This document shows positions 1-64,000 of a DNA stretch of 64,000 nt, one piece after another. The translations under genes were made by a program, and so were the position numbers. Within the stretch, counting starts at the first letter, position 1; each line of letters begins with the position of its first letter. Source of the DNA: Bolinopsis microptera (Eukaryota > Ctenophora > Tentaculata > Lobata > Bolinopsidae); NCBI RefSeq assembly GCF_026151205.1, contig NC_087080.1, forward strand, positions 8,831,720 through 8,895,719. The letters are read 5' to 3'. The notes beneath the pieces were generated by a model. That model searched no databases. It was given only the letters and a program-made list of their open reading frames with translations, and was not told the origin of the DNA.

Positions 1-141
1 CCACCTGCACCTTCGTTAAGAATAAGAGGCAGAGTGAGCAGAGGAGCGAGTAAAGGACAAAGAACTACTCTGGATTTGAAGGACTTAAATGAAGGGTTTG
101 AGAATAAACTGATTGCATTTTTATCAGGTTTTCAAATCTAG
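1..141 (+). CDS. C-terminal end of an unidentified basic protein (partial)
   Basis: An open frame enters from the left edge and stops with TAG at 139-141, giving 46 residues. It begins with a proline/arginine/glycine-rich stretch (RIRGRVSRGASKG) followed by a short acidic/hydrophobic helix-like tail ending in LSGFQI. The RG-rich part followed by a TTLD-like segment recalls RNA-binding adaptor proteins, but the piece is too short to name and no homology is claimed. It converges with the minus-strand GOLGA2 gene, whose stop lies 480 bp away. It could be the last exon of a longer gene to the left, or a chance open frame. Confidence 0.4.
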   Translation, partial: PPAPSLRIRGRVSRGASKGQRTTLDLKDLNEGFENKLIAFLSGFQI

Positions 142-620
142 ACTGTTTTTTGTAGAGACTAGAAAAGCTGTGTTGTTCAGAAAAACTGCTGTTTAATGGA
201 ACGTGAAATTATCAGTTATCATTACTTATCAATTGTTTTAAATCCCGAACAAACATAACATTTTAAATTAATTGTATACAAAAGCTGAAAAACAACCAAG
301 TTACTTATCCAGACCTAAGAGAAGTTATATAATCTAGTTATCTTAATTTTAAAACTATCATGACAATGGCAAGAAATAAAAATTATAAGGTACTTTGACA
401 TGAAATAAACACAGAACTTAAAATTCTAACAACATTGCAAAATCCATCCTGCACTGTACAAAAATGTTCAACCAAATTATCAATGGAGTCTATTTATACA
501 GTTTTGATACAATTCAGATAAAATGTATCACAGCTCAATCAAACTTCTCAAGTCCTCCTGCAACGACACTCTCGCTCATCTTTACTAAAAATATGAATCA
601 TTAAACCTAGATTAAGATCT
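142..620. other. Intergenic, shared 3' side of two convergent genes
   Basis: AT-rich sequence between the stop of the plus-strand partial frame and the GOLGA2 stop. It presumably holds both 3'UTRs. No gene or repeat is seen. Confidence 0.5.
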
Positions 621-3600
621 TCAGAAATCTTTAATGGGTCCTCTACCACCACCACCATACATGGGCCCGGTCACAGGTTTCTTGCCTATGTCAGTCTTGA
701 GCCTGAGCCTTCCGATAATCTCCAACATTTCGTCCCTGGTCGTACTCATAATGCTAAGAGTGCTGACGTTTGAAGAGATGGAGTTGGAGCGACTACGGCC
801 GAAAGGAGCTGTTTTGAGGGTGTCCTCTGCTTCGTCAACGCAGGGTAGTTCTGTAATGAGCTGCTGAAGTCGGCTGATATGGGCCTGAGATTGTTGGGTA
901 TTTAAGTAATAGTTGATACTTTGCAACAGGCTTACCATAATGAAAAACTACAAGTATAAATCACTAAATCATTTCTCAACAAGTTAAGATCGTCCATGAG
1001 TTATGTTTGCAAGATTTTGGTCAATTTGGACCCCGGTTAGTAATTTTGGACATTGTGTTGTAATTACGCTATGCGAGGGCGTATGTAAGTTGTTAGTTGT
1101 TAGAAAGTTAGTAATCGAAAATATAAAGATTTGGGTAAACACCGGACGCATAATTGGACAGTTCACAGTTAACGGTAAACTTGCAACTTAAACAAAGACC
1201 CCATGCATATAATCATATGATAATGGCGTGATAACTGATAATCCGGACACGCCGCGTCCAAAAATATATTCGCTGGATTTTCAGACTTCTCAAATTAGAA
1301 AACATTGGAAATCTGAGTAATTCTATGGGAACTGCATAGAAATTCACTCAACTTAAATCTTTAGACCGATTCAAGCAGATTAGCGAAATGGTTCTACTAT
1401 GAGGAATCATGTTCCATTTGAATTTTGTACTCAGAAAGATGAAATTCAACCATAAATTAGACATTCAACGTTGCATCGTACGAAAGTGCGCGCGCGCAAC
1501 GTCACAATGACATGCTAACATTTACAAAATTGTCAACTTTTTATGTAAAATTGGTATTGGGCGTTACGAATATGGATCTTTAACTGAGGTACAGACTACA
1601 GATAGCATTGGGTCATAATTTCTATATCTACACACCGATTGAGAAAAACCAATTTTGTAATCAACAAGACTAAGTGTAAACTCGTCACATTTTAATCAAT
1701 GGGGCTTTTTTGATAATCACCTGCATATCAGATCGTTCATTTAGCAGTTTATTGATAAGATTGTCTTTTTGTTGGAACTGTAATCGCAAGGCTTGTCTTT
1801 GAGACTGGTACAAGGAAATGTACTCCCCTGAAATCGTCAAAATATTCAAAATACGATGAAAAGAAAGTGTGATTGCGTGAAAATGGTGTTGTACATCAAA
1901 CATTCCATTCACAAACGATTAACAATCAAACTTTTTAAAGAGAAATGTTGCACATTCCAGCCACAAAATCGAGGGTTTCAATGTAATTTGTCTTACCGAT
2001 CGTATCAGTTTCGCCTTCTAATATGATATTCTGGTGCTCGATATCTTTCACCTTCTCGACAAGGTTCGCGTTTTCTTTCATTACTACCGCGAATTTCTCC
2101 TGTTTAGAACGGTTGTTAGTTAGTTGTCTGTCTCTCTGTGTAAAACAACAGTTTATTGTCTACATTTACAACTTGTATGGTAACCATGGTAACCATCTTT
2201 CGTTGCTGTTGAACACGGTAGAATGTACTATTGTTGAAAATACAAAGAGCAATACATTTAGGAGGAGGTAATCTAAACGAAGACATTAAATCGTGCAAAT
2301 TTCTGTTTGTAAATATATAATGTTCTATTATTATTTAATTCTGACCTGTAATTTTTGCATATGCTGCATATACTCGTCCCCATGTGGACCCTTAGAAGCT
2401 AAATACTTAAGTTTGTTCTCAAACTCTGTCTCAGTGGATTGCATATGAGCTTTCATAACATCAAGAGGAACCTCCTGGTGATTAAGATTTTGAGGTACAA
2501 CATCCTGATTACCAGGTGTATCTTTAGTTTTATTCTCAGTCGGCATATCTTTAGTTGCTGATAAATCCCCCCTCTCAAACTGGCCTGCAGATGTAATTGA
2601 GATGCTGTCATCACCTCCGTTTTCCACCACGCCCTCACTATCATATCGTGTGACACTGGAGCGTCGGTTATCCAGGGCTGCGTCCTGGTGGGAGTTGTCG
2701 TAGTGCTGTGTCGCTAGGTACATGTGGAGTTTCTGGATAACCTGGGATTGGCGCTGTATCTCCTGTTTGTAGTGTTGCACACTGCGCTCTTGTTGCATTT
2801 TAGCGCGGGATAGCTGCATTTCTAAAACACGAACATGAGCTTGAAGTTTTCGTTCCTCTTTTGAGCGGCTTGTTTCTGAAACAAAATGATGAATAGAGCA
2901 TCTGAACATTGCAGTGAGGAATGAACTCATTAAAAACCAAATTTAACTGAGAAAATTATAAATCTTGTTTACAATAAAAATCTCACCTTGTGTCATAACA
3001 TCCGCTCCTTCTTCTTCTTCTTCTTCCTCCTCATCAGTATCCTCCCCCAACCCTGTCTCTATCTTCACCAACTCCTCCTCCAGTTGGTCCAATGTGGACT
3101 GGAGGGTCTGTTTCTCTTGTTCCAAATCCTTCACTTCTTCCCTGTCGTCCACTGTGTACACCTAGAATAGTAACCATTAGTAACCGTTAGTAACAGTTAG
3201 TAACTGTTAGTAACCGTTAGTAACTGTTAGTAACCGTTAATAACTACTAGCCAGCTACCAGTTACTTAGTTACCAAGAAAATAAGCGAAGCTAGTACACT
3301 TAAGAAACTTTGGGCGTTGATAAGTTAAAATTATAATTATAATTAAATTTACATAACAAATAAACGTATTTAATAACTAAAAGTTGCGGCAAGTAACTGT
3401 GAGCATATAATTTAAATTTACAGCAAGAATATGTACTATGTTGCAAGACAATATTCGTCGTTTGCACTAACGTTCATTGCATAATATTATGATATAATAT
3501 CGTGTACTTCAATAATGTGTGTAATTAAGTCTGAGTGATTACTAGAACGATGTAAAGTGATCCCAATTAAATTAGAGTCGTGTAGCACAGGAGCTATTTA

Positions 3601-6600
3601 AAACTTCCTCTTCACCAATCTTAAATATGCGGTAAAACCTGAAATTCTGCAATTATTTAACTTTTACTAGTATTATAACATACCGACAGTTCATCAGATT
3701 GGGTTCGTTTTCTTTCCCGTATCTCCTGTGTTTCTTGCTGTATTTGTTTGTTCATCTCGTTATACAGCCTGAAAATAATGAATTTGTCACTGTGTGTAAA
3801 ATGATGTAACACTGTCATAAACCAGTGAGTAAGCGACGGCTAACGGGTCTTATTACATTAATCATTAATGTATTTTAGTTTTTGTTAGTTCAAAGAACTG
3901 TAGACTGCAGATAGGAAGTTGATGATTGAGATCAAAAAGATAACACCCTAGTCCCTATTTTTATCTTTGAATGATTGAAACAGTCGGAGATAATATTTGA
4001 CATACTTTGAAAACCTCATTGAGACGTAATACCAACTTTTTGAAAAGTTGCAAAATAACATTCAAATCATGAGTCAGGATCAAAACATAAGAAACACGAA
4101 TGCCATTTTATGAATTAATGGCAACTCATAGCTCAAAATTCGCTCCTTCATAATTCTTAAAATTCTGCCTTTCTTTTTGTATCACCCTGTAAATAGCCAT
4201 CCAATTTTCAAGGTCCAACAATAGCGCGGGCCGCGGCCACAGTGTCAGAGTATTTACCAAAATGACAAGATTGGACTTTAACTAAACATTCCAAACATAC
4301 CTGCTGAGCTCGTCCATGTAATGAGTGTGTAATTCCTCTTCCCGTGCCTTTAAATCAGATGCTCCTTTGTTTGTAAAGTAATGTACTAATTGCGTGTACT
4401 GTGTTTTGAGACTCGACCTGAAGAACGTATTGTATTTATGTTCCGCTTTTGGAAACAATAAGACATGCTATCTTTATAATATCATCTTGAAAGTCCCAAC
4501 TTTAAAAAGTTTACACTTTTTGTTACCTGAAGTTTTGTTGGAGCTCACTAAGTTGACCTCTGAGCGCCTCCACCTCGTCATCATGGCTGGTCTGTATCTC
4601 TGTTATATAATGCTTAAACTGGCGAGTCTGTGCGGTGATCCGCTCCTCTAGAGTGCCTATCTGATCACGCAACTGCTCCTCGTAGTACTTATCTAGAAAC
4701 TCGCGCTGCTTCTCACGTTCTAACCTGGATACGTAGTCAGCTTTAGTGATTATATTACTGCTACTAGAGTATTACATTCATTGTATAAAATAGAGGGAAA
4801 GTAACCGATTGTTTATTTATTTACTGATTTGATACTATTGTGTCCAATTCATGGCATAGTTAAACATATAATATGAATCAGGAATCTACCTTTCATTGGT
4901 GAGCATATCCTGGATCTTCTTATCAACAGCTTCTGAATTATACTGTTTCTCCAATCTCTCTATCTTCTCTTCCAACGCTTCTTCGTTTGGTGACTTACCT
5001 GAATATTTCAACTTTATCGTATTGTAATATGTTTTATCGTCGCAGATAAGACAAATCGTTTCCAAACGTGAATCAATAGTTCAAGTTTTTGACCAATGAT
5101 AGTTCAGTTAGTGAAGTTGTTGAGAGGCTCTACCTGTATCCAGTTGCTTTGAGAGTGAGGCTACCTTCTCTTGTAACGCCACGTTCATCGCTTTAACACT
5201 GTCCACCTGTGCAAATATTCACGGTAATCAACTGGAAAATCATCGAAATCCAATGAATCATATAATGCATTTAAATTAATTGCAATTACTCTATATTTAG
5301 TAAATTTACAGCAGTCTGTTTAGTAGACTGACATCGGCTGCTGAAAAATGTAATTTCTACAGAGGTCTACTGTAGCTGTAGTTTGATCTGAATATGATAT
5401 AACTCGCCGAATTTTTCAGCCCTAAATATGTCATTAACCCACAGGTTTTAAGGTCGGTGCAAAAAGGCTGGAGCCATCAGGTACTGATAGTGATATATGC
5501 ACCTGTGTTGGTGATGATAAACGATAAACGATCAACAAAAACTTTAGTAGCAATAATCAGTTGCAGCTGTGATAAAGGGGTAAATTAATAGCTCGTGCCA
5601 GACTAAATGGTCCAGCTATCGTCATATATCAGGGGATGCTATTAATTCTGATGCTGTGATTGGTTCCTTGGTTAAGTCGTTAAGGGTAAAATCGTTTTTA
5701 TTAACCATCTCAGCTGTTCCAACATACAAATTTCCGACTTTGATTTTGTTTGACAATGAGCTGGAAGACCCTGATTATTTGGTTTACCATGGTGACATGT
5801 ACCATTTGCATTTCAAGTAGTGACTTTTCAGCAAATAAGCATGGTGAGATTTGAACAAAATATTTCGGATATTTAAATCGATATTTTGATAAATACTTCT
5901 ATTTAATCAACATTATTGAAAGTCTCCTCTACAAGGTTTCTAGTGACGTCACTCTTTATCCCGTAGAAAACGTTAGAGACCTTGGTGTAAAAGTGTCAAG
6001 CGATCTGAGCTGGTCTAAACACGTCGGAGATATGGTCACCAAAGCTAGAAGTAAACTGTCTTGGGTGTTCAGTGTGTTTAAGACACGGGATAAAGTGGTT
6101 ATGATGACCCTCTACAAGTCTCTAGTCAGAAGCTTATTGGAGTACTGTTGTCCGCTGTGGGACCCAGTCAAGACGACAGAGATTCAGCTTTTGGAGGGGG
6201 TCCAGCGTACCTTTACAAGCCGAATTGGTGGTCTATACAGCTTAAACTACTGGGAGAGGCTAGCTCATTTGAAGTTAATGTCCCTGCAACGGAGAAGGGA
6301 GAGATACATCATCTTGATGATGTGGAAAACGTACCATAACGTTGTTCCAAATAGCTGTAGCATCGAGTTTGTGGAAACATCCAGATATGGCACTAAAGCA
6401 GTTGTTCCTTCTCTATCAAAGTCGAGTTCGATGAGAAACCAGACACTGTACGATAGCTCGTTCGCAGTAAAAGGATCCAAACTGTGGAATAAGGTGCCGA
6501 GTGAAGTGAAAGCCGAGAAAACGTTTGCCAGCTTCAAAGTCAGTTTGTCGAAGTTTCTTGCTTTGATACCGGATAACCCTCCGGTTTCCGGTTATACGTG

Positions 6601-9600
6601 CAGCTGGTCGAATTCCTTGGTAGACTACACGCCATCACGGTGGTCAGACATCTGATGACCCTTCCTGCTACGAGGATAAACCTTACCAAGTTACCAAGTT
6701 AGTTAGTATTGTCGGAGCGTATGTTAAGGAAGGTCTGACAACAGCTGTATATATCCATTTCATGGTCTTGGTTTCCCCGATCCAATAAAGCCCTCCCTGA
6801 AAGTCTTGGTCGAAAGTGGGCAACCCATCAACGTTTGGCTTGTTACCGACTCAATTATGAGACACATTGATGAGTCATGCTTGGAATTTAGGAAATATAG
6901 GTTGAATTTCAAAAGAATTGACTTTACATGTAGTGAATCACTGACCGGTGAATACATGATGGGGAGCAAAATACCAACAGAGAAGCCTCAACTAATATAT
7001 GTACATCTCGGCATCAATGATATACACAAAGGAGAGGACATTACCAAAATCATCGACAACTTCAAGATCTTTAATGAAATGCTAGAACTAGTATCTCCCA
7101 CCACCAGACTGGTCATCTCTTGCCCCCTACTGAACGGAAACACCTACCAGAACCGACACGTCTTTTCCTTGAGGAGATCCCTGTCCTTATTGGTCAATCA
7201 GCAGCAAGACGAGGACCCTAAAACAAAAAGGATTTTCCTTCAGAGAAATGATAAGTTCTTCATTAACACTCAGTCCACTTCTAAAGGCATCATGTAGCCT
7301 CCAGGCTCGACAAACCCCGACAAACCCCGACAAACCCCGACATATCCTTCAACAAACCCCGACAGACCCCGACAAACCCTGACAAACCCCAACAGACCCC
7401 GACAAACCCCGACAAACCCTGACATATCCCGACAAACCCCAGGACAAACCCCGACAAACCCCGACAAACCCTGACAAACCCCGACATATCCCGACAAACC
7501 CTGACAAACCCTGACATATCCCGACAAACCCTGACAAACCCCGACAGACCCCGACAAACCCCGACAGACCCCGACAAACCCCGACAAACCCCGAAATATC
7601 CCGACAAACCCCGACAAACCCCGACAAACCCTGACAGACCCTGACAAACCCCGACAGACCCCGACAATCCCGACAAACCCTGACAAACCCCGACAGACCC
7701 CGACATACCCTGACAAACCCCGACAAAACCCCGACGTGTCGATATGTGTCGTATCATGTCGGGCCCACCGGCTACATGATGCCTTTCTAAGTAGAATTTG
7801 ATGTACTTCCGCGATAATCTCCATCTATCAGAAAGAGGAATGCATGCAATCACCAACACCATGAGAGACACCCTCGACAAGATCTTCAGGGAGTTTGAGC
7901 TTCCAGTCTAAATTTTAGTCTTCAAATCATGACCACCAACCCAACCTCTTGAAAAAATACTATGAATTTACAATCCAAAATTATAAGCTGGAACATCCAA
8001 TCAACAAATACAACTTTTGGCTCTAAGTTTGATGACCCTCAATTTTGTGCCGTCTTTGACAAGTTTCCTATTGTCTGCCTTCAAGAAATAAGACAACCTG
8101 TCAAACACTCGGGTTACAGGTCCTTCAATAAAACCCGCCGGGACAAAAAACATGGTGGCGTATGCATAATGGTCCAAAACGAAATATCCAAAGGCGTTAA
8201 ACTTGAAAAATCCACAATTGAAGATGTTGTTGCCTGTAAACTTGACAAAAATTACTTTGGCGTAGATAATGATATATTCATTGTTAACTCATACATTAAA
8301 CCAGCTAACACTTCCTCTAAAAACTCAAATATTTCGGGCTTTGACACCATCCGTGAACTGGACCAATTTCTCAATGTTCTTTTAAGTAAAGGTGATGTCA
8401 TTACTTGTGGTGACTTCAACTCGCGTATCGGCCATGACATCGACTTTATCAAAGAGGACAAATGTGGCTACGAGAGCTTCATTCCCCTGCCAGAAGACTA
8501 CACTCCACAAGAACTTCCAACCAGGAACTCAAAGGACAAAAAGTCGAACAATTACAAAAGACCCTTTCTAGAAATGCTTGTCAATAATGAACTCCATATT
8601 CTCAATGGGAGAACTTTAGGAGACTCATATGGTGACTTCACTTGTATTCAGACCAGCGGTGCCAGCGTTGTTGACTACTTTATTATATCCCCAAACTGCA
8701 GTAAGTATCTAAGTCATATGACAATCCAGCCGTTCACTTGCTTTTCTGATCATAAACCACTACTCCTGGCACTCAACTTCTCTCCTTCCAACACTCTTGT
8801 AAACACAAAGGCACTCCATGAAACTTACGCTCGAGCCCCACTTCGTTACAAAATAACTCCTGATAGCCTTTCAAGCTTACGGGATACAATGATGGACCCA
8901 CTTGTGGAAGAATGTTCCAAAAGCCTCTTAGAAACAGATTATCCCGAAGATCTCATAGGTACATACAAATTAAACGAAGATATCACAGTACACTTGAACA
9001 AAATAGCAGACAAATGTCTCCAAAAGACCAAACATCCCAAAATAACCAAAAAGGGATCAATAAATAAACAACCCTGGTTCACACAAGCCACCAGAGAAGC
9101 TAAAATATCTTGTACTCGTGCAGCTCAAATTGTTTCTGATTTCCCAAATAGCGATTATCTTCGAAAAAATTTTTACCAGGTAAAAAATACGTACAAAAGT
9201 TTAATTGACCGTACAAAAAACAAATATCTTGACAAACTGAATACAGATATTGAATCTGGTAAAATTCTAAACTGGAAACAATTCAAAAAAACTGAAAAAA
9301 TTTAAAGGAAGAGTTGACAAATTTGATTGCCATGACATGGACAACTTTCAAAAATTCTTTGGTAAACTTTATGCCAATGCACATAGCACCATAACTGTAG
9401 AGAATAAGGAAAAAATGCTTCAAAATGCAGAGGCTATTAACAATAATTTCCAACCATCCCCTGCACAATCAATACTCAATGGCCAGATCTCTGTGGACGA
9501 AATATCTACTGCGATCTCTTCACTCAAAAACGGCAAAAGTTCCTCGGAGGATATGATATGTAATGAAATACTGAAGACCTTGTCCACAACAAACACACAA

Positions 9601-12600
9601 CTCCTTTGCAAAGTCTTTAACCGCTGTTTGGACACTGGAACTTACCCATGGAACAACAGCATTATTACACCCCTACACAAAAAAGGCGACAAAGATAATC
9701 CAGACAATTACAGAGCAGTTGCTGTGAGTAGTACAATCGGAAAATTATTTTCGACCATCATGTTAAACAGGATATTGGATAATCAAGTTCAAAAATGAAT
9801 ACAACCCGGACCCCATAAATCAACTTGGCTTCGCTAAAGGAGCTCAAACATATGACCACATACTCACACTCAACACAATTACGTCTAAATACAAAAAGCT
9901 CAAGGTTCCCGTCTATGCTGTTTTTGTGGACTTCCGGAAGGCCTTCGACTCTGTTTGCCGTGAAGCTCTTTTCTTAAAATTAGCTAAACTAGGTATCACT
10001 GGCAAAACATTTAATGTTCTTAAACATATGTATAAAAATTCCACTGGCCAGATAAAACTATCTGGATTTGTCAGCGAAAAATTTGATATCAATAAAGGAA
10101 CTGAACAGGGTCATCCACTTTCCCCTGATCTATTTAAGATATACATCAGAGATCTTTCCCCTCGACTAGAATATGATAACTGTCCGAAACTAATGAACCA
10201 ACTTATCAGTCACTTACTATGGGCAGATGATCTGATACTCTTGGCACTGGACCCCAAAACCCTCCAAAAGCAACTCGATGCTTTGAACAATTTCTGCTTG
10301 GAATGGGGCGTCGAAATTAATGCAGATAAAACTAAACTCATGAAATTTAATGCCCGTTTTGATACTTATCACAGGGGTCGACCGAGGGCAGGATTTTCGA
10401 CCGAGGCCGAGGCCGAGGAAAATACAGTTAGTTAAGACCGAGGCCGAGGACAACCGAGGTTTCTTTTTTTTTACCGAGGCCGAGGCCGAGGCCGAGGAGT
10501 GCAAATTTTGACCGAGGCCGAGGCCGAGGCCGAGGAATTTTGGCAGAAAAATTGTTTGGAAAAAGGGCATTGTTTATTAGGAAAAGCGCACTGTACCTAA
10601 TCAGATTGTACTGTGTACTATACTGTGTACACACGTTAGACTCTCGAGTTGATTTATCATTTCAACCATTAGTTTACTGGAAAGCTAATAAGCAGAGCTA
10701 TCCGAACCTTGCTGAGTGTTCAAGGAAATATCTATCTGCGCCGGCGAGCTCAGCAGCACCAGAGAGATCGTTTTCTACAGCAGGGCACATCCTGAAGTTA
10801 AATCGCCTCAGCCTTAAGCCAACAAACTTTGAGGGGTGCTTGTTTCTCAAAAAGAACATCGGAACATTTGGGGACGACTTCGGCCCCTGTCCAAATGAAT
10901 TTGAAGCCCCAAATAAAGAGGACTGTCCCCCTTCTGAGCTGTGCACAGAAGATTATTCTGATTCAGAGTGCTCAGATATTGTCATTTCATCAGACGATGA
11001 ATCTTAGACTATGATATTTTTTCCCGATCCATGACTCAAAGTGCCGAAGGCACAAAAAAGTCAAGGACAAGGGTTAGCGATCGAGGTTTTTTTTGATATG
11101 GTAGCTTTGCGACCGTGCGACCGTACTTGCGTGCCTGCCCTCGCGCACTGTTATCGCCCACGTGACTACCTGCGCAAAGTTATTTTGCGCACAAATCTGA
11201 ATTAAATAATTGTTGGCGCGCGGCGCTGAACTGACCAAGTACATTATTAATTTCACAATGTACATATCCCACTAGGCACTAGTTGATAGCATACTATTAT
11301 TATTTTGAGTTACTATTACTATTTTGCACAGATCCGTGTCACTGTCGGGTGTCAGGTTGCATAAACAATAAGCATATATATACACGATTTTCAAATTCAA
11401 TATGGAATTATATTAACTTAGTGGCGCTCGGCCTGTCACTCCGCTATATCTGCATGCTTATAAGTTATAAACAGTTAAAACTGGGATCTCCAGGTTGTAT
11501 GGAATATGATAAAATACGCCATCACGGATCGGGAAATTGAGCGGCCATCCACAAAAAAAGCGGCCGCATTTCTTGTTAGTTTTGTGTCCTGGTCAATTGG
11601 TCGTTTTATTTTCAATTTTACAAATTCGTTTACATTAACCTCTGTAAGTCTGTAGAAAAATTCCCAAAATTTCAACAAAAATCCTCGGTCAAATCCTCGG
11701 TAAAATCGTCAAATTTCGCCGAGGCCGAGGAATTTCGAATCTATTTTTGACCGAGGCCGAGGCGAACCGAGGAATTGTCCTCCTGACCGAGGCCGAGGCC
11801 GAGGCCGAGGAAAAATCGCCATTCCTCGGTAAAACCGAGGCCGAGGCCGAGGACTCGGTCGACCCTTGACTTATCAGCCGGTTCCCCTCAAAATTGGTGA
11901 TCACTTGTTAGAAGAAGTCGAGTCATACTGCTATCTAGGAATCGAAATACACAAATCCGGCACATTCACAAATGCCCGAACTGAGCTCAAAAAGAAAGCC
12001 ATGCGTGCACTTTATGCCATGAAAAGCTCAGTAAACAAATCCAAATTATCATTCCGCTCTCTAACAACACTCTTTGATGGTCTTATTAAACCTATCGTTC
12101 TTTACGGAGCGCCTATTTACACACCTAACATGGCTATCATAAAACACATAACAAAACAAGTCGATCTCAATATGGATGCCGACACAAAAACAAAATTTCA
12201 AACTAGTATCCTCAAGAAAGTTAGCCTTCTGAACAGCGAAAAAGTTCACCTTCACTTTCTTAAATGGTCACTGGGGGTAAATCGTAAAGCCAGCAACGCA
12301 GGCGTCTGGGGTGAGTCAGGCCGCTACCCATTAATCTATGAATGTATTAACCTCACTCTCAAATATAGCCAACGTTTGAAAAATCTCAAAGATAACTCCC
12401 TTGTCTCCTTAGCTTTCAAAGAACAGATGAACATGAAATTGGACTGGTACAGGGGTTTGGAGCCTGTCCTCGCGCTAGACCCATGTTTCTCTACCGATCA
12501 TGTCACAGCCTACCGCACACTCAAAAACAATCACTCCAAGTTACTTTTCGAAAGAAACCCGAGTATCGCAAAACCACCAAAAGAGGACTTTCTTATTCAC

Positions 12601-15600
12601 AACGGTTTCAAGAAACGAATTCCTCCTCAATCAACACAACCCATCGGGAGTAAAATATTCACACCACACGTCATTACTAAAACTTTGAAATGTAACTTTA
12701 GAGAATATTGGGGGTCCTGTATCAACACTTCTCGGAAATTAGAATTCTATCGTGACCTAAAATCCAAATTTAACAAAGAGTATTACCTAGATAGTGTCAT
12801 TAAATATGCAGACCGTGCTAATATCACAAGACTGCGGATCAGTGCACATCGACTCGAAATTGAACTTGGCCGATATAATCAAACTCCTCGTGACGAGCGA
12901 ATATGCTCCTGGTGCAATATAGTCTTAGGTTCTGGTATTATTGAGAATGAAGATCACTTCCTTAACCATTGTGATCTTAACGCTGCATCGAGGCGAAACG
13001 TCCTAGACAAGATCCAGTCACTCATATCAAATCCAATCAAACCGTCTGCGACATCTTATTCTGTTCACAATGTCATCCCTGGAGCAAACGTCCTCAAATT
13101 CATCAGCAACAACAGTGAAATCATTGAACTTATCACGAACGAAAGTCAAGTCCACCTCACGAGAGTCGTTGCTAGGTTTGCCACTACGTGTTTTAACAAC
13201 CGCAAGAAATTTGTTGACTCTCTGGCCAGTACATGAACAGTGAACACTGAAAATCACTGTACCCGCTTTTGTTTCTTTTCGCGCAACGACGAGTGCAAAC
13301 TGCAAAGTGACCTGGCTCAAGCATTACAGCATTACCAAGGCGACTGAAAACAAAATATTCTATGTCAAATCTTTATTTTTCACTTTAGTTAAGTTATATT
13401 AATATAATAAATTCAAATCTTATGATATTGTTATTATCTTAACAGTTACTATTGTAGCTCAAGATTTTAAATTATTTGTATTCCTTGTATTCCTTGTATT
13501 CCTTGTATTCCTTGGGGGTGAACCCCCACCCCATATTGGTCCAATGGTTCTCCTGCATTGCATGAGTATGCCTTTGGCTTTTTTACGCTGATTTTTGATG
13601 TGTTCATTCCACGTGAGTTTGACAGGGTATTATATGGCATAATAATTTTATCGTTCCTTTTTTACATTGAAACAAGCGTCATGGACTCACTTGTTAGGTA
13701 TTCCGACCATAACGAGGTGGTTTTATTCGAAAAAATCAAACAATTTGGTTGTAATGAACGAGATGATGATAAATCACTCAACACTCGACTGTCACGTGAC
13801 TTTTTAAACATGTTCTCTATGTGGCCCTGAATGACTATTCGAAAGTCTTATCCTCTTCAATCTGATTCCAACCCTAACCCAATCCCTAACTAAAGCATAT
13901 GCAGATGCTGAAGCCCTAACCCTAATGAGAAATTAGATAAACTTCCTTGGAGTTTTTTTATATAATGTGACATGGTGATTCGGAATCAGCGAAAAATCTC
14001 GAACACCGAGTGCAAGTGTAGAGTGATTTAGCACGCTCGAACACTGACAGGGTTAGCCCTTCAAGATTGATTTTGATGCAATAAATGTTTGATATGTACT
14101 AACTTCTAACTTTTCTAAAAAGGATATTTTTTTGATCGATTAAACCCTAGGCGCAGTGTGTGTTCAAGATGGTGATGATGGTTCATCGTACAGAGGAGAT
14201 GTGGCTGTCACGGTATCAGGACTCGTCTGTCAAAGATGGGACTCTCAATCACCTAATAAACACCTTGTAACTCCGGAGAAGTAAGTTTCCTTTTTTCTTT
14301 TTTAGACCTTGCACAGGGGAAATGTGTCTTTCGTGATAAATTACGGCTTCAAAATGTTCTAAAATTATTAACAATTAGAATTACTTAGTCATAATTTCTT
14401 TGTGAGACCATGTAATTATATAATAGTGATATGAACACAATTCAAATTTAATTCGAGGTATTGCAAAAGATTTTATCACAACAAAATTTTCAGATACCCT
14501 AATGCAGGACTTGACGATAACTACTGCAGGAAACCAGGAAATGCAGAAAATGGGTAAGTCTTCCTACAGAAAGCATATCATTGTCATGAAGTTGACAAGA
14601 AATTAGGGGCAAAGTGTCAAATTTTAATTAATCGAAATTCACAAAATCACCGAACCGAAGGGAATCCTAGCTGAAATAATTCATGAAGTCGCCTTTGAAA
14701 ATCCCTCAAGTAACATGTGTTAATGTTTTCTTCAGTGAACCAGGACCCTGGTGTTATAATGCTGAAGGAACTTCCCCCCGATATGAGCTCTGTAGTGTAT
14801 CTACATGTAGATCTTATACTGGTAAGTAGACCCATTTTTAAATATTATAAACTAAAGCTAGAGAATTGCCTACGGAACAAATTATATCTTGAGTATACGC
14901 AGGGTGATCCATCCTTTATTAGAAACCCGCTAGTCGGTAGCTTTGTTCGAGGAAATTTTTAAAATCAGTTATGTTCTAATTTTATCGTTCCTTTCACAAC
15001 GAGGCCATCAGGAGGTAAAATTGGAGGGTAGAGGTAATTAAATGTGAACAAGAAACAAATAATTAATGAGATAGTGGACCGATTCAGTAGATCAATAACT
15101 TAGATATCACATTCATTTTAAAGAAAATTCTCTCCTCAGGTATGTCTATTATTTCTTCTTCAACTCAGACTCAGCTTCATTAGCGATTTCTTGTATTCAA
15201 TAGTGTACATGCTTAATATCTTAGTCGACAACATAGTTAGTCGATTGTTATTTTAGTTACGACTTATTTGATTTATAATTTTGATATTATATAGATTTGT
15301 TAGCGAACAAACCTGAGCAGCAGACAGCCCCAGGATAGCCTTCTCCTGCTGTAAGGAGGATATTGTCTTCTTGAACTCCTTTAATTGTTCTCGTAACTCT
15401 ACTACTTGTGCACGACTGCTCGCTCCATCTGAGTGTAACGGTTTTGTTATGAATCTAGTGTCCGATCAGGAAACATTTTATCATCTTTACAAGATACAAT
15501 TGTGTTTCATTGCATCTGATGTAACAAGTATCATCTAAAGTACTGATAACAAATCTAACCTAGCAAGCTATCTTCACTGAGTGGCCGTTGTAGTGTTTCA

Positions 15601-18600
15601 CCCTGTTCCCCCAGCTGCTCTACTCGCTCCTCGCTGTCTGCTAACTCTGACATTAGGCAACTCACACGTGATGAGAGCTCCTGAACCTGGTGGAGAAGTA
15701 GTAGTGTGATGACGTCACTAATCGTGTGATGACTTCACTAATCGTGTGATGACGTCACTAATCGTGTGATGACGTCACTAATCGTGTGATGACGTCACTA
15801 ATCGTGTGATGACGTCACTGGTAGTGGAGAAGTTAGTTCACACATTGGGGAGGCTGTAGATAATAAAATTGTTCACTCTTTGATCAGTCTTTTTTACACA
15901 AATTGCCAAAACCAAGGTCCGCGCAGTTGCACAGTTTCGTCGAAACAGTGAATGTTTAAAATGTTTAAAATGTAAATACCTCGTTAGCAAGTGAAGCGTT
16001 AGTTTCGCTAGTTCTCATGAGCTTATCTTGGAGTTCCAACATGTGGTCCTTTAGTTGCCTGTTTTGTCCCATAGCTCGACTTATCGTGGCTTTGTCATTA
16101 TTTATTTGGGTGAGTAGTGAGTTCTGGTCAACGTGGGTTTCCTGTAATTATAATTAATTAATTGATTAATTATAATAACATGGTCGTTTTAGTCGGGTTT
16201 ATCGTTCATGATATGTATTTACTACTCAGCAACATGTACACGCAGATTATTTTACTATGAGCGATTAGCTAGAGCTCATCATCTACTGAATCGTATCAAA
16301 TGGTTCGATTAAATCCAAGTTGGTACGCCTTATCATACGTTAGCGTACTCACCTTGAATTTATCAAGCTCCTTTTGAAGGGAGAGAGTTTGTAAGATCTG
16401 CTCTTCAAGTGCCATTTCTAACTTTTGTTTCTCAACTGTCACCTCCGCAAGCAATTTCTCTGACTGGTCAGTAACTGGAATGTTTGTGGATGGTGCTTGT
16501 GCAACTGCTGTGACTTGTTCCTGTCGGTGATAATTTGTGATGTCAATTAATTAATTCTTCTAATTATTTAATTGAATTAACTCCTTGGATATCTTGCTAT
16601 CATATACAATGTATTTTATATGAAGAGTTGTTCACTGTTTCACACCAAATCAGAGTATGCGACTTAATGTTCTAAAAATGAACAGCATACGGGTATTTGC
16701 CTCACAGAATGGCCAAAAAAAAGGAAGGTCTCTCAAAATCACAAAACATACTTTATTCCAGTTTTTATCTCATAAGAAGCTAAGTTGACACTCATATTTT
16801 TCTTCCCGGGGGTTCATTTAATCTCATAGCCATTTTTTCTTTGAGAAAAATTGGCCGGAAAATCTTCTTCTAAAAAAACATGCCTCACAGAATGGCCAAA
16901 TCTGAATTTCTATAATTTTTTGATGGAGATACTTTTTAAATTTCTATCACCACACGTTGTTAGAAAACCTATTAAGGAATGTGGTAATAACCTAAAACTC
17001 ACGAAAAAACTGAGCTGTGAAAAATTATTTCACAAAAAAGAAAAAATGCCTGACAAAATGGCCAAAAAAAAAGAAAACGAGAAAATTTTATTTTTCTAAA
17101 ACCTTTGGCTCTTGTTTCAGGCATGCTGCTGGTATTAATATGCCTTGTTAACACCCCCATATAGGTGAAATTTCTTAAAACTGAATAAAAAGGGCATAAT
17201 TTCCTACACCAAAAATGGCCATTTTGTGTGGCGTTGTTCATATTCCCTGATTTCATGATTTATAACCTTCATTCGGCTGTAAAAACACTCCATCTGGGGT
17301 GTTATTGTATGATAAATAGCTTGTGAATACTTTAGACTTATTGTTTCATTGAATAAAAGGAGTTTTAAATTTTGGCCATTTTGTGAGGCATATTTTGGCC
17401 ATTTTGTGAGGCGTTTAGCCATTTTAGCATATTATTTCTTCCTATATTGAACAATGTTCGTTTTGTTTGATGAATACTATTCTTTAAACATCTTCTGTCA
17501 TACTGGTGCCAGAAGTTCTCACCAAAATGCAAACTTAGTTCAAAAATTTGAAAACAAATTTTGTGAGGCATATTTTGGCCATTTTGTGAGGCGTGTAGCC
17601 ATTTTAGCATTTTTTTCTTCCTATATTGAACAATGTTCGTTTTGTTTGATGAATACTATTCTTTGAACATCTTCTGTCATACTGGTGCCAGAAGTTCTCA
17701 CCAAAATGTAAACTTAGTTCAAAAATTTGAAAACAAATTTTTCAGTGCTCAAAATTTCTACATAAACAGTCATATTTATGCCAGAAAATGTGGTCCTAGT
17801 TAATGATTTCACCACAGGAAGTGTTGCCAGAAGACTTTTGTTTCATATGGTATCCACAAAACCTACCAGTCATATATAAAAATTTAGTTACAAAAACATT
17901 TACAAATTTGGCCATTCTGTGAGGCTAGCCATTCTGTGAGGCATTTACCCGTACGTCGATTTTTTTGCTGTGAGTTATGAAATCTGAAACTAAATTTCCC
18001 GAATCTAGCTGATCATGATGTGCTGATATTGCGGTGTAACATGAAGCGTCTTACTATCAGAATACGTTATCAACCTAATTAAATTCTTGAGTCATGGCCA
18101 ATAATATACATCAATATTTTGTGTATCATTTAACATCGACCGACGAATACTAGAAAATTATAACTAAGGCATGAAAAAACTCCGCAATATTGTGAAAACA
18201 AACCGAGTCAGATTCAGGGGTAATCTCAGTTTCAGGAGCAGAAGGGGAGGGTTGAAGGACAGGTTCAGGTGTAACACTCAGAGCTGTTATCTCCTCTTGT
18301 AACGTTGACATGTTAGCGTCCCGCTCCTGTAACTCAACTTCTAGGCCTGAGGATTTAGTCTCTCAACAAAATAATATCTCTCGAACACAAGTTCACTCAG
18401 ATCGCATCTTATTTAAGATTCAAATTTCTTTTAATGACACGGAAAGTTTGACTTCGGCGAGAGGACAACATTCTCCCTGCCAACCCAATGATATTTGTTT
18501 TGTATAATATAATAAATCTCTAATAGATCAACTCTCTCAAGGGTGCCAATCTCTAAAGGTCTCTACCTTGTATCTGCTCCTTGAAGACTGTCTCCTGATG

Positions 18601-20380
18601 ACTCAGTTTACCAGCCAGGACATCACATTGCATCTCCTTGTTAAGGAGCCCGCTCCTTAACCCCTCCAACTCTCCTGTCAGCTTCTTCACTTCTTCTTCT
18701 AGTCTTATCACGTCGTCATTTCTCTTAAAAGGATTGGGCACTGACGACATGGTGTTTTGAATTTTCGGCTGAAAAGATAGAAGTAAATATCGAAACGTGT
18801 TGAGAATCCTCCAGCAATCAAAACATTTTAAATGCATGTATTAGTTGATAAGTAGCACCATTTCTTGTTAGAAAGATCGCAATTCTCATTAAACTGAAAA
18901 AACAAGGACACACCTGAGGGGGAGCAGAGTTAGACAGTCGCTCGTTCAGCTCCTCCCTCTCCAGAGAAAGAGAGGAGAACTCTGTCTGTAACACGTTTAA
19001 CTGATCGTTCAGACTGGAGACCTGACTCTGTAGTTTACTGTTCTCCTTCTGCTTTTCTTGCGACTCCTGAGTTGTTGTTCTATTTAGGAATCAGTATGTG
19101 AGTTTATTATGGCCATGTTGTGTGTATGTAAACATTAACATAGTATGTGTTTTATTGAGACTCATGAATAACGTTTAGAAGTTTATATGCTGGTATATTG
19201 TGGTTATTCTGTGTGTACCCATACATAGTACATTGTACATAGTACATTGTAAATAGTACATAGTACATCGTAAATAGTACATTGCACTTAGTACATAGTA
19301 CATAGTACATAGTACATAGTACATAGTACATTGTACATAAACATAGTATGTTTATTAAACATAGTATGTCAACCAATTATAAGTAGAGCGCATCGTCACA
19401 CGGTCAGTGTTCACAAACATGTCCAGTATAGTACCGTGATTCTGAAGTTCGCGTGGGTTCACAGAAACAGTCCGTATCATTAGTACAAACAGCCAAGTTT
19501 TAAATAGTGCGGGAAGCTGATGGTAGAAGCGGGAAATAGCTCTGAGCAAGCCAGATAGGTCATTGAAGTGTGAGCTAAGTTTTGGCTTTACTTCAAATAC
19601 ATGCATGGAAATTATAGCTTCAATTTAATCTAATTCTAGATTAGATATTAATCCTAGGTCCGTTAAAGATTGCTCAGATTTAAATCAAACTTCAACAAAA
19701 CTTACGGCCAGAGCGTTGTTGTACTGAGACTGCAAAGTTGATTTCTTCTTCTCACTTGAAGACAAATCAGAATTCGAGGAGTGAAGCTGAGATCTCAAAA
19801 CCGACAACTCATCTGAAGTCAAAATGTTATTAAAAGCATGGTGTCACGTGTTGATTACTTTTGGCCATTTGCGTTAATTTAAAATGTGTTACGCTTTGAC
19901 AGACAAATAATCAATCGAGTGACTAAAAGAATTACCTTTGAGTTGTTGGATGTTAGAATTCTGCTTGTCCCGTGTCCTCAACAGTTCAGCCTTCTCCTCA
20001 ACAAGTATATCGATTGTTTGCTGGTGAAGTGCTGTGTCAGACAGCTGGGATACCTGGGACTCATTGTCCACTTCGTGTGACCCATTTGAGTTCTGAGGGG
20101 TAACATCTGATATATATCTGATATATTAAAATTTTGAGGACATTGTTCGCATAATTATGATGATGAGGCACTTGATAACATGAAAATTTAAAGTTTGATA
20201 AAGTTTAATTCTGGTATTTCCAGAGATCAATTGTTTAATTTGCAATACGGAATGGGTATTGGGTAATTCATAATTTTTTCAATAGCACACCTTTTCTAAT
20301 CGCGCACTTTTCTGCTGAAACCGCTTCAGTTTTTTCTTAGCAGCTGCTATTTTATCTTTTTGGCTCAGACTTGCTTCCAT
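621..20380 (-). CDS. GOLGA2: Golgin subfamily A member 2 (GM130), 20 coding exons
   Basis: GM130 is a cis-Golgi coiled-coil tether that binds p115/USO1 at its N-terminus and GRASP65 at its C-terminus. My exons, 5' to 3': 20380-20291, 20092-19936, 19812-19706, 19066-18914, 18768-18567, 18346-18204, 16520-16353, 16141-15980, 15686-15560, 15428-15313, 5206-5134, 4998-4890, 4724-4527, 4417-4301, 3768-3684, 3161-2987, 2875-2346, 2099-1997, 1827-1721, 884-621. Every junction is GT/AG and in phase; the total is 3186 nt, or 1061 aa (human is about 1000). Family signatures: N-terminal [15 protein letters not shown] (the p115-binding basic helix), [28 protein letters not shown], an acidic [13 protein letters not shown] run, and [17 protein letters not shown]. 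The identification is secure. An acceptor just upstream of the ATG suggests a further 5' exon, probably UTR. The C-terminus (GRGPIKDF) is hydrophobic but diverged from the vertebrate TVI end. Intron 10 is 10.1 kb and filled with transposons. Confidence 0.93.
3167..3245. repeat. Short tandem repeat (about 10-bp GTTAGTAAC unit)
   Basis: About eight imperfect copies of a GTTAGTAAC(C/T) unit lie in the GOLGA2 intron immediately upstream (in transcript sense) of the exon with the acidic run. Confidence 0.8.
5945..6655 (+). pseudogene. 3' fragment of a CR1/L2/Jockey-type LINE reverse transcriptase
   Basis: The open frame encodes the end of a LINE reverse-transcriptase protein: a [14 protein letters not shown] thumb motif, then the conserved [18 protein letters not shown]-like segment and a C-terminal region ending at the 6653-6655 stop. 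It lacks the endonuclease and the catalytic RT core, so it is 5'-truncated, as LINE insertions usually are. A short CCAAGTTA-type duplication follows at about 6684-6702 and may be its 3' tail. It lies in GOLGA2 intron 10, antisense to the gene. Confidence 0.85.
6806..7916 (+). pseudogene. LINE ORF1-like SGNH-hydrolase domain, interrupted by a TIR element
   Basis: Residues encoded at 6806-7283 begin near [12 protein letters not shown] (block I with D and S) and include [13 protein letters not shown] (the block III GxND). The C-terminal block with its catalytic D and H ([12 protein letters not shown]) lies at 7804-7839, beyond an inserted element at 7284-7785; the frame then stops at 7909-7911. 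Esterase/SGNH domains of this kind occur in ORF1 of CR1/L2-group LINEs. Removing the insert and one copy of its TCTA duplication brings the two halves into the same frame apart from one stop codon, which ties them to one ancestral ORF. It is the upstream ORF of the LINE that continues at 7962. Confidence 0.8.
7284..7785. mobile_element. Non-autonomous TIR element with a minisatellite core (TCTA target duplication)
   Basis: The ends are inverted copies of AAGGCATCATGTAGCC (7284-7299, and its complement at 7770-7785), flanked on both sides by TCTA (7280-7283 and 7786-7789). The interior, about 7308-7735, is a diverged tandem array of a CGACAAACCC-type 10-11-bp unit with several CATATCC variants. 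The long GLSGFVGV-type frames on the minus strand here are only translations of this array. It is inserted in the SGNH ORF of a LINE. The superfamily is not assigned. Confidence 0.8.
10620..11007 (+). pseudogene. hAT transposase C-terminal dimerisation domain remnant
   Basis: The frame encodes [32 protein letters not shown] and [20 protein letters not shown]. This is the hAT-family dimerisation region found at the C-terminus of hAT/ZBED transposases (conserved W, the S/A-ER-FS segment and the R..L.....E..LFLK segment). It is followed by an acidic tail and a stop. The BED finger and the DDE catalytic core are absent, so the element is internally deleted and non-autonomous. Confidence 0.85.
11019..11537. 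repeat. Possible small element nested inside the hAT relic
   Basis: TTTCCCGATCCATGA near 11021 and TCACGGATCGGGAAA near 11523 are inverted with one mismatch and could be the ends of a nested MITE. No target duplication was resolved, and the remainder looks non-coding. Confidence 0.3.
13476..13514. repeat. TTGTATTCC tandem repeat, possible LINE 3' tail
   Basis: Four to five copies of a 9-bp TTGTATTCC unit lie about 240 bp after the LINE stop. Short tandem tails of this kind are common at 3' ends of CR1/L2 LINEs, so this may mark the element's end. Confidence 0.55.
14151..14821 (+). CDS. Orphan kringle domain in three exons (partial gene or pseudogene)
   Basis: Three plus-strand exons, 14151-14280, 14494-14553 and 14736-14821, have good AG/GT borders and join in phase into one complete kringle domain. 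Hallmarks are [40 protein letters not shown] and [17 protein letters not shown], with the expected cysteine spacing. Kringles are extracellular disulfide-bonded binding modules. Both outer splice sites are phase 1, the classic symmetry of shuffled modules. No start, stop, signal peptide or neighbouring domain is found on this strand. It sits inside GOLGA2 intron 10 on the opposite strand, downstream of the LINE. It may be an exon set of a nested gene, a displaced copy, or a relic. Confidence 0.8.
15704..15822. repeat. 20-bp tandem repeat carrying TGACGTCA sites
   Basis: Six copies of a 20-bp unit (GTGTGATGACGTCACTAATC) lie directly upstream, in transcript sense, of a GOLGA2 exon. Five copies contain the perfect CRE palindrome TGACGTCA; the second reads TGACTTCA. 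Confidence 0.9.
16690..17951. mobile_element. TA-flanked transposon with iterated GCCTCACAGAATGGCC motifs
   Basis: The ends CGGGTATTTGCCTCACAGAA (from 16690) and the inverted counterpart ending at 17951 are flanked by TA on each side (16688-16689, 17952-17953). The terminal motif GCCTCACAGAATGGCCAAA recurs internally in both orientations (near 16880, 17045, 17213, 17373, 17395, 17565 and 17910). An internal segment of about 183 bp is tandemly duplicated at 17385-17750. No transposase is seen. The TA duplication suits Tc1/mariner-like mobilisation, but the family is unassigned. It is in a GOLGA2 intron. Confidence 0.75.
19213..19335. repeat. Simple repeat (TAGTACAT units)
   Basis: An imperfect array of TAGTACAT/TGTACATAG units in a GOLGA2 intron. 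The tyrosine/cysteine-rich frame across it is an artefact of the repeat. Confidence 0.85.
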
Positions 20381-21203
20381 TTTCTCATACCTGTTGTAGT
20401 AGTTATTATGAAAATATGGCAACTAAATGCAGTCATATACCATATATTATTGTGAAACCTATCAGTAAATTACATTATTTGAAACTACTTGCTAAAGCTG
20501 TTCATCATAACAGAATTCTTGTGCGTAAACTTTAAAACTTTTATAATTGTAATGCATAATTTTAATAATCTTACTTTTGCATAAGAAATAAAATCACATC
20601 TTGCCAAAAAATATAAAGGTTATACATAAATAAATGCCTACTTAATATCTCATCAAAAAGCAAACAAATCATCGAGCAATAAATTATCAATGTCATAACA
20701 GTGGGTTCTCAGAAGTTGGATCATGTGGATTTTATGGTGTTTCTGTCTGGTTTCAAAACGAACTCCTAAAAACTGAGCAACCGTTTGAAATTGAAAAATG
20801 ATTCAATTCGGGTTACAATCGTGCACACTTAGTACAAACATTCAAGCAGCTGATTCAATCTTTTGACAAGGTCAAACTAAAAGAGAATGACTTATTGTCA
20901 GTTGTCCCACAATTTTAATGATCCACCATCTTGGACACCACTGCTCTCTAAATGTTACTGTTATGTGTTTGATTTGCAATAAATAGATAAAAACTAAGGT
21001 GCATAAAACTGCTGATACATTATTTTAAATGATTCGCTGAATAAATTAATCCCTACAATAGATTTAACCCCAGTTCTTCCCAAATAAAAAATTCTTCTTA
21101 AAAATACTATAAACCACAGAAATTAGTCACCCTGAACACCCCTAACCTTAACCCCAAAATCAATTCAGCCAAAACATTCCCTTCCTTCAAACTACTTTCA
21201 GTT
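20381..21203. other. Intergenic, GOLGA2 5' side
   Basis: AT-rich sequence between the GOLGA2 first coding exon and the stop of the upstream hydrolase gene. It contains an acceptor site just above the GOLGA2 ATG (CAACAG at about 20391-20396), implying a 5'UTR exon further up. No other gene is seen. Confidence 0.45.
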
Positions 21204-21923
21204 TTACAAATTATTCTCGAAGAATTCTAGATACAAATTAACAGCTCTGTTGACATCACGCTTACTCTTGGGTTCACTGAGATCTGCTCTCATAGACCAG
21301 CCATGAACCATATCAGGAAACTCTTCAATTGTAAGCTTTTCTCCTAAAACTTTGTCTGCAAGGCCACCAGGAAACAGATTCTCGTGATCATTCCCTGCAT
21401 TCATAAAGAGTTGTTTACATTGTACTTGCTTGTAAGCCTCTTCCTCACTGTCCTCCAACAACTCCATCATTTTTGGGTGAGAGGGATGCATGCTAACCCC
21501 AGCCTTGAAATCAGGAAATGCTGAGAGTTTCATGACAAGAAAACTCCCCCAGCAGGTGCCTACAGACCCAAAAGTTGTAGCTCCTCTGCTTCGAGCAAAG
21601 CTCAGAACTCTTTTGACATCTGGCTCTAATTTACTGTAGGAGTACTTCTTTATGTGATCCATAAGACCAGGATCAGTTGGAGTGATGAAAAAACCACGAT
21701 AGTAATCGGGAAGGATGACCATAAAACCATGGCTGGCCAACAGGTCAACGTTTTGTCTTGTTCTACCACCATCAAATCCGAATATATCGTAGTTCCAGAT
21801 CACGCATTTCTCACCAGAGCCAGAAACATACATTTCAAGATCATCAACTTTTTCAAAGGTCCCTTTGCATTGGTACTCACTGTTATCTAGGAAGCTATGA
21901 CTCTTGGGAGGACAACAGCTCAT
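21204..21923 (-). CDS. Dienelactone hydrolase family protein (CMBL-like), intronless
   Basis: A complete 239-aa single-exon frame. It is an alpha/beta hydrolase of the dienelactone hydrolase (carboxymethylenebutenolidase-like) family, cytosolic enzymes that hydrolyse cyclic esters and lactones. The Cys-Asp-His triad is visible: Cys124 in the nucleophile elbow GTCWG, Asp179 in NAGNDHENL and His207 in DMVHGW. WNYDIFGFDGGRTRQNVDLLASHGF is the usual N-terminal block of the family. The length suits the family and no signal peptide or TM is seen. It lies same-strand between GOLGA2 and SMN. The absence of introns contrasts with the neighbouring exon-rich genes. Confidence 0.92.
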   Translation of the reverse strand: MSCCPPKSHSFLDNSEYQCKGTFEKVDDLEMYVSGSGEKCVIWNYDIFGFDGGRTRQNVDLLASHGFMVILPDYYRGFFITPTDPGLMDHIKKYSYSKLEPDVKRVLSFARSRGATTFGSVGTCWGSFLVMKLSAFPDFKAGVSMHPSHPKMMELLEDSEEEAYKQVQCKQLFMNAGNDHENLFPGGLADKVLGEKLTIEEFPDMVHGWSMRADLSEPKSKRDVNRAVNLYLEFFENNL

Positions 21924-22443
21924 TGTAAGCAGTATTGCTACGACTTTCCATAAAAGAAGATATGGTTACCTTTTGTTCACATTCAGAATAATCTTTGGGA
22001 TTCTGTTATTTAAGAACAAAATTTGTCTATGATTATATCCATCCACAATATAAATATCCATTATATAGGTGTACCGTAATTAGTAATCTGAATAATTGTT
22101 GAGTCTCATTAAATGCCAGATGCTTTCTGATCAAACTTGAGTAAGGAAAGAGTTTTATTTGATAGAAGCAGTATCTGCACTATAGGTAGAAACATGAAAA
22201 CAATTGCTTTGTAACAAATAAATAACGAATTATGTAATTTTTAAAATAATTCATATCTAAATAGATTGGTAGAAATCAACTATAATAGTGGAAAAAAGAT
22301 ATCTTGACAGGTTGACCAAATGAAGGGAATAGATAATAATTATTTGTGACCATAATCCAATTGGTTGTTAAAAACGGCAATAAAAGAATCAGTAAAAACT
22401 GTCCACAATCACTTTAAATATGTCAACTTTTCTTTTAATTTGA
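21924..22443. other. Intergenic, hydrolase to SMN
   Basis: AT-rich spacer of about 520 bp between two same-strand intronless genes. It presumably contains the hydrolase promoter and the SMN 3'UTR. No further feature is seen. Confidence 0.5.
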
Positions 22444-23190
22444 TCAAATTGGAGCTTTTGGGCTATCTTTGGGTACAATATTGTGTTCTCTTAGAGCTTG
22501 ATAATATCCGGTGGTAAATCCAGTTTTATACCATGACATAAGCATTGCTGCAAGTGCCTCATCTGAACACTTGCTACTAGAAAAGGGATGTGGTGGACAT
22601 GGTGGCTGAGGAATGGGTCCATGAGTGTGGCCTGTGGTGGACTGATTGTGCATGTTGTAAGGACTGTGGTGATGAATTGGACATGGAGGTGGTGGAGGGG
22701 GCATAGAATAATTAGGTGGTGGAGGATAATATTGATGATTCCAGCTATTGTGCGCACCATGGGGTTTAAAAGGGAACTCGTTGGTCTGAATATCAGGGGA
22801 TTTTACAGGAAGTTTCTTCAAGTCAGATAACATAACATCATTTTCCTCGTCATATTCAGTAAAACAGACAGTTGCAAACGTTTCACAGAGAGCAACAATT
22901 TCTGCTGCATAAAACAATCCATCGTCAATATACTTAGCCTGACAGTGTTCACCAACCTCCCAACTGTTAACTGTTGGAACTTTCTTTTTCTTGTTTCTCT
23001 TTTTCTTCTTTGAGGATAAATGATTTGTGTTAGGCTTAACAAAATTCTTGTTGTCAGATTTTGCTGCAGTAGTGCCATTATCCAATAATTCTGTTTTAAA
23101 TGAATCAATTGTTGAGTCCCAGGCTTTGATTAATGCTGAATCGTCCCATGCATCTGAGTCAGAGGTAAATATCTCTATTGGTTCTGCCAT
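22444..23190 (-). CDS. SMN1: Survival motor neuron protein (SMN), intronless
   Basis: A complete 248-aa frame. SMN is the core of the SMN-Gemin complex that loads Sm rings onto snRNAs. In order: the Gemin2-binding helix (residues about 11-36, DSDAWDDSALIKAWDSTIDS), a lysine-rich stretch (61-70), a Tudor domain (about 76-132, WEVGEHCQAKYIDDGLFYAA onward, which binds symmetric dimethylarginine on Sm tails), proline-rich runs (156-169, 195-202) and the C-terminal YG-box oligomerisation helix (about 211-233, AAMLMSWYKTGFTTGYYQAL). The architecture is full length and intact. A single exon is unusual for an animal SMN gene and suggests an ancient retrocopy or lineage-specific intron loss. The start is the first ATG, directly before the conserved helix. 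Confidence 0.96.
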   Translation of the reverse strand: MAEPIEIFTSDSDAWDDSALIKAWDSTIDSFKTELLDNGTTAAKSDNKNFVKPNTNHLSSKKKKRNKKKKVPTVNSWEVGEHCQAKYIDDGLFYAAEIVALCETFATVCFTEYDEENDVMLSDLKKLPVKSPDIQTNEFPFKPHGAHNSWNHQYYPPPPNYSMPPPPPPCPIHHHSPYNMHNQSTTGHTHGPIPQPPCPPHPFSSSKCSDEALAAMLMSWYKTGFTTGYYQALREHNIVPKDSPKAPI

Positions 23191-23616
23191 TGAATTCCTG
23201 AATTGGAGCGATATGAAAATCAGTGTTGATCATTATTGGTTTTGGTATACTTGTAATTTCGAGTATTATTTAAATTACATCAATACATCACAGGTCTATG
23301 ACAAATTTAAAAATGTTTTATTAGTGATATAGACACACAAAAAATATTATGGATGGCTAATTGAGGACTTGTAATAACTAAGATGGCTGGGATTTTCCTA
23401 TCTTGACCTGCAATGTAACGAAAGTGACTGTCGCTGACATGCAGCACCACTCATCTAGCAACAGATAAAAATGTATCCCATTGGGGATCCTAGCCGTAAT
23501 AGTACTGCTTTGTAAGCATTCTTTTAAAGTAGACTTAAGGGATCCCACAAGATAAAACACATCAGATGCAATCCAGATCTAATTAGAGCAAATATGGAAT
23601 GTAAGGTTCCCCATAC

Positions 23617-23682
23617 CTCACAGAGTGGTTAGAGCTTCCACCTTCTACACAGAAGGTCCAGGGTTCGAATCACAGTGTGAGC
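23617..23682 (+). repeat. tRNA-derived sequence (SINE head or tRNA pseudogene)
   Basis: CTCACA at 23617-23622 pairs with TGTGAG at 23676-23681 as an acceptor-like stem. An A-box-like AGTGGTTAGAGC follows, then a stem CACCTT/AAGGTC-like anticodon arm, then the perfect B box GGTTCGAATC at 23662-23671. It is slightly short for a tRNA, and the D arm is poor. A tRNA-derived SINE head is more likely than a functional tRNA. Confidence 0.6.
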
Positions 23683-24021
23683 TAATCTAGAGGGATAGCT
23701 AAAGATCCGCTGGCTCTGTGAGAAGTTAATTCGTGTAATATATAATATAATGTCTCCTCGGTTGACTCAGCCAAATAATCAAAACACTGTGATTGAAGGT
23801 TAAATGAGGAGGGTCCTGCCAAGAAGATTGTCGAGCCAGTAAACAAAATTCTGCAAGCTAATAATTCTGCAAGCTATCAAATACTAGCTATAAAACTTTC
23901 CTGTTTTCTCTTTTGGTTTAGGTTCTCCGTTCTTTAAACAGCTTTTGTAAGTATAAAAGATGCAACAGTTTATTTAGAGTGTACGAGCAAAAATCTTTAA
24001 ATCACCCATACTTGTTACCTG

Positions 24022-24585
24022 AGGACCCCAGGCTTTAATGTTGATAAACAGAAAAGATCGTTCTATTTAGCGTTAATTAGGTCTATATTTGAACATTGTT
24101 CTGTCATATGGTCCCCTCAATCTGCAACTCATCTTCAACAGTTTGTTGCTATCCAAAAGAGGGCTATTAAATGGATCAATGGTGAACCTTACTCTAGTTA
24201 TAATGACGATAAACTTGCTACAGAGCAAAAGAAACTAAATATTCTCCCTGTTAAACAGAAGTTTATTTATAACGATCTTATGACCTTCTATAAAATAGTG
24301 AATAGCATAATTCCAGTTTCGCTCCCTACATATATAGTCCTATGCCGTCCAGAGGGCACCCGATACACTAGGCACAATGCTCAAATAATTGATATGTCGG
24401 ATACTTCAACTTACATGAGTACCACTGTGCCCTGCTCGGATGCCTTCCGAAATAGCTTTTTTCATAGATCTATGCTGAAATGGAATAGTCTACCAGTATG
24501 TATCCGGCAGTCAGAGCGGATTTCTACTTTTAAGGCCAAACTGATCAAGTACCTCTGGGCTGCCGATACAGTCTGGCCAGATTAG
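24022..24585 (+). pseudogene. 3' fragment of a CR1/L2/Jockey-type LINE reverse transcriptase
   Basis: The frame encodes the C-terminal part of a LINE protein: FYLALIRSIFEHCSVIWSPQ, VAIQKRAIKWINGE, KKLNILPVKQKFIYNDLMTF and a terminal FHRSMLKWNSLPVCIRQSE motif before the stop. These are the conserved post-RT blocks of CR1/L2/Jockey-type elements. It is 5'-truncated, with no endonuclease or catalytic core. It differs in sequence from the fragment at 5945-6655 and so represents another family or subfamily. Confidence 0.85.
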
Positions 24586-26183
24586 CTCATCAGTCGACAG
24601 TCTTATGAGTCTCAGAAATCTGTTTTTCTTTAAAATCCTAAAACATTGTGTCAAACAGTATATATATACATTCAATTAAATCAAGTGATGCAATTGGCAG
24701 AGCACAATCAAATTTTAAGTGTTGCAATTGGCGGAGCACAATTCATTGCTACCAATAATTTTTTCAAAAACATTTTAACAAAACACATGATCTACTCCAT
24801 TATAGGGGCAGGGATGAGGTTGTATGAAATTTCTGATAGCTGAATCTCACGTTTGGTGTCCACCTTCTTTCATCTGTTTTTCTTGGTTACAATTCTGTCC
24901 GTCCAATTTCCTATCTGCTTGTCCTTTTCTTTTTTCTTTATCAGTTGTGACGGAATTGTAATGAACAAAATCCTTATAATTATTTATGATATGTTTGATT
25001 TCTTGTTAATGTTTGTCATTCTAATTTGGTAGACGGCCCCAACGTTAATGTGGCTCTTGCTATGTGTTGGTTCAGCCGAATTAATTATTATATAATCAAG
25101 TTTATTTTTCTCGTTAGTTGTCATCCGGCCAAACATTAAGCAACTTATATTGCAGTACCATTTATCATTTAGTAATCAATATATGTCATTGTAATTTTGC
25201 ATGGCTGAAATGTAACGCTTGATTTATATATATAATGATTAATTGAATTTTCAAATAAAAAACAACGAATAGAGATTAGGCGGAATGACAGGCTGAGCGC
25301 GGCTCAGTAACCGGGGCTGGTTACTGGATAATGGATAAGCAAATTTCATAAAAAGCCACACAACTAAACCAAACACAGTAGGGAAAACCTTAATTACACA
25401 TTTTTTTCGTTAATCGTTATTCTTTAACGATATGATATGAATATTTTAAAATAATTTCCTGGCCTTGTAACTCATAAAAATAATTATACAAACATGCAAC
25501 TGACATTTAATTTATTTGACACTGCAACCCCGCAAATATCAATAAGCGCGGCGCTTTTTTTCGAGATTATCGCATCAATATACGTAAAGGACGTTAAAGG
25601 ATTGGCAATTGCTATTACGTAAATTATATTACTTTCCTTGTGGCAACATTTCGAGAAAGCTGTCCGCGCTATTTCGAAAAAATTTAGACGAATCTCATTC
25701 TTCAAGTTAGAGTAGCAAGCAATTAATTGTAATATAACTAGCCATAAACATGAACACCTAATTCATGTTGATAAATTTGTTGTAGGTTTACAACCTACCA
25801 GGACGCGCGCCGAGTTGGACTCGTCGATAATATATGGAACAAATATTTTACGAGTATCACCCGTTAATGAATTTGTAAGGCTTTTTATTAAAATGTTACA
25901 TGTCACTTGTGACTTGTAGCGCGATGCACTACTGGGTCGCGCGCGCGCATCCAATAATGCTTCTCGCAACCACGTATGCAGATCGGCGAGATGCGAAGGA
26001 TTGACATCGTGAATCAACATGTCACGTGATCAATATCAGACATGACAGATTTTTGCCAAAATCTCGTCAGAGGAGAATTTCAATTTTATGTCATTATGTG
26101 AGAGCAACAAGCAATAAACTAACAAGCTATTTCAAGCCAAGTAATGCTGTGTAATTTCGTTCGATCCAACGTAACGGAATCCT
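24586..26183. other. Non-coding AT-rich stretch
   Basis: Probable 3' region of the LINE fragment, then unique AT-rich DNA with scattered CG-alternating islets (for example near 25805 and 25937). No credible gene is seen. Confidence 0.45.
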
Positions 26184-26255
26184 TTGACGGATATATTACT
26201 CGGCTAAATTTCTTCGAAGTAGCGCGCGCCGGGCCAAATCATTAACAATGGTCAA
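26184..26255. mobile_element. 72-bp mini-element with 9-bp target duplication (copy 1)
   Basis: A sequence starting TTGACGGA and ending ATGGTCAA has short inverted ends (TTGAC/GTCAA) and is flanked by perfect 9-bp direct repeats, CGGAATCCT (26175-26183 and 26256-26264). The core GAAGTAGCGCGCGCCGGGCC recurs in a second copy at 41272-41391. A 9-bp duplication suits Mutator-like elements; the superfamily is inferred only from that. Confidence 0.7.
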
Positions 26256-26264
26256 CGGAATCCT

Positions 26265-26993
26265 TAGCTGAGCTATAAGTTAGCTCATTCTTCAAACTAG
26301 TTGACCATTGACACTGCGATTTTAACTTGGGCCTTTAAGTTTGGGGACAGTAGTACTAACCAGCCGGCAGTTAGCCTATGAGTCACATTGAACATGTCAG
26401 CATTGGAAATGGATTTCTCTTTTTCTATAATTTAGAGAAAAAGACCTAATTCATTTTTGGTAATTATTCTTTGTGGTATACTGATTATCTCTGCCCAGGA
26501 AAAGTTACCGGCCAGCGGGCGCGCCACCAATATGATAGTTTCGATACAGCTGAAGACACCGCGCGTGTCTGTAAAGTAATTAGCCATTACAATTCATGTT
26601 TAGATTGCGCGCGCATAGGAATTCTGTCAAGAATAGTTAAATTTGACCACAAAATACCATAAATGTATTCACAATGCTTGGATAATGATGGTAAAAATTT
26701 AATCTTTAAAAGAATTTTTGAATTTTTAGTTTTCGTTCAACAAAACCGATTTTACAGTTCAAAAGCAGAATTTTCAACTTTTTAATAACAATCCCTTCAC
26801 GCCGCGCCGATATGTGTTTCTGTACTAATTTGCGCTCTTATTTCGCGTTGGATACTTTTACCTATAGATATGTCATTCTATAATTAGGATTGTTTCTGGG
26901 GCTCGCTTGCAATATATATATTCAACATTTTCTTTCCTATTTCCGTACATTTTGTATTTTCCTCGTTCGTGGTAATTAGTTTTTATTAGCACA
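26265..26993. other. Region upstream of the two-ORF unit
   Basis: AT-rich DNA with a few CG-alternating islets (near 26515 and 26605). It may contain the promoter or left end of the unit at 26994-31488, but no terminal repeat was recognised. Confidence 0.35.
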
Positions 26994-27383
26994 ATGAGCA
27001 AACGATCACGTACCGAAATAGAAGTTCAATTTCTTAGCGACTGTGTATACTCTGCGTTAGTCAAATCTGGATACTCAAAGCTTCCTTTCTGTAAGTACAT
27101 TTTGGCACATTTTGTATTGTCAGAATTTGACGGACGCGTAGAAGACCATGTGAATCAATTTCCCCATTATTTTGGTTACGTTCGTAATTACTTGGATTCG
27201 CGAAATTTTCGTCGAATTATTGGTCAAGCCAAGTGTATCGCCGATAATAAAGAGGTTTTAGATTCTCTTAAGCAGACTTATAGGAGTGATCAAATTCGCA
27301 TTTCACATGAAAACAGTAGGCCACAAGTAGAAGGCGTCCCTTGTAGTGTTTGTTTTAATATAAATCAAGAGGCTTGCATATAA
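26994..27383 (+). CDS. ORF1 of an unrecognised two-ORF unit (129 aa)
   Basis: An ATG-initiated frame of 129 residues that I do not recognise. It is basic at the start (MSKRSRTE), then mixed helical sequence with several aromatic residues (HFVLSEFDGRVEDHVNQFPHYFGYVRNYLD), and ends with two cysteines (PCSVCFNINQEACI). The stop lies in the first copy of a repeat of about 320 bp. Just past it, in the +1 frame, the repeat encodes IDTGAELSLYGT, which resembles a retropepsin active site. ORF1 plus that motif could be the remains of a gag/protease-like frame, but this is inference. The large ORF2 follows on the same strand. Confidence 0.55.
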   Translation: MSKRSRTEIEVQFLSDCVYSALVKSGYSKLPFCKYILAHFVLSEFDGRVEDHVNQFPHYFGYVRNYLDSRNFRRIIGQAKCIADNKEVLDSLKQTYRSDQIRISHENSRPQVEGVPCSVCFNINQEACI

Positions 27384-28068
27384 TGAACATATTGACACGG
27401 GTGCAGAGTTGAGTCTGTATGGAACCTAGTAGTTTCAGATCCTTGTTTAACTTGCCGTACAGCAAGGTCATTCACTACTTAAACTTTAGCCCGGCGAGGC
27501 ACATAACTCCCTCTACAACTCCATGACAAATGTTTCATATATACTAGCCGAGTTCACAAGTTATATCCTTGTGTTTGAGAAGAGCTCGTTAGAACTGCTT
27601 CCTTTCCCTTCAGTATCCCACAGTCTCTCGAGTTTCGTAACTGCCAGAGAACTCTCTTAAACAATTACTAGACTCGGTGATTATAAATCAAGAGGCTTGC
27701 ATATAATGAACATTATTGACACGGGTGCAGAGTTGAGTCTGTACGGAACCTAGTAGTTTCAGATCCTTGTTTAACTTGCCGTACAGCAAGGTCATTCACT
27801 ACTTTAGCCCGGCGAGGCACATAACTCCCTCTACAACTCCATGACAAATGTTTCATATATACTAGCCGAGTTCACAAGTTATATCCTTGTGTTTGAGAAG
27901 AGCTCGTTAGAACTGCTTCCTTTCCCTTCAGTATCCCACAGTCTCTCGAGTTTCGTAACTGCCAGAGAACTCTCTTAAACAATTACTAGACTCGGTGATT
28001 ATAAATCAAGAGGCTTGCATATAATGAACATATTGACACGGGTGCAGAGTTGAGTCTGTACGGAACCT
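27359..28068 (+). repeat. Tandem repeat of about 320 bp (2.2 copies) between ORF1 and ORF2
   Basis: Copies start at 27359, 27683 and 28001 (each at ATAAATCAAGAGGC); the third is only about 68 bp and runs straight into the ORF2 ATG. Copies 1 and 2 differ by a 6-bp indel near 27480, a single-base indel in AACAT(T)ATTG and a few substitutions. Collapsing the array to a single copy would leave the ORF1 stop about 45 bp from the ORF2 start. Confidence 0.9.
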
Positions 28069-31000
28069 ATGTCAAACAATGACGGAGGTGATAATTTGAA
28101 AAGTAGATGCAACAAAATTTTATCCGAATTTGCTAATAACGAGTTAGGTCGTGGAAAGAGTTTTAAGGAAATCCACGAATGCATATGCAGGACTTCCTAC
28201 GAAATTCTTTCTAGCTACGATAAAAGTGTCGAAAATTTCGAAATATCTTTGAGCGAATTAAAAGTGGAATTTGAGCGGTACAAATCGGAACTAACCATCA
28301 ATGTTGCAAAATTCAATGATCATTTAACCGAGGCTAGTGCGCTTATCCACTATGGCAGTGGTCTTTCAGGAAGTCAGGTCGAGAATTTAGACCGTACTAT
28401 ATTTTGCACTGAATTTTCTAAAACAGACATCGAGCAACATCTGTCTAATCTACCAGATTATCGCCACATTAAGTCATCCGATCCAAATATTGAGCTTGGG
28501 GACCTGTTTAATGAATACTGTTCGCACGTCCTTACGTACCATTTCGAACCAGGTTTCTTTAAACTGGGTACAAAATATAGTTTAACTGGCCCTAAAGGAG
28601 GGAAAAGATTGTCCGATTATGCACAATCTGTCTGCTTAAATTACCTTTTACTTCCGAGAAATCATGGTATTTACAGTGAGTTAAGACCCATACTTGCTGT
28701 CCACAGTAATGCCCGGACACGCTACAAGCCCCACCCTCTAGTTGACGATCTTTATATCCCAAGAATTCCTCCAGCTAGTGTCGCTGATGAAAAAGTTGAA
28801 ATACTAAGAGAACTCCAATCAATTTTGCTGGGGACTCCCCAGATACCACTTTTGTATGAAGGTTGGGATTTGGTTAAATCATGTCCTAAACAGGTAGCAG
28901 CTAACTCACGATTAGTTGACCTTATGTCAATTAGAGAACATTCCCTTAGTTTCCAGTCTGGTAATAATTTCTTGAAGGCCAAACCAAAAGAGCATTACCA
29001 AAATTTGTCGATTGACGAGGTGAAATGCACCTTAAAGAGTTATAGTTTGATTTGTGATAGCGACTTCCAAAAATACGACGAAAGTTTTCTTAGAAAAAAA
29101 CTTGAAGAAGCTGAGTCTACAAGGAGCTTTGCAATGTGGTATGATCACGCCGTTATTTTAAACAGAAGTTACATCCTTTTTGTCGTTTGGCCTTTATACA
29201 GCAAGTCCCTTTACCAATCAAATGATCTATGTGAAGGGGATTTACAAAAAGCTGTCGAGCAAATTTACATCCATTACATAGCTATGTCTCCTTCGACAAC
29301 CAAAAGCGAAGAGGCATTACAAGAATTTAGAACTAACCAGTTAGCTGCCTTTAAAGTTACAATTAAAACAAACTGCGGAATCGAATTCACGGACAGATTA
29401 AAATTTGTGAATGGCGATGCGCCTGTAAGGAGTGTTGAGAATGGTTCAAACAAGAGTGGACCGTATCGTAATCCTACCTTATTAGAATGCTTCCCTATAG
29501 ATCATTATGAATATTACGAAATTGTAAAATTTGAACACATGACATTCGACAAAACTACAAAACATGCTAATAAAGGTGGGTTCTTCGAAAATCCTGAAAA
29601 TCGCGGAAAATCGCTACAAGATTTAAAAGATAAACCCGCCTCAGCATTAGAACTAATGAAAATAAGATGGCCACATAAGCGTCTTGATAATATGAATAGC
29701 GAACAGATAAAAGAGTTTTTGAAAAATGACTTAGGGGGTATAAGGCGACCCCCTATTCTATTCATGGCTACTCCTGATAAATCACCTGAAGAAATTGGTC
29801 TTGAAGGGGCTGAACTTTTGGGAAATGAATGTCTTCATGGTCTCAGAGGCGAAACCCTCAAATCATTCAAACACATTCCAGGACCTCAAGGTGACGGACC
29901 ATTAAAATTAGTACATGAGATTATATCCAATTGTTGTAATTTTGATTACGGATCAAAACACGAAAAATCTGGCGAGTCAGTTTTTAAGAATTTAATTGAA
30001 ATTGTTCAGAAACTAGAAATGAAATTATTTCCAGACGGGTTGTCCTGTAATATTTGCGGGGATATTTTTACTTTGTCAATTGTGACCAAATGTCCTAAAT
30101 GCCTTTATTATACTTACTTCAGAGCACTTCTAGAAATTCATATATTTGGATACAAAGATGAGTCTAAACGGTCAGGTGCCTCCACATTGCTGCTTCATAA
30201 TATCATTTTTGTATGGTTTAAAACTTTGAAAGAAATACAGATTACGATACCTACTGCTCTTAAAGTTATTAATTCTATTTACTTCCTCGGCATAGTTTAC
30301 TACATGGGTCCAACATTCGAACTTACTAACTTTTTGTCAGTGCATGCCGGACGCATGGAAGATATTTTTCGGCAACTGAAGGTCTCTGCTCACAGTTTTA
30401 CCAATCGAAAACACTTTCAAGAGAGTTTCCTGCTTAATGTCCTAAAACGTCAAGAAATCTCCAGATACTTTAAAACTGCAAACAATTTCAAAACTTATCG
30501 TAGCACAGTTTCTTCTGCCATCACTGCATTTCATCAAAGAAGTCCTATTCCTGACATTGTTTTTACCAAAGAATTTATAACGTCCAACATCCAAGACTTT
30601 GCAGGACACGTTTATCGCATTTCAAATTTTGTCGTTTCCAATACTAATGAACGATATATGAGTTTGTCCTCGGAAAACGACCTTAAATTCTTTTCCTCTA
30701 GAGAATGTCGCTCAGAAAACTGTCTGTCATCATGCCCACCATGTTTATCAAAGTTATTTCCTGATTTCCCAATCCACAATATATTGACATCAACGATTGA
30801 GATAATTCTAAATACCAAAGCTGCTATCTATCAGAAATTTGCTTGCAACATTTTTGTCAATGGTGGGGTAGATTTCTCCAATTTGCGTAAACTATTAGGT
30901 CAGGGCCCACTATTAACACCTGATATCATAACGTCAAGCGAAATAATAGAAAATATTAACATTGATAGGGAAAATCCTAGCAGACAAAAGCTGCCTGCAA

Positions 31001-31488
31001 ACTTTTCGTCAATGTTGAAATTATTGATTGAAATGTTTCCCTCTGATCCTGAAAAATACGATAAGCTTAAACACAGCAACATGGCTAAATGTATTTCCAA
31101 AATTCTTAACGCTGTCCCAGATGAAATTATTCACTTAGACAGTAGTAGTCGCAGATTAGCCTTGGCATCATCTAGTTGTATTAAGGATCCAAAAGACAGT
31201 AATAATAATAGACAGCATAATGAATTAGCATACTATACAAGTAGGATTACGGACTCAATTGAACTCATAAGCACCAAATTGTTATCTTACCAAAAAGACA
31301 TCGACAAACTATCAGGTGCCGTAGATAAATTAATTACTAATAGGCAATCAACCGATTCCATTGAGGACAATCAGTTTGTCAAGAAACTTAGAGAAAAACA
31401 AAAATTAAAGCTCATAGCTCTCGAAGTCTTGAACAAGCTCACCTATGAAATTAGTACTCACAATTATTTTATGTACAGATCACTATAA
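28069..31488 (+). CDS. ORF2: uncharacterised 1139-aa protein, candidate mobile-element protein
   Basis: A single uninterrupted ATG-initiated frame of 1139 residues, far longer than any exon of the host genes. I do not recognise a named domain. Visible features: a helical, coiled-coil-like N-terminus (about 40-95); a central motif GNECLHGLRGET around Glu587-His590; a zinc-ribbon-like C660-x2-C663-x11-C675-x2-C678; a second cysteine cluster C880-x4-C885-x3-C889-x2-C892; and a helical charged C-terminus (about 1065-1125). No RT, DDE, integrase or helicase motif is apparent. The ECLH(G/D)L(R/K)G-like block followed by a Cys pair resembles, from memory, large uncharacterised proteins found in many copies in cnidarian, sponge and mollusc genomes. 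On that basis I infer a mobile or domesticated-mobile origin. The frame is intact and possibly functional. Confidence 0.75.
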   Translation: MSNNDGGDNLKSRCNKILSEFANNELGRGKSFKEIHECICRTSYEILSSYDKSVENFEISLSELKVEFERYKSELTINVAKFNDHLTEASALIHYGSGLSGSQVENLDRTIFCTEFSKTDIEQHLSNLPDYRHIKSSDPNIELGDLFNEYCSHVLTYHFEPGFFKLGTKYSLTGPKGGKRLSDYAQSVCLNYLLLPRNHGIYSELRPILAVHSNARTRYKPHPLVDDLYIPRIPPASVADEKVEILRELQSILLGTPQIPLLYEGWDLVKSCPKQVAANSRLVDLMSIREHSLSFQSGNNFLKAKPKEHYQNLSIDEVKCTLKSYSLICDSDFQKYDESFLRKKLEEAESTRSFAMWYDHAVILNRSYILFVVWPLYSKSLYQSNDLCEGDLQKAVEQIYIHYIAMSPSTTKSEEALQEFRTNQLAAFKVTIKTNCGIEFTDRLKFVNGDAPVRSVENGSNKSGPYRNPTLLECFPIDHYEYYEIVKFEHMTFDKTTKHANKGGFFENPENRGKSLQDLKDKPASALELMKIRWPHKRLDNMNSEQIKEFLKNDLGGIRRPPILFMATPDKSPEEIGLEGAELLGNECLHGLRGETLKSFKHIPGPQGDGPLKLVHEIISNCCNFDYGSKHEKSGESVFKNLIEIVQKLEMKLFPDGLSCNICGDIFTLSIVTKCPKCLYYTYFRALLEIHIFGYKDESKRSGASTLLLHNIIFVWFKTLKEIQITIPTALKVINSIYFLGIVYYMGPTFELTNFLSVHAGRMEDIFRQLKVSAHSFTNRKHFQESFLLNVLKRQEISRYFKTANNFKTYRSTVSSAITAFHQRSPIPDIVFTKEFITSNIQDFAGHVYRISNFVVSNTNERYMSLSSENDLKFFSSRECRSENCLSSCPPCLSKLFPDFPIHNILTSTIEIILNTKAAIYQKFACNIFVNGGVDFSNLRKLLGQGPLLTPDIITSSEIIENINIDRENPSRQKLPANFSSMLKLLIEMFPSDPEKYDKLKHSNMAKCISKILNAVPDEIIHLDSSSRRLALASSSCIKDPKDSNNNRQHNELAYYTSRITDSIELISTKLLSYQKDIDKLSGAVDKLITNRQSTDSIEDNQFVKKLREKQKLKLIALEVLNKLTYEISTHNYFMYRSL

Positions 31489-32950
31489 ATATTAGAGCAA
31501 GCAAGTCCTTTTAACCTATTTTGTATCATTCAGTATGATTTATTTTGTGTCGATTTCAAGTATTATTTATTTTGTGTCAATTGTTCGGTGTAAGTATTAA
31601 ATAAGTCAGATTGATTCTATTGCAGTTATTTTATGTATCGTGACAAATTTATTTTATGATTGATTTATTCCAAGTTAAGTCATTGCATTTATATTATTTT
31701 TATTACATATTTTTATCTTGACTAAATTCAACAAAATTCAACGAAAATTTGTCGAGCAAAACATGTTTACATGTTTTTGAATCCAATGGAGTAGTTGCGA
31801 AAATTATTTGTTTATTATATACATTTTTAACATTATTTTTGAGAGAAAGATTGAGAAATTGACTGTTGTGTGAGGAGCCATGAAGTACTCATTGAGTTAA
31901 GATCACCTATTCGATCCTGCTAGTTGTGTGGTTGAAAAACACTGCATTAGGCTAGATTGTGGATCATAGTGTTGAGCTGGCTCAATGACTGCCTTGGAAT
32001 TCACACCAGGAAGGAAATGAGCTACCAAATTTAGTTATGAAAGATAGGGAAGGGATTTGATGTAGTAACTTACATTTTTACAAAGTAGTTGGGAAGTAGT
32101 TGCTAAATAAATGCAGGGTAAAGTTTAGTTGGTGTAGTAAAAGTATCATGTTAAGCTTGTTTTCTTCTGGAAAAGGTCAGTGTCTCGTTTTATTATTATT
32201 TTATCGTCTGTTATTGTAATTATAAGAATCATAATTTTGTAACGTTTTAAATCATTTGTAAAAACATAACAAATATCTGATGCTGCTTTAATAGGTAAGA
32301 CCTCCTCGTTGGTAAGCAGTGGGTGATGCAGATTTTGTTGGCTATGATTAACCGTTTGTGGGATAATGGCAGGGAGTTTATCCTTATTTTCACGTTTCAC
32401 AGTAATCGAATTAACATTTTGCTCTTAGAACATTCGCTCGAGAAATATATTCCCTGCCATTGCTCATTTAATGCTGTAAAACATCATCTACAAGCTTGAT
32501 GTTTTACAGTATGTTATTTTTCCAGCTACAATTTTTGTATTAGCAGACTATACCTTATTTTATTTTAAAATATTTTAACTGTATTTTAAGTGTGAGTGCA
32601 GAATTGAACTGTGTTGATATGTTCCTACAAGATTACAACTGGTTGTACTGTAAGTCTTCTGAGTACCAGCTCAGTACCCCTCACCTTCCTGGTAGAGAAA
32701 ATCTGACTTTGCCACAACTACGTTCATATTTTGTACAATACAAGGTGATTTTCATTCAGTTTTAAGTCTGTTTAGTAACATTTTAACGTGAATATGACAT
32801 CACCTGACTATCAGCTCTGTTCTATGCTCATTGAGAACTAAACGTTCAAATCAAATTACAACAAGATTGTCATTTTTTCCGATTCTTGGAATATAGTTTA
32901 ATATTTCATATCCCTTTTTGAATGGTGATTATGTTATTTAAAATAATCTT
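31489..32950. other. Non-coding AT-rich region after ORF2
   Basis: Starts with T-rich TATTTTGTGT-type iterations (about 31520-31640), which may be ORF2 3'UTR. There is no gene, and no terminal repeat matching the upstream side was recognised. AATGGTGATTATGTTATTTA at 32922 recurs near 40583. Confidence 0.4.
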
Positions 32951-33456
32951 ATTTTACCAAAACCCATATTCATGGGTAGAGTGGACCGCTGCCAGTGTCT
33001 CTCTTTCCCAAACAAAAGGAAATGATATTAATTTGATTGACCGTTCTCAAATGCAAAATGATACCGAGAATGAAATCGGTCGCTCGCTTTTCCCATTCAT
33101 TCACGGCTTACGAATTGTAATAAGTTTCGATTGATTACATCAGTCAGATGCTGTAAAAATCTCTTTGGGTTGCGTTCGGATCGATACCTAGTATTTCGGG
33201 GTAAGGGTAGTAGTTATTGCTTATTGAATTAGCTGAAGTTTATTGAATCTTTATTGCCGAGTACAGCTGCCTTTGGGTAGATCTTCTTAATCTATTACAA
33301 TTGTAAATGAATGGGAAAAGCGAGCGACCGATTTCATTCTCGGTATCATTTTGCATTTGAGAACGGTCAATCAAATTAATATCATTTCCTTTTGTTTGGG
33401 AAAGAGAGACACTGGCAGCGGTCCACTCTACCCATGAATATGGGTTTTGGTAAAAT
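32951..33456. repeat. Foldback: 152-bp inverted arms with a spacer of about 200 bp
   Basis: 32951-33102 is the near-perfect inverse of 33306-33456. The outer end is ATTTTACCAAAACCC and the inner end is CCCATTCATT. The spacer (33103-33305) shows no gene. Frames on both arms translate to the same peptide because of the symmetry. This is probably a foldback or MITE; no target duplication was resolved. Confidence 0.85.
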
Positions 33457-34242
33457 ATCATCTCTTTTTGATTATAATGTCAGGGTACTTTATAAAGTCG
33501 AAATATAAACTGATATCTTCATTAATTAATAAGGAGGAAGTTTCAACGATTTCGAAATTTTCCTTTAAAAACATTTCCTTGTGTTTAGGTAAGCATATCG
33601 GTCGATCACTGACTGAATATGCCACCTAATACTCATTCAAGTTGGCATTAAATTCATATATAATGACATTAAACTGTCGTGGCAAAGCAGAATTTGTTGG
33701 AAATCACGAATGAGCAAAATTCTCACCTTTCGCACGTGCAAACTTTGAGCGGACGTTGCGTGCGCATCCAATATTGAATCGCCGTAAATTTTTTCATGTA
33801 ATTGTTTTATATATAGCTTGATAAGCATGCAAAGTTTCAAAGTATTTCAAGAAGAACTGTAATCACAACGGCACTCTAAAGTTGACAGAAAATGACGAAA
33901 ACAGCAATTTTCAGTGATTTTAGCAATTTTCTATCAATTTGGGCGCGCGTGTCCCCACGTGTGCAACTTTTCGATTTTCAACTTCAAAACTAGCCTAATG
34001 CACAATTTATACCTATAGGAAGCAGAACTGAGCTCCTCAACTCAAGGCATGGCCCAACACCAGAGAATACTAAATCGCAAAATTGACGTTTTTATAAAAT
34101 AATTCTTCAAAAAAGCACAAACTTCAATGACGAATATCTTTATGAAGGAGCAAGCTAGAAAAACTTTCCGGTAGATTTTCAGAATGCTTGAACAATTATT
34201 TAAGATAAAAATCTCCTCAGATTTTGAATAAAATTACTCCTT
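33457..34242. other. Non-coding flank of the retrotransposon pair
   Basis: AT-rich DNA with no recognised gene. It ends at ...ATTACTCCTTAA, where the truncated retrotransposon copy begins. Confidence 0.45.
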
Positions 34243-35327
34243 AACCTCTTTCTCACATGGGAAAATACAATGACATTTGACACCACGTGGAATAACCTGA
34301 TCTATCAACTTAGTCCGGAACTGTTAAAGTTTCATGTCAATGCTATCCATGACACTGCGTCAACACCTAGCAACCTAAAGCTTTGGAATAAAGCCGTTTC
34401 AGGAAACTGTAAACTCTGCAGCAAACAAGGGACACTCAATCATATCCTCACGTTCTGCAAGGTTGCACTGAGACAGGGACGTTTCAACTGGCGCCATGAG
34501 CAGGTCCTACGTGAAATCATGAAGACTGTTTCATCACCCATTGAAGAGTTTAATTCCGACATCGCCAAGGAATCGAAGAGGGCACCGTCGGTCTTTCACA
34601 AGGCAGGCAATAAGCGCGAGAAGGTTACCTTAGCTGACCCAACTCATCATAAGACCAAAAGATATTTCTTTTCAGATGCCAACGACTGGAAGATAATATT
34701 TGATGAGGATGAGAGACAGAGGAACTTCCCGCAGCACATTGCAGCTACACCACTAAGACCTGATGTAGTGATCTATTCAGATAAAGCAAAGAAGGTTTAT
34801 CTAATGGAGCTGACTTGTGGAAATGAGCAGAACTTTGCTGATCAAGAGAAGCGAAAGATGAAGAGATATCAGCAGCTGACAGAAGAGATAGAAGCCAACG
34901 GATGGGCTTGCAAGCTCCAGACAGTAGAAGTGGGAGCTCGAGGCATTTACAATTATAGCCTCCCAACCTTTATGAACCACCTGAACGTAAACAACAAAGA
35001 GAAGAAGAAGGCCTGCATGAAGATCGCTGAGATCAGCCTGAGGGCATCGTATACCATCTATTTGTCCAGAAACAATACCATATGGACAGATGATTGGGAG
35101 TTAGTCAAGAGACCAGTAATAGCATAGTAGGAGCGTAGAATGTTTGGGCCCAGAAAAACATGTTTAATACCGCTATGAACCCGTCATAAGCCGGGGACTA
35201 CTATGAAAATGATGATGCTGTGTTGTTGAAAGACCTTCGACCAATCAAAGATGTACCTCATCACGCCAAGCAGTTATGCTTGTAGGTGAATATACACTTA
35301 TAGAGTACAACAACTTTATAACACTCC
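34243..35327 (+). mobile_element. 5'-truncated copy of the RLE retrotransposon
   Basis: About 1085 bp colinear with 38105-39189 of the next element. I found one difference by eye: G at 34500 versus T at 38362 (Glu/Asp). It contains only the end of the ORF (frame 34270-35127), with the CCHC knuckle CKLCSKQGTLNHILTFC and the restriction-like endonuclease, plus the whole 3'UTR. It abuts the full-length copy head-to-tail with only CTCC between them. The 5' truncation is typical of target-primed reverse transcription. Confidence 0.92.
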
Positions 35328-38300
35328 TTATGATTGGAAATTGACCCGAGTGAGGAGGGTTATCCTCACATTGATTAACGGATTGGAATCTCCTTGGAGA
35401 TATGGCGTTTACTCGTCAAAGGGAAGTTGCATGGTTTGATGGTTATGCCAGTAGAGTGACACGACTTCCCCTCTCACTCTGCGCCTACCTGACTTCTAAC
35501 TGAGGGTGGCGTTTCTACGTCGGGCACCCTCACGAAAACAAATGACCGGGAAGTCCCTTGGGTGTGAACCCCAGCTCCCCTGCTACTATTTCACCCACAG
35601 CAACTAATAGCCAGCAAGATGATAGTGGAAACAACACAGGGCGGAGTGTTACACACGACCAACAGTGTGATAAGTGTAAAAGGTGGTTTAAGCACGTGAA
35701 GAAACACGCGAGATTTTGTAAGCAGACACCGGACAAGAGCCTGGAAGAAGATGCCGTAGGCATTATCGGTCAGGAAGGAGGTAACACGGAGACGGAACCC
35801 AGCCAGGATACAAACCACAGTGCAAAATGGAGGACGTCTACGTCTGCAAACTTTAGATCTCACGCAGATCCACCAGAACCGGTAGTTATTAAAACTCGAT
35901 TAAAACTACCTAAGGCCAATGATATTAGGTGGGACAAGATTGATCAAGACCTCGGTCTAATTGGTCTCCAGTTCACTACACACAGCGACCCTAGTAAGGG
36001 TTTGGAGTTACTTGAGAACACCACCTATGATTACCTCGAGTTGATATGCGAAGTCGGTTCAACAAATATTATACCATCGAAGAAAAAACCGAGACTTGAT
36101 GCTGAGTGCAGACAGTTGAGGGAAATGAAGAAAGAGAGTAGAAAGGAATGGAAGAGAGTATGCGACTCGAATGATGATGAACAGGTTAAAAGACAGAAGA
36201 TTTCTTACCTGAAACTAGTACGACTTCATAACAAAGCAAGAAAGACCGCCCAGAAGAAAGAAAGGAAAAAGATGAAAGAGAATAGCTCCAAACTCTTTAG
36301 AAAAAACCCTTATGAGTATGGTAAGAAACTGCTCACGAAGGAAGAGACTAAAGATAAAGAGCCTGAGTTCGACAGTGAAGAAGCATCTAAGTTCTTTGAA
36401 AAGGAGTACAAAGATGATGACCGAGAGCGTGAATATGTAAACCCCACAGGACTGAAAGACCTTGACAAACCTAATTGGATCTGCAGTACAGCGCCACCCA
36501 CATGGGATGAATTCCACCTAAAGCTTAAGTCAAGGAGAAATAAGTCAGCACCTGGGTCAAATGGTGTCAACTACCTGATCTACAAGAAGTGTCGAACTTT
36601 CAGTCACCATCTACACCATCTGATATGCAGGATTTGGAAAACAGGAGTTGTCCCCCCACAGTGGAAGGTGGGAGTGAGTACATTAATTCCTAAAACGGAT
36701 GATCTAAAAGATCCTGGCAAGTTCCGTAATATCACACTCCAAAACTGTAGTGGGAAGCTGTTCTTTGCCATCTGGGGAGACCGTGTACTTGAGCACATGA
36801 CACGAAATCTGTTCATTGACACCTCAGTACAGAAAGGTTTCATGAAGAAAACCCCTGGTTGCCTAGAACACACTCAAGCCCTCCTTGAAGAGATAAAAGA
36901 TGCTAAAAGCCACAGAAGACAAGTCCACGTGATCTGGATTGACCTTATGAATGCGTATGGGAGAGTCCCGCACAGCCTTATTATTTATGCCCTACGCCGG
37001 TACCACCTACCTGAAAGCTTCATTAAGCTTATAATTGAGTATTATGGAAGCCTCAGTGTCCTAGTTAAGTGCAGGAAATGGACATCCAGAACATTCTGGT
37101 ATGAGCTAGGCCTGTTCCAGGGAGACCCACTGTCCGTGATCCTGTTCCTTATAGTATTCAACATCCTACTGGAACTTCTAGCTGTACTGTGCAGTCAAGT
37201 TGGGTATGAGCCAAGCTTCTGTGATAGCAAGACCTCAAAGAAAGCATTTGCTGATGACCTAACCCTGCTCTCGAAGAGCGAGAAGGAGATGAAGAAGATG
37301 TTGAAGGTAGTAGAAGAGTTCCTGGACTGGTCGAAGAAAATGAAGGCTAAACCATCGAAGTGCCTGTCTATGTCTATGAAGTGTACTGGAGGAAAGTACA
37401 ATACCTATGATGCAGAGTTTGTACTAAGCGAACAACAGGTGCCGTCCATTATCCAAGCACCAATGAAGTTCCTAGGAATGTACATGTATGTAGATCTTGA
37501 GGTGAAGGAAATTCGGTCCATGATTAAGAAGAAGTTAGAGGACCTTTTGGAAACAACGTCTAATGATGAAATCACTGGTCCAATGAAGGCGTGGGTGTAT
37601 AACCACCTCATCATTAGTAAGATGTCATGGGGGTTTACTGTTTATAACCTACCCATCACATTTGTGAGAGAGCTTGAGGCACTGTGTAACAGATACCTTA
37701 AGAAGTGGCTAGGGATTGCGCATCCTTGTACCACCACCGTCCTCTACAGGAGTAGAGACCAGAAAGGATTGCAGCTGAAAAACATCTGCACTGAGTACAA
37801 AGTCATCCAACTTATTAAGGGACACCAACTTTGTAACTCAAGTGACCCCTACATCAAAAAAGTGTACTCTAACCATAAGGCTATTGCAGACACACAGAAG
37901 ATGTGGTCTTATCCCAAAGAGCTGAAAGACCGTCAGCGCCAACTTTACTTCCAAGAGTTAGTTGGAAAACCTGCAGTTGGTACAACTGGCCTCGGGTATG
38001 GGACAAGATATGAGGACACATCAGAGAGGAAACTACTAACCAACATGGTGAGGACTTTTGATGAAGAGACACTTATTTGTTCACTTTTTGACAAAAAGCG
38101 GCAAAACCTCTTTCTCACATGGGAAAATACAATGACATTTGACACCACGTGGAATAACCTGATCTATCAACTTAGTCCGGAACTGTTAAAGTTTCATGTC
38201 AATGCTATCCATGACACTGCGTCAACACCTAGCAACCTAAAGCTTTGGAATAAAGCCGTTTCAGGAAACTGTAAACTCTGCAGCAAACAAGGGACACTCA

Positions 38301-39189
38301 ATCATATCCTCACGTTCTGCAAGGTTGCACTGAGACAGGGACGTTTCAACTGGCGCCATGATCAGGTCCTACGTGAAATCATGAAGACTGTTTCATCACC
38401 CATTGAAGAGTTTAATTCCGACATCGCCAAGGAATCGAAGAGGGCACCGTCGGTCTTTCACAAGGCAGGCAATAAGCGCGAGAAGGTTACCTTAGCTGAC
38501 CCAACTCATCATAAGACCAAAAGATATTTCTTTTCAGATGCCAACGACTGGAAGATAATATTTGATGAGGATGAGAGACAGAGGAACTTCCCGCAGCACA
38601 TTGCAGCTACACCACTAAGACCTGATGTAGTGATCTATTCAGATAAAGCAAAGAAGGTTTATCTAATGGAGCTGACTTGTGGAAATGAGCAGAACTTTGC
38701 TGATCAAGAGAAGCGAAAGATGAAGAGATATCAGCAGCTGACAGAAGAGATAGAAGCCAACGGATGGGCTTGCAAGCTCCAGACAGTAGAAGTGGGAGCT
38801 CGAGGCATTTACAATTATAGCCTCCCAACCTTTATGAACCACCTGAACGTAAACAACAAAGAGAAGAAGAAGGCCTGCATGAAGATCGCTGAGATCAGCC
38901 TGAGGGCATCGTATACCATCTATTTGTCCAGAAACAATACCATATGGACAGATGATTGGGAGTTAGTCAAGAGACCAGTAATAGCATAGTAGGAGCGTAG
39001 AATGTTTGGGCCCAGAAAAACATGTTTAATACCGCTATGAACCCGTCATAAGCCGGGGACTACTATGAAAATGATGATGCTGTGTTGTTGAAAGACCTTC
39101 GACCAATCAAAGATGTACCTCATCACGCCAAGCAGTTATGCTTGTAGGTGAATATACACTTATAGAGTACAACAACTTTATAACACTCC
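35328..39189 (+). mobile_element. Full-length R2-like non-LTR retrotransposon with restriction-like endonuclease
   Basis: A complete-looking element: a 5'UTR of about 220 bp, one intact 1143-aa frame (35558-38989) and a 3'UTR of about 200 bp that ends ...TTTATAACACTCC. The same 3' end occurs in the truncated copy just upstream. There is no poly(A) tail. The intact frame and near-identical neighbour indicate recent activity. Confidence 0.9.
35558..38989 (+). CDS. Reverse transcriptase/restriction-like endonuclease polyprotein
   Basis: A single polyprotein that makes the cDNA by target-primed reverse transcription. An N-terminal zinc finger, C37-x2-C40-x9-H50-x3-C54, is followed by a lysine-rich linker (about 185-275). 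The RT contains IWIDLMNAYGRVPHSL, LFQGDPLSVILFL and KAFADDLTLL (catalytic Asp566-Asp567). A CCHC knuckle follows, C905-x2-C908-x7-H916-x4-C921, then a PD-(D/E)xK-type endonuclease with RPD at Asp1023 and ELT at Glu1038. There is no APE domain, so this belongs to the R2/NeSL/CRE-type early-branching LINEs; the exact clade is not assigned. The open frame has no early ATG: it is open from 35546 after a TGA, and the first codon of the frame given here is TTG. Initiation therefore appears non-AUG or internal. Confidence 0.93.
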   Translation: MGVNPSSPATISPTATNSQQDDSGNNTGRSVTHDQQCDKCKRWFKHVKKHARFCKQTPDKSLEEDAVGIIGQEGGNTETEPSQDTNHSAKWRTSTSANFRSHADPPEPVVIKTRLKLPKANDIRWDKIDQDLGLIGLQFTTHSDPSKGLELLENTTYDYLELICEVGSTNIIPSKKKPRLDAECRQLREMKKESRKEWKRVCDSNDDEQVKRQKISYLKLVRLHNKARKTAQKKERKKMKENSSKLFRKNPYEYGKKLLTKEETKDKEPEFDSEEASKFFEKEYKDDDREREYVNPTGLKDLDKPNWICSTAPPTWDEFHLKLKSRRNKSAPGSNGVNYLIYKKCRTFSHHLHHLICRIWKTGVVPPQWKVGVSTLIPKTDDLKDPGKFRNITLQNCSGKLFFAIWGDRVLEHMTRNLFIDTSVQKGFMKKTPGCLEHTQALLEEIKDAKSHRRQVHVIWIDLMNAYGRVPHSLIIYALRRYHLPESFIKLIIEYYGSLSVLVKCRKWTSRTFWYELGLFQGDPLSVILFLIVFNILLELLAVLCSQVGYEPSFCDSKTSKKAFADDLTLLSKSEKEMKKMLKVVEEFLDWSKKMKAKPSKCLSMSMKCTGGKYNTYDAEFVLSEQQVPSIIQAPMKFLGMYMYVDLEVKEIRSMIKKKLEDLLETTSNDEITGPMKAWVYNHLIISKMSWGFTVYNLPITFVRELEALCNRYLKKWLGIAHPCTTTVLYRSRDQKGLQLKNICTEYKVIQLIKGHQLCNSSDPYIKKVYSNHKAIADTQKMWSYPKELKDRQRQLYFQELVGKPAVGTTGLGYGTRYEDTSERKLLTNMVRTFDEETLICSLFDKKRQNLFLTWENTMTFDTTWNNLIYQLSPELLKFHVNAIHDTASTPSNLKLWNKAVSGNCKLCSKQGTLNHILTFCKVALRQGRFNWRHDQVLREIMKTVSSPIEEFNSDIAKESKRAPSVFHKAGNKREKVTLADPTHHKTKRYFFSDANDWKIIFDEDERQRNFPQHIAATPLRPDVVIYSDKAKKVYLMELTCGNEQNFADQEKRKMKRYQQLTEEIEANGWACKLQTVEVGARGIYNYSLPTFMNHLNVNNKEKKKACMKIAEISLRASYTIYLSRNNTIWTDDWELVKRPVIA

Positions 39190-39968
39190 CTTAAAATTAA
39201 TTTTAAAAGTTATTACTTTGTCAAAAATCAAGTTTTAAAAACGGTTAACTTGATGACGTCATCAAGGGGTGTTTATGACGTCAAATAATTTTTTTATACA
39301 ATGTAAACTAAAGTGTAAACAATTATTTGCAAGACCTGTGGTCGGAAATGGCTTTATCTTTTATACTTTTGAATCTATGGACAATTAAATACAGGCTACA
39401 ATTGACTGGCAAAGCGTCTATCCCTGAATATGTATATATATATATATCACGACAATCTGTCGTAAAACAGGGGTTCTAGAAAACCCATTTCCCGATACTC
39501 CTGAAACCTGAAACTTTTTTTGCAGTCGATTTGATCAACGTCTAGACGCCCTGAAAAATTTCAGATCTCTAACTCAATTTTAACATGGTTTTTAAGGCAC
39601 CTGAATATGGCGATTTTGGGTTTTTTACCGAATTTCGTATAACAGTGCTGGCGAGTATTTTATGCAAATTTCTTAAAAATCTCAACATAACTATTTTTTA
39701 TTCCTGTCATCTTTGACATCAAATTAGAATGTTTTGAACTAAAAATAATTCTGCTTAACGACTTCCGATGAGTCTTAATGCCTGGAAAACTCCTGCCGGA
39801 GGCGTCGGCCTTCGGCCGCCGCCTCCGGCCGGAGTGCACGCTTCGCGTGCACAAAAGAGGCTTGTAACGTGTACCAAAGGGGGTATAATAGTAAAGGGGG
39901 TATAATAGTAAATGGGGAACATAGTATACCCACAATAAATGCAACGGTCGTGCTTGCCAGCACTGTGA
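39190..39968. other. Non-coding region with GC-rich hairpins
   Basis: AT-rich flank containing TGATGACGTCATCA (about 39251) and, at 39792-39859, two strong GC hairpins: GCCGGAGGC pairing with GCCTCCGGC around a nested CGGCCTTCGGCCG, and GTGCACG-CTTCG-CGTGCAC. A short tandem GGGGGTATAATAGTAAA follows at about 39880-39913. No gene is recognised. Confidence 0.55.
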
Positions 39969-40750
39969 TCTTAACTTCAGACAGTGTTTCGGAGGGTGAC
40001 AGTTCCTTCGCTTAAGTACACCAAGACTTCTTTTGAGATGAGGATAAGAATTAGGACCGGTGTCCAGCTTTCCCTGTACGAAAGGTAAGTTATGTTTATC
40101 TCTGAGAGCACGTTTCCTTGATGTGTGTAGTGGATTTCACAGGTGTAGTGGATTTTTGTTCCGGGGTAGGTGAGACATGTTTTGGTGGTTAAATAGTTAG
40201 TACCTGTCTCAAACCATCAGAAAACCGGGTTTCGACCTCTTGACCCACTCAGGCAACTCCCAGGGGCCACGCCAATCCCAAAATTACTCCAATCTAGGAC
40301 AAATCAAGGCTGTAAAATTTTACCCCTGTAGTGGATTTTGTTCCGGGGTAGGTGAGACATGTTTTGGTGGTTAAATAGTTAGTACCTGTCTCAAACCATC
40401 AGAAAAGCCGGGTTTCGACCTCTTGACCTACTCAGGCAACTCCCAGGGGCCACGCCCATCCGTAAATTACTCAAATCTAGGACAAATCAAGACTGTAAAA
40501 TTTTACCCCTAGCTGTAGTGGATTTTTGTTCCGGGGTAGGTGAGACATGTTTTGGTGGTTTAATAGTTAGCACCTGTCCCAAATGGTGATTATGTTATTT
40601 ATAATAATGTTATCTTAACTTCAGACAGAAATTCGAAGGGTGACAGTTCCATCTCTTAAATACACAAAAACTTCATTTGAGATGAGGATAAGAATTTCAT
40701 TTTGGACCGGTGTCCGATGGAAGGGAAGTTATGTTTCTCTGTCAGCTTGC
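39969..40750. repeat. 184-bp tandem repeat (2.4 copies) inside a larger diverged duplication
   Basis: Units start at 40144, 40328 and 40515 (GTAGTGGATTTTGTTCCGGG-like) and the third is partial to about 40580. The array is bracketed by diverged copies of a segment of about 135 bp, at 39969-40110 and 40613-40745 (shared ACTTCAGACAG, GGGTGACAGTTCC, TTTGAGATGAGGATAAGAAT and GGACCGGTGTCC). No coding capacity is seen. Confidence 0.85.
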
Positions 40751-41271
40751 CAAATGTTTTCTATCCTTCACTGCAATCGTCAAAAACACGTAAGTATTAA
40801 TATGATCTTAAATTAAGAATTCTATAACAGACGCGCGCGGCCCTGAATCTTACAGTGCCTCTATGTCAAGGTGACACCCTTTTCCAGCCATTCCATATAA
40901 AAAGAGATAGCTTAATTCACATTCTTCTACTGTTCTAGCAAGTTTTTGACTACTTATAATGTATAAAGCAAATAGCGTCAGTTAAGTAAAACAGAAAGCG
41001 CGCGCACATACGCGCATATTTTCTTTTTGGTTGTATTGTCGATATTATGTATTATTTATGTCTACCCAAATTTTTTCAGGGAGTCTACTTAAAGATCATG
41101 AACATTTTCAACATTCGTCTGAATAAACTGAAGGAACTGTAGCGTAAATATATCTGCAAAGACAGAACATTCTAACTTACTCACCGGATTGGCAATTGGA
41201 TCGAGCTGTTTTGAAATGTGAAACAAATGAGTAACCTATAAATATTTGTTTTATTAGAATTGGTTTAACCC
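40751..41271. other. Non-coding stretch
   Basis: AT-rich DNA with CG-alternating islets at about 40829 and 40997. No gene or resolved repeat is seen. Confidence 0.4.
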
Positions 41272-41391
41272 TTGACGGATGTTACTCGTCTAAATTTCTT
41301 CGAAGTAGCGCGCGCCGCTTTCTTCTCGAAATGCCCGATGGCAAGTGCTACGAAGTAGCGCGCGCCGGGCCAGATCATTAACAATGGTCAA
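41272..41391. mobile_element. Mini-element with 9-bp target duplication (copy 2)
   Basis: TTGACGGATG...ATGGTCAA is flanked by perfect 9-bp repeats GTTTAACCC (41263-41271 and 41392-41400). It is homologous to 26184-26255 but carries an internal duplication of the AGTAGCGCGCGCC segment. Two insertions of one family, each with its own 9-bp duplication, establish it as mobile. Confidence 0.75.
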
Positions 41392-41397
41392 GTTTAA

Positions 41398-41680
41398 CCC
41401 CCCAGTTCCATGGCCAGATATTATGCCAAATTATTAGACGGAGGTCCATTTCCCGTAGATCATCTCCGGAGATGATTCTCCGGCTCCGTCAACTGTATTA
41501 GACGAAGATTAAGCTCTGAGCTCTCCGGGAATTTCTCGGAGATTAATTCATACAGAATCATACAGAATCAACAAAATTACCGTAGATGGTCTCCGGTCGT
41601 GGAACTGCAAACCGGAGAAATATCAGTAGACGATCTCCGTCTAATAATTTGGCATAATATCCGGCCGTGGAACTGGGGTG
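41398..41680. mobile_element. TIR MITE, possible PIF/Harbinger type
   Basis: Inverted ends of about 45 bp: CCCCAGTTCCATGGCCAGAT... and its near-exact inverse ending ...CCGTGGAACTGGGG. The interior has several CTCCGG/CCGGAG palindromes. TAA flanks both sides (41395-41397, 41681-41683), which would suit PIF/Harbinger, but the left border overlaps the 9-bp duplication of the preceding mini-element, so the exact ends are uncertain. Confidence 0.7.
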
Positions 41681-41701
41681 TAAGGAATTGCTTTCTTATG
41701 A

Positions 41702-42085
41702 TTTAAATTATTTATAGCGTTGTAGGGCCCTGAAAGTAGATGTTTGGGGCCGTTCACATTACGTAATCGGAGCCCAATCGGAGAGAGAGGCGGTGTTTAT
41801 ATGATAACGTTTGTGTAATTTTAACACAATAACTAACTCGTAACTGTAAAACTGGTTATATAGGGAGTAAGGGAGCTAAAATAGGCTGAAAAGTGATGTC
41901 TTAACATATGATCGGAACGACTCTCAGCTGTTTTATTGTAATTGGTGTATCTTGCTCTTATTATTTAAATTTTAGCGTTGTCATGTAGGCCCTGAAAGCA
42001 GATGTTTGGGGCCTCGGGCCATTTACATTACGTAATCATTGCGAAGAGAGAGGCGGTCTTCATATGATGTTTGTTTGTGTAATTT
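41702..42085. repeat. Diverged duplication of about 260-bp period
   Basis: 41702-41800 and 41961-42085 share GCGTTGT...GGCCCTGAAAG.AGATGTTTGGGGCC, ACATTACGTAATC and GAGAGAGGCGGT..TCATATGAT in the same order. Confidence 0.75.
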
Positions 42086-43598
42086 TACGAGCCAGATGTT
42101 TTGTGTTTGAGTCAAAAGTTCTAAATATTCTGTTACCAGTGCACAGCAAGTTCATCGAGTGTAGTATGAACTTTCAGCACATAAGATAAGAACTACTGAG
42201 CAGCTGGATAGTTACTCATTCAGATGTGAAATCATTGTACATTTGTTTAATCGAAAGACGCTTTCAATTTTGTTCAAAACAGTGTTCACTTCAATTAAAA
42301 TTAATGGGATCCACTTGATTATCCCAAAGCAACAAAATGGACAGAAAAGACTATAACAGTTTTGGAAACTACTTCGTAATAAGTGCTGCAGGCGATCGGC
42401 AAAATACGTACTCTTATCTTCACGCGCATTTCCAAATATGGTCATGCATGATGACGTCACACGCATAACAACGGGTTTATTTTGCAAAGTTATTTTTCTA
42501 GCTTGTTGCGCGCAGCATCAAAAACAGTTTTTCTGTAATAACTTTTTAAAATGAGAAGCCCCAATTTTCCTCCTGGGGAGGTAACGTTATTTTTACAAGA
42601 CGAACATTTTGCAAAAAACCGGAAGTCGCTATCTTTTTTACTTCCGAAGTTAGGCCCCTAACGGTTAGGTTTCCTGGGTGCACTGTGGTGATGATTCTTA
42701 ATGAACCCTACCAGTCTTAACAAAATATTTGAGTTTACCGACACTATAATCAAAATTAAATTGAATTGTGCAACTTAAAGTTGTTAATCCTATTATCCAT
42801 CTAAGTAGGGTGTACCATTCAAGTCTCTACAAACTTCCCAAGCCAGCTCTGAAGGAAAGTGCACAGATAATAACTACTGAAAATGCATATATTACATAGG
42901 AATTTTTGAACCATAAAGAACTATGGGATCAAAGTGTTAAGATTTCACAAAACTTTTAGACGATTAACTCCGCAAATAAATTTTATAAATTCATGCACTT
43001 TTTCATTACCATGGAGCAGGTTTCGAGAAGGACAGACCTTAGAAACCTTTCATCAAATCTGTGATTGTTCAAATACTATACAATGATGCACAGGAAAACA
43101 AATTTTTTAGGAAAACAAATTTAAATTTTGGTATTTATTAATAACAATCAAAACATATCATATCATAAAAATAAAGCCGCGCGTTGGTTGACTGCCTCAG
43201 TAAGGTGAATAATTTAAGCTTGAAGGTGCCCTGCGCATTTACAGAACCTTATGCGGCGATCACATATTTATGAGGACCTGTGAGCGCCAAAATTAATTTA
43301 AAGTTTCTAGAAATCATACATCACTAGATGAGTTACTCATGCTTTTGGATTATAAGAGTGCGGATTGTCAGGTATTTCATTCATTCATACTTAATCGGTT
43401 TAAAGCTGTATATTTAGAACTCACTATTGTTTATACGTTGCATCATTTTAATACTTTCAGCGCTGCTATATAACAAATAATTTGAGTTCAGGGAAAGTAT
43501 GTCGTAATTCCCTCAAAGGGGTGCCGTAAGTTTACACGTTGCTTTAACAGCTGATTGTTTTGACCTTTGCTGGCTGTTTGTTTTAACTTTTGCTGAGT
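42086..43598. other. Non-coding AT-rich region
   Basis: No gene is recognised. The last part (about 43440-43598) is probably the 5'UTR of the LINE piece that starts at 43599. Confidence 0.4.
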
Positions 43599-43949
43599 AT
43601 GGGTGACAACAACAAGAGTAACAAGAGAGCCTCATCTAATACCAATATGTCACGAATTCCTTCCCCTGCAGACAAAAAGGCAAAGTCCCGGATCAAGAAC
43701 AACACAGGACTAGAGGTGAAGGGAAAAGATGGATCTTGTGAGAGTATTGTTGTAGACAGTGATGTAACACTCCCAAAGATTGACAGTTCACACAGGGACA
43801 AGACAAAATGTCCATGCAATAAGTCAATATCATCATGGAAGATTGACTGTGTAAAGTGCAAGCAATATTGGCACATAGATTGTCTAACTATGAACGGACT
43901 CAATCAGAAAAATATACAACAAACATCACACGCTACATCACTTTGTTGA
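43599..43949 (+). pseudogene. 5' end of a LINE ORF with a PHD-type zinc finger (truncated)
   Basis: A frame starting at ATG 43599 gives a basic serine-rich N-terminus and then CPCNKSISSWKIDC, CVKCKQYWHIDCL, the start of a PHD-like finger (CxC...CxxC...HxxC). PHD-headed ORFs occur in Jockey/L2-type LINEs. Homology ends around 43920, mid-finger, where the sequence switches to the 3' end of a minus-strand LINE. A 3'-truncated head is abnormal for a LINE insertion, so a rearrangement is likely. Confidence 0.6.
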
Positions 43950-45790
43950 TTGATAAATGAAAGAGGAGGATGGGTTCGGGGTGATGAACTGGTCTGAACG
44001 TCTTTGTGATGGTGATCTGTGGAGTAAAGATAGAAGTGAGATTGGAGATTCTAATCTGACAATTTTGAACAGTTCTAATAGACATGTGTATTTGTAGAGG
44101 TTGTGGACGGTAAGAAGGCCGTTCTTGTTAAACAACGGCTTTGTATGCTCTTTTTCAAAGAATTCCCTTCCTAGGATTTGTTCATCTATACAACGTGTTC
44201 TGGCACATGTTCTAAATTTATCTAGATATGCTTCAAGGTCACCAAATAGTATTCTGATACATTTTTTCTGAGTGATGAAGATAGGTTGAAGCATATTGTT
44301 ACTCGACCCACCCCATACCGATATTCCAAATCTTAGGTGTGACTCAAATAACGTGTGGTACAATTCTTTATGGTGTTTTTTCGGGATAACGTGTCGTATT
44401 CTACTGAGTCTTCCGATCTCACACCTAAGTTTCGAGTTGAGGGCTCTTATTTGAACATCCCATTTTAGCTTTTCGTCAATAATAACACCTAAAAACTTGG
44501 TCTCTTTAACTTGCTTTATTACCGTATTATCCAGAGTTAGTATATATTCTGATTCGTTATCTGCCTCATTATCAGTAGCTGTACATGACGGCTTGAAGTG
44601 AATGTAGCAGCATTTCTTTATATTTATATGTAATAGATTGCATTTCATGTACTGGTGTAACAAACGGAGAATTTCGTTTGCTCTTTCATACAGTTTTTTT
44701 CTACATTCATCTACTACGAATATGTTTGTGTCATCTGCAAATAGTATGAACTTGCCCAGATCAGTTGTTCTAAATAAGTCGTTAACATATATTATAAATA
44801 GCAAGGGTCCGAGACAAGAGCCTTGGGGAACTCCAAAGAGAACAATTGGCGTTTCCACGTATTCCATAGTTGTCTAGTTTATTAAGTAGTTTTTCATGTG
44901 AGATCGTGTCGAACGCTTTAGATAGATCAATAAATATTCCAAGTACATGCAGTTTTTTGCTAAGACAGGATTCTATGTAATTCACTGAGGAGTTGAGGGC
45001 ATGGCTTGTGGAGTGATTTTTTCTAAATCCGTACTGGTTCTCGTAAATCATTTTCTGGGACTGAAAGAAGCTATACAGTCTTTTGTAAATAATTTTTTCA
45101 AATATCTTACCAAAAACAGCTAAGGTTGATACTGGCCTATAGTTTTCCAGCAATTCCTCATTATCCTTCTTATAGATCGGACCGATTCTACCAGTCTTTA
45201 AATCATCTGGGAATACTCCATTCCTCATGCATTCACTGTATAATAAAGATAGTATAGGACAGATCACTTTAGACGATTCTTTAACTACATGTATTGGGAT
45301 GTCGGATGACTTCCCATTCTTCAGTTCAGATATAATCATTCTAACCTCGTCAGCTGTACAGTCATTCATGAAAATACTGGACGTGTTTGCTCTAGGCAGG
45401 TAGTCATAAAAACTAGGAAGATTGTTAATAGTTAGTTCTCCAATTTCATTATATGCCCCGTTTAAATTAGACGCTAGAGAAACAAAATACTTATTAAATT
45501 CATTGGCTATTACTCTACGATTGGTTATCTTCTCATTGTTTATAGTAAACAGTGGTTTTATTTGCCGTTTCTGTTTGCCCCGTATTTGATTAATCAGTTC
45601 CCATGTCTTCTTACTATTACCGTTTGTGTCTGTAAATTTTCCCATAAAATACTTAGTTTGAACATCTTTGCGATCTTTTTTAACCATCCTTCTATAATCC
45701 TTATAAGTTTTGTATCTAGAACGTTTTTCACAACATTTCAAGCATTGACATGTTCCACCTTTATAATCAGTTTCACCAAGTTAAACCAGT
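43938..45790 (-). pseudogene. LINE reverse transcriptase (Jockey/L2-like), internally deleted
   Basis: The minus frame 45741-44870 (open from about 45779) encodes the pre-RT linker (CQCLKCCEKRSRY) and RT blocks SELKNGKSSDIPIHVVK, LENYRPVSTLAVFGKIFEKI, QYGFRKNHSTSHAL and GIFIDLSKAFDTISHEKLL. The frame 44867-43938 continues with GVPQGSCLGPLLFIIYVND, FILFADDTNIFV (catalytic ADD), TKFLGVIIDEKLKWD and the C-terminal blocks. At about 44870 the two frames join over a short homology (TATGGAATACGTGG), with the residues normally found between the Asp block and GVPQG missing: an internal deletion. The endonuclease is absent. The copy is dead. Confidence 0.9.
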
Positions 45791-45882
45791 GGCGTAACAA
45801 AGGGCCCCGCCGACCCCAGCTTTTTTCAGCGGGGGGGGGGGGGGGGGGGGGCTCCAACAGGCAATGTTACGCCAGTGGTTTG
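45787..45882. mobile_element. Small hAT-like MITE with a poly(G) run
   Basis: The ends ACCAGTGGCGTAACAA and GTTACGCCAGTGGTT are inverted with one mismatch. CAGTGGCGTAAC is a widespread hAT-type terminus. The interior contains GGGCCCCGCCGACCCC and about 20 consecutive G at 45831-45851. No clean 8-bp duplication was found. Confidence 0.65.
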
Positions 45883-46241
45883 GGAGTGATTATTAGGAGA
45901 GATTTATACATCTGATATCAACGAATTAATATTATATATAATGATCCAAAACAACAAAATTTTCATGACAGAAGAAACAAGGTGTGACTGAAAGTTCACA
46001 TTTAGTCACAGATTCTTGTCAATTGTTTGAAACTTTTAGAAAATATAGAGAGCATTTTTCAAAACATCATAAGTGATTTTAAAGACAAACCCTTTTGTCT
46101 GTTATCCTCATTTCCTGAATACAAACTATTGTAGGTGTTATGAGTGGTTGTGTGAATGAGACGACAGAGACTTGACAAATAGGGATGCATCCTCTATAGC
46201 TGCAGGGAGCTGTTATCATCTATTCGTTTTAACGTGTTTTA
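45883..46241. other. Upstream region of INPP5E
   Basis: AT-rich DNA before the first INPP5E ATG; the promoter and 5'UTR are presumably here or further left. No specific element is recognised. Confidence 0.4.
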
Positions 46242-49200
46242 ATGAAAAATGAATCCAATGTCACATCACCTGATGAGCTCAGCAGTTTTGTCAACACGGT
46301 GGTGTCCATGAAACAGTCCCTTCATACAAGGAAATGGGCTTCAATTTATAAGAGATCTTCTGTATCGAATACATCAACACCCTGCTCCTTAAGTCGGCAT
46401 GAGGAACAATCTATTAAACATGATATTGTTAGCGATACACCAACTTCTCCCACCATTCCTGATGACATTATAGAGGAACAGGTTATTAGCTGAATATTCT
46501 TATTCTTATCAAGAAAGACTATGTACGGTTTTCAATGGAACTTGAGAGGAGAAATTGTGTCAATTGTTGTTGTACATATTTGAAGTAGATGGTTTGCAAT
46601 TGAGGAATTCCATTAGTGGACCCATAACAAGATATATGTGATCTAGACAATTTATTTAGATTCCAATGTATTTTCGATTCCAATATGATTTAACTTGCCA
46701 TTACTTTCAGCAATTTCAAAATTTCAATGTAGAAACAGAAGAAAGTCAACCTGAAGTGAGTAGCGAATATGAGCTCTCTTCAAGGTCTAAAAGAAAAATG
46801 AGCCGTGATCCGGGTATTTTCGACGGGGCTACCAGAGCTGTAACAGAAATGTTGGCTGGTGTCAGTGGCGTTGATATTTTCTCTGATACAGAGGATGATT
46901 TCAGCAACGAAATAACGATGAAAGTAAGTTTTCTTGTCAGATTTTATCAATTCAAATTAAATTCGACTGTTTAGAGTCTAACCACCCCATAATCTATGAC
47001 TGAATGATATTTATCCGATTTCAGCAAATTATAAATATTTCTTAATTTGTGAAATTTCTTGCCCTAATAAATGTAACACCCAACCAGAGACAATCAGAAA
47101 AACAAATTGCTGACGTCCCAAACGGATTTAAAAGGAGAAACACTCGCCGATTGCAAGGCCCAAGTGGTGAAAAGATAATACTTCACAACAAGAGCGGTGC
47201 GGGAACATTGACAAGAGACATGGCCGGTTCAAAATGTATCTTAGATGTGGAGCAGGAGGACAAGGCAATGTTTGGATTTGTTGAAAAAGTTCTGGACACA
47301 AGCAATATTCAATCTTTGAATGGGTCACATGTTGATGTTGATGGAGCCAGAGAAGTAAAGACTAACGGAAAGGTGTCGTTCAGTAATGGTACAAATTCCC
47401 ATCGTGAAGACAATGAACATCAGAGCAGTTTTGGAAAGCCACTATTGGCCTCTACTTTTATAACCGACAAGGTAAGATTATTCTCAACAAGTTTTTCGAA
47501 TTTAAGGGAAAAAAGTACTATTAATATTATATTAAAATGTCCGTGATCTTAACTTCTTTTCTGAAATAAAATATCTAATTAAAAATGACCGTTTACATAG
47601 TAGATCAGCAGGGTTTTGCAATTTTCAAATCTTCCTCTGTCAGCAAATTTACTCATGTTTACATCTGGGAGGGGGGGGGGGGCATTGTTTAAAACATATA
47701 AGTGATCCGAAAAGTTTGTTTAGTAGGAGCTTTCAAAATACACCGTCTTACATATTTACAAATTTCATTAATTTAAATACTCCCTCCGTGAAGCACCTCT
47801 TCCTAGAATGCTGACGTCATATGACGTGAATCCTCCCTAAAGTGCTTAGATTAGCAATGTTGTTATATATCATCATAATATCATGAAGGTAATTTACTTA
47901 TTGCATACACCAGCTATATACTACATATCGCAGTGACATACCGCAGTCATAACCACTTCATAATTATAAATCCCTCATAATTATAAATCCCCCGTAATTA
48001 TAACCCCCTAAAATAAACAACAAAACCAGACTGGCGAGGATGATGCGGACAGCGTAGACAGCTCAGAAAACAGCCCCAGCGTTTTAGGAAGCCCACCACG
48101 TGACATGTCGTTCGACAGCACTGACCTGCCACTCTATAATAGGGTGAGTAATGATAACTTTGTAATTATAAAACTATTTTAGGTGATGGTTGTATGAAAT
48201 GTGTACAGTTCCAGAGCCTTCGTGGTCGAATATGGGAACCACCAAATCGTAGACGTCTGGTGACGAGTATTTAGGGGAAGCTCAAGCATTACCCGTTTAA
48301 TAAATTAACTTATTTTTAGAAGCACAGTTCAAATTTGCTTTATCTTTGTCGAGTAAGTGGGATATTTATTTTTGGAAGTAGGCTTACTGAGAAAATAGCA
48401 GCTAGTTAGGTGGTGCGTTTAGGGTTCAAGTCATTAAGGTCGGCGCCATTTCATTAACTCTGTCAGTTATATAAAGCTCATATCAAGCCTTCATAATGAT
48501 GCGATAAAAGGAACCATTCCCACATGCCATGCCTTCCCTTCACAGAATTGTGAAGTGGGTACTCATTTTCTGCAGTTGACTGCTTTCAAATTATTCCAAA
48601 TATGGTGCCATTTAAAAGATCAAAGAATCTTTGCCTGCGATTTGCTTCGCTTTTTCGTGACAGCATTTGTAGTATTCGATTCAGTTGGTTTCTATCTCGA
48701 TTGAACATCAGCGGATTGGTTGCTCTGATTGATTTTAGTAGTTTTACTAGTTCCACTGCACTGTTCAGCTGTTACTTTCGGTGATGTCATATGGAATTTG
48801 TTACTTAGTTCTGTTTAAAGTTTCTATCGTTACTTTCTACTAAGGTGTCTAGAGTTGTGTTAGGTACAGGGTTATGAACACAAATAAAAAGATTTCTAAG
48901 GTATAGGTACACGTTCCGTCAGAAAATATTTTATACTGATTAAATTTTGCTACAGCGACCTGCGATTCCATTACGATATCGCTAAAATTTAAGTAACGTA
49001 AGACTTCGTGGGAATCCTTCGACATATAATTGGATTCCGCGTCGTTTTCTACTTGAATCTATCGGTAAACTATATTATATATCTATATTCTATATATTTT
49101 ATAACCCACGCTATATGGAACTGGATACTGGTGGGGAAGTGAACCATATTTGCACAATGCATTGACTTTGACACGTAACAGAGACAGTGGCTTTTAATCG

Positions 49201-52200
49201 GCCAATGCTGGAAGCTGGTTGGATTGTCACTATCAAGCAGATTGCATATCCCACCAGTATCCAAAAATATAATTTGCTTATGTTCTATTCCCAAAGAACT
49301 TGATTTTCAGTTCTGAAAGCAATTTCATAAAATCAATGGTATGTTGCATTGTTCTGTAAATTTGAGTGTTCTGTGTTGCGGTATTGTACTAAACAGATCA
49401 GAAAATTCTACCGGGCTGTTCATTAGCTAATAAGATGAATTACTCGTTGCTGACTAAGAATCCATGAACCGACGAGAAGTTGCTTCTTCTAATCGATCAA
49501 TCATCTCACACTTGCCCTGCTTTTCTTGAAACAATATCATGGTGATTATGGTGCCTATCAAGAAATGTGGGAACGTTCTGATTTTAGGGCACTGCCTGAA
49601 TCATGATAAAAACATGGCCGCTTCTCTACCTTAAATTATCATGTTTATAAATGCTGTGATAATTTGTCCGAATCACCCTTCTGACTCCTCCTCCTCAGGT
49701 AGCCCCAATCCCCCGTATACTATCGTTACAAGGAAACTCCAGCAAGAGACCCGGAGATGATGGAACTACAAGCGACAGTGAGGACATGTACTCATCCCAC
49801 AACTCATCTCAGTAAGTCTTTGTAGTGGTCCACATCCCATAACTCATCTCAGTAAGTCTTTCTAGTGGTCCACATCCCACAACTCATCTCAGTAAGTCTT
49901 TGTAGTGGTCCATATCCCACAACTAATCTCAGTAAGTCTTTGTAATGGTCCACATCCCATAACTCATCTCAGTAAGTCTTTGTAGTGGTCCACATCCCAC
50001 AACTCATCTCAGTAAGTCTTTGTAGTGGTCCACATCCCACAACACATCTCAGTAAGTCTTTGCAGTGGTCCACATCCCACAACTCATCTCAGTAAGTCTT
50101 TGTAGTGGTCCACATCCCACAACTCATCTCAGTAAGTCTTTGTAGTGGTCCACATCCCACAACTCATCTCAGTAAGTCTTTGTAGTGATCCACATCCCAC
50201 AACTTATCTCAGTAAGTCTTTGTAGTGGTCCACATCCCACAACTCATCTCAGTAAGTCTTTGTAGTGGTCCACATCCCATAACTCATCTCAGTAAGTCTT
50301 TGTAGTGGTCCACATCCCACAACTCATCTCAGTAAGTTTTTGTAGTGGTCCACATCCCATAACTCATCTTAGTAATCTGAGAGCTTCACTTTAGATTCAC
50401 ATCCTCTGACTTACATTTCACCATATTCAGTCATTCACTGTTAGCACTGTTAGCACTGTTAGCACTGTTAGCACTGTTAGCACTGTTAGCACTGTTAGCA
50501 CTGTTAGCACTGTTAGCACTGTTAGCACTCACCAGCTACACAGATAATTTCCAGAATAATTAAAATCAACCAGGCCATGGCAATAATTATATTCCGATCT
50601 GATAATTATAGTAATGATTGTAATAATATAATTGTAATAATATAATTGTAATTCCCCCATAAAACTGAGGTGTTTTCGTCAGAAATTAGTAAAAGTGTAA
50701 CAATTCCCCTCAGAGCGGATCTGATGAACAGTATCCTACCTCCAATACACAGTCAGAGTGTGAGAACCACAGTACACACAGAGGAACCCGACTTTGAGGA
50801 GCTGGAGAGGTACTTCCCAAACCATCAGATGTCACTTTTCATCGGAACCTGGAACATGCACAGCGAGGTAGTTACTTATTATATGTATTTAATATAAAAT
50901 CGTATTTTATTTAGCCCGAATTAATTTGCATGTTTCGTCACACGTAGCCAAGCTCAACACCAATCACCATTGGCCATCGTTGATAGTTCATACGATAGTT
51001 CTAAACGACCAACTTGCCGTTCATACTCTATTTAATCGCAGGTATTTATCAAATTGCTTTTTCTGAATTGCCCACTGAATTACAATAAACTTAGAGCCAC
51101 CAATAAATTGTTAACTGCCAGTAAATGTACACGACAGTGAGTAGTTGAGTACATGATGAACTGGCCGCGTGATAAAGTCATGTTGTGATAATGACTGAGT
51201 GTATGCTTGTTCAGCGCAATTTCACATATCTCGGGCCGGTTTGTCAAGCATCTAATTCATTTCAAATCTTTACTTCGTCGAGGAATGTATTCAAGCTGTG
51301 GACACGGCTTCAGCGAATAGTGATAGCTTTTAAATCCACGTTTTACCGTTCAACTAACGGGGGAAGACGCCAGGGTTGCATAAATTCTATTCAAATTAGG
51401 GATTTTGTCGATTTTAAGTTACCGTGAAACACTGAGAACAGAGACCACAGAGACCAGAGCTAGAGCTTTTCTCTGTATTGAGTCACATCGTTTATCGATC
51501 GTTATCATCTTAACAATACTCGAATCCCGGTTACCAAGATCCATTTTACCATCCATTTTTTATGGAGCTTCATCGAGCACTGTAATAACTAAAATACTGC
51601 AGGTAATTATTCCACCAGATGTCGGATCTGGAGCTTAAATGATGATAAGACTATTTTAATTTATATATACGTACGTAAAGTGTATATATACATTTAAGCA
51701 CATTATAGCCTATATAATATATATGTACGTTTTAAATACTATGTGGTTTACATTGTAAGAATGTGGCCATGATCATGAGTTATACTTTAAATACTATTAG
51801 TAAATACTTTTTATTGATCTGATACCGATTTAGACACTCAACAGATGTTAACTTCATCCTCTGTTCGACTAAAGTACTAATAAGATGTAATAACGTTATT
51901 TCTTTAAAGGAATTGATGTAGCTCTACATTATCTTAAGGGGGCAGGGGGGGGGTCTTCATGGAAATTTTCTCAAAATCGACTTTTTAGTTGTTTCTGATA
52001 GATGGGAGTGATATCTATCAGATGCTTTTAATCCGATAGAAAAATATTGCTCCTAGCAGAAATTATCGCCGGTAGAAGGTCAGCGCTTGTGTGTAATTGT
52101 ATTGCGCGAGCGATTTTTGATCGCGTGCCCTGAAAATCGAGTCTAAAAATCTATCTCCTCCTACATTTTTTGAGCAATCACCCTCAAACTTTCAGGATAT

Positions 52201-55200
52201 GTTCTAGGGATCATTTAGAAGAGATTGTCCAGGCAAAATTTTGAGATAGGCCTTTAAAAATTTTTTATTCGATTTTGAAAATCTTGGACCTGGTTTTTTG
52301 ACGATTTTTCGAGGTCCAAGATTTTCAAAATCGAATAAAAAATGTTTAAAGGCCTATCTCAAAATTTTGCCTGGACAATCCCTTCTAAATAATCCTTAGA
52401 AAATATCCTGAAAGTTTGAGGGTGATTGCTCAAAAAATGTAGGAGAAGATAGATTTTTAGACTCGATTTTCAGGGCACGCGATCAAAAATCGCTCGCGCA
52501 ATACAATTACACACAAGCGCTGACCTTTTACCGGTGATAATTTCGGCTAGGAACAATATTTTTCTATCGGATTAAAAGCATCTGATAGATATCACTCCCC
52601 TCTATCAGAAACAACTAAAAAGTCGATTTTGAGAAAATTTCCATGAAGACCCCCCCCCCCCTGCCCCCTTAAACAGATGAAACACTATTGCACACAAAAA
52701 AGATTATTGTAATATATTGAACTTATTTATTTCTAAGTAAGAACAGGATTTAGGGTATTTTCAACATATTAGAATATAATATTACCTAAATGGGAAAAAC
52801 CACTAATATAATAAACAGAAATAAATCACGAATCATGAAGAAGTCCGTCAAAGAGCGTTACACATTATCTCCTAAGCACAGAGTTTCATGCTGGTCATGC
52901 CCTCAGAAGAATCTGCAGACAAAAATGTCTGGTATGTGTTCTCGAAGAGGACGGGTCTCCCACCCTTCTTTTCCACAGCAATGACATCAAAATACCACGC
53001 ATCACTCTCATCAGCCTTCAACGTCACACACTTCACAGTTCCCATATCAGGCATGTTTCCCAGCACAAACTCATCAAATACTCCTTCTTTAAAACTCCCC
53101 TCTTTCGGGTCAATGTAGCTGGTGTAAGCAAACTCTCCGTTCTCCCCCTCCAGCATCATACTGAGCCCGATACTGCTGCTGCCCGCATTAGCAACAGTAC
53201 CAGTTACAGTGGTCACAGTGTAGGTCATGTCTCCCTGGAAGGACAGTGTCACCTTGGTAACACCCTCATCCAAGTCACCTGACAGTACCTGCTTCTTCAC
53301 GTTGTAAAAGTACCTGGTCTCTCTGAAGGTCTGGGACCTCACACTCACCCAGTCAAAGAGGAATGCGTCAGAGCCCCTTATACTCAGTTCCAGTCCCTGT
53401 ATCAGCATTACCTCCCCTAGTTGCAGCGAGTATTTGTCAGTGTGACCTGTCTGGAAATCATTGTGTCCGCTGTTATCCAGCTGACTTGATACGGCGCCTC
53501 GTTCCCCGAGGATCTTCAGGTCAATAGCACTGTCTGTTCCACTGTGCGCCAAACTGGAGGTTTTCACAGTGACCGAGTACCAGGTGGCAGAGTTGAGTCC
53601 CACAGAGAGAGAAATAAGGAATAGTGACAGCAGCATCGCTAACTCGTTTATCAGAAACAGGAAGGGTTATGAAAACAAGTTTCGCATCGCATTTTATAGT
53701 TATTTTTTACGTTCTTTTAATTATGATAAGTAGCGGGTAGAGTGGTAGCGTTCTTTGTCGGTGACTCGTTGTCACAAAGAAGGATTCAATCCGAGACATT
53801 TCTCTTTGTTTCCAAGTTATGGCCTGTACTTTTTAAGGAACCAGCCGGATCTACCCTCTATCATGTTATATTTATTGTCAAGTAAAAGAAAAGGTCCCCA
53901 TAAAATTAAAGAGAAAACCAGCTGATCCTTGAAAACTAATGTCTAATGTCAACTTGAATAACAGAATTACTCCACCCTTGGCCCCTTGTGTCCAACGCCC
54001 TCGTGCGTCACGCTTCTATAAATGTGATAGAACTGTGAAGTGTGAGTGAAGTAAAACGACGAAATTCCACTTGTTTTTTTGGATAAAAACGGTTGCAATG
54101 TGAGTGCTATCAAGTAGAGCAAAGTGGATGTTATTGCTACAATTCACTTTCAAGTCTTAATCACGTGATCTTTAGTTTTACCTTACTCCCTGAAATTATC
54201 TTTATCTATTCCAGAAGGACGTTCCTCTGCTTGTTGAAGAGTTCCTGATGCCACCTGAGTGCGAGTACTTACAGGACATGTACGTTATAGGAACACAGGA
54301 GTGTACCCCTCACAAGTAAGCTCTTGTAACTAGGGTGTTATTGAGTTTTTAGAGTTAGTTTTTAGAGTGAGTTTTTAGAGTTAGTTTTTAGAGTTAGTTT
54401 TTAGAGTTAGTTTTTAGAGTTAGTTTTTAGACTTAGTTTTGAGACTTAGTTTTTAGAGTTAGTTTTTAGAGTTAGTTTTTAGAGTTTTTAGAGTGAGTTT
54501 TAGTATATCTAGTTAACAGGAGGATTTGATCTAGTTCTCAATTAGTTGTTAATTATTTGTTAATTATTTGTTAATTATTTGTTAATCATTTGGTTATTAC
54601 TTGTTACTTATTTACTAATTACAGGAGGGAGTGGGAGGTGACGGTACAAGCAACACTGGGCCCCACCCACGTCCTCGTGAGGTCAGAGAGTCTGGGAGAC
54701 ATTCATCTCATCATTCTAGTGAGAAGAGAGATGATATGGATCATCAGGGGTCAGTTTCGTTTATCTTTTAGTTCGTCATAATAACATGCTCATTAGGAGT
54801 CAGTCTCCTTTAGATCGTCATAATAATATGCAATCATCATTCATCAGGCATTGTTATGATTAAATATGCTTTATCAATACGGTGACTGAATACTGATGCG
54901 TCTAATTTACTTTTAAAATCTTATCATACAGCACTGAAGATAACACTGCCTCTAAATAGAATATTTACCTGTCTATGATGGCAGATTTGAAAATATACTG
55001 AATCCAGAGTCCAGTGAAATTGAACCACCCGCCCGGCCGCCCTAACATCAGCTGATATCATGCTGATATACACACGGACGACAAAACATGGACATGACCA
55101 ATGTTTTGAATATAACACGCATTCTTTAACACTGTCAATAACAGTTCACTCTTTACATGCTTTGGAATAACAAGCAAAAAATATTCAGCACAGAATCATT

Positions 55201-58200
55201 GGCGATATGTTCTTAGTATCGCTAGATGCAAGTAACAAGTGCATGAAAAATGAAAATTGCGGACAAATTCTTGCGATGCAAGAATATTCTGGTAAAAATC
55301 TTTCTCGTGTGTGGTGGCTGTTAAATTTTCACTTATATCGGACTAAACCAATTAACATTAAACATTCCAATTTGAATACAAGATTTTATCTTTTCGATTA
55401 ATGTATTCTGCTTATATTTCTGTTGATATGAACGTTTTTATCCTCGTAAAATTCTGTCCATAACCAAACTCGGAACAAAACCACTTTAAAATCACCAATT
55501 GTATGAACTACGAGTATGAGGTGCAGTTGCGTCACTATGACGACAATAGCAAAGTAACTTGTACCTACTTAAATACGTCTTTGTGTACTCTAACTACCAA
55601 AAAGTATAAAGCCTTAAATGGTGTCTGTTTAGTTCGTTATGAGGAGGATATATAAATTATTGGTACCTAACCACTAACCAGTTACGAATGTGCCTGTATT
55701 ATATGCACTTAAATAAATACCCCAAAAATAGAATCAAGCCATTCAAAACATAACTGCTTTTTAAATAGATTATAACATACCTAATAAAACCCACAACACA
55801 GAAAAATTCAGAGCCTCAGAAGATTTTGATGAGTTACACCACATCGTATTTTTACTTATTAGTACAATGTAGAATGCAGTCAGACAGTAAAAAAACTGCT
55901 GTTTTTCGACAAGACATTACTGATATCTCCAATTAAAAGCTATACTAACTAACAGTTACTATCTTTAATTCCCAGATGTGCAGAGCAGCACAGTAGCATG
56001 TGGTGCAGGAGGAGTTATGAGGAATAAGGGAGCTGTTGGGATCATCCTTACCATCTTCGGGAGCTCAATGCTCTTTATCACCGCTCATCTCAGAGGTTTT
56101 GTTTGCATATTGTCATGGTTATCTTGGTTTTATATACAGGGTGTACCGCATAAGATGTGACTTTTTCCACTTTAATATACATGTGCTATTCATAGGGCTT
56201 TTTGTTTTTATAAGGCCTTCTCCACAGCTAGCTTATAACAATGGATTTTTAAAACTAGCCAAAACGTTGTTCTAAAAGGATCTCAGCCGAATCAAACTCT
56301 TACTGATTTTTGTTATTTTGTTTAGCCCACACGACCAAAGTGAAAGAACGTAATGTTGACGCAGTGCGGATCTCAACCTCACTGGACTTCTCCCGGTACA
56401 GCGTGAAACAGACCCCGGGAGATGAGGTACCTCCTGACTGCACTGAGAATGTAAGAGTTTTAGAATTGTAGCCTTTTTAGCTGCACTGAGAATGTAAGAG
56501 TTTTAGAATTGTAGCCTTTTTAGCTGCACTGAGAATGTAAGAGTTTTAGAATTGTAGCCTTTATAGCTGCACTGAGAATGTAAGAGTTTTACAATTGTAG
56601 CCTTATTGGCGCAGTCATTGAATAGGTTTTTAATCTTTGACCAATGACTGTGATAAGCTGTTCCTTCAGACTGATGATAAGTTTGATCAGTGATCATTCT
56701 ATCGATATTCAATCGTTTAATCATCCTAATATCTAATCAGCGGATTGTTAATTCATACTAATATGTAACACTAAAATGTTTGTTGTGAGATATCTTAGAT
56801 TTCCACACCTAATAAAACCCTAAAAGCTGTGGATAATTAAATGCCCTTAAACTGTTACTATAAATAGAATTGTGCAGGTTGACTGCGTGTTCTGGTCGGG
56901 AGATTTGAACTACCGTGTCACGTGCGAGAGAGATGTGGCAGAGAAGGCAATCCAGAACAGCAATTTGGAGGTGAGAACCAGCCAGAAACTTAATATCTAA
57001 AGCAGCCATAACTTCGGCTACGGTCAATATTTCGGGATATTTTGTATCATCCACCACATGAAGTCCTGTTTCCTAAGGAACACGATGTTATCATCTGCAT
57101 AACCCAAATATCCACCCTCATGTAGTCATGTCCACCCTCATTTCCACCCTCATGTCCACCCTCATGTCCACCCTCATGTCCACCCTCATGTCCACCCTCA
57201 TTTCCACCCTCATGTCCACCCTCATGTCCACTCTCATTTCCACCCTCAATTCCACCCTCATGTCCACCCTCGGCCTCAGTGGTGGGGCTTCTTTTTTTGG
57301 ATACTGGCCAGATTAAGGGAAAATAAGTCTCAGGTGGCACGCTAACCGTATTTAACCTCTGGTGCAACCCAAGATTTTTAGTTCCCTAATTGAGCATTTC
57401 CCGTAAGGACGTTGTATAAAACGTAATATTTGGAAATTCGAGATTCTTCAGAAATGATAACGAATGATTCAGGAATTCATTGAAACCACACAATAGTACA
57501 CATTGAGACTGGGATATTATTGTCTATAGTAACTACTGGCAGTTATTTCATTCATTCACTGGTGCAACCTGTAAATGGTGAATATGCTGCTTCATGATGT
57601 ATAAATTTGTGGTTGGCATGGTGACACTTCTTCTGCTGTAATATGGGGCTATGAAAATGAATTATCAGATATTTTTATAAGAGGGTGACATAATGTGAAT
57701 ATGATATGTAGGAATAGACCATAGCCATGGTTATAAGATGTTTAATGTTTAGCGTGTTTATCCTGCTTTACATATTAAAATCGATTCATATTTATTAAAT
57801 CATCGAGAATTAAGAATTTGTAATACTCTTTAAATCTCAAAATTTTTGTTTTATTAAATCTTCCTAATGCAAGTGTGAATTTAGAACCAAACATTTTCAG
57901 CCGTTGATAAAAAATGATCAGCTGCTTGAACAAATCAGAGAAAAAGCTGCATTCCGGGGTTTCAGTGAGGCTCCCATCAGATTTCCTCCGACATTCAAGT
58001 TTGATCCAGGGAGTTCAGAGTATGACACAAGTGCCAAGCAGCGTGTTCCTAGCTGGACGGTAATACTTGACATTTTATTACTTTCCTTCTGTTGTTCCTG
58101 TTGTTCCTGTTGTTCCTGTTGTTCCTGTTGTTCCTGTTGTTCCTGTTGTTCCTGTTGCTCCTGTTGTTCCTGTTGCTCCTGTTGTTCCTGTTGTTGCTGT

Positions 58201-59487
58201 TGTTCCTGTTGTTCATGTTGTTCCTGTTGTTCCTGTTGTTCCTGTTGTTCCTATCCATAACATCAACTAACTCATCAAGTTGTTACTCGAATGATTTATC
58301 TTCAGTAATGATGATTTAATAACTGAAGATGAAACATTTCTGTGGAAGTATAGTCCTGTAAATTATTCATCTTATTATTTACAGGATCGAATATTGTACA
58401 AATCTCGACAAGATTCCATTACCCCTCAAATATACCACTACTGTCCAAACCTCACTTTCTCTGACCACAGGTATTCTTAACTTACATAATCATGTTATGA
58501 AATTTCCGGTTTAATATTGTTTTTTAAATTCTTGTTTCGGCTGAACTAAATGTAGGTGTTGTCTAATATATAACGTATCTAAAAACATTTCTTTCAGACC
58601 CGTTTTCGGAGTGTATTTAGTGACTTTAAAACCTTCCCCAATATCGTGAGTACAATTGTTTCCGATGATCCAGAAGTTTTGTAAGCGAATAAATTTGCTT
58701 AAAAGAGAAATTGTTAACTAAATCGTGAAACCTTTAGAACAGAAGTTGTAATTTCCATTTGCATTATATATGCCATCGTTAAATGATATAATCCTTTCGC
58801 AGGTCAACACTGCGAGCCACAGGGTGGTTTGACAAAAGAGCTTATGCTAGAGGTAAGAAAATAATGGTTTTTCGAACAACTAGATTTTTACAATTTAGAG
58901 CGTATTTAGAATATGCTATTCCCATATTCCATGAACTCTGCTTATTTTGTACACTTTTTCAGTAACACTTTGCGTAAAGCGCGAAACAAAAATTCTATGC
59001 CAAATTTTCACTGCTCTACGTTTGTTCGATAGAAATGAACGCGCGTCGCGCGCAATATTTAGTTATTACAAGCACCAAGTTGATTTTATTATATTTGTTG
59101 GCCCTAGCAACCCTCATAATTGCTTAACCGTTCAAACAAGATGATCTAAAAACGGAGATTTAAATTACAATGACTTATTGTATCCTTAATAAGTGATCGA
59201 TTATGAACTATAAAGAGCTGTCTTGAGAATCATGTATCATATTTGCTTACGAATATACTCAACCGCTGCATGTTATTTTAGTAAATTACTTGATTACAAT
59301 CGCATTTTATGTTTCAGGCATGAAGCGGCGTCAAATGTACTCTAAGTCTAGGGCTACCGGAAACGAAGGTAGCTCAATGGACAATCGAAAACTAAAACAA
59401 TCCTCATTTGTTATGAAAGCTGTTAACACGCCTGTAAAGAAAGTAATGGCTAATCATAAGAGCAGCATTGTTTGTTCTATAATGTAG
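46242..59487 (+). CDS. INPP5E: Inositol polyphosphate 5-phosphatase E, 16 coding exons
   Basis: Hydrolyses the 5-phosphate of PI(4,5)P2 and PI(3,4,5)P3; in animals it is tethered in the primary cilium membrane. My exons: 46242-46481, 46711-46923, 47088-47471, 48030-48143, 49699-49811, 50714-50867, 54215-54315, 54625-54749, 55976-56095, 56326-56450, 56878-56970, 57901-58059, 58385-58470, 58598-58645, 58803-58852, 59318-59487. All phases match; 2295 nt gives 764 aa (human is 644). The disordered serine-rich N-terminus (about 370 aa) has no domain. The catalytic domain shows EEPDFEELERYFP, IGTWNMH, VIGTQE, NKGAVGI, FITAHL, FWSGDLNYR, PSWTDRILY and FSDHRPVFG. The C-terminus CSIM is a CaaX prenylation box (human CSVS). 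It is distinguished from INPP5B/OCRL by the HLEEPD-like lead-in and the KRR...CaaX tail. Confidence is high for the catalytic part, moderate for exons 1-4. Confidence 0.92.
49790..50375. repeat. 40-bp minisatellite replicating an INPP5E 5' splice site
   Basis: About 14 copies of a 40-bp unit made from the end of exon 5 and the start of its intron. Each intact unit carries CATCTCAGTAAGTCTTT, the donor used at 49811/49812. The last unit is degenerate (CTTAGTAATC). Confidence 0.95.
50438..50530. repeat. 9-bp tandem repeat (GTTAGCACT)
   Basis: About ten near-perfect copies of GTTAGCACT in the same INPP5E intron. Confidence 0.95.
51938..52668. mobile_element. 731-bp palindromic foldback element at a TTAA site
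   Basis: Two inverted arms of about 350 bp (51938-52285 and 52312-52668) around a loop of about 25 bp (TTTTTTGACGATTTTTCG). The ends read GGGGGCAGGGGGG and its inverse, and TTAA flanks both sides (51934-51937, 52669-52672), as for piggyBac-type insertion. Arms differ at a handful of positions and in poly(G) length. No coding capacity is seen. It lies in the INPP5E intron between exons 6 and 7. Confidence 0.9.
52872..53636 (-). CDS. Secreted PLAT/LH2-domain protein, nested in an INPP5E intron
   Basis: A complete 254-aa intronless frame with a clear signal peptide (MLLSLFLISLSVGLNSA) and no TM. Two repeats of beta-sandwich PLAT/LH2 type are apparent: WYSVTVKTSSLAHSGTDSAI, LGEVMLIQGLELSIRGSDAF and FDWVSV (about 19-105), then YTVTTVTGTVANAGSSSIGL, VKCVTLKADESDAWYFDVIA (about 135-235). 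PLAT modules bind lipids or proteins. It is antisense to INPP5E, between exons 6 and 7. Its own start, signal peptide and stop suggest an independent gene. A lipid or partner function cannot be assigned. Confidence 0.85.
   Translation of the reverse strand: MLLSLFLISLSVGLNSATWYSVTVKTSSLAHSGTDSAIDLKILGERGAVSSQLDNSGHNDFQTGHTDKYSLQLGEVMLIQGLELSIRGSDAFLFDWVSVRSQTFRETRYFYNVKKQVLSGDLDEGVTKVTLSFQGDMTYTVTTVTGTVANAGSSSIGLSMMLEGENGEFAYTSYIDPKEGSFKEGVFDEFVLGNMPDMGTVKCVTLKADESDAWYFDVIAVEKKGGRPVLFENTYQTFLSADSSEGMTSMKLCA
54333..54500. repeat. Tandem TTAGTTTTTAGAG repeat
   Basis: About a dozen imperfect 13-bp units immediately downstream of INPP5E exon 7, followed by a short TTAATTATTTG array (about 54548-54590) before exon 8. 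Confidence 0.9.
56438..56605. repeat. 43-bp tandem repeat replicating an INPP5E 5' splice site
   Basis: Four copies of a 43-bp unit that begins in exon 10 (GCACTGAGAAT) and continues through its donor GTAAGAGTTTTAG. Donor GTs fall at 56451, 56494, 56537 and 56580. Confidence 0.93.
57112..57270. repeat. 12-bp minisatellite (CCACCCTCATGT)
   Basis: About 13 copies in the intron after INPP5E exon 11. The frames rich in STLM or GGHE across it are artefacts. Confidence 0.95.
58089..58255. repeat. 9-bp minisatellite (TGTTCCTGT)
   Basis: About 18 copies starting 30 bp after the exon 12 donor of INPP5E. All six-frame ORFs here (CCS-, VVP- and NNR-repeats) derive from the array. Confidence 0.95.
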
Positions 59488-60405
59488 CGAGTACTTATGG
59501 GTAGGAACTAGGAATTAGGGAAATTTCAAACTTTTTTGGAGGTTGTGAATTAAATTTTGACATGATTTAAATTGCTTGTACTCATAGTTTTAATCTGATT
59601 GATAGTTGCTAAAATAATGTTACTGGTTGTTAAGAACATTTTTATCAGTTTTATAAACGTAGTCGATAATGATTGATGCCTGAGATCATGAAATATCAAC
59701 GAACGGCCAAGTTTATATTTGTTAACCGTTTTTGTTAGAATTAATTTTTCTATTCCCTGCATGATGCATCACTTTAACACTGACTTAATTAATCTCTTTA
59801 GTCCCTGTACCGGAAATACCTTGATTAATTATTCCTAACGATGTACGCTAATAAGATTCTTCTCCCAATATCGAGACCAGGTAATCAGATTTATTCCCGA
59901 TTTATATAGTTCTCGCGACCTATGCCGACTTTTTATCATGTTTGTATTATCAAACTAGACAGATTAGATTGTATATATTATATCAGGATTGTAATATACG
60001 AGACGGTTGCTATGTTTTATGTATAATTTTGTGTGGAAACGAAAACAATTTTCTGTTTTTTGTCCTGTCGTAACATTGATTCTTTAACCACTTCTATCTC
60101 TGTAATTAACAATTTAAGTTTCCCAAGCAAAATTCTAAAAAGTCACCATGCTGTCGAAAAAGAATGCTCCTGACACGAATAAAATAAAATCAGACATCTA
60201 AAAATATATCACACTGAAAGTTCAAATCATGAGCACACATACGTATTGTTTATAGCTACAAAGTCTAGAAATACTACCTGTTTGCAACATATTTTGCACT
60301 GGCCATATCATGAGCAATGTGGTATGCATGATTTCAAATTTTAAATTTGATTATTTTAGATGAACACTAGTAAATAATTTAAATACCATAATACCCAAGT
60401 AAAAG
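59488..60405. other. Convergent intergenic region; likely INPP5E 3'UTR
   Basis: AT-rich sequence between two convergent stops. AATAAA occurs on the plus strand at 60178-60183 and could end the INPP5E transcript. No gene is recognised. Confidence 0.45.
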
Positions 60406-62911
60406 TTATGGTTTGTATGGAGGAGGTGGTGTAGTTAAATGAGCAGCACCAGCTTGAGGCTGATCGTTATCTTTAGATACACTGTCGTAAGACGGGGGTT
60501 GTTGGGAGGTGATGGTTGTATTCTCAGAAGGTTCCTCTCCGTGACGTAAGGGACACAGAGGTTGTGGTCTGTAGAGGGAACCCCCTGTACCTCGCCCTGA
60601 TTGGAGGGTGGGAGGTTTAGTTTGACATTGGGTTGGAGTTAACATATCCTGTCACTTCCACGTCAATTAATTTCAATTTTGAATAATATACAGTATGGAA
60701 CTTGACATGTTATTAAACACCGTCTCAAAGAAATGAATGTAAATTATTGAATCAAACGGAAGACTGTATACCTTCAGAAATGGCAATCATCTGGTTGATC
60801 CTAAACAACTCCTCTTCTTCAGCCTCATCTTCCATATTCTTCTTCCACTGTAGACAGCAGATAACCAACATTACGAGTATAAACAGCATCGACAGTACTA
60901 CCAACACCTCCGTGTAGCTGAAATTAAATAATATAATCACAGTTTATTTCAGTTTCATTTTAATCGATACAAAAATATCTCATTTTCAACTAAATAAAAA
61001 TGCGGTAAAAACGAGATGAACTGACTGAGTTTTAAGGTAGTAGACGATGTTTCCACTCCAATTGAAATGATGGCTACCGTGGTGGTTGCCTTGGTCTCCT
61101 TGTGAGCCATATCCCGTGTTCATGTACGCCTCCTTCTCCCTGCAGCAGCTTTTTGCACCGTAGTAGATACAACAGATCTGATGCTCGGGACAGCTGAAGG
61201 TTTTAGTCAGAATGCGATGTTGAGCAACGATATAGTAATTAGTAGTAAAAAGATCACTGGTGGAATTTTCAAGAGTGCACTCAGAGTAAAGAATACAGCT
61301 GTTTCAGGTATAATTGCTCGGGCGTTGATAATGTTCTGACCGTCAAAAATAGAATCTACTTAACATCTTTTATTATAGGGACACAGTACACCTTTCATTT
61401 ACCAGATCTAATGCTCAAAATTTAAAACCCATCGCTTTTCGACGACAAGCATTTAATTCTGATCTTTGTGCACGGATATCCAACAAATTGTGACATGTCA
61501 CAACTTAATATGTCGCAAAGTAATCAAAAACTTGGTCTATACCGATAAACATAATATATTTAATGTTCTTTTTGCCAAGCTTAAGATTATTATAATTTAT
61601 TTGACTATAAATTAAATTAATTTCATGCAAAATATCCGGTAAAATGAGTGGACTTACTTCCAGTGCTCGAAGGAGAAGGTGTTAGCGTTGTAAAATGTGC
61701 ATGATGCCACCTCTTTTATCTCCACTAACTGTTAAAAGAAAAAGTAAAAATCACCACAGTAATATAATTATAATATTCGGTCCTTGTTTAATGTTTATCG
61801 GTAATCAGCAAGACAGCAGAATAAGCTAAAATAAGATGATAAAGTCGTCATCTCTATTATACAGTAATTGACTGAATGACTGCAATAGGTGAATATTTAA
61901 AACGATCGGGGAAGGCAAATTTATATTTTACTGACACTGAAGCCAATGAAATATAAAGAATTATAGCCAATCCCCGCCCCGATGAGGCGGCCCCATTATT
62001 AGCTGGCATGAGCTCAATCGATCGGTAATATAGTTTTTACAATAAGGTCAGAATCAGCGGATGAATAATGTAAAATGTAAAACTAAATAACTCAGAAGCT
62101 AGCAGTAAAGAACTCGTGGTGGTTGCTCTATATAATATCCCTCGTAACATTACATTTTAAGATTTAGTTTCACCCTTTTGTAATTGTAGATTGTTTGTAA
62201 GAGTAAGTTTGCAAGTAGCACAATTTTAAGATATAAGGATTAAGGATCTACTTTTAGTGCTTTTATAGCTCCTTACAGTTACACTAAATTCAGGTTAGAA
62301 TATAGAATGATCTTTTAGTATCTTGACACAATGATGTTTAAAGAGTTTTTCAGAACAACAAGAATTAGAAATAGTTAGTTCATTGTAAAAAAATAATCTG
62401 AACAGCTTCGATCCTAAATCCTAAAGTATAAAGGCCGTGGCCTTTTGCCCAAATAATTCTTTATCCTGTCATGTACCATAGGCATATGATGTCCCAGAAT
62501 GAATACAGATTAATATGAAAAATAAGTATTACATTTTTTGTAATATTTAGCGCCCAAGAATAGCCCAAGAATAGTACAAATAGGCGCTTCTAGGAAGTTA
62601 GGAACCTGCATTTGTGGAGCTCAAACTTGGAATGAAATTTGTCTGGTTGCACAACCGTGAAACTGCGATTGAAGTTTTTCATAGTGTGTAAACCTCGCAC
62701 TGCAGTTTCCCTTGCGGGTTGCGAAAAGCTACAAGCTTTGGTTTGGACAATATCATAGCTTCAATAGATAGTTAATGATAATAGTGAAATAATATTAATA
62801 TCATGAATAGTTGTTTATAATGTGTAATCGCCTGAACGAGAAGAGACTTACGAAGATAGTAAAAAGGATTCTTTGAAGGGTGTGCGTTTTTTGTTTAAAA
62901 GCACTTATCAT
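60406..62911 (-). CDS. Single-pass membrane protein with PPxY motifs (WBP1/VOPP1-like), 5 exons
   Basis: My exons, 5' to 3': 62911-62852, 61728-61658, 61193-61026, 60917-60772, 60596-60406. All have GT/AG borders and matching phase; total 211 aa. The hydrophobic N-terminus (RILFTIFLVEI) may be a signal peptide. It is followed by a cysteine-rich luminal part (CPEHQICCIYYGAKSCC), one TM helix (VLVVLSMLFILVMLVICCL), an acidic juxtamembrane helix (EDEAEEEELFRI) and a proline-rich tail ending in QPPSYDSV and PPPPYKP. Cys-rich ectodomain, TM and C-terminal PPxY motifs match the WBP1/WBP1L/VOPP1 group, which recruits WW-domain proteins (NEDD4-type ligases) at endolysosomal membranes. The match is architectural rather than by long sequence identity, so no symbol is given. 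Confidence 0.75.
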
Positions 62912-63122
62912 AAAAACTTGCAGTAGTCATCACATGTTCCCCTCGATGTTGCTCGTCCGCAGATAAAAGTAGGTTGTACTATAGCTAATGGGATAATTAT
63001 ATCATTTTTGGTTGTTGAAAATTGGAGAAGCTTTTTTAAATTTTACACAAATCTAATCTCAATGATTTCGTAAGAAAATGTAAAAGACAATTTAAAATAA
63101 ATGTTAAGCGTATTATTTTTTA
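62912..63122. other. Upstream region of the TM-protein gene
   Basis: A short AT-rich spacer to the retrotransposon at the right edge. Presumed promoter side; no element is recognised. Confidence 0.35.
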
Positions 63123-64000
63123 AATCCGCTGAATAATACTACTGGACCAAAATATTCTAGAATGCAGTCCAGTATCCGGCTTATTTTACCTCGATTAGCG
63201 ATATACAACATCAGAATGGGTAGCTTTGAAGTCCAAAAGCCAGAACTCCCAATTGAAACGTCACCGTTCTCAGCAGATGAACTATCTACAGCTCTCAAGC
63301 AGACAAAGGACACGTACGGTCATGACGGAATTCCTTCTCTGCTGTACAAGTGTGTTGACTTGGACACTACTTTACTATCTCTGTTCAACAACATGCTAGC
63401 TACTGGTAAAGCCCCGGAAGAGCTCCTTGTCACTGCCATTCTTCCTATACCCAAAGGAGCTAAAAAGTTCTGTCCTGAAAATAGCAGAGGCATCTCCATC
63501 CTCCCTGTTGCCACGAAAATCTACAACAGGCTGCTTCTAAACCGAATCAGGAGCCACATAGAACCTCGCCTCCGATACAACCAGAATGGTTTCCGGCCTG
63601 GAAGAGGGACTCGTGAACAGATTCTGGCTCTTAGACGTATCATCGAAGAGGTTGTGAACTTCCAGCTTCCTTGTGTCATCTCCTTTATTGACTTCTCAAA
63701 GGCCTTTGACTGCATCTTCAGATCGCATCTTCCCGACATCCTGGCTTCCTACGGCTTTCCTAAAAAAATCATAAAAGCCATTATGTCACTCTACATCAAC
63801 ACCAAGGCTAAAATCATGACCCCTGAAGGTATAACCTTAGAATTCCTTACCAACCTCGGAATTCTCCAGGGCGATGTTCTTGCACCTCTCATTTTTATCA
63901 TCGTCCTGGATTTCATACTAAGACTAGCAATAGGGCCACGTGATGGGTTTAAAGTTGGAAGTAACTACATTGCTGATTTGGACTTCGCCGATGACCTAGC
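63123..64000 (+). pseudogene. Non-LTR reverse transcriptase (RTE/L2-like), runs off the window
   Basis: A continuous plus-strand frame, open from about 63123 to the last base, with RT blocks in order: SADELSTALKQTKDTYGHDG, ILPIPKGAKKFCPENSRGIS, NQNGFRPGRGTREQILAL, VISFIDFSKAFDCI, LGILQGDVLAPLIFIIVLDF and DLDFADDLA at the edge (catalytic ADD). No endonuclease domain precedes it and the upstream part is not LINE-like, so it is 5'-truncated even though no stop occurs in the visible part. The GILQGDVLAP block is common in RTE-related elements. Confidence 0.88.

Follow-up and report, generated by a model that had tools for sequence, protein, structure and literature searches.

Gene content and organization of the locus

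We analysed a 64,000-nucleotide stretch of DNA (hereafter the window; C9:8831720-8895719) that contains two open reading frames (ORFs) on the same strand, found where a previous sequence-only reading had placed them (Table 1). That reading regarded them as an intact two-ORF unit with an intact 1139-aa protein. Our results indicate a different organization: the 129- and 1139-codon ORFs are halves of one gene, because other copies of the element lack the 706-bp insert that separates them in the window. DNA alignment places window position 27361 directly next to 28068, within one open frame, in the copies on C4, C11 and C7 and in the partial copy at 14.9 Mb on C9. The uninterrupted frame has ∼1267 codons from stop to stop in C4, C11 and C7 (1261 aa from the ATG in C4). 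The supposedly intact protein is thus the C-terminal 90% of a longer, putative transposase. Since the insert separates halves of one frame, the ATG at 28069 is an internal codon; it corresponds to Leu-123 in the C4 and C11 copies and to Met in C7. The window copy is disrupted and its full-length protein is no longer made.

The insert consists of 2.2 units of a high-copy, dispersed 318-bp repeat, ends in a ∼68-bp partial unit and is present at no fewer than 40 other genomic places. We considered the 318-bp repeat as a part of the transposon and rejected this, as it is missing from the other copies and dispersed elsewhere in the genome, where it is often arrayed with ∼636-bp steps. Judged against the C7 copy, the insert is possibly flanked by TAT/TAT. 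Near the start of each unit, the frame ATTGACACGGGTGCAGAGTTGAGT reads IDTGAELS, which recalls the retropepsin active site, possibly by chance.

Table 1. Coordinates of the features identified in the window (residue numbers refer to the 1139-aa window protein)
Feature	Position	Strand	Remarks
ORF 1	26994-27383	+	129 aa
ORF 2	28069-31488	+	1139 aa, single open frame
N-terminal ∼122 codons of putative transposase gene	26994..27361	+	Cys pair CSVC near end of segment
Remaining 1139 codons of putative transposase gene (C-terminal 90%)	28069..31488	+	ORF and genome copies
Nested high-copy tandem-repeat insertion splitting the transposase frame	27362..28067	.	318-bp unit × 2.2, 706 bp
Whole DNA transposon copy	26494..42678	+	Alignment with C4, C11 and C7 copies; flanks TG/TG
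Left target-site duplication TG	26492..26493	.	
Right target-site duplication TG	42679..42680	.	
5' terminal inverted repeat CCCAGGAAAAGTTACCGG(C)	26494..26512	+	Copy alignment, genome-wide pattern matches
3' terminal inverted repeat, CCCAGGAAACCTAACCGT on minus strand	42661..42678	-	Copy alignment
Nested inverted-repeat element and non-LTR retrotransposon sequence	32957..39967	.	RT ORF 35558-38989, partial duplicate 34270-35127
Nested ∼120-bp MITE TTGACGG...GGTCAA	41272..41391	.	GTTTAACCC apparently duplicated
Repeats of non-coding 3' third	L023 8223-8612, 9149-9839; window 40144-40583		
Candidate catalytic Asp 1 (D359, WYDHA)	29143..29145	+	End of predicted first beta strand; putative role
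Candidate catalytic Asp 2 (D450, GDAPVR)	29416..29418	+	End of predicted strand beta 4; putative role
ExxH motif (E587, H590)	29827..29838	+	Conservation; PMC9587614, PMC8230255
Cys4 cluster CNIC...CPKC (C660, C663, C675, C678)	30046..30102	+	Within insertion between D2 and E
Candidate catalytic Glu (E764, AGRMEDIFRQLK)	30358..30360	+	On predicted helix; putative role

Extent and ends of the element

The C4 copy is uninterrupted and measures 7,939 bp (C4:16219500-16227438), and the window copy is swollen to 16.2 kb by at least three nested insertions (Table 1). Apart from the 1261-codon frame, the element contains no long ORF. The largest insertion contains an inverted-repeat element, with arms near 32950-33110 and 33310-33465, and then a non-LTR retroelement with a reverse transcriptase (RT) match (E = 1.9e-23). 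The partial duplicate ahead of the RT ORF repeats the 3' coding part of this retroelement head to tail. A 3' end of the element at 32956 was considered and rejected: the copies diverge there because of this nested insertion, and the true end is at 42678. Near 26180, a short way to the left of the element, there is also a sequence resembling the ∼120-bp TTGACGG MITE.

The element termini, CCCAGGAAAAGTTACCGG... and ...ACGGTTAGGTTTCCTGGG, form an imperfect ∼18-bp inverted repeat. The CCC...GGG ends of this family (hereafter family 1) have the short form CCCAGGAAA...TTTCCTGGG, and its terminal inverted repeat (TIR) follows the pattern CCCAGGAAA(n2)T(n)ACCG. The non-coding 3' third contains diverged direct repeats (134 and 142 bp) and a 50-bp inverted repeat, which may be transposase binding sites.

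Copies, target-site duplications and empty sites

Searching the genome that contains the window (264.65 Mb, 232 contigs) with the protein revealed copies on C4, C11 and C7 at 99–100% amino-acid identity. C12 and C9 carry damaged or partial copies, and distant relatives with ∼32% protein identity lie on C12, C10 and C5; all copy counts are lower bounds. This bears out the suggestion that the protein is multicopy, and the element is not a single-copy gene. The C4, C11 and C7 copies are mutually ∼99.6% identical end to end over 7.9 kb. In a test for selection, the window and C4 reading frames differ at 8 synonymous and 5 non-synonymous positions; if non-synonymous changes are assumed to make up a share of 0.74 under neutrality, P = 0.007.

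The genome-wide self-comparison proposed in the sequence-only reading also defined the ends of the element and its 2-bp target-site duplications (TSDs). The flanks are TG/TG in the window, AT/AT in C4, GA/GA in C11 and TC/TC in the C12 copy, and a 2.6-kb internally deleted copy is flanked by TT/TT. The C7 copy (damaged 5' end) and one C9 copy (altered 3' end) were left unscored. By our own tally, which includes two family 2 copies (see below), 18 of 19 independent insertions carry a 2-bp duplication of varied sequence; the dinucleotides include TG, GA, TC, AG, CA, AA and GT, among others.

Element-free sites of two kinds were also found. When the C11 flanks are joined with one GA, they match contig C50:15580-15821 over their full length at 95%, with an exact left junction and a right flank that matches again within 8 bp. 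To judge from this alignment, C50 is an element-free allele or a paralogue of the C11 site. Over a broader interval (C50:15400-16000, L055), this unplaced contig is ∼95–96% identical to the C11 site, as would be expected of either a highly heterozygous allele or a paralogue. The joined flanks of one MITE (L040) match at least 40 unbroken copies of its host repeat. For the window insertion, whose flanks are unique, no empty copy was found in the genome.

Discrete ends, 2-bp TSDs, empty sites, deleted copies and MITEs together characterize the element as a cut-and-paste TIR transposon that has moved recently. The sequence-only reading had left a choice between a mobile and a domesticated element. 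The ends, TSDs and young copies confirm mobility, and no sign of domestication was seen.

MITEs and MITE arrays

The 5' end pattern has 228 matches genome-wide at ≤2 mismatches and the 3' end pattern has 93, and the reversed control has none in either case. Many of these matches are MITEs of ∼365 bp that have in common with the element its first 19 bp and, at 85%, its last 116 bp. Many MITEs are organized in head-to-tail arrays, (MITE-spacer)n-MITE, with a spacer of ∼338 bp that shows no similarity to the element. The longest array, on C7, has up to ∼22 units, one per ∼703 bp.

Among the first MITE loci inspected, 2-bp TSDs flank two solo MITEs and two arrays (AT/AT and TA/TA at the outer flanks of the arrays), and one MITE (L041) has both ends and no TSD. 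A fresh sample of 19 sites yielded 17 MITEs with both ends. All eight of these that lack the array spacer have a 2-bp TSD; two share flanks and represent one duplicated site, which leaves seven independent solo MITEs (7/7 with a 2-bp TSD and 0/7 with 3 bp). Mispaired MITE flanks, used as a control, agree in 18%. The other nine both-ended MITEs each touch the array spacer on one side and have no TSD, because the matching flank is at the opposite end of the array. The arrays at L040-L054, C7:11710316-11725109 and C2:3357219-3363542 have 2-bp duplications only at their outer flanks. A MITE array thus seems to be a composite unit that transposes or expands as a whole, like KolobokP multimers.

Related families and candidate catalytic residues

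All the relatives found stem from this one genome, and a scan of viral and prokaryotic contigs found none; an alignment of six sequences shows no stretch of sufficient conservation to serve such a scan. The relatives on C12 and C10 (family 2) share 98% DNA identity with each other and ∼31% protein identity with the window protein. Family 2 has a perfect 12-bp inverted repeat (CCCTGCGGTTTC...GAAACCGCAGGG) at its ends and TSDs of AG/AG and TA/TA. Its C12 copy (10.9 kb) contains a single long ORF of 1352 codons, a homologue of the window protein, and the C10 copy is internally deleted. CCC...GGG ends and 2-bp duplications are therefore common to two families that differ at ∼70% of residues. On C5 there is a third family, whose homologous ORFs are split in two and for which no ends were located. 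In this family (L031:2660-5128) an N-terminal Cys-containing domain, CLHAIG...ICSICF, occurs twice in tandem, an arrangement that suggests a DNA-binding module.

We then compared the proteins of the three subfamilies, which have ∼30–50% identity and all keep long frames. In window-protein numbering, the residues invariant within this one-genome set are D359 (WYDHA), D450 (GDxPVR), E587xxH590, C660/C663/C675/C678, H710 and E764 (AGRxED). The two Cys4 clusters and the GNECLHGLRGET motif noted earlier in the 1139-aa protein are present; the accompanying view that it has no catalytic signature probably does not hold, given the conserved D, D and E with ExxH. The spacing, D(90)D(313)E, is like that of DDE transposases whose final Glu is preceded by an insertion. 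When a crude propensity prediction is averaged over the three subfamilies, the order of secondary structures is beta-beta-...-beta-alpha-beta, both Asp fall at strand ends and the Glu lies on a helix; such placement is what the literature requires for an RNase H fold to be assigned (PMC5718144). A single-sequence AlphaFold model of the core has a mean pLDDT of only 38.5. Because this model is too poor to count and the residues were assigned by conservation, their catalytic roles are given here as putative. Taken together, the invariant D, D, E, ExxH and Cys4 residues point to a DDE transposase.

Profile searches of Pfam, NCBIfam and PHROGs matched no family, in agreement with the initial description of the protein as unrecognised. 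Searches of these databases and of PDB sequences, with single proteins and with the alignment, returned noise only, and the searches that we ran gave no match to a described transposase family.

Comparison with known superfamilies and alternative explanations

There is nearly an even chance that the element is a divergent member of an already catalogued superfamily (e.g. Repbase EnSpm/CACTA, Mirage or another). Similar multicopy proteins presumably exist in cnidarians and molluscs. EnSpm/Mirage-type elements are reported with 2–5 bp TSDs (PMC12730594), and a TSD in this range is what our element has in common with the CMC/CMCT clade (EnSpm/CACTA, Mirage, Chapaev, Transib, Plavaka, ESTA and Lanisha). 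However, H(3–4)H is required of the CMC clade, and its termini are 5'-CA...TG-3' in most cases (PMC12730594). By contrast, the ends are CCC...GGG in both of our families, two C(2)C pairs are present, and the H(3–4)H demanded of the CMC/Transib clade is absent in family 1 and not conserved between families. Pfam also gave no match for any of the five proteins tested from the three subfamilies. The other superfamilies differ in TSD length or target sequence (PMC12730594, PMC9587614, PMC10045372, PMC4482050).

There is a likeness in motif order to hAT, P, MuDR, Kolobok and Dada, in which a C/DxxH motif lies between D2 and E (PMC9587614). Shared features are the putative D...D...xxxH...E order, the long insertion before the last E, TIRs and MITE cohorts. 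Our element differs from these groups in having (i) ExxH instead of C/DxxH in all three subfamilies, (ii) 2-bp TSDs, where these groups have 4–10 bp depending on the family, and (iii) CCC...GGG ends, and it has no profile similarity to them. KolobokP composite-like transposons (Kojima and Bao 2022, PMC9587614) resemble it in that a short TIR unit occurs both alone and in TSD-flanked (unit-spacer)n-unit multimers. Here, however, the unit that multimerises is a 365-bp non-autonomous MITE, its ∼338-bp spacer bears no relation to the autonomous element, the TSDs are 2 bp, the terminal sequence is different and there is no His-Me nuclease ORF.

ISL2EU, Tc1/mariner, piggyBac and KDZ are excluded on TSD, ORFs or profile (PMC4482050, PMC10045372, PMC12730594). 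ISL2EU (PHIS) also has a 2-bp TSD, but its target duplication is AT and it has a second ORF with YqaJ (PMC4482050), and its ends are mostly GG; our element has varied TSDs, CCC...GGG ends and a single long ORF with no YqaJ ORF. In Tc1/mariner the duplicated dinucleotide is TA, in contrast to the varied dinucleotides found here, and there is no Pfam match. PiggyBac/IS1380 shares CC...GG termini with our element, but the TSD here is 2 bp rather than TTAA and no piggyBac transposase profile matches. The KDZ group (Zisupton, Dileera and Kyakuja) has 7–8 bp TSDs (PMC12730594), unlike the 2-bp TSDs observed here, and no KDZ profile matches.

The open-access literature that we searched contains no described family with such features, and the element is set apart from the superfamilies compared here on the basis of Pfam, NCBIfam, PHROGs, PDB and published descriptions. 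We tentatively propose that it may represent a superfamily of its own among eukaryotic DDE transposons, with CCC...GGG ends, an unspecific 2-bp TSD, an ExxH variant of the [C/D]xxH motif and a Cys4 cluster in the insertion domain as its hallmarks. Such a superfamily would have been recently active and would drive self-multimerising MITE arrays.

Alternatively, the element could be moved by another enzyme and carry the 1139-aa protein as a passenger gene or a domesticated host protein. The fact that the transposase identity comes from sequence features with no profile match would fit this. However, the element has no other long ORF, the single long ORF of the relative's element is a homologue, the element is multicopy and young, and two families with only ∼31% identity have in common this protein, CCC ends and a 2-bp TSD; we therefore consider this explanation very improbable. 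The chance that the unit is a retroelement or virus-like, with the 706-bp repeat as terminal repeats or as part of the nearby RT element, is negligible: a direct repeat does lie between the ORFs and an RT ORF downstream, but both are separate insertions missing from the other copies, and TIRs, MITEs and 2-bp TSDs mark the element itself.

Functional and evolutionary implications

The two ORFs are very probably the split remains of a ∼1261-aa transposase gene in a 7.94-kb DNA transposon with short CCC...GGG TIRs. We suggest the following mechanism: (i) the transposase would bind the terminal repeats, possibly via the N-terminal Cys-containing domain that is duplicated in one relative; (ii) a putative RNase H-type active site (D359, D450 and E764) would coordinate metals; (iii) the insertion domain, carrying ExxH and a predicted Cys4 zinc site, may be stabilised by the latter; and (iv) the enzyme would cut the element out and join it to target strands staggered by 2 bp. 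The same transposase may mobilise the MITEs, which have the element's ends.

DDE superfamilies number about 20–25, and the family, if undescribed, would add a lineage to them. Multicopy 'uncharacterised' proteins of a kind that may recur among invertebrates would then also have a name. The element has been recently mobile, its 1261-codon frame is open in three copies, its ends are known and the ∼365-bp MITE provides a minimal substrate, so transposition can be tested at once. Finally, the MITE arrays illustrate how dispersed satellite-like DNA can arise from a TIR transposon.
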